Assembly (NCBI RefSeq): GCF_037975245.1
Contig: NC_092570.1
Span: 12,749,001-12,813,000, forward strand
Source: Apostichopus japonicus
Taxonomy: Eukaryota > Echinodermata > Holothuroidea > Aspidochirotida > Stichopodidae
Length of the DNA: 64,000 bases
Direction of reading: 5' to 3'
Position numbers and translations under genes: made by a program. Below are positions 1-64,000 of the stretch, one piece after another (the first letter of the stretch is position 1; each line of letters begins with the position of its first letter). Below the pieces are notes generated by a model, which was not told the origin of the DNA, did no database searches, and saw only the letters and a program-made list of their open reading frames with translations.

Positions 1-198
1 ACCTATTTGTTCTCCGTTTATCTGCAAATTAGCAAGGCCCGGAAAGGGTCATTTCCTGCAATCTAGGGAGTAACTTTACTCAAAAATTTTCTGTACGCTC
101 CGCGCCAACCTGTGGTGGCGCTCCGCTTAGATAGTGTCGAAAGCGCCCCTACAGACCATTCTTGCCCCCTCTGACCAATACCCCTAGCTCCGCCACTG
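1..198. mobile_element. Right end of a hAT-like element, cut by the window edge
   Basis: The segment ends at 198 with CTAGCTCCGCCACTG, the reverse complement of the hAT-style terminus CAGTGGCGGAGCTAG. The same terminus type bounds elements with proven 8-bp duplications later in the window. About 60 bp inside the end is a GC-rich module (about 95-137) that recurs near the ends of other elements here. The left end and its duplication are outside the window, so the 8-bp candidate CCCTTATT after 198 cannot be tested. Confidence 0.55.
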
Positions 199-515
199 CC
201 CTTATTACACTCAAAAACGTCTTTGCGAGTACACTACGAGTAATAGCTATTCTCTTAAAACACCATCGAATGTACAAATTACAATGTTTTTACAGACTTT
301 TACGTGCAATCTGAGAAATTGCAGGCTTGAGACCCATATTTTAGGGCCAGGTATTCGCAGCATAAAACACTCGGGAAGTGCTGTTTCCGGCCATTTGGGG
401 GTTTGAAAAAACCCAAAATTTTCTTGCACGCTCCGCGCCAACCGATGGTGGCGCTCCGCTTAGATAGTCTCCACACATTAGCCCCCCCAATAATTTTTCC
501 GTTCCGCCGCGCCTG
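199..515. mobile_element. Second hAT-like right end enclosing the first
   Basis: A second terminus of the same polarity, CGTTCCGCCGCGCCTG, ends at 515, preceded by a C-rich stretch. The GC-rich module recurs at about 429-470, preceded by a fragment related to sequence at 27.5 and 52.6 kb. Two right-type ends in succession suggest nested insertions whose left ends lie before the window. No coding potential is visible. Confidence 0.4.
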
Positions 516-2027
516 CCATATACCATGTAGCCTTTGAAAAGAATCCATGACTTTTACCATGGGAAATCATGTGTTCAAGGTTTTCAGGCCTGGCAAATGT
601 TTTCAAACGTACTCGCTATTTGGCGACCGTAACTAAAAGTCTACACGCCAAAACGCAAAATTCACTCGACGCTTTGACTGCTGTTCAAATCTAAATAGTA
701 CAGATCTACGACATCTATACTTTCTATGAACAAAATGTTAGGCACTTAGGCAGATACATGGTGATACGTAATTGCACATTGGCAAATTATGTTTCTGTGC
801 AAAAGTACGTGTTGATCAAAGTAAAACATGTCGCAGAATAAGCAGCTAGGCCAACGGTAGTGTCTCAAACAAATAAATTAAATCATCTGCAAAAATGCCT
901 ACGAAGATAGCTTTGCTTCTGTAACATTAGGGCTCCCCTAAAGTATACACTATAGGAAAATACTAGACACTTTGCTAAAGGCGTGCGCGAGTCTTTAAGC
1001 CTATACAGTACCTCACTGCTACTTTGAACCGGTACTCGCTCGATTAGCGCGATTCGCACATGTTCCAAATTATTTATCTATCTTTTAGCTGCAGATTGGT
1101 GCGCGAAAAATATCGCTATTACTCCATGACACTGTCTTAATCAAAGCGATCTTTTACGCAATGAAAATTTAAGGTTTGAAAGAGCATCTTTCTTCCAAAA
1201 AATCCTTGCAGTTATAACACCAAACTTGTCTCAAAACTCCTTAAATTGTTGTACATTTTGCGAATTATGACGGATGGCATGTAGGAAAATAAATATTTAG
1301 GAGATGTTTTACCACCTTAAGTGTATTGGTATTCTGACTGGTATTCTTTAACGTTGTTGTGTCAACGAAACGAACCAAATTTTTAAGCCCACCGTTGCTG
1401 ACCTAGGCTACATAAAATAGTCCATAGGCCTAACCAGGTTTGTTCGAGTTTTCTCACAATCATTAACGTTAAGAAAGTTGAACGCTACTATAAAGGGATA
1501 GCTATGCAGAAACTGGTGGAAGAGACTACACAACTCGAGACCAACAGCCGATCCAGACACAGCCCGTGAACTCACTACCAAACTAAGACCGTTTTACACA
1601 ATTATTTCACATTGAGATTGGTCATTGTCACGAATCTAACCAGGTGATAGTTGAGTTTCGTAAACGGTGCCTGGTAATATTCCCAACGTAACGACATCCG
1701 ACCCTGAAGATTTTATTTTGCAGTGAATCTCGACAATTGCGAAATACGGCAGAAATATCCCAATAGCACCGCTGTTTGTACAAAGAGTACACCTTTTTGC
1801 ATGCAATGTATGATACTTTCGCTACATACATTGTGTGCTCCGGAGTATGCACCGGAGCGACGTGCTGAAGGCAATGGAGATTTTTGCACGAGTCTTGATT
1901 GGATTCTATGGATGCACATAAGCTTATTTCCAATTGCCAACAGCCTCACATTCTCATGAGGCGTAACGCACATGTTATCGAAAAGGCTGGTCGGTGGGAG
2001 ACACGGTAGATTATGAAACAGGTTTTC
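516..2027. other. No gene seen
   Basis: AT-rich sequence with only short ORFs lacking recognisable domains or codon structure. It may contain the promoter and a 5' noncoding exon of the downstream Ig-type gene, but no exon can be placed by eye. Confidence 0.5.
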
Positions 2028-2270
2028 ACAATTTGGCTTCTGGTGACTTTAAATGACCTTTCACCTCCACAAAAAAAGGCTTCTTGTACTGAACGTGTCA
2101 CAACTACAAATTAAATATGAAATTGGTCCAAGCTTCCCTTCTTGAGATATCGTGTTTACAATGTTTTCACTTTTTGACCCCCGGACCCCAAATGAACTTT
2201 AACCTCCACAAACAACAATACCCTTCTTGTACCTAATGTGGTCCTTCTTGAGATATCGTGTTTAAAAGCA
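2028..2270 (-). repeat. Dispersed repeat with nuclear-receptor-like half-sites
   Basis: Two diverged tandem sub-blocks carry GACCTTTCACCTCCAC or a close variant followed by TTCTTGAGATATCGTGTTTA. The reverse complement resembles the repeat at about 44.69-44.90 kb (GGTGGAGGTCAAAGGTCATTT, then ACATGATATCTCA). This is therefore an interspersed family, in opposite orientation at the two sites. Its origin (SINE, MITE or LINE 3' fragment) is unknown. Confidence 0.55.
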
Positions 2271-2779
2271 AGGAGTCACACACACGCACACACATACTCA
2301 TCCGCCTGCATGACTGCATAGGTTACGATTATCTTCGAATCAAAAAACGGGTCTAAGAGCAGGGAAATTGTATCTGGCAATTTCAGGCCTATATATAGAA
2401 CTGCGTATATACGTTATCCTCGGTGCAAGAAAGTCATAATGGTTCATTGCATCTTTGACATACAACTCAGAAATTAAGTTATTGTTTAACATGCTTCACT
2501 GACAGTGACCTACAGAAATTTCATTATAAACTCGCGCTTGCAATCTTTCAGATTCATTCAGCCTTGTTTGCCTAACGTATAAACGTTAGGGGAAGTCAAA
2601 ACAGTTCTGCGTGGACCTGTACAAACGTGAATAGCTTAACGACTTCTTACTTTCCTGTAGCGTTGAGCATAACCACCGCACATGTGTACAGTATATGCCA
2701 GTTTCAAGTGAATGGAAAACTATCGCAAACTTAACATCGTTTTTTCTTTTTCATGCAGCCCGACGTCAAAGTTTCCAGG

Positions 2780-4324
2780 ATGGATGTCACTGTGTTTGCA
2801 TTAGTTTCATGTTATTTTATAGCCTTATTTACTACAGCAGAGTGCGTTGTTTTCCAAATAAACGACTATGACTTAAACAGAGTCGTACTGGTTGGTGAAT
2901 CAGATATCGTGATGACATGTTCTGCTCCTGAGTTGAATGATCCTCAATTTGTAATCAGCCATCAATCAAACATAATCATCGACGGTCAAGACAATTTCAT
3001 GATAACTACGTTGAATAAGTCTATAGAGGTGAGGATTACACAAGTACAGGCATTCCACGGTGGAATATACCAGTGTTTGGTGACTGGTGATGGCTCTATG
3101 ACTTTGACAAACCTGACATTGGATGTCCGATCTGGGGCTGGAAACTTCTGTCCACAAAGCAGTGAAACATTAAATGTGAATGAAGGTGAAAGATTGACTT
3201 TATTTTGTTACTTTCTGTGGAGTGCCGATATAGGTGATTTCACATCATTTGACTTCATATGGCAAGAAAAGATTGAACCTAATCCCGTTCCTTTAAATAA
3301 TTCTACAGTTACTCAAAGTTCAAGTTTTATTAAAGGTATAGTAATAGCTGTTGTTGGTCCATTCAGTGCTGATGACGATGACACAGTATACGAGTGTTCA
3401 CACCTCATACCAAGCATTAGTGGAAATCCACCATGTTCTGTTGGACCCGTTAATGTAAAGTCAAGGCCAACTGACCCTACATCTCAAACTCCAACCCAGC
3501 AACCAGTGACCGTTCCAGCAACATCAACACCGATAAGATTATCCACAAAAGCATCGTCTCCTTCTACAACCACTACCTATCAGAGGACGTTAAATGTAAC
3601 CATCGAACCTGGGGAAAACACACCAACGTCATCATCATCACCACCACCAACATCACCATCAACATCATCATTGGTAGGGAAGGATATTAGTACTGAAGAA
3701 TCAATGACAACCACCTCAGTTCCAGAGAACTCGTCAATTATAATTATTATTTTATCATGTGTCGCTGTGATCATCCTCGTCACTTTCATCGCTATTCTAT
3801 TATGTCTAGTGTTCTTATGTAACGGAAAATCTAAAAAAAGAGATAAAGAGAAGAGTGATATAGAACTGACGAGACATCCTGCATCTCATTCAAATCATGG
3901 TTATCTTGAACCTCAGACTGTAACTGGAAGTTCATCTGGTAATGACAGCTCTGCTACCGGTAGTTCCTCCATGACGGGTCGTGTTTATGATAATAGTAGG
4001 AAAGAACAACTCCAGGCGAATGAGTATCAGTTAAACGACAGTGAGGACCAATACAATGACGTATCGCATGGTAATGCTCAATCCAAAGTAGGCCGAGACT
4101 ACGATGAACCAGCAAAGTCGACTAATGATGCAATGATGTTGTACGGGAAGGTGAATAAACCAAGAAAGGATGAAAGCGACGAAGAAAGCGATGAGGACCT
4201 CGACGTGGGGTATGATCCTCGTAAAAGTGGTATAAACGTACTGCCACTCTATGGAGTAGTAAATAAAAGCAGACCTTTAGCCAGATCTAAAGAACTGGAC
4301 GAGGCAGATGCGGGTCTGTACTAG
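2780..4324 (+). CDS. Ig-superfamily transmembrane receptor with tyrosine-rich tail
   Basis: Predicted type I cell-surface receptor of 514 residues. A pyrimidine-rich acceptor ends at 2756, so the coding exon starts at 2757. The ATG at 2780 is preferred over the one at 2753 because the latter lies in the intron and the former opens directly into a signal peptide (MDVTVFALVSCYFIALF). Two Ig-like folds follow, with Cys pairs in VMTC/YQC and LFC/YEC. Then comes a Ser/Thr/Pro-rich mucin-like stalk (about 230-317), a hydrophobic helix (about 319-347) and a basic stop-transfer. The long tail holds nine tyrosines, including VYDNS (YxN, Grb2-type), DYDEP (YxxP, Crk-type), EYQLN, QYNDV and a repeated LYGxVNK. 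A polyA signal lies at 4965. Two Ig domains in one exon is unusual. The ligand and orthologue are not recognised; adhesion or immune signalling is inference. Confidence 0.85.
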   Translation: MDVTVFALVSCYFIALFTTAECVVFQINDYDLNRVVLVGESDIVMTCSAPELNDPQFVISHQSNIIIDGQDNFMITTLNKSIEVRITQVQAFHGGIYQCLVTGDGSMTLTNLTLDVRSGAGNFCPQSSETLNVNEGERLTLFCYFLWSADIGDFTSFDFIWQEKIEPNPVPLNNSTVTQSSSFIKGIVIAVVGPFSADDDDTVYECSHLIPSISGNPPCSVGPVNVKSRPTDPTSQTPTQQPVTVPATSTPIRLSTKASSPSTTTTYQRTLNVTIEPGENTPTSSSSPPPTSPSTSSLVGKDISTEESMTTTSVPENSSIIIIILSCVAVIILVTFIAILLCLVFLCNGKSKKRDKEKSDIELTRHPASHSNHGYLEPQTVTGSSSGNDSSATGSSSMTGRVYDNSRKEQLQANEYQLNDSEDQYNDVSHGNAQSKVGRDYDEPAKSTNDAMMLYGKVNKPRKDESDEESDEDLDVGYDPRKSGINVLPLYGVVNKSRPLARSKELDEADAGLY

Positions 4325-6879
4325 ACAATGTACTCAAGAAAATTGTGAAATTGTGATTTCGGACAAATTTGCAGCAAAATCGGGGACATATAGATGGACC
4401 ATTTAATTGATACATCGAAGGATATCAAACAAAATCAAGTTTTTTTTATAGATCATTAGTTGGTTAATAACCGTTACGTTATGATGTAACATAGTCAGTT
4501 ATATTAGTTGATTGAGTAAGAAGCTAAGGTTCCTTGTCTGTGTAATGTTACTCAATATAAGCCTAAACCATACTACCATATATAGTCCTTATAGTGTATA
4601 CATGGATATAGCGACATAACGTTTACACTCGGTGCTATTTTCGGTAACAAGGAAGTCATTGCATATATCAACTTGGTGTTTGCCACCAAACTACAGCTTT
4701 TTGACACTAAACACACTGGTTGGTATAATAACCAATGGCTATACCCATGTCAATGAAAGGACTGCACCAGGCGTGAGCTATTCAGTGTTCCACTTGGATA
4801 GTTCACAATTTACACAAAATCTCTGTTTTGACGACTTGTCTTACATTTCTAAGTTTCAATTCGTTATCGAATTTGTGACCTTTGTATCACGAAAGCCGTT
4901 TATCTTTATTCATTTCTGCTTCTGTCGTTCTTTTAGGAATTAGAAACTGCATGACCAATTTAGAAATAAATGCTTTTAACGCTAAACAACGGTTGGGGTT
5001 GAAATGAACTGAGAATTCATACTTTGGCTCTAATGTATAATGATTTTGTAATAGTTTTCAATAAGTTATGCACAGTAGGTCATAGATTATTCACTGCTAT
5101 GAGTAATTTATCCCTTGCAATACGTGTTGACTATTCTGTACAGGAACGCCTCGTTAAAGTTATTGCACCTAAAATGCTAGGAAGCTATATAATGGTCACT
5201 TAGATTACAGTTCAAGAAACACGTCAGTGACACTGTGAAGGTTTTTACATTTTGTAAAATATTAATTGTCTCTTTTATCTTTTCTTTTCGACATATTTGG
5301 GAATAATTCAGAGCGAGTCAGTAACTATATTGAAGCCGGCACTTTTTGACAACAATTGATATTAGAGCGCGTGTAAATTGATTAAACATATACAAATATC
5401 ATACAGCAAACTCTGGATTATTAGGACTCGTCATGGCCGAAGGTTATATCGATGTACCAAGAAATCCATATAGTCTAGTTTCCCATGATACAGTGTTGTA
5501 GGACGAGTACAACACCACGGGTACCAGTAAAAGTCTAAATCTCATTGGTATGAGTACCGAGTATGCGTGAAAGGCTATAAGCATGGCTATTGTATTTAAT
5601 GTCACACTAGCATGTTTATACTGTGTTCATTTCCAAACGCGTCAGTCACGTGTTCGAGTACAAAACCGCTGAGAGCCATTATGAGTACATGTAAATATGC
5701 TAGAAATATGCTAGAATAAAAGTACAGGTAAATGGCTCACTATACAAGTCTGGTATACTGTATAGTTAACAAGTTGAAATTCACAGTGCGCAGTGTAATG
5801 TATATACGGTATTATACATAAGGATTTCATCTTCTGTGTACTTCTCCTATCCTACCAACACTGCATTAATCCTCTCCTTTGATTTCACTAAGTTTGCTCT
5901 CTCTTTCATTTGTCACATTTATAGCTGTTTGTCTAAAACCCGACTCGTTTAAATGTATCCTTTTCTGCACAGTTAAGACACTGATAAAGATCTTACCAGG
6001 ATCCAAACGTCGTGCCCTCTAATTATACTATAAGTATGATAATCAATGTATGGAATATCGGATCTGGTCAATAGAGCCACATATTCCCGGATTTACTGTA
6101 TAATAATCTTCTCTTTTTATGCACATGCATGTGCTTCGTCCTCTAACAAGTGCCGGATTTATCTTGTTATAGAGGCTGTGGGTCATATATAAGAGGGGCT
6201 TTGTATTAACATTATAAGCTGGGTTCGCAGGTAATGTTTGTCAGATAGAGTGATGTATGGGCAGTGCATGGGGTCAAATGTAAAAATATCTCATTCGATT
6301 GTATTGTAACCTTTTAACTTTCTTTAAAAAAATGTAAAGATATTTGGTGAAAGTTTTCAAATAAGTGATTTTTTCATATAGTCACACCTCTTTTGGTTCT
6401 CACTTTGTGGCCCCTGGTTTGGGGGCCCTGGGCCAAGGTCCATCTGCCCGAATGGTAAATGTGGTCCTGCGCCATATGATATAAGGATACAACATTTTCA
6501 ATTGAACTTGTAACATTCCTTTTTTCTATCACGTTTTTTTTTTTATCATGGGTAATTTGCATATATATACATATATATACACTACTATGCTTACTCAGAC
6601 AAGAATGGTCGTTAAGTTATAATGGCCCAAATGTTATTCGGATCGTGTTATAAACATAATAGACGTGAACGACAAATATAATACTTAAAAATGCAAGTGC
6701 CAAATATATGTATCAAAATGTCTTGGTATTGTATGTGTTTGTGTGCGAATACCCCTATTCCGCTACACTCTGTATCCCCCACTTCATTGGCTCACCACCC
6801 CCCCCCCCCTTCAACAGCCCACTCCCCCCCCCCCCAACGCTACATTTTACATGGACGCTAACGTTATATATAACTCGTT
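4325..6879. other. 3' UTR of the Ig gene, then no gene seen
   Basis: The first roughly 650 bases are probably 3' UTR; AATAAA is at 4965-4970. Beyond it the sequence is AT-rich, with short C-tracts near 6800-6835. ORFs at 4632-4943 and 6708-7061 show no domain and are treated as chance. Confidence 0.5.
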
Positions 6880-7424
6880 TCCTAAACGGGAAGGAGGGAG
6901 CAACGCTTGGTAAATGCAATGCCAGATATTCCTCAAGATCTGACTCAAGTTCTTCAGCAGAAGATACCCCAAGATTGGAGAAAGAATCGAGGAATTTGGG
7001 CTTAAATTCCAGCAGCATCCAGCAGGTTTGTTTTCCTTTGCAAAAGAAGGAAGAGTTGTAGTCGTTGCCTGTGAAGGCAATTGCTATATAGCATAATGGG
7101 TAAAAGTGTCAATAAAGCCAGATATACAATCTGTGATCGCAAATTTACTAAGCAGAACAAGATCATTGATATGTCATTGCTACCGTGCACCATGCCAACA
7201 GACTCTTAAGCTACACATTCTTAGATCAAACTTCATTGCTAGAGAATGGCGCTCAGCGATCGTAAGTAGTTATAAGGCTGGAAACATTGATGACAATAGA
7301 TGGACGAATCACTAGAGCTGATATGGCCGAGAAGGTTATGCCTGATTATGTGCAAGAACTGTTGCTAGATAATGATTGTGAAGACTTTCTAGGCGACAGT
7401 GATGATAACGATTCAGAAGATTAA
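6880..7424 (+). pseudogene. Degenerate coding remnant, unknown family
   Basis: Protein-like segments appear in changing + frames. One covers about 7096-7200 (starting MGKSVNKARYTICDRK). The next, about 7180-7290, reads LKLHILRSNFIAREWRSAI. A third, about 7332-7424, is an acidic end (MAEKVMPDYVQELL and then a D/E/S-rich terminus with TAA). Frame changes and stops separate them, so this is a decayed gene. The ILRxNFxAREWR-type stretch recalls uncharacterised, often mobile-element-linked, multi-copy genes of marine animals. That is from memory of a pattern, not a match. A family search of the joined frames would decide. Confidence 0.35.
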
Positions 7425-7619
7425 TTAAGCATAATTGTTATGTACTTCAAAGAAAAAGACTTTTCAATTTGTCCCAAGTTAGAGTATTTGTATCCTATTT
7501 GAACTAAAGTTTTTATACACAAGTCAATGTAAAACTTGAAAACATTTCTGTAACGTCATCACAAATTGGTACCAAACTCACCCTACAGTGGTCCTATATG
7601 GACAAAAGTAGTGTTAAAA

Positions 7620-7960
7620 TGAAAATTCTGGTTTAGAAAAACCACATTTTATCCTATTTGTGTGTAAATGTAACTTATGGTATTTTGTCCTTAAAAAATG
7701 GACCTCCCCCCGCAAAAAATCCTTTTCGGGGGATGCGTTCAGGATTTGGGCTTTTAATCTAACATATTCTTATTCCTTATGAAATTCTGGTCTAGAAAAA
7801 CCACATTTTATCCTATTTGTGTGTAAATGTAACTTATGGTATTTTTTCCTTACAAATGGACCCCCCCCCCCCGAAAGGACCCCCCTTTTCTGCGGGTGCA
7901 GGATTTGACCTTTTTACCCAATATGTTCTTATTCCTTATGAATTTCTGGTCTAGAATAAC
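7620..7960 (+). repeat. Tandem repeat of about 160 bp, two full copies plus a start
   Basis: Copies begin at about 7620, 7780 and 7939 with AAATTCTGGTCTAGAA or a close variant. They share an internal block ending TAACTTATGGTATTTT, then a C-rich tract. Copies differ mainly in the length of the homopolymeric C and A runs. Confidence 0.8.
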
Positions 7961-10900
7961 ATGGGTTAAATCCTTCTTCCAGGTGATACCTAGCTCATTC
8001 ATAGTCTGGTCTATGTACTACAATCGCATTCAAATCAAGGTGATGATGCCACCCATCGCCATCCCATTTCTTCTTATTCTCTTTTTTTTCTGTCTCTATA
8101 AAGGCTATACAATTTCGCAATAATATATGAGCAAATCAGAATTCGAAATCAAATGAGTTCGTCTCCGGTATTTTTTTTACTTCTCCAAGCAGGCTAAATG
8201 TACCGTTAGAAATCAATACCCAAGCACAAAGTGTTACAAAGCCATCTTAATCGTTAGTATTCATAATACTAGTGCAGTGCACTGTAACACACTGCAAATT
8301 ACAGCGGTTCTTTCGAGTATAGATATAACAAGCACACATATGCAGGTCATATTTAGCACAAAGAGACACCGTGTTAAAAATACGTTTGTATTGTTTGGTA
8401 GTTTTGGGCAGTAACTTAACAGATAGTCATAGGCTATGTAAACAAATATCTATTCATTCCACGAAATAACTATTGATGCAGCTCAATAGACATGTCACAC
8501 CGTCATTCGTGTCATAACTATATGACGAATTGTTTATTCTCGTCAACAGTTGCAACGAAGATCCTTGAGTCGCTGTACTGGACAGTTTAACGTATAGTAT
8601 ACCGTAGCCACGAGGGGTGGGGGCACGGGGGCACGTGCCCCAATTTTCATTTTTATTCAAAATTTCTAGCTCAATTAATAGCAAAGGTAAGGTTATATAC
8701 ACGGATAAATCTGCTATCCCATTAACCAATAAACTACCAAACAACCGCCCAGTTTTTATCAGTTTTATGGTATAGGCCTACAATAGCCTGATCGACATCT
8801 TTAGTGACTTTTCGTTAAGAAAAAAAAACATCTATGGAACGCGAAATGGGAATAGTTGATAATCAGGCCGTTGTTACATTGATACTATGCAACTACTAAT
8901 AAGGGCGTTGTTATTAATTGTTTCTATTTTCGCGTTCCATGGGCATCGTCATGAATGTGTTAAGTATAGTTTGGGAACTCATAAATCAGCTAGGACATGC
9001 ATTTGAGAAATATTACAATTAAAAGGTTAGATCGTTCATGTCCTAAAGAATGTCCGTATTCATAAGCCATTATTGACCGAATGATAGGTGCTTGGAGAGT
9101 ATTCGGGTGAACATGAATTATACACTTACATTGCTTAGTACCAAAGTTATCTCACTCCGATACACTACAGACGACAATAAGTTAAGATACATTGATTCCC
9201 ACGAACATGAACTATACTAGCTAATACATAGTGGTGGACTGCATGCATATAATACAGTTCGAAGATACAGACAACACCGCCGAGGGGATATATTCTGGCA
9301 GAAGAGATAGTTCTATTTGCGTAACAATAAATAAATACTATTATTCAAAAATACATATTAGGTTAATAGTCATTAACAATAGCCCATTGATTTCATACAA
9401 ATAACAAGTTACATGATTTTTTTTCGTCTCTTTCGTCTAGATGTCTTTATGATGAAAAGTCTTTCTTTGTCATATTTAATAACGATAATTTACTAACTTT
9501 TAAATGAGTTGATGATAATTGAACACAAAATCACATCGTGTGTCGCTATCTATCACAGTCTAGCAAGAAATAACATTTGCTCTGATTTCGATGAGAAGTT
9601 TAAAAATCATTGTTTCGGAATAATTAAAACAAAAAAATCATACTTCGTAAAATTTGATTGCTTTATAATGCAAGTCAAACCATTGGAATATATGTAAATC
9701 AAATTCCATAATCTCTATATGGCTATAAATACGATATGATTCAGCTCTGAGTAATTCAATCCTTTAAGGTAAATGTCCTGCTTCTCTTATATTATCCATA
9801 CGAGATTATTGCAGGTATTGACTTATATTTTTTGGAGATTATGTTATACCTTTTCTTTGTAGCATCTCTCTTATTAACACCGATCAAAAATTTCAAAAGT
9901 ATCCTACCGTAAAATCAGTAAACATTGTTTTCCTTTATTTAACCTTTGACCTTGATAGCCTCACCAAGAGATCATGCCGTGAAGAGAAAACGTGATAAAA
10001 CAACATTGATTTTTCACACAACAAACACATTTGAACCATCTACGTGATATCAACTTAATACAGTGTCATGGGAAGAGAAATATACGGACGATGATATGAA
10101 ACACGAAATCGATAAATCTATACCTTACAACCAGATGTCGTTATTAATATATATGTAACGTATTAGGTATATATTGCTAACGAGCGAATACACTCACGAA
10201 ACAGACGACTTTATAGGCTATGATACAGAACAGGAGAGAATAGTGTTGTGCTTTCTGCGACGTGTAACTGATAATATAGGCTATGGCGTTTTCAGATGGT
10301 AGTAGAAAATAACAACATAAAAGGTATGTTTGGAGGAAAGTCTTTGTTTTTTTTTAATTCTTCACGGACAACTATCATCTGCATTTGAAATTATTTTGTT
10401 AAGTATAGCTTAGGCCTTACATTAGGCAAAATTAAGAAAAGAAACAACTTTAATTTTACTTCTTGAGAGGCACACCGCTGAAGAGGAATGGTCTATAAGC
10501 ACATAGAGATACATAGATATATAAATAGGGTAGATCGAATGTGCAGTCTATATATATATGCCTCTAAAAGATCACTAGGGTAAGGCTATCCATAAACGAG
10601 TTATAAATGGATTAATATAAACCATACCAAATATGATATATAAGCGAGAACATAGGTTCGTTTTTCTTACAAAATTGGCATCAAATTAGGGAATTTCATA
10701 CACTGCAATTGTTACTCCGTTTATTTTCTGAGTGTAAACACATAACTGACGCAGATCGTTAATGATAAAAGAAACTGCAGTGTCGGATACCGGGTTTCAG
10801 GGAAGATAGGGCCCGGGAGATAGCTAGGTATAAATACTAATTATATTACTAGTACTATATTACTATATACAGAAATAGCGGTGTAGGCTACACAAGAAAA

Positions 10901-11225
10901 CATTCAAAACAAGAAAAAAGTAAACAATTGCCCAAGCGCGAATCTTGCTACATTTTCTCACTATGTACCTTGTGTTGGGCAATATTAAATTAACTGACAT
11001 GTCAGGTAAATTTTAGTATACAAAAAGTGGATATAAGTCAATTTAAAGTTAGATTTCCTGTTATTCTTTCACTGTTTGCCTCAATTGTAGTTATTATTCT
11101 TGGTACAATCCGCGTCTATTGCCTAGTAAAACTGACAAAAAAATAAAAAAGTTAAGCAATAAACAATTGATCTGCTTAGCTAAAGGGGATTCGGATTTTA
11201 CAAATTGTATATTAACAACAGCTTA
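7961..11225. other. No gene seen; one spaced inverted repeat
   Basis: AT-rich noncoding sequence. ATGGAACGCGAAA at about 8833 is mirrored by TTTCGCGTTCCAT at about 8929, an arm pair about 95 bp apart without a flanking direct repeat. A fragment at about 8606-8640 resembles G-rich element ends elsewhere in the window but cannot be bounded. Confidence 0.45.
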
Positions 11226-11332
11226 GTCATACCAGGGAGGTGTAGGGGGTAGGGAGGTGTAGGGAGGTGTAGGGAGATGTAGGGAAGTGTAGGGAGGTGT
11301 CGGGAGGTGTAGGGAGGTGTGGGGTGTAACAG
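11226..11332 (+). repeat. Minisatellite, unit about GGTGTAGGGA
   Basis: About nine imperfect copies of a 10-bp unit GGTGTAGGGA with single-base changes (GATGTAGGGA, GGTGTCGGGA). The tract is strongly strand-asymmetric (G-rich on +). Confidence 0.85.
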
Positions 11333-12146
11333 CTCTCTAACACCTCCCGGATCAGATTTTTCCCCAGTTTTTCAGCACTGGGTAGTGTTGCACCGTCTTT
11401 TAAAATTGATCACGCCTGGTGATACTACAGCTATATGTGAGACTAACAGCGCATCATAACATTTAGCTGTAGCTCGCGGTACATTTCCTCTCATTAATTT
11501 TTGTTGCCATTATATTAATATCTAATTCGAAACAATACCAAGATTAAAGGTGCCAAAGCACATATATACAGCTCACGGATAAAGGACCTATATGTTAATA
11601 CTTATTTTAACTTCACAAAACCATGCATCTGTCGACTGAACAGTGAATTATAACTTTCATGCTTGAACGAAAACTGAACATCGTTGCATGATAGTGTTTT
11701 AATACAAATCGGAATAAAACATGAACCTCAGTTTCTCTGTTTTGATACAAGATAATAGTTTGTTTTGTATTGCCCGTAATGAAAAGAAAAGTCTCCTTTC
11801 AGAATACCCTATTCATTCTCGAAAAATTAAATCAGTTTTTTGCTAATGATATATATTACATGATGGCGATGGTTTGATCTCGGTCATAATAGTTGGTGTT
11901 ATTTATTTCTCATTTGGTACTTCTTTAAATTGGTTTCTCTTTTGTTAATTATTGAACTTTCAATACGGTAAGTAATATAACATTGAGTCGCAATAGTTTA
12001 TCTTGCTTACGTCATATTCGGTATATTATGACACCATATATGTTTCGGTGTTGTTTCCATCAAGTCGATCCGCCAAAATTATTATAATAACATCGTACTA
12101 AATCCGTTATTATTATTATTTTTTTCATTTTTTTTTTAATTTCTAG

Positions 12147-12303
12147 GACAAGCCCAATGCAGAAGTTGGAGGCTGAACCGAGGACATTAGCCAACTGACG
12201 CCACTTTTACAAAGAACTGTCCTTGAAACAGCAATAAAAACACGGAATAATTTAACATTTCTTTTTTTTTCACACGCTCTTCGTTATATATATACATGAC
12301 AAA
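12147..12303 (+). other. 5' UTR part of the PTB-gene exon
   Basis: A long pyrimidine tract and TTCTAG end at 12146, a strong splice acceptor with no coding frame until the ATG at 12304. The PTB gene therefore probably has an upstream noncoding exon. It was not located; the preceding 800 bases show nothing else. Confidence 0.6.
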
Positions 12304-13275
12304 ATGTTTGCGCAAAAGACTAAATCGAAATTTTCTGTGGATCTCGTGCGGCAGGATCCCGTCTTTTACGCCCAGTATTTAGGCAAGATGGAAATTGCCT
12401 CTTTTCGAAAACGTGATCTGATTATATCGGCGATCGAAATGTTAGTGAACCGTGGAGTTAAGATTAACTTAGGAAACTTACCGCGTGTGTCGCTAACGTT
12501 TAACCCATTCAATATACATATGGTCGATTCGAGCGATGGAAAACCAAATCACAAATACGCATTCAGTTTTAGGTTGTCTGACATTTCCTATTGCTTGGCT
12601 AACAGAGGAATGAAACGGATCTTCGCATGGGTCACTACCGATCCGGACGGCTTAAAGAAGCCCAAAGTCCACGCGGTACTATGTGGTAACGAGAATGTTG
12701 CTAGAATCATGGCGTTATTGATGACTGAATATTTTAACATCGCCTACAAAGATTATAAGACCGCACAAGGACGCCAAAAGCGCCAGAGAAAGCTCAACCA
12801 TCGTTTGGAAGGGTTGCGTCTTCATCAGTCTCTGGACGAAACTTCTTCTTCTTCGTCACCATCAGCAGGCCCCTCGTCTGCTCACTCAGAAACAAAACCA
12901 GAAACACCAGTCAGAAGACCCTCACAGTTGTTACCCCCTAAAGCAAGGCCCAGACCTCGTCTTCCTATGTGTGACCCTAATGCAGAGGGCCCATCTGGGT
13001 GGTCAGCTGCTACAGCATCTACGCTGGCCCGGTCCAAGTCGACAAGTGCAGCTGATCCCGTGCGTCCTCCGGAAAGAACTTCCAGCTTTTCGCATCAAAT
13101 TACGAAAGAGAGATATTTCAAACAAGCGATGCCTTACGACCCTGACACATCTGACGCAAAAAGCATCAAAGAAGCTTGTAACACTCTGCGGAGGTTAAAG
13201 GTTGATCCTTCAAAATGGGAAACGTCCGACCAATCAGAAGTAGACTCTCTCTTTGACTGGGTTGACGATGAATAG
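12304..13275 (+). CDS. PTB/PID-domain adaptor, FAM43/PID1-like
   Basis: Cytoplasmic adaptor of 323 residues in a single coding exon. The phosphotyrosine-interaction domain spans about 15-165. It shows the DPVFYAQYLG strand, the YAFSFRLSDISYC core, RIFAWV, and a HAVLCGNENVARIMALLMTEYF C-terminal helix split here as HAVLC and MALLMTEYF. The order YC-(A)-FAWV-CHAVL-like strand-helix is typical of the FAM43 and PID1 group, and vertebrate FAM43 genes are also intronless in their coding region. After the domain come a basic stretch (GRQKRQRKL), a Ser/Pro-rich linker with an RPRPRLP segment that could bind SH3 domains, and an acidic C terminus (SLFDWVDDE). The ATG is the first in the exon. An ATTAAA at 13419 may be the polyA signal. 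Orthology to FAM43 rather than another PTB protein is likely but unproven. Confidence 0.85.
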   Translation: MFAQKTKSKFSVDLVRQDPVFYAQYLGKMEIASFRKRDLIISAIEMLVNRGVKINLGNLPRVSLTFNPFNIHMVDSSDGKPNHKYAFSFRLSDISYCLANRGMKRIFAWVTTDPDGLKKPKVHAVLCGNENVARIMALLMTEYFNIAYKDYKTAQGRQKRQRKLNHRLEGLRLHQSLDETSSSSSPSAGPSSAHSETKPETPVRRPSQLLPPKARPRPRLPMCDPNAEGPSGWSAATASTLARSKSTSAADPVRPPERTSSFSHQITKERYFKQAMPYDPDTSDAKSIKEACNTLRRLKVDPSKWETSDQSEVDSLFDWVDDE

Positions 13276-13721
13276 CTTTGTCAGTTCATTCGTCGATCTT
13301 AAAACACGAAATACGGTGGTCCAGATGGGACGTTGAAAAATGTCGATAATGTTATGTGCAACTTTCTTCTTTTTATTGACTGTACGAATTTCACTCTCCG
13401 TCGAAATTTTGAGAACATATTAAAATTAGACGTATGATGAGGTATTTTGAAACGGAAAAAACCCATATCATTTGGTTACCTGGCATAACTTTCTGCTTAT
13501 ACAAAGGATGCAGCTGAATGATTTAGCACTGCCGTAGAGTGCATCCCTAGTTGAAAAGTTGGGTGTTAGAAACATACGCCATCCTCCCCCACCCCCCTCC
13601 CCTTCCCCTCCCCTTCCCCTCCCCCAAAACTGAAAAGTGATGGCGCCCCTCTGCTCCATTCATATTCTGACGCTTAGGCAGCTATTTGGAAAATAGGTGG
13701 TGTTCTAATGTTGGAGTTGCT

Positions 13722-14085
13722 TAAAGGAATTGAAGACTCGTCCCAAACCGCGTGCCGCGCTCTGAAAAAGTTAACGTTCCGTTGCTTGCAAGTGAAGTTT
13801 TCTTCTTGTCGCTACAAAATGCAGACATTAATGAAACGTGATATACCTTGTTATCTTTATCTAGACCTGAGATGTCCATCGCTGCTATGTACACTGTGTT
13901 ATGGGTATTGACCGTAGATGTATGTATTGACTGTACACTAGTGTCTAATTACCGACGGTAGCAAGCTGTGTGTGTATTTTCTGGGATCGACGGTGGTGTC
14001 TAACACTTCTGTTAAACCTCATTCGAAACTTGGTCAGATTACCGGCATGAGACGTTTCTTTGTGCGCGAGTCTTCACATCATTTC
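13722..14085 (+). repeat. Direct duplication, copy 1
   Basis: Matches 15596-15940 along its length, starting ATTGAAGACTCG and running through TGACTGTACACTAGTGTCTA to GCGCGAGTCTTCACA. There are scattered substitutions and a few indels, and identity is roughly 90 percent by eye. It lies just downstream of the PTB gene. The short ORF here is broken in the other copy, so neither is considered coding. Confidence 0.85.
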
Positions 14086-15595
14086 ACCTCTTCTCATATA
14101 CAGTAGAAACTATATTTAACGTACTTAAGAAGACTAAAAAAGAATTTGTATCTTCAAGGAAGCTTTCATTGTTTTATCTTAATCATCTTCCTTTCTATTT
14201 AGGACACGAACAATTTAGGATTAAAATTAACATGAAAGTTTATTTCAACATAATGTTCTCTAATTAAGGTTTACATGTCATTTAACAAAACCCAAACTAT
14301 CAGAGAAGTCTAAAGCTTCCAAAAAGTGGGTAGCTGGAGTGAGGGAAGGAGGAAGGGGTTTTCACGCCAGTATTTAACATTTACCGAGAATAAATATATT
14401 GTCCAAAAAACTTCGAGGATACTGAAATAACCAAAAAGTGATCATTTAATGGGTCCTCCAGCCACGTCCAGGACAATGTCATATCGTTCCATGGTCTAGT
14501 TCCACGAAACTTCAAAAGTTGCAGTCTCCGACTACAGTTCATAACGGTACCTTGAGCTGATCACTAACAACATATACACAATGTCGTTCGTACTGATTGT
14601 AGAGGAGGTTTTAATAGCATATTTCTGAAGTTCCAAATCAAGCTCATCGATTTAAAAACCTAAAACTTGTGTTTTCTGAAGAAATGTTCCTTCTCCTGGC
14701 CAAACAAATAAAACATTAGTACTCAAAGCCATATATGTATATCCGACTCTATCAGGACCCGATATGACGACCCACTCTCTGAAACGCTGTGTCGCTTCAT
14801 TGTCGGTCACTATTTTTATATAATTATATAATTCAACGAATCCGTCTGAATAGTCAAGCAACGCCGTGCAATACATCTCTGGTTATTCATAAACATACAC
14901 TTGCCCCTTCCCCTACCCCACACATCCCTACGTTTTGGAATATGATATGTAGTAGGCCTATATATTTGAGGGGAGAATGTGTTTAAACCTTCCATTTTTC
15001 ATTGTTTCAATATATATTTCTATCTTAGATAATTAATACTTTATGTATATAAAATGTAATGGTTAATTGTGCTCAATAATTAAAAGGTGGAATATATAGA
15101 AATCACATGTAGTCTAGATTTTGGCAGCTTATGTACCAGTTCTTCCATATTTAACGTGTCTTAACATTCCTAACGTTGTTGCGGCTGTTGTAGAAACTAA
15201 ATTTGTTATATACTTTGGATGGCGTCTTTGTAGATTTTAAATTATTTCGTACATTTTCTACATTATTTTGATGATCAGTTTTTACAACACCAGAAATCGA
15301 GCATCATACGTCTAGTTGCTCTTCATTTGTGATCGTTTTTTTCTTCTCCTTGTATATGATAACACTATTAACATTTCAAAGTGGTGCAGTGCGGGTGGGG
15401 AAACAATGGACGGGGTACAAACTAACGGTCAGTCAAACAATTATCACGACATTTCCCTCTTCCTCGTTCTTTGCACTCTACCGAGATAGACCCACAAACG
15501 ATTGCTCTGAAACCCTCGAAAAACGACGGACAACTCCATGCTAAACCTCTATTCAGCAACCTACTGCCGACGGTCTCATTTGGGTCACCGTTTCC
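14086..15595. other. Spacer between duplicated blocks, no gene seen
   Basis: AT-rich sequence between the two copies of the duplicated block. No recognisable repeat ends, splice-bounded exons or domains were found. Confidence 0.45.
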
Positions 15596-15940
15596 GGCAT
15601 TGAAGACTCGCCCCAAACCGTTTGCCGCGCTCTGAAAAAGTTAACTTTCCGTTGCTTGCGAGTGAAGTTTTCTGCTTGTCGCTACAAAATGCAGACAGTA
15701 ATGAAACGTGATACCTTGTTATCTTTAGCTGGACCTGAGATGTCCATCGCTTTATCGTTTGTAGTACTGCGCTGTATGTACTGACTGTACACTAGTGTCT
15801 AATTATCGAAGGTAGCAAGCTGTGTGCGTATTTTCTGGGATCGATGGTGGTGTCTAACACTTCTGTTACACCTCATTCGAAACTAGGTCAGATTACCGGC
15901 TTTGGATGTTTCTTTTTGCGCGAGTCTTCACACCCTTTAA
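15596..15940 (+). repeat. Direct duplication, copy 2
   Basis: Second copy of the block at 13722-14085, same strand, about 1.9 kb downstream. Internal differences include a deletion in the GATATACC stretch and divergence around the ATGTCCATCGCT segment. Confidence 0.85.
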
Positions 15941-16227
15941 TAAAGACATATATGTATGGCGACGGGTTGGTTAGTGAGGTAAAGCGTGTATGTATATTTC
16001 GTCATTATACAAGTACCATCGTCAAAGCAGTTTTAAAGGCAGACACTTTCCCATTATATATATGGTACCAAACAGGCATGTGCAGAGGTGTAGAGAGCCA
16101 GGTCAGGCACCGGGACAATTACGTCAACGTGTGACGGGTCCACTATTTGCACTCTTCCTTTTTTGTACTTATTGTTAAGTATTTCTTTGAAAATTAGAAA
16201 TGCTCCATTATTTATGAAATATTTTCC

Positions 16228-16330
16228 ATGGCCTATAGTTGGTTAAGTTTTCCGCATATAAAGCGGGAGGCCTGGGTTTCGAATCCCGGTGGAGGCTAGA
16301 AGTTTCTTCACTGTTCTGGACAATTCCAAC
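16228..16330 (+). mobile_element. SINE-B copy 1 (tRNA-derived)
   Basis: A tRNA-like head (TAGTTGGTTAAG as A box, GGTTTCGAATCCC as B box) is followed by GGTGGAGGCTAGAAGTTTCTTCACTGTTCTGGA. The same body, in reverse complement, occurs at 19.79-19.92 and 43.81-44.01 kb. No complete cloverleaf can be drawn, so this is a SINE and not a tRNA gene. Confidence 0.7.
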
Positions 16331-16339
16331 TCATTGCAA

Positions 16340-17969
16340 TTTAAAAAATAAACATGTGAAATTGATCCAAATCACAGTTTCATAGATTATTCCGTTGTGT
16401 AAGATATAAAATATTACAGTTGATTCATTTTATGTAAAAAGTGTATTTCGCAATAACGAGTGATGCAATACCAACATCTAGGAACACGTCAACCCATTAA
16501 AAGGGTCTAGTCGTTACGTAGACTAGTTTTAGATTTTTCTGTGACGTCACAGTTCTTAACAGTACTTTTTTCTGAAGTCACTCAATAATCTTATGAAGGG
16601 ACACCGTGAAGAACTTCTGCATGCGTCGTTCCCTTGCATTTTATCCAGCAGTAAATTAAGCATTGGGGAAAGTGCACAGTAAATAACGCAATGTGTGTCG
16701 ATATAGTAAGTCTAAATATTCATATCCTCTTTAAGTTACCCTGAATTTACATTCGGCCGATTGTTTGTTGTAACAGGAACTATTTTTGCGTGCAAGGATG
16801 AGTTCGGCTCAAATGTGCACTTTAGCACTTTAGTCATTATCCTTGTACTGTTCGTTCATTAGTCTCCATATCAATCTTACAATGGAAAAGTTGCATGTGA
16901 TGGCGGAATGATAAGAGGTGCGTTGTTAAGGGGTGAAGCCGGGGGTGGGGGGGGGGTATTTGTATTCATACAGTCACGTCACTCATTAGTTTTTTAGGCT
17001 ATGAATATATGGATTAAGAGCGATAGTTTAAAAAATAACTGATGTTGCTTCCTACATACGATTTCTACTTTATCAACTGTGAAATTCTGAAGTCTACCGA
17101 CACAACCACCCTCCCCCCCCCCCCCTTAAAGTGCGTATTCATACATTCAAAGCGAACAAATAAAAAATATATGAGATATCACGCTTCAAATAAAGACACC
17201 AGTATTCATTCTTCATCTTACTAGAATCATATATTTCTGTTTATTGGCGAAAATATGATCACATTACGACATCTTAAAAAAGAAATATTTCTTGACAGGC
17301 AATTAAGACCCATGTATCATCGCTGCTGCAAATTTAAAAGATATGATGGAGTGAAACTTGATAACAGATTACCTTAGAGTGACTTAAGATGAAATTGAAA
17401 TAATGCAATACCTAGGAACAGAGAACATTCACTGATCCAGAACGTATGTGGTGTATCCCCCCCCCCCCCCCCCCCAACACACACACTCACACACACATAC
17501 AAGTACAGTTACTAACACATTATTAGAAAATGTTTTCACATACACTATGTCATTACGGTTTATATATGTATATTGTTTGGTTGTTAATTAAATTGATTTA
17601 AGATTTGAAACTGTAAAATGGCGGATGTTCAGACTATATATGCTATTCAAGTCAATACTACACACAGCTGTTCCATGTGACTTAACCATTATTAAATAGA
17701 GTCAGGTGTTACAATTTGGCATACATGCCTGTACTACAGTCTCCGGTTTTGTTGGACTTCAAAAGAAAATTATTTGATGACGTAACTGATGATACGGGAA
17801 CATGCCATTTTCCAGTTTTACTAAAGTTTGCTCTTTTTCATTTCATAATATCCTTAATCATTTAAATCCCTGGATATGTAACCATATATTGCCATATCTA
17901 AATGTATTAGCGTATAGACTTTGTATTGAAGAATATACTTCGTTAAATATCTTAAGAAACCTTTATAGG
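16340..17969. other. No gene seen; long C/G tracts
   Basis: Noncoding sequence with oligo-G or oligo-C runs near 16948, 17115 and 17458-17475. The last is about 18 C, followed by a short CA repeat. Confidence 0.5.
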
Positions 17970-18790
17970 AGCGGTATGAAGGGAAAGGAGGAAAGAGACA
18001 ATATTTTATATATCACTTCCCTACTTTACCTTCTTACCACACCCCTATATAGCCCCATACCCCCACCCCCCCCCCGGAGTGGGAGCGGTATGAAGGAAAA
18101 GGAGGAAAGGGACGATATTTTATATATCACTTCCCTCCTTTACCTTCATACCACACCCCTATATAGCCCCATTACCCCATCCCCCCCCCCTTCCGGAGTG
18201 GGAGTGGTATGAAGAGAAAGGAGGAAAGGGACAATATTTTATATATCACTTCCCTCCTTTACCTTCATACCACACCCCTATATAGTCCCATTACCCCATC
18301 CCTCCCCCCCCCCTTCCGGAGTGGGAGCGGTATGAAGGGAAGGAGGAAAGAGACGATATTTTATATATCACTTCCCTCCTTTACCTTCATACCACACCCC
18401 TATATAGCCCCATTACCCCATCCCCTCCCCCTCCCGGAGTGGGAGCAGTATGAAGGGATAGGAGGAAAGAGACGATATTTTATGTATCACTTCCCTCCTT
18501 TACCTTCATTCCACACCCCTATATAGCCCCATTTCCATCATCCCCTCCCCCTCCCGGAGTGGGAGCAGTATGAAGGGATAGGAGGAAAGAGACGATAGTT
18601 TATGTATCACTTCCCTCCTTTACCTTCATACCACACCCCTATATAGCCCCATTACCCCCATCCCCTCCCCCTCCCGGAGTGGGAGCAGTATGAAGGGAAA
18701 GGAGGAAAGAGACGATATTTTATGTATCACTTCCCTCCTTTACCTACATACCACACCCCTATATAGCCCCATACCTCCATCCCCTCCTCT
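17970..18790 (+). repeat. Seven-unit tandem array of hairpin-forming 120-bp units
   Basis: Unit starts, taken at GCGGTATGAAGG or variant, are at about 17971, 18085, 18204, 18327, 18445, 18565 and 18685 (spacing 114-123). Within each unit GGTATGAAGGGAAAGGAGG pairs almost perfectly with CCTCCTTTACCTTCATACC across a loop of about 20 nt, so every unit can fold into a stem of about 23 bp. Unit length differences come from the C tract. Confidence 0.9.
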
Positions 18791-19319
18791 TTTCACTTTC
18801 TGCAACCATACAAGCTAATGATTATGTACAACTTAATGGAAATTTGAATGGAAAAAAAATAGAAAAAAAATACTATACATGGAAATTTTGAAAGGAATGA
18901 AACTCATAGAACGAGGATGGAAGTCGATGGTTAGTTTCGATGACAGAAATGGATAGATTGTACTGGACAGAAGGAAAATGTGTTATTGTTAACAACGAAA
19001 AAAGAATTCTTTATTGCAGGGATGCAATTCACTGCCATTGGTATCTTCCTCATTTTTTTGATTTATGATATTTTTGCTTTTGATTTAAATCCGAACATTA
19101 TACTGAAATACACCCCGCAATGATTAAAAAAACGTTGAAGACTCGCCAAAATGTAGTGTTTTAATATAGTGAGCCTCAATTATTGAGTTCATGCTCCGAA
19201 AAACAAACACCATAAGAGTAATTAAGCACGAACGTTTGAAAGACTTCACACTGGCAAGACGTTCAACTAAGATGGAGTTATAAAACCAGTTATTGTGCAC
19301 TCCCTGTATCAACGAATTA
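18791..19319 (-). other. Probable 3' UTR of the RING-ubiquitin gene
   Basis: Sequence downstream of the ubiquitin-like stop codon on the - strand. The - strand AATAAA at 19010-19015 lies about 305 bases past the stop and is the best polyA signal. No other gene is visible. Confidence 0.5.
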
Positions 19320-19934
19320 CTAACACCCATAATCGTCTTCACCACCACGCAGTCTCAAAACCAATTGAAGGGTGCAGTTTTTCTCGACGCCGTAATCTGA
19401 TAGTTTCCCTTCACCGAGCTGACGTCCTCTGCAAATGAGTCGCATCTCGCTTACGGGTACACCAGTTCTCTCACATACGATTTTTTTAAGGTTGTCCACA
19501 CTGTCGTCGCTACCAGCAACCCTTATCGTGAGAGTCTTTCCGTCCATCGTCTTAACGAAAATCTGCAATTCCTGAGAAGTATAGAACATGTAAGAAACAT
19601 CAGTTGGTTGAAGAGATAGCAGACACTCACACCAAATCGAACATGATTTACAAATTTGTTATAAATGGAAGAGAGCAAAGACATTTATGACTAGGACGGG
19701 ATTGGAACCGGTAACTAGTGATGTACCCACTGAGCTTGCTGGTGGCTCCAGTCAGAAGCCACATGTGTATCTAAAATACAGTGCCACGAGGGATCACGCC
19801 CCAGTTACAACGCAGAAGCGGCCCGAGGGAAGGAATATCAAGAGATATTGAACAATTTATGAGTTGGAAAATCAAGAACAGTGAAGAAACTTCCAGCCTC
19901 CACCGGGATTCGAACCCGGGCCTATATATATATA

Positions 19935-20001
<67 letters not shown>

Positions 20002-21637
20002 AGATGTAGATATATGGATGGATGGATGGATGGATGGATGGATGGATGGATGGATGGATGGATGGATGGATGGATGGATGGATGGATGGATGGATGGATG
20101 GATGGATGGATGGATGGATGGATGGATGGATGGATGGATGGATGGATGGATGGATGGATGGATGGATGGATGGATGGATGGATGGATGGATGGATGGATG
20201 GATGGATGGATGGATGGATGGATGGATGGATGGATGGATGGATGGATGGATGGATGGATGGATGGATGGATGGATGGATGGATGGATGGATGGATGGATG
20301 GATGGATGGATGGATGGATGGATGGATGAATGGATGGATGGATGGATGGATGGATGGATGGATGGATGGATGGATGGATGGATAGATAGATAGATAGATA
20401 GATAGATGGATACAAAGATAAAGGTATAGATATCCTATAGATATAGACTGTTTCAGTGATTGTGCAAACATGGATGTGTGGGAGTGATAAGATAACAATG
20501 ACCAGGGTTCACTGCTATTAAGTAGTGTGAGGTCTTGGCCTTCAAAGAAGTTTGCAGTTTTAATACTATATGGTATGTTGCATATAAGCATTAATATAAT
20601 ATGGATTTGCTTATTAGCAGCTAATTAATTTCTCAATGCAGGGAATTTCCAACATGCGGAAGATATTTGCTTATATAAAACGTGTGATTTTACACCAGTA
20701 CTTCCTCCATGCATTTTCAGCACAATCATGAAGTACCATTTCCCTTCTAGTCTACCCCACCAAGTGTCCTTTATGATTAAAATGAATCGTGAGCATAGAT
20801 GGGTACCCTGTCCACCCACGGCATCCCTTGTTGCTTATAAGTATCCTGTTTCTTTGAAGATAATATTTTACATCCTGTCTTCTTATTCTCTGAATGAGAC
20901 AGCATTCTGTTTCTTCTATTCTACCACCGTAAACCCTACCTCTGCGCACAATCATTATCCACCCCCCCCCCCCCCATCTCTCTGGTACCATAACTAATAT
21001 ACACGCATGCATAGTAACTCACCTTAGTTTCTCGTTCGCTTAGATCAACAATCATATGACTAAGGAGCCTCTTCTTCTTTGAGTGATCTTCCATACAGGA
21101 TTTACAGATAGGGTTGTTGCAATCTTTACAGAACGCCACAGCAGGTGCACCTCCTTCCGAGCATTCTCCGCACTCTTCTTCATGAGTATCGCGTATACTC
21201 AAGCTTTTCATCTGTATTTTATCCTCCATATTTTGGGCGGTGAAATCTGTATTAAGCTTCTCCACGTCGTTGCCAGGGACGTTGGTAGTACGTCTGCATA
21301 GCCCACACGTAATTGCTCCATTGCCTGCCTTCCCTGCCTTTAAGCAAGTCTTGCAGAAACTGTGTCCACAGTTTAATAATTTCTCTTTCGGATTTTCTTT
21401 GCAAATTGCGCAGGTGAGATCTTCTTCAACATCACTTACTTTGAGAACTTTGATGGTGTTATCAATCGACGCCATTGCTAAATCTCTTACAGTTGCAGGA
21501 ATGTGAACGTTTGTACGACGAAGAAAGACAGATAATGATGAATCGACCTCCTCGTCCTGTAGAGACTGTAGTGCAAGGTTGGCTTTGCAGCCAAGGTATT
21601 TCCCGAAAATGACGTATCTTCTAAATACGTGCTTCAT
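19320..21637 (-). CDS. RING-B-box protein fused to a C-terminal ubiquitin-like domain
   Basis: Two-exon model: 21023-21637 and 19320-19571. The first exon ends at a clean donor (AAG|GTGAGT) after exactly 205 codons. The second follows TTCTCAG and is also phase 0, giving 288 residues if the first ATG is used or 234 from the ATG at 21475. The N-terminal part has a C3HC4 RING (C76, C79, C90, H92, C95, C98, C111, C114) and a B-box with Cys pairs 156/159, 170/173, 178/181 and H185, H194. This is the start of a TRIM-type E3 ligase. Where a coiled coil would follow, the next exon encodes a ubiquitin-like domain (residues 207-282) ending RLRGG and then EDDYGC. Ile44, Val70 and Lys63 equivalents are kept; Lys48 is Arg. 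Unseen exons in the 1451-bp intron, or an alternative acceptor 9 bp later, remain possible. Two separate genes is the rival reading. Confidence 0.72.
19684..19755 (-). mobile_element. tRNA-like SINE head in the RING-ubiquitin intron
   Basis: On the - strand AAGCTCAGTGGGTA (A-box-like) is followed by GGTTCCAATCCCGTC (B-box-like), about 50 bp apart, as in a tRNA-derived SINE promoter. The body cannot be delimited because a SINE-B copy adjoins it. Confidence 0.5.
19790..19922 (-). mobile_element. SINE-B copy 2
   Basis: The - strand reads GGCCCGGGTTCGAATCCCGG and then GGAGGCTGGAAGTTTCTTC, with an ACTGTTCTTGATTTTCC body. It shares these blocks with copies at 16.2 and 43.9 kb. It directly abuts the TA repeat. 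Confidence 0.7.
19923..20408 (+). repeat. TA repeat followed by about 90 copies of GGAT
   Basis: Alternating TA to about 19983, then GATATA, then a nearly pure GGAT tetranucleotide tract from about 20013 to 20381 with one interruption (GAATGGAT near 20329), ending in GATA repeats. It lies in the intron between the RING and ubiquitin exons. The repetitive peptides in several frames are artefacts of the repeat. Confidence 0.95.
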
Positions 21638-22279
21638 TTATTGCACAATAAAGCCTGCAAACGCGGTGGAATTTCGCAATAAATTTCCGACATAAACATT
21701 AATTACGCAATTCAGGGGATTTCCAACCTTGCGGAAGAGATTTGCTGCAGTAAACATGTATGAGGTACATACGCATATACTGTACAAGGTTTCGGAATAT
21801 ATCCATTGATATGAAGGCTGTTAAAGTAAACATAAAAGAGGGGGGGGGAACCGGTGGGGTGGGGTGGGTGGGTGGGGTTGGGTTAAGTCAACCATCGTTT
21901 GACTCCATTATAGAAGGTCAGACGTGTATGATCATTAAACACATGCAGGTACATTACGTATGTATATGAACATAGTAGTAGATCGTTCCGGTATGTTTCT
22001 TTTGATTTCCACATATAACTTTATATATACTAACAGTGACAACTTACCAATGGCCAGGGCTTAATTGCTGTAAAGTCGTGTCAGAAGGACTTGGTTCTTG
22101 ATTCAGGAGTGTGAACTTTCAACTATGTAGTATGTTGCTCATTAGCTTATATAGAAGCGTGTACAAAGTTGAATACTTTCTTCATGCATTTTCACCACAT
22201 CAAGATAAACCAGCTCCCTTTCAGACTTTAGTGTGTCTTACCAACTGTCCTCTATGATTAACATGAATCCATTCATGAC
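21638..22279. other. Upstream region of the RING gene, related to its intron
   Basis: Blocks here (about 21705-21755 and 22140-22275) resemble intron sequence at 20630-20800, for example CTTCATGCATTTTCA then CCAACTGTCCTCTATGATTAA against CTCCATGCATTTTCA then CCAAGTGTCCTTTATGATTAA. This suggests an old local duplication. A G-rich stretch lies at 21841-21880. Confidence 0.45.
21715..21724. promoter_or_regulatory. Possible kappaB site upstream of the RING gene
   Basis: GGGGATTTCC fits the NF-kappaB consensus GGGRNWYYCC and lies about 78 bp upstream of the first ATG of the RING exon. A related segment in the intron (20630-20670) also carries a consensus site, GGGAATTTCC at 20641-20650. Motif match only; binding is inference. 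Confidence 0.35.
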
Positions 22280-22287
22280 GGAGGAGC

Positions 22288-22762
22288 CAGGGGCGTAGCG
22301 AGCGGGGTGTGTGGGGGTGTCACCCCCCCACCCCCCCCCAATAATTTGGTCGCTGTCGGCAAATTTTGGGTCTGTCGGCAAAAGGAGAAAAGGTGAAGAG
22401 AGCGGAAGTGGAAAAAAGAAGGAAAGCTGAATAGAGAAAAGGAGAACGGGAGCTTCTTTATCGGTTATTTCGATTTCCAGGTATTCGGTTATTTCGATTA
22501 CCGGTATGCAATTTTTCTTCGTTATCCAATTAATTCTTCTTCTGCCGAGTGCCATAAAAATAATATCGAAATGGAAATTCTACGGTGCCCAATTTGACTT
22601 AAAATATGCACCAGATTGCATTTAAGGACGTTTCAAAACTAAAAATTTGCCAAAGGGGAGGGGGTGTCCCCTTCCCCCATTTCAGTCACTACTTCCAGAT
22701 CCGTCGGCAAATCAATTCTCCACACCCCCCCCCCCCAACAACAAAACTTCGCTTCGCCCCTG
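22288..22762. mobile_element. hAT-type nonautonomous element, 475 bp
   Basis: The left terminus CAGGGGCGTAGCGAG matches the reverse complement of the right end, CAGGGGCGAAGCGAAG. Flanks are GGAGGAGC (22280-22287) and GGAGGAAC (22763-22770), an 8-bp target duplication with one change. CAGGGGCG ends plus 8-bp duplications are hallmarks of the hAT superfamily. No transposase is encoded. Confidence 0.8.
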
Positions 22763-22770
22763 GGAGGAAC

Positions 22771-24045
22771 AATAGGGAATGTTTCGTTGCTTTTGATGTT
22801 CACGTATAACTCTATGGTAGTTTAAGTTATACTACTGTAATGCCATGTTATATGTGTTACATTGTCGAAGCATCTGACATGTCTAGGAAGTTCCACTTGT
22901 AATGCGTTATGTGTTATAGTGTGGAGGAAGGCCTTTACAGTCCAAGTTCTACGAGTGTGCCGCTGTTCGTATTGTGACGAGCCAATTAAAGCACCATGCT
23001 GAGTTCAAAATTTCCCCATCTCAAAGATTGTCATAACCGATGGTTAAAAGTTTTGGAATTGCTGTTACTTTTAAAAGAGTGCAGGTGGCGTTTACAATTT
23101 CGAATCGTGGCTAACGAGTCATGGATCTTTTTTGACAAAAACGAAAAATCTCTAACATATCGTACAGTTGGTCAAGTATGAGCTTTGATCTGCTGAAATG
23201 CTATGGAAGGCAGCCAGCTATACTTTGAAGGAGCTAGTTTACGTTGTTTGTTTACTACAATGGTGGAGAAGCCGGGAGAAACAGAAGGCACGTACCCTCA
23301 CCCCAAAGATTGGTAAAAACGTCCATTTTCAATATACATAAGAAGTTACCCTTTTCTTACTGAAACTAATACCCTTTTTCCAATTAAATTCTTCTCTTTC
23401 TGTTTATGTAACTTAGTAGCCTTATTGTTGAAATATTAAAACAAAATGCACCTAAAATGTTTCCTTATGTTGGGAAATTAAAATAATATGATTAAAATAT
23501 GACCCGCCCCTCTTTTTCTTAAAGAAAATTCAAATACTGGAAACTTCTCGCACAAAGGGTCCATGGTGGTTGACTGTATGGAAAGAACGTACATATATAG
23601 CAATGATTCTACTTTCTATGTAGGTAAATACGCATAGCCGTGTGTACGCCAAGAATTACAGTGGAATGTTTTTCAATCGAATGACACCAAGTGCTTATTT
23701 CCGTCTTCAGATCATTACAATAATCGCAGTTCCATCCGGTTCCTTATATGAAAATTAGGTTACATCAGATGCATTCTCTTCATATCTCTCATAACGTTAA
23801 AGGGTTCTTAAAAGGTTCAATTTTCATGTAATATTGTCAGAGCAAAACAACATAACCAATACTATTTTTGTGCTCAAAGTTTTTTCCCTCGTAGATGGAA
23901 GACTTATGCCACACAACCAGCTATATAATTGCATATGCAAGGTTGTCATAAGAAATCATCGTTTACGGCAATTTAAAGTAGAAGAAAAACCGAGACATCA
24001 TCATAGCTCTATGTCATGATGCGCTATTAATAGAGATACTTGTGA
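22771..24045. other. No intact gene; weak mariner-like trace
   Basis: A short + frame at about 22960-23180 reads ANESWIFFDKNEK, which loosely resembles the catalytic-site neighbourhood of mariner-type transposases, but stops interrupt it and no terminal repeats were found. Otherwise noncoding. Confidence 0.3.
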
Positions 24046-24352
24046 TATAATAATAATGTTCGATTTATATAGCGCTTTATACCAGCGATAGGTCTCAAAG
24101 CGCTTTACAGACGTTATATTACCCCTGGTCGATGATAACCTGTCCCAGAGACAATCCCTCCAGTCGGCAGCAGTTATATACTGCGCCCAATGACAAGTTA
24201 CCTCACAGGTACCCATTTAACCCCTGGGGTGGAGAGAGGCAAGTGAGATAAAGCATCTTGTTCAAGGACACAACGTCATGAACTATAGGCAGGGATCGAA
24301 CCAGCAATCCTTGGATCACGAGTCCGACGCCTTAGCCACTTGGCCCCCACGC
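24046..24352 (-). mobile_element. SINE-C: tRNA-derived with CR1/L2-like 3' tail
   Basis: On the - strand the element opens GGCCAAGTGGCTAAGGCGTC (A box), then GGTTCGATCCC (B box). It ends with AAAGCGCTTTGAGACC and GCGCTATATAAATCGAACATTATTATTA. The tail with short ATT repeats is the type shared by SINEs mobilised by CR1/L2-clade LINEs. Confidence 0.8.
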
Positions 24353-25504
24353 TCTCACATAATGTAAGTTCCCCAAACAGATATTAAACATATACTTAGT
24401 CTTATTTCATTTTTAATGTTTCTCCATATGACAGCAGACCATGACATCATCCATCCACATCATGATGCTTGCAATTTATTTTTACTAATCAATATCTCCT
24501 AATATATTAGAGATGAACTTTGCAACTGTAGAATCTGAAGCTCCAACAAGACCTTACTGGCAGGCTATCACTGTGATCACACTAGTTATTTTTTGCCATG
24601 TCAGTAAACATTGAACTTCGATATAGGTTCACCACCGCAAGACCAGGGCCAAATATGTAATCTGATCGCCTTTTGAGCTATTCATTTTTACTTACTATAA
24701 GAATAATTTGTGAAATATCTTTATCCTATACTTTCAATGTCCCTCCATAACCCCTATACACACAATTGACCCTGGTCAACTACACTACTTTACAATACAT
24801 AATGTAACTAACATGATGAACGATGTGCTATCGTTTGTATCATCGGCACATATAAACATCTGGACCGATTACGTCGATTGGGATACGCACCCCCCCCCCC
24901 AACGGACAAACAATACAAAATATACCAACCACAGGGTCATGTGACTTATTGCCCAGTTATCCTACTCGTTGAGTGTGGAGAATATTCACGACGCATGTTA
25001 TGTATATAGCGCGTATAGGTACATTTGTCAAGGTTTACCGCACTTTTTTCAATTCCGAAGTTGCTATTTTCTTTTAAACAATCAACCTGTAAATAGAACG
25101 CATGTATAGCATATCAGGACTTTATACACAGTACATAGACATACCCATCAGACGACAGGATTCGCTGTTCCTTTGCAACACCAGTCGTCTCAGTGCCCGT
25201 ATGTGAATGCGCAACAAGACTGTGTTTAACATGGTGCCAGTGACAGCAATACGCTATCTATAAAACTGACTGTAAATACTCGAATAGTAGCTGGCGTCCA
25301 TGTATTAAGCCCTTTCTGAGACACAGAAAGTACATCTCAACTTCAGTCTCATGTAAACCTAAGCAATTGCTCTAAAATTTACCGAAAAAATGCTCGTTAT
25401 TAATTGGGGTTGTGTTCTCTACGAAATTCTTATCACTTCGAAATGACTTAAATGCACAAAATTAATTTTGATATGTTGCAGACCGTTAGACACCATTGCT
25501 ATCA
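24353..25504. other. No gene seen
   Basis: Noncoding AT-rich sequence with a C tract at about 24891-24900. No repeat boundaries identified. Confidence 0.45.
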
Positions 25505-25549
25505 GTCCAGTCATGGAGCTATAAACAGTTTATAGCTCCATGGTCCAGT
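25505..25549. mobile_element. Tiny hairpin insertion 1 with 7-bp direct repeats
   Basis: A perfect palindrome at 25512-25542 has 15-bp arms, CATGGAGCTATAAAC and its complement, around a single A. It is flanked on both sides by GTCCAGT (25505-25511 and 25543-25549). A non-palindromic direct repeat hugging a palindrome is what target-site duplication would leave. No known superfamily has a 31-bp element, so the mobile-element label is inference. Confidence 0.55.
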
Positions 25550-25632
25550 GTGCATTCTATGCCACTTTTAATTGATGAGAAATGACCCTGTAAGGAGCTA
25601 AGGTTAATTAATTCAATTGGCTGGCCTACTTA

Positions 25633-25683
25633 GTCCAACCAGGAAGCTGCTACCAGGCTAAGTAGCAGCCCCCCTGGTCCAAC
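25633..25683. mobile_element. Tiny hairpin insertion 2 with 7-bp direct repeats
   Basis: The 37-bp segment 25640-25676 folds through CAGG/CCTG and GCTGCTAC/GTAGCAGC around the loop CAGGCTAA. GTCCAAC lies on both sides (25633-25639 and 25677-25683). It sits in a looser outer inverted repeat (AATTGGCTG near 25614, CAGCCAATT near 25692), which could instead make it part of a larger foldback. Confidence 0.45.
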
Positions 25684-25689
25684 ACACAC

Positions 25690-26600
25690 TCAGCCAATTA
25701 GATCAGTTCCTCAGATGCAACGCAAACCTTTATGGGAAAACATAATACTTTTATCGCCTCAAATGACATGTTTACACTATCAAGGACAAATTGTGTTCAA
25801 TGTTCTCCAATGTGTTCTGTTGTTAAAATGAAGTTAAGGGAATATATTTTGGATGATAGTAGTAAGTTGAGTCTCGTCTATCCGACATGCTCAGTGATTA
25901 ACCTCCGCCACGTATCACGATCTTGCGCAAGGTTTATTGCTTCCTCGAAATTGTTAATATTAACGTCTTTAAATTGCGACTTTAGGCCTTCCTACTGGTT
26001 TAGCAGTATGTCTCGTGCTTCTCTTGAAGCAACCTTTGCTGGATGATGAGTTATATTAATAATAAAACAAAACAATGGATCAACATTAACGTTTAGACCG
26101 CTGCACTGTGGAGTCGATTTCATCATCAATTTATCCTTAAAGGATCATTCCAGACATTTAGCATTATCTAAAGGTGAATAAACGGAAAAGATGTAAAAAC
26201 GATACCAACACTAAAATCTTTGTTTTTCCTGGACTATGACATATCAATCTGGTAGTACCGGAAGCACATCACGTGACCCTCCGTGCATGTTTTTTTTTCC
26301 TATGGTAGCAAGATTTTCAGATATATGTATATTTCGATGTAAATGAAGAGCACATGAAATACAAAATAAATGGCGCATGTACGCCAAACGCCATGGTCAA
26401 CCAGGAGCACGGAAGATGGACTCTAGATCAGTGATCGGAACTTATATTATGCCTTGGTGTATTCCGAACGACAACTTTCTGTATTTCAATGTTCATCAAC
26501 GACTTAAAAACAAGCATCCTTCATCAACAGTACATTTAAGTTTTCAACATAAGGGCACCCTTTGCAAACAACTTAGGGGCACTTTTTATTTAAAAAACTG
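25690..26600. other. No intact gene; ORF with LINE-like antisense flavour
   Basis: An open frame at 25732-26046 on + has no recognised domain. Its repetitive style (short Ser-rich, CARxIASSKL-like runs) suggests the antisense of a decayed retroelement. Nothing else supported. Confidence 0.3.
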
Positions 26601-26664
26601 CAACCTTCTAAACTTTGTCTTGAAGCTGCTAAAAGAGGTACTGGGTTTTTGGTATGATCAAGAG
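26601..26664 (+). mobile_element. CR1/jockey-like LINE fragment, 5' part
   Basis: The + strand reads CTTGAAGCTGCTAAAAGAGG and on to ATGATCAAGAG, matching the reverse-transcriptase C-terminal region just before the IKRNF motif. Reading continues at 28580 after the inserted hAT element. The 8 bases ATCAAGAG at 26657-26664 are duplicated there. Confidence 0.65.
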
Positions 26665-28579
26665 CAGTGGCGTAGCTAGGATTTTTTGAGTGGGGGGGCC
26701 ATGGGGGGGCTGTTCTTTCTTGTGGGGGGGCCGGGGGTTACTATCTAAGCGGAGCGCCACCTTGGTTGGCGCGGAGCGTACAGAGAAAATTTGAGATTTC
26801 AGCACCCCCCAGATCGCAGGAGATGGCACCTGTGAGGCAAAATAGCAACCAAAAAGATGTGCAACTTTGGTGACAGAAATGCAAAAAAATTTTTTTCTCT
26901 TTCATGCTGACTGGCCTTGCCAACTCAGCCAGACTTTTAACTTGAGGGAAGTTGGCATCATTTGTCGTTTCAAGGTGTCAAGGCCTTTCTCCCAACTCAA
27001 ACCCCTGTGGGCTACCGGTAGGTTTGCAGGATATGCCCACATGTGGACTTAAATAGCATTAGAGGAAGGGGATGGAAGACTAACACGCATCGATGTTTCG
27101 GTAATGGTCCACATTGGTGGCTCGGTGCTAGTTAGGCCATTTATTGGGTTTCTTGAGGCAGCTGTCATCAGAATCTGGGTTTTGTGCCAATCGATGACCG
27201 ATAACATGTATTGGTATGTAAATTTCTTCTTCATATATCTAGCAACACTCTAAAAACAAGTGAGTGGATTTCATTCCATTGGAGTGATCACTCGGCGCAC
27301 TTCAAATTAAGAGTGAAATTTAACTCTATTGGAGTTAACCCTCACTCCTAATATGAGTGAATATAACTCTATTAGGAGTTAAGATTTACTCCAATGGAGT
27401 GGAAATTAACTCTTATACCGGAATGTGCTCAGTGATCAGTGTCTGACTGGTCCAGCCGCGCCTGAACGTAAGACTATCTAAGCGGAGCGCCATCATCGGT
27501 TGGCGCGGAGCGTACAAGAAAATTTTTGGCTTTACAAACCCCCCAGATGGCCGGAAACGGCACTTCCCGAGTATTCTAAGCTGCATGTACCTAGCCTGAA
27601 AATATGGATCTCATGTCTGCAATTTCTCAATTGATGAGAAAAAAACAATCTATGAAATATGGTATTACATATCAGATGAGTTGAGATGATACAAAAATCA
27701 TAATGCCTTTAGCCCCCATTCCCTCCCGTTCCGTCACCACTGTTTGATGCAGGGCCGGATCCAGGATTCTGGAAGGGTGAGGGGTTTGCTCTTGAAAAAT
27801 TCGTTAGCGCATCCTAGCAGCCTACCGCTCTGTAACCTCACCGTCCAAAAAAATTCGAACACCACCTCAATTTTGAAACTTTTCGGTCTGAAAATTGAGA
27901 TTGTTAGGCATTTTTGGCACGAGTAGCACGCGTGCACACTATTCATTTGACAGAAAAGACACACCTGGCTGACTTGTAAGGATAACCGCTTTTCTGACGT
28001 CCTACATGTTTAAAATTGGCGTTTAATTTAATTTTTTCTCTCTTTTTTTCTCTCTCTTTTTTTTTTCTCTTTTTTTTTGGCCAAGAGCAGGGGGGGTCCG
28101 GACCCCCTGGACCCCCCTGGATCCGCGCCTGCATATATTTATTTGACTCGAGGCAATATATGAATACCTGATACCTCGGCTCAGTACAAACGGAGCCAAT
28201 CTTTTGATAGATTGTTGCGCTAGGTGGAAGCACTGAACATATTTTCAGCAGATATCGATATCGCGCAGCACAACAAGGTTCGTGGTGTATGGTCGCAATC
28301 GTCGCATCGACCATTGCCATGCCATGCTGTGTGACCATTCTCATGATTACTACAGATATTGTATTATTCTTATTCTGCCAGATGCAGACGAGAAAATTGT
28401 GTAACTCTATTTCCCAAATTATTGAACAAAAAATATTAGTGAATCGCACTTTTTTTTATTTTTTTTAAATTTTTTTAAATTTTTTTTTACGCCGTTCCCA
28501 GTGGGGGGGCCAGTGGGGGGGCCAGCCGATTTCATGGGGGGGCCTCGGCCCCCCAGGCCCCCCCGTAGCTACGCCACTG
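26665..28579. mobile_element. hAT-type element, 1.9 kb, inserted in a LINE
   Basis: Termini CAGTGGCGTAGCTA and TAGCTACGCCACTG are perfect inverted repeats, flanked by perfect 8-bp duplications ATCAAGAG (26657-26664 and 28580-28587). Inside are two copies of the GC-rich module (about 26735-26780 and 27472-27515, inverted relative to those at the window start), G/C-rich arms near each end, and a further TIR-like pair (CAGGGCCGGATCCAG near 27751, CTGGATCCGCGCCTG near 28119). The second pair suggests one more nested insertion. No transposase frame survives. Confidence 0.85.
27243..27425. repeat. Block of repeated ACTCTATTGGAGT motifs
   Basis: Variants of TTAACTCTATTGGAGTTAA occur about six times in both orientations (CCATTGGAGTGATCACTC, ACTCTATTAGGAGTT, TTACTCCAATGGAGT). 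The stretch is therefore self-complementary at many registers. It sits inside the 26.7-28.6 kb hAT element. Confidence 0.6.
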
Positions 28580-29165
28580 ATCAAGAGGAACTTCAGTTTT
28601 CTGATAGAGGACATCGTAGTTAGGCTTTATAAGCAGTTGGTTAGGCTTCATCTGGAGTATGCAGGCTTGGAACCCATATTTTGCTAAGGATAAGAAAGTA
28701 CTTGAAAAGGTCCAGAGGGGGGCTACTAGGATGATTAGTTCCTTAAAGAGTGTTCCTTATATAATAGGCGGTTACAACTGTTGAATCTCACCGCACTGGA
28801 GCTTAGGAGGTTACGTGGGGACTTGATCAAGGTTTTCAAGATTGTGTATGATTTCGACAATTTATCCTTTACCGAAGTTTTCATGTTTGCTAACAGTAGT
28901 TGTACCAGAGGTTATCCAAAAGTCACATAGTAGGATTAATATTCGGCATAACTTTTTTTCTATTAGGGTTGTAAATGAGTGGAATGATTTGCCTGAGAAA
29001 GTTGTACTTGCTAGTAGTGTCAATGGGTTTAAGAATGCTTTGGACAGGCACTTTAAACATTGTTATCGGGTCTGAGTGTTTGTGTCTTCAGTTTTTTCTC
29101 TCTCTATAGGGTCCTTGATGGGGACTTAAGTGTCCCTCCTGATCCTTTTTTTCTACTAAACTAAA
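28580..29165 (+). pseudogene. CR1/jockey-like LINE, reverse-transcriptase C-terminal remnant
   Basis: Frames here read LVRLHLEYAG, KVLEKVQRGATRMI, LTALELRRLRGDLIKVFKI and VNEWNDLPEKVV, then FKNALDRHF. This is the characteristic region after the catalytic core of CR1/jockey-clade reverse transcriptases. Frameshifts separate the blocks, so it is dead. The 3' end carries CTAAACTAAACTAAAA, a short tandem tail typical of this clade. The 5' continuation is at 26601-26664. Confidence 0.8.
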
Positions 29166-29969
29166 CTAAAACGATATTTTTGTTCTAATTCATGAAATGC
29201 GGATGCGGGTTATATAAACGGGAATGGGAGGGGGAGTGGCACGTGCGCCTCCTCCTGCTCCCTGGTGGTTAAGAAGAAGCTTGTATTCAAATGAGCAGCT
29301 TTCTTATGTTTACAACAGCTTCGCCGAATAGTTCTCTTCCTCATTTGCATGATACTGTTTGCATGATACTGAAAACTTCAGGCTGTGGAAGATGGATGCT
29401 CTCTGAGACGACTTGTATGGTGAATCAACCCGCATTTCGATAACGTCGGAAACAAGTCCTCTGATATGACGTAACAGATTGACTCCTCCAATTTGATTCA
29501 TTCGCGAATCTAATTTCGATTTCCTTTTTTTTTCTAGATGAGTATCATTTAATCTACTGAAAATTAAAATCATACATAAATCAAAAAATATAAATGTAGC
29601 TAAAAGATGAATACATAGCACTGTTCTTATGTGTTGCATTGAGCTTATTTAAAAAATACTTTCTTATAAGTCGACACCATGTTAAAAGAGGTAGGTGAAA
29701 AGATTACTCACATTTTCCGCTGTTCTGTGACGTTATGCAAAACGAGTGTTTTCGTTTGTATGACATAACGTTTAGAGTGTATAGTAAACACGTACTATTT
29801 AATATATGAGCACAGCGTAGATAAGGCCTAGCCTACTTGTCAATATCACTTTCTCACTTGTCTCTGCCTTTCTTTTCATCAAGAGTAACGAACGTCGAAC
29901 ATCAGCAATAGAAACGATCATAAGAAAAAATAAGTATCTTGATCCCGTAGTATTTTCTGTTCCAGAACC
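29166..29969 (+). other. Upstream region of ACADVL
   Basis: Noncoding sequence between the LINE tail and the ACADVL start codon; promoter and 5' UTR are expected here. No TATA box or single dominant element is evident. - strand ORFs (29310-29639, 29799-30020) show no domain. Confidence 0.4.
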
Positions 29970-32900
29970 ATGTTTTCCAGTAAACTGATCAGCGCAGCTC
30001 AATCTCAAGTCGGACAACATGCACGACGTTCCGTCATAAGGTATGTCTACGGTATCGTATACGAATGTTATGTAAGTCTACAGTAATCGTTCAATAATAA
30101 TAATAATATTGAATTGAATCATTTGGCTACTTGGTTTCAAAATAATACCTTAGATAAGACTGTTGCAGCCTAGTTTACTAAATTCGTGGATTATTAATGG
30201 TAGCATTAACAGCACAGACATTCGCCAAGCAGTGGAATACAAATCGTAGCCACCGATTCATGAACTTAAAATTATAGGGCTAAGCTAGGCCTGAGTGGAC
30301 TAGCTGGCTTGCTGATTCACTGGGCATTTTTCCCCTGGCAGTCTTCTGGCTGTGAAACTAAAATCAGTAGATATAGTTTATGAAACTAGATGGTTAGTAT
30401 CTTTTTGTAGCCCTGGCATTACCCAATGCTTTTTTAGAGGTCAAAATGTCACCAAGCAGTGGAATACAAATCGTAGCCACTGATTCATGAACGTTAGGCC
30501 GATGGACCCATATGCCTAGGTGGACTAGCCTACGATAACCTAGGCATACAATAGCCTACATGCTGTATGCCCGATCAATGACAAGGACACTCAGTCTAAT
30601 CATGTGTTATCAGTCTAAAATGTTCAAGCTGGAGTCTCCTTGTGAACTACAGTAAGGCAGCAAGGTTTCCTGCTCTTTGCAAAAATTGTTTTCTTCAATA
30701 CTGTACTGTACTACTACTAGTAAAGTAGTAAGAATAAATGAATCATATACCTGTATAACCAAAATTGCAAGCCTAAGTAGAACAGAAAGTATTGGAGCAA
30801 TTGAATTAACTGGCTTTCAATCAATTGATAACACACACTTAACTATTGACTGGCCCTGTGTAGGAACATATGTATGTGAGAAAAGAATTCCAACGCAAAT
30901 TTTTGCTGATCTTCCAAGACGATCACTTTATTCCTGGACAGCCAGATTTTCCATGGAGCAAATATAGAATACCCCACCAAGCAAAAACAGACCCTCACAT
31001 CGAGTTGCTAATGTCAAGTTATCCAAAATCTTTTGGAAACATTTCCAAGGCCAAAGGTTGGTCAGGTAGTGGCTACATCGGATACTTCGTCAAACACTCT
31101 TGCAGTATTATAAAGACCCCAGTAGTTTCTTCCACCAGTTCAATTTTGAAAATATTTCCAAGTCCAAAAGTCTCCCTGGGAGTGGCTACACCAGCTCAGT
31201 CAGTTATGTCAAGAAGAAGTTGTTAATCTTCATGTACTGTGTGGGCATTGTGTGTACATGTGACAATGTAGTCGGCTACACCATGGATTTACATGTTGGC
31301 AGGGTATTCTATGGTAGCACCTTTCCCATGCCCATCCAAGCTTCCAAGAAGTCATTATGGTTTGCGATGATTTTATTAGCGAATAGATCATCAAGCTGTC
31401 TGAAAATATAACTGTACTCTGTACTCACTGCACACATAACTTTAGCCACAGCTTTGATCAATGTTAACAAATTTTAGGTTAATTTGTACTCTGTAAAGAC
31501 TGATCACAATCCTTAAAGATGGGACATTTTGTCATATTTTCAACACAAAATTTGTATTGATAGCCATCAGTAGCTTTTGCCATATCTGACGTACATACAA
31601 CAGTAATTTGTTAGAGGTTTTAACCGCAGTGGTCACAAGCTTTGGAAAATGTTGATAGGCTATTAGGCACCCAATAGGGCAGAACTGTTAACTTTTGTTT
31701 CTAGAAAAAGTGTGACAAAAAGCCCCAAAATTGTTGGCTTATAATAACAGCTCTAGTCGGGTACACTCAGCATGTAGCATTCTCTCTACAGATAGGACTG
31801 TAACAGTGTGCAGCAGTTCATGAAAGTAACTAATAAAGTCTACACTCTACAGTACTAAGATTCAACAATGTTTACAACCAATCGCAGGGGAAGGAGTTTT
31901 GCATGAGACCCAACAAGCACTGCCTGTTCTAAACAGAATTTAAGCAATCATTAAGTGTTGGCTCATCAGTCATGCAGTTGTAAGGTTTGTAAGACCATGG
32001 AGGTCTGTTTTTACCTCCATGGTAAGACTAGGTCACAGCAGTATCGGTTAAGGTGGAAACATCCAGTCGGAGGGGACGCAGCCGGCTTTTCACAAATGTA
32101 CATGTCTCAGCCATCCATATCGACAATATAAATCAGATTAATCCCCTACAACTTGTTTCATGCCTTTGTCAAGGTGCTTTTCACATTTTTAGATTATTAC
32201 GTGAGGCGTAGAGGATTGCTTTGTCACATATTGAAAAGTTATTTTACTGATAGACTATTTGCTTAGTGTATATTGGGTCTTACAGTCGGTACTATGACAG
32301 GTGAAAGGTTGTCCTGTACTGTAAAATGCATTGTCATGTACAGCACAGTACAGTATGTACACTGTCTGTAAGCATCATTAATTTCTGAAACCACTCATGT
32401 TGACATTGCTTCGAGAGTCCAACGATTGGGATTTTGCCAATGATTCACTTATTTCTGTTTGGAATGCACTTTATGTAGATATGATTCATGGTGATAGTTC
32501 TGTACCATACTACAAACTGTGGTTACCTAGTAGCCTACAGAGGAATCAAGGCTTGAGAACTTTGACCAACTGCTTATGCATATATTGTATATGGTTTAGT
32601 GGCACTATTCGTGCTCATTTGCATGCAATTTTGGATGCCTTGCTTCTGTACCTGTGTACAGCGCATTATTTGTTTCGGTAAGGTAATTATAGATAAGTCC
32701 TGCTAACTAGTAACTTGGAAATTTATGTACTTCCAAAAAATGTTGGCAAGATTTTAAATTATCACAGTACTTAAAAACTACAAGTATATATAACAAGAAT
32801 TCTCAGTTGATTGCAAGATATCATACATGTAAATGATGACACTAGAATTATTAACTAAAAATAAATCATCACTTTCTTACTGTTGATAACCATCACATGA

Positions 32901-35900
32901 CCTTTTAAGTTTTAAGGCATTAAATCTTTCACCATTAAAGTTGTATGGATTGACATTATACTGAATAATATCAATGTACTTGTCTTCACACAGTACTGAT
33001 GTATCATAAATGTGTACATGTACAGTATGTAACATTCATGGCCCACTTTGAAATGAATCACACCTGTTGTCCAGCAAATGGACCCTCAGGCATGGTACGA
33101 TTGCGGTATTACACTAGTTTGCATCTTCTGAACTACTGTACACTAGTTAGTGGCGAACAACTAAACACAGCATTCTGTCATAATACATGCAAGTGGTTAA
33201 TATGACAAGTGACCACACCTCTTCTGTCACTTGTACTGTGTCTGACAGAGTTGACAGCATTATCCATTCTTTACATTTTGATCATTATAGGATAATTATA
33301 GATGGTATCAAATACAGTAAACAGTGAATATAGACTATCGGAAAATTTATATATGTGAGATGAAAGTAGAGGAACCAGAAATAAGTGGATACTTTTCTGG
33401 TCTGGTCCCTTTGTAACGTAGATAGTGCAATGTACAACACCCATCCCATCACTCCCCCCTCCCCCCCAAAGATAACCATCAAAATCCATATCTTATGAAA
33501 AGAAAAAAAGAGAAATATATGAAAAAATAGCAAGTATGACTAAGATGAATTGCTTTGCACTTAGGTATTGTTTTAGTTCTGGCTTCAATGTATTGTGTGT
33601 TGGAGAAATTTTAATGACATGTGTTTAAGAGAATTCCAAAAGGGTAAACCTCTGTTAAAAATTTGAGAATAGATAAGACTACTGTACATAGTTCTAGAGT
33701 AATGATGGTGTAGCATATTCATCGAACAAGTGATATAGGAGTAATAACTTGAATTACAAGTATAAAAGTAGATTAAAAGATGGTGGGAGAAGACCCAGAT
33801 GAAATTTGTAAATAAAGATGCCTAGTTAGTACTAGTACAAATCATATACAGTAAAGTTAACGTATCAGAGTCTTTAGAGAGAGGAGCAGTATATATGCGT
33901 GATGTAATGAGTCTGGTTTCTGTATAGTAAATAAACTGTTTACTACTTGAAGAATTGACTGTGTATTGCCCCATACAAGAAGACTATATAGTTGAGATGG
34001 GGAAGCAAAGTAGCATTATACAGGGTAAAAAGTGACTTCTTAAGTTCTTAAGTAAAATATTCTTTAGTCTATTGATTGTAAAGACAATTGGATTTGGAAA
34101 GCTTTTTGCTGACCTCCGAGATCAATGGTTATCTTTAAACAATAAGCATGTGGTGAAGCATCAACTGATGCCCATCCAGTATAACATTAATATTACTAGA
34201 GTCTTTGACCTGTGTTATCAAAATAAGTAATTTTTAAGTGTTGACAGTTTCGACAATTCCAGACTCACAGACCTTTCTTCACTGGTTAGAGCTCTTGACC
34301 ATTTTTCTTTAAGTAAAGTAAAGTAAAGTGACTGAAGCTTGGGGGGGGGGGGGGGGGAGTCTTCATACAGAAGGGTGTTGTACACTAGTACTGTACAATT
34401 GTCAATGAAATGTAGTAAATGTATTAAGTATCAGTAGACAACACAGGCAAGCATTTAAACATAGAGCTGATAGACTTAATAAGTACTTTATGAAGAACAC
34501 AAACTCTTGATGATGTTGCAGTGAATTATATTATAATGTAAAACAAATAGACTGTAACAGGTCTACTAAAAAAGAGTTTTTTTTTATTGAAAACTTTGAG
34601 CACTTTACATAGTTCAAGTTGGTGCTCAATATACCATACTCTTACATACTGTACCTTCTCGCAAAGTTTAACTGAATAAGGCTGAAAAGACAGTACTGCA
34701 ATTACACTTACAGTAGTAGCCAGAGCAACAAACATGTTGAAAGTGTTCCTGAACTAGGAAAATCTTCTCTCACACCAATGGATCAAAGCTGCTGTCACAA
34801 CATTTTTAATGTTAAGAATATTGTTTCCTGTGTACACAGGTCTATCGATGTGTCACAGTAAAGGCCCAATCATGTATACTGTATACAGAGTCTAGTTGAG
34901 CTGCAACTGACCAAGTCAGTCAGACAAATGGGTTTGGACTTAGGATTCTGTTATCTAGTATATCTGACCATCTAGATTTGTAGGAGGGTCAGAGATACAC
35001 TGTACAAAGGGTCAATCAGTGGACTGACTTCTTAGCACTGATTAATTAACATTTAACCTCAGGTACTGTACTCCTTATCTGCTGACTAGAGCGCAACTAC
35101 TGTAGCAGCGGCTTGGCATTATTTGGAAAATACGAAATGGACATTGCCCTCCTCCATCCAATTTAACTGGGTTATTATCAATTGGTGAATAGTTACAACG
35201 TGAGGCGGGGGATTTGCCATCCCTCATGCCTTGCACTGGAGTACCTTGTTATGCGTGAAGAGGTTTGCTCAAATCTTGTTTACCCTTCGTTATCGTTCAC
35301 ATATTTTTGAGAAGCATTATTGTTATCTTTTTTTTAACAGTCTTAAAATTAAATGTTCGTTAGGGTCAATGTTCAAAGCACATCGTTCTGTCCATGCCAA
35401 GTAAGTCACAGTCTATTACATGCAATAAGCCCCCCACCCCCCCCACCAGTTCAAAGCATAATGTTCAAAGCACATCGTTCTGTCCATGCCAAGTAAGGCA
35501 CAGTCTATTACATGCAATAAGCCCCCTACCCCACCCCCCCCCCCACAGTCTAACCAAGAGATCCATGTCATTAGTGTTACGATCATTTGTCTTCTCAATA
35601 GTGAGTTATGGTATCATGGTGACTTTGTTTGATGCACAGTACAGGGGGTACTGTACACTTTACAGCAACTAAGAGATGACTTTTTGAGGTTCAATACAGT
35701 AGCTTCTAGCTTACATTTATCAGTCAAGTCTAATGCTAAATAACTCTGATACCCCCCTTCTCCACTGCCCCCCCACCATAAAAAATAACAAAGAAATACT
35801 ACAGTAAATACAACATGTAGGTTTGGATGGATAGTTAAATTGCTACAGTGTATAATATGATCGTGTCAACCATTGCATCATACTGTGTTTGATATCTGCT

Positions 35901-38900
35901 TCCATTCTGTTTTTTTTTTGTCTTCTGATATTGCAGAGCGAGTGTCACAGGCAGTCAAGCCCAACACAGAACCAAAGCCAGTGCAGCAGAGACCAAGGCT
36001 ACACCTGAAAAACAAAACAATGGGGTGAGCAATCTCTTTGAACTGGAAAGAAATGTTGTCAAGTTTGTTGTATAGAAGATTGTTACATGACATGTACATT
36101 ACACTATTACTGTGTGGCTGGAAAGATTCAGAATAAATTTTTATTTCAACTTCACCCTTATTCTCCTTGCTTTTTTTTTGTTTTTTTTTTGCAGGAATCT
36201 AAATCATTCGCAATGGGTCTCTTTAGAGGGCAGATCAACCCCGAACAAGTGTTTCCATATCCTGAAGGTAACATTAGGCATTACTTAGTCATAAGTGCAG
36301 AAGTTAGATGCAATAGCCATCATAACAACATTTCATAATCTGTTAAACAAGTCATTTCTATCACCTCAAACTCTTCTTGTGTAGTTATTTTGCACAGACA
36401 CATGTTTCCACTTAAATACAGTAGCAACTGAGCTGTCTTCGACCCTTGAAGAATGAATCCAGGCAGAATTTTACACTTTTAAGTGTACTGTTGATCTAAT
36501 GTACAGTAATTCAATATAAAAAAAAGAAAAAAAGTGGAGTTGTATTTATGTTTTTATAACTATTCTGATTTTCAGGATCTTCACTTTCAATATACATTAC
36601 ATATATATGAAAATGTGTCTTAGTATGTGCTTGATGTCTGGCCTTTAAGTAGCACTATAACTGTCTGTGATGTCCCTTTAAGGCTTAATCTTGGACGAGG
36701 CCAGTCCAGGCCTTAATTCTAACCCTTAACTGTCAACATGTTTTTGAAGCGCGAAACTCTTGTCTAATATGCTATTTGAGGTTTGTGATTCTTCATACAG
36801 CTGACCCCCGCAGTGGTTTGTGTGATAGACTAAGCTGGAACTGCTACTATGAGTAGTCCAGTCACCTTTATATTGATGAATCATTTGATACTTAAAGTGT
36901 CACTCCTCAAAACTTGAAATTGCTATAGAAATTCCAATACTTGTTGGACAAACATCAGTGGTTTCAAATGGTTCATAAGGTAGCTTATAAATTCCATTAT
37001 CCATTAGTCATCCTTTAAGTTGAAAGCTTTGATCCACAAACCTGTTTTTTATTGTTCTTCGTTTGTTCACCTTACTTCGGTGTCAGTCATGTGTGTACAG
37101 TAGTGTTGTTACAAAGTTTCCCAATGTAAGAGTGTATTATTATACAGTAGATTAGTAGTCTTAATTCACATGTAAATATTATTTTTCTAATTTATCCAGA
37201 ATGCTGTACGTGTTGACCTAAATTGTTTTGTTTTATGCACAAAGTAATGCCACACATTAAAAAGAAGATCGGGGGGGGGGGGGGTAGGGGGAGGGGTAGA
37301 AGCAAAGTCTGGTCCATTTTACCAATGTTAGCCTCACATTCTATATTTCTAATGCTTTGTTGGCTTAAGTATCTGACATATATGTACCTACAGTATATAT
37401 TCAGGTATTGGGAGAGTAGGAAACAAACAGCAAAACCTCACACACTTAACTGTCCATAGCCGAAATCTTGGCTAAAACACCTAGGCCTTGATTGCTCATT
37501 TCTGGTTAGATTCTTTGAAGGAGTCCGAAGTTCCGTCCACTAATAGCACATTGTATCATCTCTTAAATGCATGTAATAATGTCATCCCTGTAACATCTGT
37601 TTTCTCTTTCATTTACCAAACAGTAATGTCAGAAGAACAGAGGCAGAACCTGGAAATGCTGGTCGAACCAACTCACAAGTTTTTCCAGGTACAGTTCTTG
37701 GACTATCTCTCGCGATTCACTTTGATGTATTAATGCGACGTTTAACGTCCTAGCCTGTTCCGAATTTAGTGCTTGCATTTCAAGTTTTTTTTTTACTTTC
37801 AACATTTTGGTGTGATCAGATAAGGTTTTTGGAGTGTTTACAAATGACCTGGGTTCTTATCAGTGTTAAAACCCAAAAAAATTATTAACTGCTCTTTCTT
37901 TACAAAGGACTAAAATCTGTGGAAAATACCTGTGTACAAAATACCTGTGTACAAAATACCTGTGTACAAAATACCTGTGTACACTAAAACAGGTGATTTT
38001 AACCAACAGGATTGGTATTGGTTTGTGTGTGTGTGTGTGTGTTTATAATGGAATGTAGACTGACTTTTGAGTCACTCCAAAGTTCCTGAAACAGGCAATG
38101 TCATTTAGGATGGCATATTTTGTTGATTTTATCTGACTATAATTCTGGTTACCTTTGTCATTTAGTCTAGGCATGAAGTATAAAGGAGATCAAAGGAGAT
38201 CTCATCATTAAGAATAAATTCAATGGTTGTGGGTACTTTTGGGGTTTTGTTGTTGAAATATTACCAAACGATTCATCCAAATTCAATGTAGGTGTTCCCA
38301 TATCATCCATTGAGTGCCTGTGGAACTCACTTCCAGAACATATAAAGATGTGCAATACTGTGAACAGTTTCAAATCAGCACTCAAAACGTATCTCTTCAC
38401 CAAAGCATATATGTTATAATGGTTATTATTTTGTTAAGCGCAACAAGAATTATTTCATAGTTTGTTTGGCACTATATAAAAATTATGTATTATTATTATT
38501 ATTATTCGTGGACATGCATTATTTCCATTCTCTTGTATCCACAGGTGGTAAACGACGCCGCCAAAAACGATGAATTGGAGAAGGTCGAAGAAGACACCGT
38601 CCAAGGGCTCAGGGAAATGGGTGCATTTGGGTTGCAGGTGCCGGAAGAATTAAATGGATTGGGTCTTTCAAACACACAGGTAAACAGGACTTGTTCCATC
38701 TAGCTAGAATCTGTCATATCCATCACGCTATTTGTTAACTTAATTTCGATCATATCTTTCGTAGACTGGGAACGCTTCACAAAGCAGCTAACAATGACTC
38801 CAAAATTGCCCTTCCAAATAGAAAGAAAATTAAGTAATTTTTAGTGACTTGCAAAGTGCAGTGGTTGGAGGTCATGGTAAAGTGGTTTACAAAGGAGAGA

Positions 38901-41900
38901 GATGTTGTTGTCAGCGATATCTACTTCCCAATCCTATGTCTCTCTTTCCAGAGTAAAATTGGTCACGGAACAAGGAAGTTTGTTCGGTTTGTTTGTAACT
39001 ATACACGTAATCTATAACAAAAGAGCTACACTATAAAGGGTGTTTGTGCGTGCTCTGCCAAAATCCTGACAGTGCCATATTAATTGTTAGGTCCCAAAGT
39101 TATTATTAAGCATATCTATTTATAATCTATTGATTTCAGAGACCTGATTATTAATAAAAAAACAGTGTGGGTGTCATGACTTTATGACTCATTTTCATTC
39201 CAAAGATAATATCTATAAGCCAGTGGATTTGTTTTGTTCTAATCGGAACCATGTTGTAAAACAGTGATGTAGTTTCGACTATGATATAGCAGTACTGTGA
39301 TGGCACTGATGTTGGCCCAGCTTCAAACACAATCTTTCATAGTATCAGAAAATTCTCAATAGTTTACCCCAAAACATTTTTATCGTAATAATCATTCTTT
39401 GCCAACGGCTATGAGTGACGTATACAGTATGCCTTAGTATGCATGCTAGTGTTAGGTTAGTGTTAGCCTGTTAGGTATGGTGCACACAAAAACACTGCCA
39501 AATTTCCTGCAGTAATTCTGAAAGTTCAAGTTAGCGTAGCATGAGGTACATACACAACCGCCCCAAGCTTCAGTTTTGCAGAGCGATGAATATAGGGTCT
39601 CATCCTGGTTGCTCAGACTGGAGATCTACAGAGATAATCTCAGCAGTTCAACATTGAATCGTCTGTGCCTAGCCATCTTTAGCAGCGCGCATGTGATTCC
39701 TCTTTGATATGGTCCCTTAAGCTGATGCAGAAATTGTTTTGTCCCAGAAAAGTTTATTCGATCAAGTCTCCTTTTCCGACATGCATTATTCTTTGTTCCT
39801 GATATGAATTTATGGGTCATAAGAAGCAGCTGTTTTATGTACCTCGTCTGTCCAACGGTATTGTACCACAAGAACTTTAAATATTCCTTCATGCTGTGTT
39901 CCTTACAAGCTTTAATATCGACCAATTAAAATACTGGCCAGTTATAAACAAGTTTCAAGACCGTTAGCCATCCCACAATATTATGGAAGCACTCTTCTAT
40001 TCCCTGCAATTATCTTATAGTATGCCAGGATGGTTGAGATTGTGGGTCAGTACGATCTTGGAGTTGGTATCTTCCTTGGAGCCCATCAGTCCATCGGCTT
40101 CAAGGGTATCCTGCTCTTTGGTACACCAGCCCAGAAGGAGAAGTACCTCCCCACCTTAGCTACCGGGGAAAAGTTTGCAGCCTTCTGCCTTACCGAGCCT
40201 TCCAGTGGTTCCGACGCCAGCTCAATCAGAACCAGAGCTGTTCTGAGTGAAGATGGGAAACATTACATCCTCAATGGAAGCAAAATCTGGTAAGACCCAC
40301 TGAAGGGAAAGATAGAGGAATGCCAAAGATTCTGGGATTTCTACGATCATTTTGTAGGAAGTCGGTCAAAAATGGTAGCGTTATGTGTGGAAATGTAAAA
40401 CTGCCATCAAAGGTCCAGCAATTTCCAATCTTAATTTGATTTGCTTTCATTTGTGCTCACAGAGCATGTAGAAAAATTATGGCATTAATGAATTTTTGGC
40501 AAATTTGGACAGTACACCACCACTTTGCAAGAGCAAAAGGGCATTTTACTCATTCTCATGTACTTAAACATTTCAACATATTCCGAAAATCATACGCTCT
40601 GAAGTTTCAGTAGCAGTTTGTTTTTATAGCAGAAAATTTAATGGGGGGGGGGGTAGAGTTTAGAAGGGGTATTTAAAGGTTTGGCCTGCATGTTACCTTG
40701 GTGATGCATCTCTTATCCTCTTAACATTTCACTTTGCAAATCCAGGATCAGTAATGGGGGCATTTCAGAAATTTTCACGGTCTTTGCGCAGACGGCCGTC
40801 CCAACAGAAGATGGTGGTACCGTGGACAAAGTCTCCGCCTTTATCGTAGAGAGAGGCTTTGGTGGAGTTAGCAGGTTAGTCAATTTCATATATCTGGTTT
40901 TTTGTCTCTCAGCAGTGAATGATTTAAATGTGGGATTCCAACAATAAGTAAATTCCTTCTTAGGACTTTTGAACCAAACTTGTTAATATCATGTTATTCC
41001 TATACATATCAGGAATGAGCTTTTTCCGCGAATTCACAGAATATCCGTGATTTCTTTTCTACCTCGGGGACAATACTCTTATCCTAACACACTGTTACAT
41101 ATGCAAACTGGAGCCTATATCGCAATTTTTCCAAAGTTCTGTGATTTTTTTTTTACCAAGGCTCATCACTGATATATACATACATATGTTTTCATTCCAT
41201 CTTACAAGCCCGATATTCCTTTTAAACTAATTTGTTAACACAGATCTCTTTTGTGTCATCTTATTTGATTCAGTGGCCCTCCAGAGAAGAAGATGGGCAT
41301 CAAATGTTCGAACACAGCGGAGGTCTACTTTGAGGATGTTAAAATCCCTGTTGAGAATATCTTGGGAGGTAAACTCACCTATATACTTTTGTCTCCATGG
41401 TTGCAATCCCTCTTAGGGCATCCACATGCCGTCAAGTATTTTTCGGAAAAGACTTTTACGGGTCGGCACCTTTCCTCACTGAGGTGCAAGATCAAATGCA
41501 TCTTGGAAGTAAAGGCGTTGATGTAGGGATAAGATTGTCGACTCTACAACTATTAGGTTGCCAGTGGAAACTCATACCAGAAACCAGATTCTCGTGATCT
41601 ATTCAAAATTGTTGTTGTACGGCAGCATTGTTGAGATGAGACTTCCATGGTATTTCTAGTCTGCAAATTGGGAATCTGGGGTTTGGTTGGTTTTTATCCT
41701 CTGGTTTTGAAACAACTGAAATCACTGTAGCTGCACTGCACTGATCATGAGTCAACTCCATCATGAGTATTTGAGAAAGTAGGCAGATCCTGAGGTACAC
41801 TCTCAACCACAGGGGAAGGAATGGGTGCGATGATTACGAGCCTGCCTCATAATTCTCTGACCACCCAATGGAAAAGGCTCGATGTATAAGTCAGTGTCCA

Positions 41901-44900
41901 TCCAAGATCATCACATAGATAGGGTTTTAGAATAAGCTTGTGAAGGCTTCCTATAAACCCTTAGCAAATTCTAAGCTAAAACAGGTGTGTGTATAAGGTG
42001 GAGCAGGGGGGGAAGGGGCAAAGGGACTAACACATGGCACACTTACAGCTTAATATTCACAATTTTCACCATGAAACTGGCAGTTATGTGAAAGAAATAA
42101 AATGACTGTAATTTGAAATATCCTAGAGATACTATTCACGTGGAAGAGAAAGTGTGGATTTCTCTCCTTTGCTATGGAGAAACAGGAGTTTTTCCTTCAC
42201 CTTTCTTCCGTTACTCTTCGTGTCTTGTGATACTCACCCCTCCAAGCAATGGGAAAGATTGCTCTTGTCCGCACATTCTGTTTCTTGATAAGTACGTTTT
42301 ATTCTGATGAGTTCAATACATTCGTTCACCTTTGGAGAGAGGAGAATATGATGCAATAATAGAAATTATGCACAAAAAAATAATGCTTGGCTGATAGTGA
42401 CGTTTGTTGAAATTCTTTCCTCATTTTTTATTTTTCCAAACTTGTAGAACCTGGTGATGGCTTTAAAGTTGCAATGAACATTCTGAACAATGGTAGATTC
42501 GGAATGGGAGCAGCGTTGTCTGGAACAATGAAAGGACTCATTCAAACAGCGGTAAGTCATTTGAAGATAGACTGTTGATACCAGGATCTTGTGTGGTTGG
42601 TTGAGTCAGAATACTGACGTGGTTCATTGAAGCCTCTTGAATGTTCTTCACCGATAAATTGGGCTTGACATTATGAGCTTAGATCTGTGATTTGTATCCG
42701 TCTATTTCTGTATTTGTTATGTTTGACATGTCAGTTGGGTATATTCCAGTCTTGTTTACTTATTTAATGTAATAAATCTTGCAAAATTCTTTTAGCATGT
42801 ATGTTTTCTACATCATGTAATGCAAACAAGCTACTTTTTTTTATGGCAAATAGTTATTGCTTTACCCTTAATCTCTTTCAAGGGTATAATATATTACCTT
42901 CTAATTGCTTTAATAAACTCAAATGTTAAAGCAAAGCTTTGGAAATACCCTTTCCCATGTTATGCAATGAGACATGGTTAAGAAGAACATGGCTACGCTA
43001 AAGAACATGAATTTAATAACTGTTATCTCTGCTTGTGCTTCAGAAACTGAGGTGTCTTAACTTCTCCCAAATCATTTACTGGTAATGAGTTTTCCTTTCA
43101 TTCTGATCATTCTCACAGGTGAACCACGCTGCCAACAGGAAACAGTTTGGTCAGACTATCGACAAATTTGGTGCAATTCAAGAAAAGCTGGCCAGGATGG
43201 GTATGATGCACTATGTGAGTGAGAGTATGGCTTACATGATATGCGCCAACATGGACGCTGGATCTAAAGAATTCCAGATCGAGGCAGCGATCAGTAAGAT
43301 ATATGCATCGGTAAGTACCTATTATGAGAAAGATCGTTTGTTGGAACATCTTGGATTCTTTGTTGTGCCGATAAGCTGTTTACGTTCTCTCTACTGTTCA
43401 TCAGTCTAAAATGATGACTTTACAGATCGGTGAACCTTTGTCCTTTTCCTGTAAAGTCTAAGCAGGGCAAAGGAGTTGGTAGGCAAAAATATGAGTGGCT
43501 CAACGGTGTTCAAAGTTTTACATGGTAGTGTGTTTTGGCTCTGATGTTTGATTTGTCTGCTCTGTGAGAAATTAAATACTTGAGAATAGCTGAGAAAGAA
43601 AGAAATATATATGTTTTTATAATTCAATAACAGAATAGTATTAGAGTATGATAGCAAGAAATGTTAAAGCAGAAAATATGATAATGATGAAAAGAAATCA
43701 TCGAAAAGTACACAATTTAAGACAGATATGGTTATATGAAACGTACCTTGAGGCATAAGTTAACATACTAAAATCTATATATATATATATAAATATATAT
43801 AACTAGGCTATGGACGCTGATTGTATGTCCAGAGGTTTGAAACCGGTAAGGAATGTCGTAAATTTCACTGTAGGCGTTTGACACCTGTATCGGAAAACGT
43901 AATGAGAAGGAAAATCCAGAACAGTGAAAAAACTTCCAGCCTCCACCAGGATTCGAACCCGGGCCTCTAGCTTTGTATGCGGACACACTAACCAACTATA
44001 TATATATAGATTACATGTTATCCTTTGCAATCTCAGTTTCTTGCTAATTTAATTGAATGTTTTTATCTTTTCATCTCCCAGGAAGCTGCTTGGTTTTGTG
44101 CTGATGAAGCCATACAGATATGTGGAGGCACGGGATATATGAAGGTAAATCAAACAGCTGACCCTTGGTGTAAGGAGAGATGGGGTTGGGGGGAGGAGGG
44201 AGGTAAAGGGGATTCTTGGGATTGAGAAAAATTGGCTAGATTTTGCATTAAAGCTTTATTGTACTCATTCAGTTTATACTAAAAGTGCCAAATATTCATG
44301 GAATGTTTATGGTCTAAGAGAAAAAAAAATTCATTCTTGAATTGTGCACTGATGAGAAGTGATTCTGTGTGTGTATTGTGCAAATACTCATGTCAAGGGG
44401 TAAGGTCGCTTGTGTGATCCAAGGCAGGGTTCTACTTGCAGCACAGTAACATGCTTAGTTGCATGGCATGCTTATAATTAAAGCACCGAGACACCAATAG
44501 TGAAATATTTAGAAGCTGATCTTATTGATGTCTTCAAAATAAAATTTCAAGGTGTAACTGTTTTGAGCTGATAGTGAGGGATGGGACTGGGCAGGGGGGG
44601 GGGGGGGGTGGTTGGGGGGTGATTGAGTTTGTGTGGAAAGACCTCATATATGATGTGGTGAAGTACCACATTGAGTTAAAGAAGCCTATTGGTGGAGGTC
44701 AAAGGTCATTTGGGGTCATCAGAGGTCAAATTGTGAAAACCTTGTAAACATGATATCTCAATATTGGAAGTTTGGGCAGATCTCATACTTGCTATGAACG
44801 TGTATAACATTGAGTAAACAAGAAGTCTAATGATTTTGGTGGAGGTCGAAGGTCATTTAGGGACAACAGGTCAAATTGTGAAACGCTTGTAAACATGTAC

Positions 44901-47900
44901 ACTTAACATGACGTCAGATCCATGAAGAAAAGTCATCGAAACCATAATGGATTTTGCATTCTGGTTATTGTTCCACTCATAATTTAAAGCAAAAACAAAA
45001 AACGATTTTGTTCCTAATTTTTCTCAAAAGGAAAGAAGGATCTTTGAAATAAAATGGAAGTCCTCAAATGTTTTTTCCTCACATTAGATCTCACAAATAG
45101 TGCAGTCATCTGTTATTTCAGATCATCAGAAATTCAACCCCGAATCTCGCCTGAACATTTTAAGCATTTGATGAAAAAATATTAAGTATTTTATTATCCA
45201 TTTCAGAGTGCTGGCATGGAGAGAGTCATGAGAGATTTGAGAATCTTCAGAATCTTTGAAGGAACCAACGATATCCTGAGATTATTTATAGCACTGACTG
45301 GCATGCAGGTAGGGGAGAATTTAACCATCTCAACCATTATCAGTAATGTTGCAAAGCTGCTGGTTTTTACTTATTTTCTATTCCTCATTGTCCTTAGGGA
45401 GAATTTTTTTTTTGGGGGGGAGTGAGGCAAATACTCCAAGCTTGTTGTTGGATAACGTAAGTGTATGATAATTGTTCGTTAATCTTATGATATAAGATTT
45501 GATATGTAACATTTAATTTGTGATGATTAAATGTAACATGAATGCATGATGTAAAGTACATTTACTAAAAGTATGGTATCTGTAAATCAAGTTGTTGATA
45601 CATGGTACCTGATGAGAGGCAGGGGATGTTTTAGTTGAGAACTAAATGCATGGTAATATACAGTCAAGCAGTATTTATACAGTAGTTGATGAGGGGCAGG
45701 GGATGTTTTAGTTGAGAACTAAATGCATGGTAACATACAGTCAAGCAGTATTTATACAGTAGTTGATGAGAGGCAGGGGATGTTTTAGTTGAGAACTAAA
45801 TGCATGGTAATATACAGTCAAGCAGTATTTATGCAGTAGTTGATGAGAGGCAGGGGATGTTTTAGTTGAGAACTAAATGCATGGTAACATACAGTCAAGC
45901 AGTATTTATACAGTAGTTGATGAGAGGCAGGGGATGTTTTAGTTGAGAACTAAATGCATGGTAATATACAGTCAAGCAGTATTTATACAGTAGTTGATGA
46001 GGGGCAGGGGATGTTTTAGTTGAGAACTAAATGCATGGTAACATACAGTCAAGTAGTATTTATACAGTAGTTGATGAGAGGCAGGGGATGTTTTAGTTGA
46101 GAACTAAATGCATGGTAATATACAGTCAAGCAGTATTTATACAGTAGTTGATGAGAGGCAGGGGATGTTTTAGTTGAGAACTAAATGCATGGTAATATAC
46201 AGTCAAGCAGTATTTATACAGTAGTTGATGAGGGGCAGGGGATGTTTTAGTTGAGAACTAAATGCATGGTAACATACAGTCAAGCAGTATTTATACAGTA
46301 GTTGATGAGAGGCAGGGGATGTTTTAGTTGAGAACTAAATGCATGGTAATATACAGTCAAGCAGTATTTATACAGTAGTTGATGAGGGGCAGGGGATGTT
46401 TTAGTTGAGAACTAAATGCATGGTAACATACAGTCAAGTAGTATTTATACAGTAGTTGATGAGAGGCAGGGGATGTTTTAGTTGAGAACTAAATGCATGG
46501 TAATATACAGTCAAGCAGTATTTATACAGTAGTTGATGAGAGGCAGGGGATGTTTTAGTTGAGAACTAAATGCATGGTAATATACAGTCAAGCAGTATTT
46601 ATACAGTAGTTGATGAGGGGCAGGGGATGTTTTAGTTGAGAACTAAATGCATGGTAACATACAGTCAAGTAGTATTTATACAGTAGTTGATGAGAGGCAG
46701 GGGATGTTTTAGTTGAGAAGTAAATGCATGGTAATATACAGTCAAGCAGTATTTATACAGTAGTTGATGAGAGGCAGGGGATGTTTTAGTTGAGAACTAA
46801 ATGCATGGTAATATACAGTCAAGCAGTATTTATACAGTAGTTGATGAGAGGCAGGGGATGTTTTAGTTGAGAACTAAATGCATGGTAATATACAGTCAAG
46901 CAGTATTTATACAGTAGTTGATGAGGGGCAGGGGATGTTTTAGTTGAGAACTAAATGCATGGTAACATACAGTCAAGTAGTATTTATACAGTAGTTGATG
47001 AGAGGCAGGGGATGTTTTAGTTGAGAACTAAATGCATGGTAATATACAGTCAAGCAGTATTTATACAGTAGTTGATGAGAGGCAGGGGATGTTTTAGTTG
47101 AGAACTAAATGCATGGTAATATACAGTCAAGCAGTATTTATACAGTAGTTGATGAGAGGCAGGGGATGTTTTAGTTGAGAACTAAATGCATGGTAACATA
47201 CAGTCAAGTAGTATTTATACAGTAGTTGATGAGAGGCAGGGGATGTTTTAGTTGAGAACTAAATGCATGGTAATATACAGTCAAGCAGTATTTATACAGT
47301 AGTTGATGAGAGGCAGGGGATGTTTTAGTTGAGAACTAAATGCACGGTAATATACAGTCAAGCAGTATTTATACAGTAGTTGATGAGAGGCAGGGGATGT
47401 TTTAGTTGAGAACTAAATGCACGGTAACATACAGTCAAGGGATACCTCTCATAAAGTAATATCAAGCTTCCACATCGTATGGTGATACTTACATGAAGTA
47501 TGAAATTGTCCGGCTACTGCAACATGTTCACTTCAATTAATTTCTTCCTTCACAGAATGCTGGAAAGCAGCTTCAGGGACTGCAAAGAGCCCTTAAAAAC
47601 CCATCAGCAAATCTTGGTGTTATCATGGAAGAGGCAAATAAGAGGGCCAAAAGGTAAGGCTGCTAAATAGGGTGTTGTTGCTGTTATGGGTAGTTGTTTA
47701 GTACAATTATCCCTCTCATATCAACCAACGATCATGGTTGGGTTGTGTCTCCCGTTAAGGCTAAAAAGTGGTCACATGACTGCTATTTTGTCTGACTTGT
47801 TTCTTCTTGAAATCATGGTAAAAGTTCATTACATTCATAGAGAATTCATTGTCAGTATTGGTCAAAGAATTACACATTTCAACAGCATCTGCAAAACAGC

Positions 47901-49031
47901 ATTTGTTTCAAAGGAAATAAACAGATGAACGAGTGAAGGAAAAAATCATTTAAACATCTAGAGGATTAGTAGCACGGTGAGGCAAATTGCTCATATCCCT
48001 CATAAATACTAGAAGATGATGATTTGTTTACTATCGGCATCTCCATGACATAAAAGTGGATGAAGGTTTGTAGAGGCAATCTAAACACATATAAAAAACA
48101 TAATTGTTGATCAAACTAGTTCAAAGATAATTTCTTATTTGGTGCAATAAATTAGTCCATTTGCCTCCAGTTCCCTCTCACCATTCTGCTACCTCACTTG
48201 TTCTCCGTTTGGGTAACATTTTCATATTGAAATATTCTTATTTCTCATCATCGTAACTTAATATATTCATTCTCTTGTTCGTCATCAGGATGGTTGGGTT
48301 CAGTTCAGCGCCATCCCTGAGCCAGCATGTCCACCCAGATCTACAGGGCTCTGCCACCAAGACAGCTAAAGCAGTGGAAGAGTTTGGCATCAGTATCGAA
48401 GAACTCCTCATGAAATATGGCAAGGGTGTCGTGGACCAACAGTTCTTGCTCTGGAGAGTAGCAGAAGCAGCTATTGATATTTATGGAATGGTGGCCACAC
48501 TTTCAAGGTAACAGTTAGGAATCTTTAGTAGGTCCTTATGGCTCTCATAAATGTGGGTGGGTGGGTTGAAGTTCTAGCTATGGAGGTAACATCAAGTTGG
48601 CAATAGGTCTTATGGCAGTGCCCGATGCAAAGGGGTGAGGGGGTCACAGCCAGGGGCTGTCTAAACTGTAGAATTGAACACTCTAAATAGTCTGTGAAGT
48701 ATTTGGAGAGTAGCTCTGGAAGTAGCTCTGCAACTTTCTATCAATGTTTAGCATGATAAACCTAAGGGCAAATAGGGATAACTTTAAATTAATAAAACTG
48801 TTGTGTTTCTTCCGTAGGACATCAAGATCACTCAGTGAAGGGGTTGCTAGTTCAGAGTACGAGGCCAACATCTGTAACCTGTTCTGCAACGAAGCCGCCG
48901 AACGTGTGAGCGGCAACCTGAGATCTCTCAAGTCCAGTACGCAGAGAGGTAATTACCAGAAGATTTCATCCATCGCTCAGGAGATGGTGAAGAACGGAGA
49001 AGTCTGTCAGAAGCATCCCCTCGGGTTTTAA
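29970..49031 (+). CDS. ACADVL: Very-long-chain acyl-CoA dehydrogenase, complete 15-exon gene
   Basis: Mitochondrial inner-membrane FAD enzyme for the first step of beta-oxidation of long acyl-CoAs. Coding exons: 29970-30040, 35937-36024, 36195-36267, 37624-37688, 38545-38679, 40021-40289, 40746-40874, 41274-41368, 42448-42551, 43119-43310, 44082-44144, 45207-45308, 47556-47653, 48289-48507, 48818-49031. All have GT-AG borders and compatible phases, giving 638 residues (human VLCAD 655). Exon 1 (ACC-ATG context) gives a basic amphipathic presequence, [20 protein letters not shown]. Landmarks: [67 protein letters not shown] and the catalytic base in [13 protein letters not shown] (Glu446). The extra C-terminal domain to HPLGF separates VLCAD from short- and medium-chain enzymes. 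It is closer to VLCAD than ACAD9 ([14 protein letters not shown]-terminal LGF). PolyA signal at 49183. Confidence 0.97.
30200..30500 (+). repeat. Short duplication in ACADVL intron 1
   Basis: CAAGCAGTGGAATACAAATC followed by GTAGCCACCGATTCATGAAC occurs at about 30216 and again at about 30454, with related flanks (TAGGTGGACTAG). Two copies are about 240 bp apart, same strand. Confidence 0.7.
30501..35367 (+). other. ACADVL: ACADVL intron 1, bulk
   Basis: Noncoding except for chance ORFs (30677-31411, 32397-32681). Two related blocks at about 31020-31070 and 31145-31190 share AACATTTCCAAG-like and GGTAGTGGCTACA/GGGAGTGGCTACA segments, a faint internal duplication. A G tract of about 18 lies at 34340. 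The tiny hairpin at 31989-32028 is listed separately. Confidence 0.5.
31989..32028. mobile_element. Tiny hairpin insertion 3 with 7-bp direct repeats
   Basis: The 26-bp segment 31996-32021 has arms CATGGAGGT and ACCTCCATG around an 8-nt loop. It is flanked by perfect direct repeats GTAAGAC (31989-31995 and 32022-32028). Its ends, CATGGAG and CTCCATG, are the same as in the hairpin at 25512-25542. It lies in ACADVL intron 1. Confidence 0.55.
35368..35550 (+). repeat. Two-copy 93-bp tandem repeat
   Basis: GTTCAAAGCACATCGTTCTG and CACAGTCTATTACATGCAAT occur twice, at about 35370 and 35463, each ending in a C-rich tract. Located in ACADVL intron 1 upstream of exon 2. Confidence 0.9.
37923..37982 (+). 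repeat. Four perfect 15-bp repeats
   Basis: AAAATACCTGTGTAC is repeated four times head to tail in ACADVL intron 4, followed 40 bp later by a short GT repeat. The end of each unit joined to the next contains AGGT-like splice-donor complement, without evident function. Confidence 0.95.
38290..38508 (+). mobile_element. CR1/L2-like LINE 3' end
   Basis: The + frame reads [20 protein letters not shown] then [10 protein letters not shown], the usual last residues of CR1/L2-clade reverse transcriptases. A short 3' UTR follows, ending CACTATATAAAAATTATGTA and ATT repeats. It is a 5'-truncated copy in ACADVL intron 4. Confidence 0.8.
43806..44005 (-). mobile_element. SINE-B copy 3
   Basis: The - strand starts GTTGGTTAGTGTGTCCGCAT, then GGCCCGGGTTCGAATCCTGG and GGAGGCTGGAAGTTTTTTC, giving A- and B-box promoter blocks followed by the family body (ACTGTTCTGGATTTTCC). 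TA repeats flank both ends. It lies in ACADVL intron 10 with its end about 75 bp before the exon 11 acceptor. Confidence 0.75.
44690..44900 (+). repeat. Dispersed repeat in ACADVL intron 11
   Basis: Two diverged tandem units of about 150 bp, each GGTGGAGGTCxAAGGTCATTT, then GGTCAAATTGTGAAAxxCTTG, then TAAACATG. It is related in inverse orientation to 2028-2270. It carries the direct-repeat motif listed next. Confidence 0.65.
44696..44708 (+). promoter_or_regulatory. ACADVL: DR1 nuclear-receptor motif in ACADVL intron 11
   Basis: AGGTCAAAGGTCA is a perfect DR1 (two AGGTCA half-sites, one-base spacer), the consensus bound by RXR heterodimers of the PPAR type and by HNF4. A one-mismatch version, AGGTCGAAGGTCA, follows at 44843-44855. 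VLCAD genes in vertebrates are PPAR-regulated, so the location is suggestive. The motif is part of a dispersed repeat, so function is unproven. Confidence 0.4.
45611..47439 (+). repeat. ACADVL: 77-bp satellite, about 24 units, in ACADVL intron 12
   Basis: Units begin GATGAGAGGCAGGGGATG (or GATGAGGGGCAGGGG) and contain TTTTAGTTGAGAACTAAAT, an inverted repeat, then GCATGGTAAYATACAGTCAA. The period is exactly 77 bp (first units at 45611, 45688). Variants are linked: the GAGGGG form always has AACATA, and CAAGTAG occurs only with AACATA. The array ends about 115 bp before the exon 13 acceptor. Confidence 0.97.
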
Positions 49032-49190
49032 AACCGGAAAAAAAGTCTTGTTTTAACTTTGAAGATTAATACTTTGTGAGGCAAATATAGGATGTTGCAG
49101 ATTATATTTTCGTAGCAATATTGTGTATCATGTAAATATATCAAGTTATGGTTTAGAGGCTACCATTGTGTGAAATTATTGTAATAAAAA
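49032..49190 (+). other. ACADVL: ACADVL 3' UTR with polyA signal
   Basis: A short AT-rich 3' UTR after the TAA at 49029-49031. AATAAA at 49183-49188 lies about 150 bases downstream, a normal distance for cleavage near 49205. Confidence 0.75.
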
Positions 49191-51448
49191 TGAGAGACTT
49201 TTAAGTCAAACATGCATCATTGTCTTTTCTAAATCATTATGTTTTTAGATATAAAATATAAAATGTATCATTTTACTAGTTTGCTTCCTGTAAGATGCAT
49301 CTCCACAGTTGATAAGTCATATCATTTCTGATATCTGAGAATAGGAATATTTTGAATTGATTAAGCTGGATGTCATCAAACAACATCTCTGGCCTAAGTT
49401 ATGTAATTGTTTACATTTCTACTTACAGAGCCTGTGGGCTTCCCATCTGATACTGTTTAAATGGTTCATAAACATTATAATTGAGTTAAGGGAAACTAAC
49501 TATGTACGAAGTTGTAATTCTGCTGTAAATGTAACCACTCACTATTGAATCGGTATTGTTATATAGCCCTTGATATTATTTATTGTCTTTTTTAAGACGA
49601 CTTATTCACAAACCAGTTGTTGATTGGTTGATTGGTATTGGAAGGTTTTAGAACTGTAATAGAGTTTATTGTTACATTGAAGGTGCACTAACCATTTTAT
49701 TTTTCTCCCCTTTGACCCTGAAATGTATTTATATGGTATTAATAGTGTGTACAAGATACTGAAGATGACTTCATAAACTTAAACACAACAATTTGCCACC
49801 TGAAAAAAATGTAATAAATATAGTGTTATGTAACATAACATGAGATGCATTACATACTTTCATTCATTATTAATTATGTACCTCGTAATGAATGTGGTTC
49901 TTGTTTTGTTTGACTTGTTAATATCATTGATACATTACGAATGGTTGTAACTTCTGCCTTAATTGTCTTTGTATACTAAATTGGCCATTTTTAAGTCAGG
50001 GTGGTAAACACTACTTTTCAAAGCTAAAACATATTGATATAAGAACAATTGTAACTGAACAAACATGTGCTTCAACCTTGTTACACTTCACTTGCTTGTT
50101 GAGGATCATAGTTTCTGTAAAGTAGAATAACTTAAAATTTATCTCATTTTAATGTCACCAGCATTCCCCCCCCCCCCCTTAAGCAAGCTGAAATTACTTG
50201 AAATACAAAAGTAGGCAACAAACTGTCTCTTTGAGGAAAGCTGGTCTTACTTATGGCAGTTACATTGGACAAACATTGAGGGAGGGGGGGGGGGGGTGAT
50301 GTATAAAGTGCAAACAATTTTTGTTTTCATTTCTTTCTTTTTTTCATCTTTTTTGCTTGCATGCGGTTGATTTCATCATTTTTCGAAACTGTCATTTGTT
50401 TTTTCTCCTTTGTGTTATCCTCCCTCCCCCTTGTTATGTATTTTTTTGGTGGGGGGGGGGGATTTATAGTTAACAGAAATTATAGTGTAAAGCTATCAAG
50501 CTGTACAGCTATTTCCATTCTAAATGAGAATAAATTACATTGTCCATAATGTTGATAGCAACCATACACTAATTATAAATGAAGGTTTCATGAAATAATA
50601 GCTACACAGCGCCCTCATTTCACTCAAAATGCTGCTTTCAACAACAAAAAACGGAAGTTTGATATAAGTTCTTTTAATCATATCTTCTTTTCACTACCTC
50701 ATGTGACATTCAATAAAATATTGTTGAATTCACCTGAAATAGTGCGTTTTGAAATAACCATTGACGTGAAGTATTTACACATAAATACAAGGGAATCCCA
50801 GAACCTCAAATTATCCTGTCCTTGTGTTGTAATTTATTGTAATTTTTTAGTAGTAGGTTTGCACAATGCAGACCTTGTTAATAGATAGCTTTAAGGCACA
50901 ACACTAATGTTGACATGTTACATAGTCTCGTGTACTACTTATATCGGTCAAGGTTTCATGTGTATACACCACTCAAATGACCCTTGAAGTATTAGAGGAT
51001 CATCAGTTAAAGTGACTGGACCACTGAGTCTAGCTCACAGACTACCAGGTCGCACCAGGTCACTCAGAACTTGCAACACAAACCTCAGACTTGTATGGGC
51101 CCCAAACCAAATAACATGTGTAAAATACATTACAGATTTGTCAAGGATATATGGTGTTATCATCCAACGGGGTTCTGTCGTTCGTATCAAGTTGTAAAAA
51201 CGTTTCCATTGATATATTAGGAATTATTATTTTTAAATGGATTAACATGTAGACCTGTACCGCGGAACCGAAGACACCGTCTATGTAGCCTTAAAGGAGC
51301 ATTCCAGACGTTTAGTTTAAGTTTGAATATCTTGAGAAACAGAATAGCTATAGTAACATTACTACCAATCCACCCAAGCACTTTTATTATACTTGAACGT
51401 ATCAAGACTAAATTATGCGTACTAAGTCATCCTTAAATCTGTGGAGTT
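49191..51448. other. No gene seen
   Basis: AT-rich intergenic sequence with G/C tracts near 50166, 50283 and 50450. No domain-bearing ORFs or repeat ends identified. Confidence 0.5.
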
Positions 51449-51456
51449 GCGGGAGG

Positions 51457-52812
51457 CAGGGACGTAGCCAGGGGGGGGAGCAGGGGGAGCGACCGCTCCC
51501 CCCCCCTTTCAGTGTCGATTTTTTTTTTTAAACTGTTGTTTTTTTAGCATGGTATTTTGTCAGTGCTCTTTTGATCTTGAATACTCGTCAGCTCCGTTAA
51601 CTCGATTATAATCGTAGTAACATTCACGCCTACTGATTCAACTACTAACTTAGTTTGGCAGATGCAATTAGCTAAATTTAGCCTATAGCCTATTACAAGC
51701 CTACAGTTGGCCACTGCGTAATAAAATACATATTGCCTACCTAACCGCACTCTATGGAATGTCACGAACCGTATGCACAACAACGTCGACAACGTTCGTT
51801 CTCATCCTTTCTATGATTCGTCCTAAGTTGTGCACGAACAGCATGTTATGAAGCTAAGCAATAGCAATCGTACGTGATACGCACTTCCTATAAATAATTA
51901 TTACACTGCTAACGATAACGATATTTGTTTTTAGGCCACTGCATATCTGGCTATATTACAAAATATGAAAGTTTATATTGTCCATCAGTTAAGTTCGTCA
52001 AATGTATTAAAGTCCAGACATTGGACAATAAACAAGAATCATCCTACTGGAAAAATTGTAAACCCATATTTCAAATCCATAAGCTTACTGGACGAGTTTA
52101 AGAGTCCAGACAGGAATAACTATTGAAATGAACGTAGCAAGAATATGGCTAAATTAGGTGACCTAGTCTTCTAATTTAGGCTGCCATTTCTATCGCGTGC
52201 CGTTTCATTCAACACTCTACCCGCCGGAAAAGTCTAGAATCCGATCTTGTCAGTTTTTTTAACATCTAGTTAAGAACCCGTTTACGCAGATAATATTTCA
52301 GTTGAGAAAACAGTTGAGAAATTTGCATCAGATGGCAATCGTCGGATAGCTCTCGCCTTCTCTAATATTAGGCTAACTTAAACATTTACAGTTGTATCAA
52401 AGACAATTACTGGCTATAGTTGTATCAAAGACATTTCTGGCCTATCTATATATGTATCTACAAGTATCATCAGTTGAAAAGTAAGACTACTCTGTACATG
52501 TACTTTGCTAATTTTAAATACCGAACATTATAGTATTGAATTACGTACTATTTTAACTCGTTTGTTTTTTTTGGTTTAAAAGTGATATTGAATGAGGTGT
52601 CTCAAGTTAGCAAGAGGCCATGGAACCAGAATGAACACTCGGGAAGGGCCGTTTCCGGCCATCTGGGGGGTTCGTAAAACCAAAAATTTTCTTGTACGCT
52701 CCGCGCCAACCGATGGTGGCGCTCCGCTCAGATAGTCGTGCCTACAATTTTGAAAATCCATATCAGTCGTAAAAAGTGCTCCCCCCCTTTCAAATTCCTG
52801 GCTACGTCGCTG
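51457..52812. mobile_element. hAT-type element, 1356 bp
   Basis: The left end CAGGGACGTAGCCAGG pairs with the right end, whose complement is CAGCGACGTAGCCAGG. Perfect 8-bp duplications GCGGGAGG flank it (51449-51456 and 52813-52820). It carries the GC-rich module at about 52696-52735, preceded by GGCCGTTTCCGGCCATCTGG, about 77 bp from its right end. No transposase ORF is visible. Confidence 0.88.
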
Positions 52813-52820
52813 GCGGGAGG

Positions 52821-55317
52821 GGTGGGGAGGTGGAAGGGGAGGGGATCAGGCATTTCGCACAGCCTTGTTAGTAAACCATATACCCTCGATCTGTTCGTTA
52901 CACGTTGTCGTACGAGAGAGATACGTATTCCATATCAGTACTTCAAAGTACAACTATATTACCTGCACTTCCACGAGATTTAAACATCCAGGGGGTATAG
53001 ATGATTATAAGAATATACCCATATCACGTTCTGAACTTCCACTTGGGGGGGGGGGGGTGATGGGGTTGGGAGGAGGACCCTCAACATGGTAGTCGGCTTC
53101 AACAATCTCAGGACCACCTTCCCCACCCCTGTTTTTGAAATCCTAGATCCGCTCCTGGTCTAGGTATACAAATGCTCTGAAAGTGTTGTATGCTGAGAAA
53201 AAATACTCAAGTTACAAAAACTGGAATTTCTCAACTTATGTTGTGACATTAATGCAATAAACCTATACCATAAGCGCCTCAGTCAGTGTATTTATACGGC
53301 GTGCAGGGGTGATGGAACCGGGTGTTTTTTTTTTTTTTTTTCACGAAATAATAAAGTCACGAAAAGTTACGTCATCACCATAGGAAACTTTCACTTCGAG
53401 GTTACCAAAATGTCTGCATCTATTCGTTGCAAGGAAGATATACCCGTTCAAAATTACCCGAAGCTTTTTGTAAATATATATATGTAGACATGTATGGAAT
53501 TGGTTTAGACATATTAAGCACACTAGTATCGTATGATTTACTTTGATCGAAGTTCTCTGTGAAGGCGTTATTCGATAACATCGCACAGTGAAAGTTTTGT
53601 ACATATGGGTGCATAAAACACGCGCTATAGGCGTATATGTATTATAACTGTGTACACAGTTCAGTGACAGAAATATATAATACTGCACACTATACTGTTT
53701 TGCGCATATTCATTTAAAGACTCGTGAACTCGCGTCGTGAACTTCGTGAAGTTGATTTTAGAACGGTTCACGAATCTTGGATTACTTAAACACGAACCCA
53801 ATGGAATGTAGCATATGGATCATAAGTAAGGTCAACAGGTGATCCAAACAATAAAAGTAAAGTTCGGGCGTTTGAATGGAAACCCCGTAACTAGACTTAA
53901 AGTGTCAACGGTAACTCAGCGTATGTCTTCGAACTTCCAAGCGATGGTCATCATTGATGCTGACGTCACGAGCAATCTGATTGGCTGAAAATTCCGTAAT
54001 TGAAAACCTGTTTGGGAGAAACAAATTCGCAGCCGGGTGGGGTTCACAGTGGGAATGCGCCCCAGGTTTGTAAAAACTTCAATAGAGCCCATTTTAATAG
54101 GAATTGCTCCTGTTTGGTACCAAAATATATCATTCCCATTTTTTGTAATTAAACAATATTCCCTTTGTTGACAAAATTAAACAGCATTAACATTTTAACA
54201 TTCTTATTGGAAAATGCCGTTTAGTTAAAAACGAAAGACGAAGAAAATGGAATGCAAAGAGGGCCCATTTTGTCCGTAACTTTCCCACTCAAATCAAAGT
54301 CACATACCCCAGTCCCTCTCAAAGTTTTGTACTTACCCCCTCTATTTTTAAACAATGCCATATCTAGGGCTTCAGGGGTCAAAGTTTCAAGAATGAGAGC
54401 AGGGGCCCTTCCGTGACTCTTTCATGTAAACAGCTCTGAACCCTTACACATAAAAAAAAAACACAAGGTTGCGGGTGGCTATCTTGCTTGCTTACCAGTG
54501 GTGGTCCTCTCTGACTCAAAATGTAGGAAACCAGCTCCTTGGGGCGGATATTGCTGGCCCTAGTTAAATGAACTTCAACCCTCTTCCGCGGTCCACGGTG
54601 GCGGGGGATATGACCCTGTAAAGTCTGATGAAATCACCATGAGGGTACCAGGACAACCGCAAATATTAAATGAAACAGGATTTTCTGATTGTTTTTTTTT
54701 AATTGCAGATTCTACCAACAACAAAAAATGAAACGATTTGCTTGAAGAAAGAACAATGGGGGTAAAAGAAAGCATGAAAATTATATCTCTTAATAAGAGA
54801 AAGTAAGGAGTTGTCTTCAACTTCATAAACTAGCATTTTGAAACTAGTTTCGTTGGACCTGCGAAGTACATAAATGAAGGCACTGGATCATACATTTCGT
54901 CTGTTACAAGGACACATCGCGGTATAATACAACACTATTATATTGGATCGTATAGTTATGTACATAGCAACCATTTTGTGAGTGATCGTCAGTACAACGT
55001 GTGCCGTCAACCCCCGTTCCCCAATTTCACACATGTGAAAATATACATATATTAATTACTGTCGGTAGTTTTAATACTGACTGCATAAGAGATTCAACGG
55101 GTGAAGGTTACTCCTATCGTAGCAATGAAAAAGTATCAAACTGCAGGTCTTAAATTAAGCATCAATTGTCAACCCTGCTCAAGTAATTTCGATTACGTGT
55201 TACCAAGATTCAGAACGTCGTTGCATGTAGTGATATGATTTACACTGGTATCAGATAAACATATGGATAACATATCAGATGACAGATGACATATCAGATA
55301 ACATACCAGATAAACAT
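52821..55317. other. No gene seen
   Basis: Intergenic sequence with a G tract near 53045 and a T tract near 53322. ORFs at 53341-53688 and 54575-54826 on - lack domains and splice-bounded structure. Confidence 0.45.
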
Positions 55318-55545
55318 GGAGTGTTAGCTCAGTGTTTAACGCCGGTGCCTTTCAATCATAAGGTCCCCGGTTCGAGTCACTCTCAGATTAATTTATATAT
55401 ATCGTCCAGTTACAGAGTTGTTGACAATTAACAATTCATAATCATGGACGTTAAATATGAATGTAAGAGACTGACTTCGGTCAGCTTGCGGCTTTGATAA
55501 GCCAATGAGGCTTCTTCGCGAGTTCCTGCTTGCAGGAGGATCTTA
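55318..55545 (+). mobile_element. SINE-A copy 1 (tRNA-derived)
   Basis: The head GTGTTAGCTCAGTGTTTAAC (A box) with CCCCGGTTCGAGTCACTC (B box) is followed by a body with GTCCAGTTACAGAGTTGTTG, AATCATGGACGTTAAATATG and CTTGCGGCTTTGATAAGCC, to GCAGGAGGATCT. A second copy at 63605-63830 is about 93 percent identical by eye, so the family was active fairly recently. Confidence 0.85.
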
Positions 55546-56443
55546 TATACATATACATCATCATTATTACACAAATCGATAATTCATTTTTATGCAAATA
55601 TCGCTTAAAAGGTTCAATTCATTTGTACTTTAAACTGACATCGAATGCGACGAGCACACTGAGACAAAACTTGATTGAAAGCAGACGAGAGCAACGGAAA
55701 AACAACCTGGAAGAAATTTCGTAATTACCAGAGTCCCAAAATAGCAAGAAAAAAGGCAAGGCAAATGTGGTATACTTATTGATCAAACAACATTGAACTA
55801 AATCCATAAAACAAACTGGAAGATTATGTGACAAATAGTCCATCCCCTATAAACGACCATCCCTTATCATCGACCCATCCACCTCTCACTTAATGGACAC
55901 CGCATTCCGCGGTATGAAATGTGCCATGTATTACATTAACCTTAAAGCAACATTCAATAATCTGTAGTTGGCCCGTATCATTGTCATATTATTTAAATCC
56001 ATTTTTCTGATAGGCCTTGTTTTACATATATTGTTCTTTAGAGGTTTCAACTCTTTAGGAAACTTAATTACAATCCCCATACATGGCATGGGTATATTGT
56101 AACCATCTAGCCATATACTGTTATTCGACTCGAAAATACATTCTCCCTCCTTCCTTCGCTCCCTCCCCTGTCCCTCCCCACCCCACCCCGAAAATGGTGT
56201 AAATTAGTAAGTTTGGTTTATATCTGTTCACGTTCAAGTTAATTGATCAAACAGAAGAAAAATGCTTGACTGTATAAAAACAAAGACAAGGAACACTTTT
56301 TATTTGATTACATTATACCTGATCAAATTTTGAAATATCACTGAAGAGCAACTGTTTATCATGTACAAACAAACAAACAAACTATTATTTTGTACTGCGT
56401 TGAATCCATTGCCCTTCTTGTTTACGATTTGAAATTAATACAT
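55546..56443. other. 3' flank of the LAMP-family gene
   Basis: No separate gene seen. The - strand AATAAA at 56299-56304 is about 140 bases past the LAMP stop codon and is the likely polyA signal. Confidence 0.5.
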
Positions 56444-59400
56444 TTAAACACTTTGGTAGGAATCACGTTTGCTCTTACAACAACACATGATTGCTACAAG
56501 AGCAAAGACTAGAACAGCGCCACCACAGACGGATATAATAATAATCCACATTGTAGACAAACCTTCCTCTTCACTACTGCATTCAACAACTGCAAGGAAG
56601 ATAACAAGAAAAACAAGTCTTGATAAAGATTGAAAAACTAAAGAAAATACATTAAGAAGGAAGAAGAAATGTTACCCACAATCGTAATGTGAAAAACTTT
56701 CAAATATATTTATTGACACATAAAGAGAAATGCATCTCCCCTTATAATGTCCGAAGTAGACCATAATCAAGTTTCCCTCCAACCAGCCGTACCCCCTTGC
56801 ACCATATTGTCCAATATAATGATTATACCCCACCCCCCCCCCCCCTCCACCCTCTTCCTTCCTCCTACTAAACAGGTACAATTTATGGGTCAATAACACC
56901 GCACTTTTCTTATAATCACTTTACCGTGTGATGCCACGATATGCGAGTATTATTGTCTCCTTTACTAAATGCCGTTTAATGAATCAATATTTCTTCATAA
57001 GTATAGTCATACTCGAGGATATGCACTCCATATGGTGGATTGAACGTCTTCACCAACCAAACTGGTAAATAGTTTAGAATTATTATCTTACCTTCTCCAA
57101 ACTTGCCGTCATTTCTCTGCGCAAACGGTTGGAACTTATACTCCACAAAGTGAATATAATCTAAATGGACATCTTTGCAGTGTAAGGAGTTACCGAGTGG
57201 TGCGGAGGCAAATTCGAAATCTTTAACCTCCCATTCGTTGATGAGTGTTGTACCGTTATCGGTATCTTTTATCAGAGAGAGACACAATGAAGAAACGGGT
57301 CATGAACACCAGGATACGTAATTCAAATGATACGGGAAATAGAGATCAAATTAATGGTTGTGGATATTGACTTCTAAAGCAAACTTCATTTTTGTTTGTA
57401 GGGACAAGGTAGTTTTCGGCGTGTCGTTGTATCAAGTTCATCCATTTTCTTGGAAAAGAATGGGAAAATACCCACAGGTTTAGATCAATAGATAAAGCAA
57501 GACAAAAAACGACATTTCCAAAGTAGACCCCCCCCCCCTTGTGTTTCTTAATGATATCTTCATAATCACTTATAGTATGTTTAAAACTTACGATATGTAG
57601 CTATAGGAAAACAAACTTCATAGAATACAGAAGATATAGTTTACATAACTTTTCGTTCTCTTACTTGGAGAAAGTTTTGAGCTTCTGTTTTTCAGTCATT
57701 GTATCTCTACCCTCCTCAAAACCCCCTTCATGCCATGATTTATCCCCTCAACATGACCAGGTGGGCCAGGTATTTCTTACCTTCGCTGTAGCTGCCATTT
57801 ACCAATACCACCGTGTAGTCGTTTTCCATCGCCTCAAAGCTTAGGCCCAGGGTCCAGTCGTGTTCATCCACATTCCAGACGAGTTCGATGTAGGCGGTTT
57901 CAAGGTCCTTGGGGCATTCTTCAGGACCCTTCACAACCGAGGCGGTTTCGGGGATATCAGATTGTATCTTGTCTCCTTCCTGCGTCTGGACAAGTATAGA
58001 AGTTTTGGTTAACCATAAGATAGTGACGTACCTGGAGTAGTTGGTACCCGTGGCGAATCTTACCTTTAATTGTCACTTCGTGCAGGGGATGCTTTCTTAG
58101 GGGAGGGTCGATAATTTGAGATAATTTTTGATTATGTAGGGTGGCTTAGATGCAAACTGGTGTTATCGTTGGCAAAGCTTTGAACTGCTTATATGATCAA
58201 TATGTGGCATTGCAACCCCCCCCCCCCTTTGGTACCGGGCGACTGCCCCCCTTTGGTACCCGGGCGACTGCGCCCGCCCTTCCCCATCTCCGCATAGTAC
58301 GCCACTGCCATAAGATATGGTTACCAATGTGTTATGCTAGCATTTCTTTAAAAAATATAATTCATGACGTTGTTTTGACGTAATTGTGTAGATATAGCTG
58401 TGGACGTTGTCATTGCTATTTACTTGGGAACGTTATTTGCTTAATGTCAAAGGTCATATGTTCCTTAAACTCAATTGAATATTCTCTGCTGTGTTTCTAC
58501 TTAACCGGTTTTGTGAAATGACACTTCAGAGAATATAATACATTCCTAGTAATCTATCTGACCCCCAAACAAATCTTATAACCACCGAAATGCGAGTTTG
58601 AGTTCATTTGAGCTATTTTTTCCCGTTTTAACTATTTTATTCCAAACACAAAATCATTATCGTAAAGCACCTCAATCATCTAAACCACGAGGGGGCAAGA
58701 AATTGATTTGACGGACCACAGAGAAAATATGTATACTCTATCCGCGGGTCACAAGAAGCCCATAACACTGTAGAATGTTCCTTACTACCGCATTGTTCAT
58801 GAGAGATAGTCACCTCAGCCGCATAGCCAGGAATTTGCCAAGGGAGGGGAGTATGGCGGGCCGCGAATTTCTTTTTCCTGAACCTTTCGGGCAGTGTACG
58901 TGGAGTTTAGCCAATCAGAGCGAGGCTGTGTTGATGACGTACTACAGTTAAGATGGCGGCGTGCTTACCAAATGTTGAAGTGGGGAAATCACATTCGATA
59001 AGTCAACGTAATTGTTGTACTACAGCAGAAGGTATGTAGGCCTTGCAATAATGACACGGATTATTGTGGAAACTACCAATATTTGTTGTAAACTGATTTA
59101 TTATGCAATAAATCCTCTCTTTTAAATTGTTCCAGAATGAATATCTGTTTCCCTTGTCAATTTTTCTAGCCAGTCATCTGCCTTTAAATTAGGATAAACT
59201 TTCCTAAAACGGATGTACCACATTTTGGGGCTGAGACCGATTTCCCTCTAATAAGATCTAGAAGGAAAATAAACAAAAGAAACTATATATATTTTCGCCA
59301 CACTATCTACGGAGATGACCATGCACTAAAACCATAACTACATAACTACTTGGACATGGGGAAAAGTGGAGGGAAAATCCACACGGGGGCTCAAACTCGC

Positions 59401-61017
59401 GGTCTTTCGTTTTCCACCTTATGTTATTGAAGCGACGCATTTACCCGACTGACCATCTTTACTGAGTAGTACGTCATCAACACAGCCTCGCTCTGATTGG
59501 CTAAACTCCACGTACACTGCCCGAAAGGTTCAGGAAAAATAAATTCGCTGGCGGGCCATCAGTCTCAAATCATGGGAGATCGACTTATACCGATTTAAAT
59601 CGACATATACCAGTTTCCTTCGACTTATACCAGTTTCCGGCAGCTGAAATTGACTTCTGCCGATTTAAATCGACATATACCAGTTTCATTCTACATATCA
59701 TCTATTTAAATCGACATATAGCCTATACAAATTTAAATCGATGATAAGTAAAATAAATCGATAATATGTCGAAAACTGGTATATGTCGATTTAAATCGAT
59801 GATATGTAGAATGAAACTGGTATATGTCGATTTAAATCGATGATATGTAGAATGAAACTGGTATATGTCGATTTAAATCGGTAGAAGTCAATTTCAGCTG
59901 CTGGAAACTGGTATAAGTCGAAGGAAGCTGGTACAGAACATTTTAGCTGGAAATGCCTCCCAAATCGCTGGAAATGGCACTTCCCAGGCCTTGTAAATTG
60001 CATATAAACTTGAAATTACTAGCGATATCACAAAAATATACAAAACAAATATGCTCGGGGGGGGGGGTTGGCGGACGTCCCTTCGCCCCCCTTGGCAACG
60101 CGCCTGAGTCATCTGGTGTGATTACATATTCTATCACAGGTAGGGCATAGGATATTACACCACCCTCCCCCCCCCCCGTCTCACCGAAAATTACACAAAG
60201 TTCATTTTTGTTCCACAGGAACGGAATCTAGATACATTATTTGCCGGAGATGACTACATCGTCGCCTTACTAATTCACGTACTAAACCCCATTGGTTGTT
60301 TGACCCTGATCTTTTACATACAAGCAGTTAAATTTTACTTAATATATTTATTCTTGTTTGCTTTTTTTTATGTTTTCTTTGCATACTGATTATTTCACAT
60401 AATAAGATTGCAATTCCCGTAGAGTAAGAAATAATTTTTTTTTTTCTTTGAAATAATGGTCAAAGGGTTTCCATATCATGTGTATGGAAAGGACATTTTT
60501 TGAAATATCATTTTATTTTGTTTCCGAGGTCTTGAGTGAAAGTTCCACCAATAAATCATTAAGTTTTGTGTATGTGTCCTCTGATGAACTAATGTATCAT
60601 GATCCACTAACAAACATTCACATAAGGACAAAGTCATTTGGTTACAGAGGAAGGACATATATGTAGCACTGCAGCGGTTGTGGGGCAGGAGGGATGTGAT
60701 GGGTCGTTATGGACCTGTCTCCTTACCTCCAAACTGATGATAGCGTTTATTGAGATAATCATACACACTTCTCCATCAACGGTCTGAGCATAGAATGTCG
60801 GTAGGTTCGGTTGGGGTGTAGCTGTGGTCTGGACCATTCTTGTGGTCATCTTGTCTTCTGTGGTCATCGCGTTCGTTGTCATTTTCTCAGTGGTTCCCGT
60901 AATAGTGGGTCCCGCAGTAGTCATTGTTGCGGTAGTGGCCGCCGTGGTTGCAGCCTTAGCAAATCCTGTAAACACAAAGAGAAGAAAAACAATGAAATAA
61001 CTGAAAATTAATTCCAT
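56444..61017 (-). CDS. LAMP-family lysosomal membrane glycoprotein
   Basis: Type I lysosome/late-endosome membrane protein of 269 residues. Coding exons on -: 60727-61017, 57781-57979, 57092-57265, 56444-56589, with GT-AG borders and phases 0, 1, 1. An acceptor (TTCTCACAG) abuts the ATG, so a 5' noncoding exon is expected. Order: signal peptide (about 1-22), Thr-rich mucin-like stalk (about 23-70), one LAMP domain with exactly four cysteines (85, 119, 193, 225) spaced as in the family, TM helix (about 236-256), CCCK, and a short tail ending SYQSV. YQSV is a YXXphi lysosomal sorting signal at the very end, as in LAMP1/2 and CD68. Having one luminal domain plus a Thr stalk is closest in layout to CD68 or LAMP3. 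Intron 1 holds two hAT-type elements. Confidence 0.9.
58021..58307. mobile_element. hAT-type MITE, 287 bp, in LAMP intron 1
   Basis: The left end TAGTGACGTACC resembles the complement of the right end, CAGTGGCGTACT. Perfect 8-bp duplications CCATAAGA flank it (58013-58020 and 58308-58315). The interior is noncoding with C-rich tracts near 58218-58260. Confidence 0.75.
58863..59548. mobile_element. 686-bp TIR element with 9-bp duplication (Mutator-like MITE)
   Basis: Terminal inverted repeats of 83 bp (58863-58945 and 59466-59548) differ at one position. They start GCGAATTT and include AACCTTTCGGGCAGTGTACG and GAGGCTGTGTTGATGACGTA. Perfect 9-bp duplications TGGCGGGCC flank the element (58854-58862 and 59549-59557). 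Long TIRs with 9-bp duplications fit the Mutator (MULE) superfamily. The interior carries a tRNA-like segment (about 59385-59455) and no transposase. Near-identical arms imply recent insertion. Confidence 0.85.
59609..59934. repeat. Large imperfect palindrome built of CGATTTAAATCGACATATACCA-type units
   Basis: Left-arm blocks GACTTATACCAGTTTCC, CAGCTGAAATTGACTTCT and CCGATTTAAATCGACATATA are mirrored in reverse order by TATATGTCGATTTAAATCGG, AGAAGTCAATTTCAGCTG and GGAAACTGGTATAAGTC. The right arm has one extra internal unit. TTTAAA-centred units are themselves palindromic. Confidence 0.85.
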
Positions 61018-61339
61018 CTGTGAGAAATGGAAGACATTATGGTAAGTTCTGAGACTGATTCACTGAGGATAATTATATGGGATTGTGTAACTCAATAACA
61101 GTATGTCTTAATTGATGTGCAATTAGTGTTCGAGGTCTCCATACCGCCCTCGGTCTCGAGCTGGCCTCGAGCTGGTGTCAGTTTCGGACCTCTATGGTCT
61201 CACACCTTTCGGATCTCGACTATTTGACTGGTCATGATCGAGTCGATACCTTTATATCTTTACTATTAAACAAAACATCTTGCAAATCATATCTTAACCT
61301 CGAAATGTTGTCTGATCGTAGTATTTATGCTATAGTTGC

Positions 61340-62072
61340 CGTATAGGAAAAGGAGGGACAAGAGGGATAGGAGGAATAGGAGGGAAAGGAAGGATAGGAG
61401 GGATAGGGGGATATGAGGGATAGGAGGGATAGGAGGAATAGGAGGGATAGGAGGGATAGGAAGGATAGGAGGGATTGGAGGAATAGGAGGGAAAGAAAGG
61501 AGAGATATACAGGAGGGATAGGAGGGATAAGAGGGATAGGAGGGATAGGAGGGATTGGAGGGATAGGAGGGATAGGAGGATAGTAGGGATAGGAGGGATA
61601 TGAGGAATAGGAGGGATAGGAGGGATAGGAGGGATTGGAGGGATAGGAAGGATATGGGGATAGGAGGGATAGGTGGCTAGAGGGATAGGAGGGATAGGAA
61701 GGATAGGAGGGATAGGAGGGAAAGGAAGGATGGGAGGGATAGGAGGAATAGCAGGGATAGGAGGGATAAGAGGGATAGAAGGGATTAGAGGGATAGGAAG
61801 GATAGGAGGGATAGGAGGGATAGGAATGATAGGGGGTAGGAGGAATAGGAGAAATAGAAGGGATAGGAGGGATAGTATGGATAGGAGGGATAGGAGGAGT
61901 AGGAAGGATAAGAGGGATTGGAGGGATAGGAAAGATAGGAGGGATAGGAAGGATAGGAGGGATAGGAGGGATAGGAGAGATAGGAGGGATAGGAGGGATA
62001 GGAGGGATAGGAAGGATAGGAGGGATAGGACGGATAGGGGGGATAGGAGGGATAAGAGATAGGAGGGATAGA
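61340..62072 (+). repeat. Ten-bp minisatellite GGGATAGGAG
   Basis: About 70 imperfect copies of GGGATAGGAG with AAGG, ATGAG and GAATAG variants. The translated Ser-Tyr-Pro or Leu-rich frames are by-products. It lies just upstream (- strand sense) of the LAMP gene. Confidence 0.95.
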
Positions 62073-62133
62073 AGACGTCCTCTGAATCAGAACCATGTAG
62101 AAGACATTGATGCATTACATGAACCAAACCAGG

Positions 62134-63400
<1,267 letters not shown>

Positions 63401-63404
63401 CGGA

Positions 63405-63553
63405 ACCACCTGAGTCATCACGCACAGTTACGCACGTCATCACCCCCAGTTACGCGTATAAAAGCAGTATATACGCGTGAATACGTCATCACGCACAGTT
63501 ATGGGGTATATGGCATTAAATACGCGCGAACTCGTCATCACGCACAGTGACAA
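63405..63553 (+). repeat. Irregular repeats of GTCATCACGCACAGTTA
   Basis: The motif occurs at about 63413, 63437 (as GTCATCACCCCCAGTTACG), 63486 and 63534, with interleaved TACGCGTATA/TACGCGTGAA. It is CpG-rich against an AT-rich background. Function unknown. Confidence 0.75.
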
Positions 63554-63604
63554 GTAATCCCGTATCAAAACTTGTATGATCTAGTATGAAAGATAGGTCT
63601 TTAT

Positions 63605-63830
63605 TGAGTGTTAGCTCAATGGTTAACGCCGGTGTCTTTCAATCATAAGGTCTCCGGTTCGAGTCACTCCCAGATTAATGTATGTCGTCCAGTTACAGAG
63701 TTGTTGACAATTAACAATTCATAATCATGGACGTTAAATATGAATGTAAGAGCCTGACGTCGATCAGCTTGCGGCTTTGATAAGCCAATGAGGCTTCTTT
63801 TCGAGTTCCTGCTCGCAGGAGGATCTAATA
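63605..63830 (+). mobile_element. SINE-A copy 2
   Basis: Same head and body as 55318-55545, with the expected GTTAGCTCAATGGTTAACGC A-box block and TCCGGTTCGAGTCACTC B-box block. It ends in a (CATA)n tail, 63831-63855. Confidence 0.85.
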
Positions 63831-63855
63831 TGCATACATACATACATACATACAT

Positions 63856-64000
63856 TGATGCCACTTATATGGCTGCAGGTTAAGTTTACGATTAACCCTA
63901 AGTTCCTCTGTTCTAATTGTTTGGCCAGGGAAGTTAAAGTTGCCCGCCAACAATTTTTTAGGTTCGTGTTAATATGAATATTTTGTATTGTTTCTTCAAT
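63856..64000. other. Window end, nothing identified
   Basis: Short unique AT-rich sequence after the SINE tail. Confidence 0.5.

What the first reader, a model, noticed from the sequence alone, without database searches (positions are those of the whole stretch)
25505..32028. Three ultra-short hairpins, each flanked by a perfect 7-bp direct repeat
At 25512-25542, 25640-25676 and 31996-32021, hairpins of 31, 37 and 26 bp begin CA and end TG. They are bracketed by GTCCAGT, GTCCAAC and GTAAGAC respectively, each present exactly on both sides. Two share the ends CATGGAG/CTCCATG. Two of the three targets read GTNNNAC and all start GT. Fixed-length duplications around palindromes point to a transposition or templated-insertion process making insertions far smaller than any standard MITE.
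Basis: partly seen in the sequence, partly recalled or inferred. Interest (0 to 1): 0.87.

Follow-up and report, generated by a model that had tools for sequence, protein, structure and literature searches.

The report
Excision scars of P-like transposons
The tiny hairpins are not miniature jumping genes but scars left when larger P-element-like transposons were cut out and the break was resealed; this sea-cucumber-like genome appears to keep well over a thousand of them, a natural record of how animal cells repair DNA breaks.

Summary
The window holds three CA..TG hairpins flanked by 7-bp direct repeats, at the stated places. Shuffles give 0.36 on average and at most 2 in 100.

The interpretation needs turning round. 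The repeats are target-site duplications, but the hairpins are what is left after a larger transposon excised. P transposase cuts 17 nt inside each end, so both flanks keep a 3' tail. End joining of the two tails gives a palindrome between two duplications, as seen in Drosophila.

Evidence from the host genome:
- CATGGAG..CTCCATG at 19-44 bp: 1,752 places against 52 for the control; at 45-74 bp 165 against 51.
- 43 of 49 fetched places carry 7-bp repeats with at most one mismatch.
- The target is a two-sided 15-bp motif around GTNNNAC.
- Retained end sequence typically stops at base 17-18.
- One uncut 1,401-bp element with such ends and 7-bp duplications exists.

No autonomous copy of the family was found, and hairpin 2's family could not be searched. 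P-superfamily membership is likely but not proven.

The parts
25505..25511 (.). Scar 1, left copy of 7-bp target duplication GTCCAGT
25512..25528 (+). Scar 1, retained 17 nt of one transposon end, CATGGAGCTATAAACAG (base 17, G, shared with the other stub)
   Evidence: same 17-mer family at 631+641 genome hits against 2+1 control; assignment
25528..25542 (-). Scar 1, retained 15 nt of the other transposon end, joined with a 1-nt overlap
   Evidence: row win1: 31 bp, 17 and 15 nt, overlap 1
25543..25549 (.). Scar 1, right copy of 7-bp target duplication GTCCAGT
25633..25639 (.). Scar 2, left copy of 7-bp target duplication GTCCAAC
25640..25676 (.). Scar 2, imperfect 37-bp palindrome; readable as two 17-nt stubs (CAGGAAGCTGCTACCAG and, inverted, CAGGGGGGCTGCTACTT) with GCT between them; a different end family, CAGG
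   Evidence: target motif fits on both sides, CTTA|GTCCAAC|ACAC; genome-wide search did not complete
25677..25683 (.). Scar 2, right copy of 7-bp target duplication GTCCAAC
31989..31995 (.). Scar 3, left copy of 7-bp target duplication GTAAGAC
31996..32004 (+). Scar 3, retained 9 nt of one transposon end, CATGGAGGT (last T shared with the other stub)
   Evidence: row win3
32004..32021 (-). Scar 3, retained 18 nt of the other transposon end (read inverted, CATGGAGGTAAAAACAGA)
   Evidence: row win3: 26 bp, 18 and 9 nt, overlap 1; 17-mer
32022..32028 (.). Scar 3, right copy of 7-bp target duplication GTAAGAC

Best explanation
Each hairpin is an excision scar of a P-superfamily-like DNA transposon. 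(1) The element inserted at a palindromic site of the form STTN-GTNNNAC-NAAS and duplicated the central 7 bp (shown by the repeats and the motif). (2) The transposase later cut it out with a long stagger, about 18 nt inside each end, leaving a single-stranded 3' tail on each flank (inferred from where retained end sequence stops). (3) The two similar, non-complementary tails were end-joined: often one tail stays nearly whole, its last base pairs with a single base inside the other tail, and fill-in copies that tail, giving a palindrome of about 19-38 bp between both 7-bp duplications (inferred; most of the joins examined fit base by base). Scars 1 and 3 come from one family with ends CATGGAG[C/G]TA[T/A]AAACAGA. 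Scar 2 probably comes from a related family with CAGG ends.
For: Window: three hairpins with exact 7-bp repeats, 3 against 0.36 expected. Genome: 17-mer CATGGAGNTANAAACAG 631+641 hits against 2+1 for the reversed pattern; CATGGAG..CTCCATG of 19-44 bp 1,752 places against 52, of 45-74 bp 165 against 51. Of the first 50 listed places (49 stretches, all on C1), 30 have an exact and 13 a one-mismatch 7-bp repeat; flanks swapped between sites match exactly in 0.3%. Target motif two-sided: T at -3 in 35, A at +3 in 36, both in 29 of 43, the same layout as Galileo's 15-bp motif around a 7-bp duplication. Of the first 65 listed 17-mer hits, 36 are two-tail scars with the 7-bp repeat and 9 one-tail scars with both repeats; base 18 is A in 49. 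25 of 48 assigned joins share exactly one base where random joins would give 19-24%. An uncut 1,401-bp element between GTTGGAC repeats has CATGGAG ends with A at base 18 of its left end. Drosophila P excision junctions have the same make-up. The genome codes P-type transposases.
Against: No autonomous element with CATGGAG ends was found. The protein remnant in the uncut element has no Pfam match and only weak similarity to P-type C-termini (E 0.005 in a single comparison; E 0.01 in a profile search). The P-type transposase loci fetched show no convincing ends with 7- or 8-bp repeats in the 4-6 kb held. Six of 49 palindromes lack a 7-bp repeat with at most one mismatch, and 20 of 65 17-mer hits have none within 60 bp. 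A 48-bp place at C2:26113244 keeps about 24 nt of an end, beyond base 18, so not all remnants stop at 18. Base 18 is T in 15 and G in 1 of 65, and in 4 one-tail scars the A is also the first base of the repeat. The full GT..AC form is present on both sides in only 13 of 43 sites. The end variant of the uncut element's right side (CATGGAGGTATAAACTTA) is not the one the scars were searched with. Hairpin 2 rests on one site.
Confidence: 0.88

Rival explanations
1. Excision scars, but of a transposon that is not of the P superfamily: another transposase with a long stagger and a 7-bp duplication made them.
For: No P transposase could be tied to the CATGGAG ends; the protein remnant in the uncut element is only weakly P-like.
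Against: 7-bp duplication GTNNNAC inside a 15-bp palindromic motif as in Galileo; ends CAT.. as in Drosophila P and zebrafish Pdre2; the 17-nt stagger is called unusually long and atypical in the P review (passages); the best non-self match of the P C-terminal profile among the segments tested is this element.
Confidence: 0.07
2. Ultra-short mobile elements (micro-MITEs): the 20-37 bp hairpins themselves are inserted by a transposase and duplicate 7 bp.
For: Identical hairpins recur beside different 7-mers, for example CATGGAGGTAAAAACAGACCTCCATG at L002, L005, L009, L068, L099 and L104, as copies of one mobile unit would.
Against: A continuous series of joins of two stubs, with one-base overlaps or filler; one-tail scars between two repeats and joins running into other DNA; number falls sharply beyond two tail lengths; recurrence is explained by the last tail base pairing with the few fitting bases of the other tail. 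With an 18-nt cut inside each end a 26-bp unit could not be released as a duplex (inference).
Confidence: 0.04
3. Templated inverted insertions at ordinary breaks, or chance, without any transposon.
For: Short inverted templated insertions at breaks are known from yeast (PMC11724301, start of abstract in the listing).
Against: Fixed 7-bp repeats, one end sequence at over a thousand places and a target motif are not predicted; shuffles fail.
Confidence: 0.01

Closest known systems
Drosophila P element excision junctions (P{wa}; PMC2895639, section 7 with Table 1 read)
   Same: Target duplication on both sides, two partial copies of the element end joined tail to tail, short overlaps, filler, deletions; tail sequence begins CATG.
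   Different: 8-bp duplication and 17-nt tails, from a laboratory assay at one locus; here 7-bp, apparently 18-nt, and old scars at well over a thousand natural places.
Galileo (P superfamily; PMC4168063, passages)
   Same: Mostly 7-bp duplication of GT..AC form (GTATTAC, GTANTAC) inside a 15-bp palindromic target motif with 4 bp on each side.
   Different: Galileo has long foldback terminal repeats and is described as present copies; no scars are described in the passages seen. The flanking motif differs (AANGT/ACNTT there, STTN/NAAS here).
Zebrafish Pdre2 and THAP9 (PMC10983969, passages)
   Same: Short terminal repeats beginning CAT (CATACCTGTCAAC, 13 bp); a P-like element of a deuterostome animal.
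   Different: 8-bp duplication; at least 50 P-homologous sequences in the genome; no natural scar family is described in the passages seen.
THAP9-like genes of the sea cucumber Holothuria glaberrima (PMC13228809, passages)
   Same: P-type transposase genes in a sea cucumber, as in the window's genome.
   Different: Described as genes; no terminal repeats, mobile copies or scars in the passages seen.

Membership tests
P superfamily of DNA transposons | target-site duplication of 7-8 bp | tested here: met
   7 bp in 43 of 49 stretches with at most one mismatch, 30 exact; adjacent exact repeats were 0, 1, 2 or 7 bp, never 6 or 8
P superfamily of DNA transposons | palindromic target motif extending beyond the duplication | tested here: met
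   70 distinct contexts pooled over strands; unpooled T at -3 and A at +3 together in 29 of 43; compare
P superfamily of DNA transposons | short terminal inverted repeats beginning CA | tested here: met
   uncut element CATGGAGCTATAAAC.. and, inverted, CATGGAGGTATAAAC..; compare
P superfamily of DNA transposons | long staggered cut inside the ends (17 nt in Drosophila) leaving end stubs in the donor site | tested here: inconclusive
   stubs present and typically stopping at base 17-18; the strand cuts themselves were not observed, and the value of 18 is inferred
P superfamily of DNA transposons | element codes a transposase with THAP, HTH, RNase H and GTP-binding insertion domains | tested here: inconclusive
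   uncut element carries only broken frames; no Pfam match, weak match to P-type C-termini; intact P-type frames exist elsewhere in the genome without matching ends found
MITE | the hairpin itself transposes as a unit | tested here: inconclusive
   size limit, graded joins, one-tail and deletion scars speak against it; mobility itself and empty alleles could not be tested

The most novel reading that the evidence does not exclude
A P-like family with an 18-nt stagger was removed from most of its sites in an echinoderm germline, by a burst of excision or a regular removal process, so that it survives mainly as well over a thousand scars. These record a specific repair rule: the last 3' base of one tail pairs with a single base of the other tail and primes fill-in.
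Probability: 0.3. Interest if true: 0.8.

Novelty: new variant of a known kind. Interest (0 to 1): 0.64.

Why it matters
P-element excision products are known from laboratory assays such as the one read here. Here one animal genome appears to hold well over a thousand natural break repairs with nearly identical, defined ends, so germline end-joining preferences (overlap length, trimming, filler, deletion) could be read directly and compared between species. It also suggests that a transposon family can have been very active yet be present today mostly as stubs too short for ordinary repeat annotation, and gives a simple search rule (7-bp repeat, two stubs of up to 18 nt, GTNNNAC target) for finding such lost families elsewhere.

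Tried and rejected
Micro-MITE, chance and ordinary templated insertion are weighed under rivals. An apparent excess of 6-bp-flanked hairpins in the window plus 20 fetched loci (12 against 2.0 expected) was traced: 6 of the 12 are 7-bp scars read one register in (CCATGG pairs), 4 lie in two tandem or AT-rich stretches, 2 are single cases not followed. (no low-complexity filter) and the arm-4 rows (faulty filter) were discarded. The loci around four of the 12 P-type matches (L109, L112, L113, L114) were scanned for CA..TG ends with 7- or 8-bp repeats and nothing convincing was found in the 4-6 kb held (L109 also); longer elements would be missed. A scan of the window for long elements with CA/TG ends and exact 7-bp repeats gave 6 pairs with at most 8 of 10 end bases alike, none with CATGGAG ends, taken as chance without a shuffle control. 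Literature searches bearing on P elements in sea cucumbers or natural P excision scars listed no report of such scars by title or abstract start; only the open-access library was searched and six papers were opened in part.

Could not be done: the genome count of hairpin 2's family (asked 9 times), of uncut left ends (3 times), family PF21787 (4 times) and a search of the genome with the protein remnant of the uncut element (16 times) did not complete, the machine being busy. No relatives of this genome are held, so empty sites in other individuals or species were not looked for.
Full report
What is there. The window is eukaryotic DNA. A PID-domain reading frame at 12304-13275 matches a Holothuria leucospilota protein at 71% and two unnamed proteins at 99% and 81%, so the host is most likely a sea cucumber; its name is not given. 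In the window 7 is the only repeat length with an excess: 3 against a shuffle mean of 0.36 and a maximum of 2 in 100.

The clue. Written from its outer end, hairpin 1 contains the 17-mer CATGGAGCTATAAACAG followed by a shorter copy in reverse. Hairpin 3 contains a 9-mer followed by the reverse of CATGGAGGTAAAAACAG. The two 17-mers agree at 15 of 17 bases. A hairpin made of one nearly complete stub and one trimmed stub is what P-element excision leaves in Drosophila. There the transposase cuts 17 nt inside the end (PMC7776569, passages), and many of the sequenced junctions carry both 8-bp duplications around two partial 17-nt tails with short overlaps or filler, while others lose more (PMC2895639, section 7 with Table 1).

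Genome-wide test. The merged 17-mer CATGGAGNTANAAACAG occurs 631+641 times in the host genome (671.6 Mb); the reversed pattern occurs 2+1 times. The palindromic pattern CATGGAG..CTCCATG of 19-44 bp has 1,752 matches against 52 for the control. At 45-74 bp it falls to 165 against 51, and many of those listed are pairs of scars, one tandem array or copies of one repeat. A limit near twice the tail length is predicted by the scar model. The counts include copies of scars carried inside other repeats.

Target duplications. One search lists its first 50 places, all on contig C1; one lies inside another, so I fetched 49 stretches. The listing is capped, so the last part of C1 and the other contigs were not sampled this way. 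Thirty stretches have an exact 7-bp repeat, 13 differ at one base, and 6 differ at two or more (L072 and L074 at two, L037 and its copy L073, L069, L064). No stretch has an adjacent exact repeat of 6 or 8 bp. Swapping flanks between sites gives an exact match in 0.3% of pairs. The consensus of the repeats is GTNNNAC, though GT and AC stand together at only 13 of 43 sites. Outside the repeats, T at -3 and A at +3 each reach 80% over 70 distinct contexts pooled over both strands. Unpooled, T at -3 is present in 35, A at +3 in 36 and both in 29 of 43. So the target is a two-sided motif of 15 bp, the layout reported for Galileo (7-bp GTANTAC or GTATTAC inside a 15-bp palindrome; PMC4168063, passages). 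The window's three sites share the T at -3, and hairpin 2 has both T at -3 and A at +3 (CTTA|GTCCAAC|ACAC); hairpins 1 and 3 lack the A at +3. In the 43 sites the two repeat copies differ at 13 of 301 positions. I infer that many are old germline scars and not excisions in the sequenced tissue.

Anatomy of the joins. I examined the first 65 hits listed (63 sites, two palindromes being hit from both strands). Thirty-six hits are two-tail scars with a 7-bp repeat (28 exact, 8 with one mismatch). Nine are classed as one-tail scars with both repeats; of these L091 (48 bp, one mismatch) may be chance and L082 keeps a mutated part of a second arm. Twenty show no repeat within 60 bp. Of those 20, L094 is the uncut element and L106 a partial copy of it. 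Five (L007 and its copy L073, L013, L028, L097) keep part of a second arm but no matching 7-mer. The other 13 run from the end sequence into other DNA, as after a deletion into the flank; L020 and L085 are copies of each other. For eight of the 20 only 107-137 bp were fetched, so a distant partner was not excluded there; for ten others none was found in up to 5 kb. The base after the 17-mer is A in 49, T in 15 and G in 1; among the 30 hits without a second arm of three or more matching bases it is A in 25, T in 4 and G in 1. In four of those 25 the A is also the first base of the repeat. The left end of the uncut element has A there too. I therefore read the tail as 18 nt, one longer than in Drosophila. 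This is an inference from joins; a 48-bp place on C2 that keeps about 24 nt is an exception.

Repair rule. Fitting 51 palindromes (the 49 stretches plus hairpins 1 and 3) to three tail variants assigned 48. Of these, 25 have exactly one shared base at the join, 5 none, 2 two, 1 four, and 15 have filler; three were unassigned. Some 'filler' cases probably belong to a further end variant (CATGGAGCTATTAC..). Uniform random joins of the two main tails would give one shared base in 19-24%, against 25 of the 33 without filler. Several sites are copies of one another, so the events are fewer than the sites and no P value is given. The common products are those expected if the last 3' A pairs with a T inside the opposite tail (20, 26 and 28 bp) or G17 with C15 (31 bp), followed by fill-in. 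This would explain why identical hairpins recur beside different 7-mers.

The uncut element. At G000:C2:4606270-4607670 lies a 1,401-bp element between two copies of GTTGGAC, with ends CATGGAGCTATAAACAGAAGGAG and, inverted, CATGGAGGTATAAACTTACTC. A second place on C2 shares the left end and stretches at 92.6-95.6% identity; the similarity starts at the 7-mer, which there reads GTTGAAT, and no right end was found in the 3.2 kb held. The reading frames of the element are broken. Its pieces have no Pfam match. One piece resembles the C-terminus of a P-type transposase of this genome weakly (28% over 86 positions, E 0.005 for the single comparison) and is the best match outside the model sequences for a profile of four such C-termini (E 0.01 among 8,023 real and as many shuffled segments; the best shuffle scores 0.26). 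The genome has 12 matches to Tnp_P_element, against none in 14 control genomes. One 764-aa frame carries the HTH, both RNase H parts and the GTP-binding insertion and matches the solved Drosophila P transposase at 3.3e-26. None of the four P-type loci fetched shows convincing ends with 7- or 8-bp repeats. A Holothuria glaberrima genome preprint reports three THAP9-like genes with the P transposase domain (PMC13228809, passages).

Scars against whole elements. Among the 65 hits, 45 are classed as scars with both repeats, against one whole and one partial element. This ratio counts only copies that match the 17-mer; whole elements with other end variants would be missed, and the genome-wide count did not complete.

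Verdict. These are most likely old excision scars of a P-like family. Membership in the P superfamily rests on duplication length, target motif, end type and the inferred long stagger; the defining transposase could not be tied to the family here. Hairpin 2 is assigned to a related family on its repeat, target motif and size only. A mixed scar, L100 (one CATGGAG end, one CAGGGAG end), and a CAGGGAG scar in L012 suggest several related families.

Noticed in passing
G000:C6:995808-996232 (listing): A tandem array in which 25-29-bp scars alternate with a 7-mer that reads GTATGAG or its reverse complement CTCATAC: a satellite apparently grown from an excision scar.
   Followed up: no
L100 (G000:C2:8277139) and L012:9153-9180: A scar with one CATGGAG end and one CAGGGAG end (37 bp, GTACAAC repeats), and a scar with two CAGGGAG ends (28 bp, GTAGAAC repeats): related end families, perhaps linked to hairpin 2.
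   Followed up: partly
L109:1327-3621, minus strand (G000:C17): A 764-aa open frame with all four P-transposase domains except THAP in the frame shown, match to Drosophila P transposase 6p5a at 3.3e-26; no terminal repeats identified in 6 kb.
   Followed up: partly
G000:C1:13930189-13930260, C1:14856650-14856721, C2:5424778-5424849, C2:26932982-26933053 and others: A scar lying inside a dispersed repeat, copied with it; such scars inflate site counts and could date the repeat.
   Followed up: no
G000:C2:26113244-26113291: A 48-bp remnant that keeps about 24 nt of a left end, past base 18, perhaps repair synthesis that was broken off or an internal deletion.
   Followed up: no
G000:C5:2208867-2208929 and C2:31519332-31519394: Two scars side by side with one 7-mer between them, as if a second element had used the duplicated target next to an older scar.
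   Followed up: no
window 45610-47439; 61351-62071; 20014-20411: Large tandem arrays: a 77-bp unit with about 24 copies at 97% matches, a 9-bp unit with about 81 copies, an ATGG array of about 100 copies.
   Followed up: no
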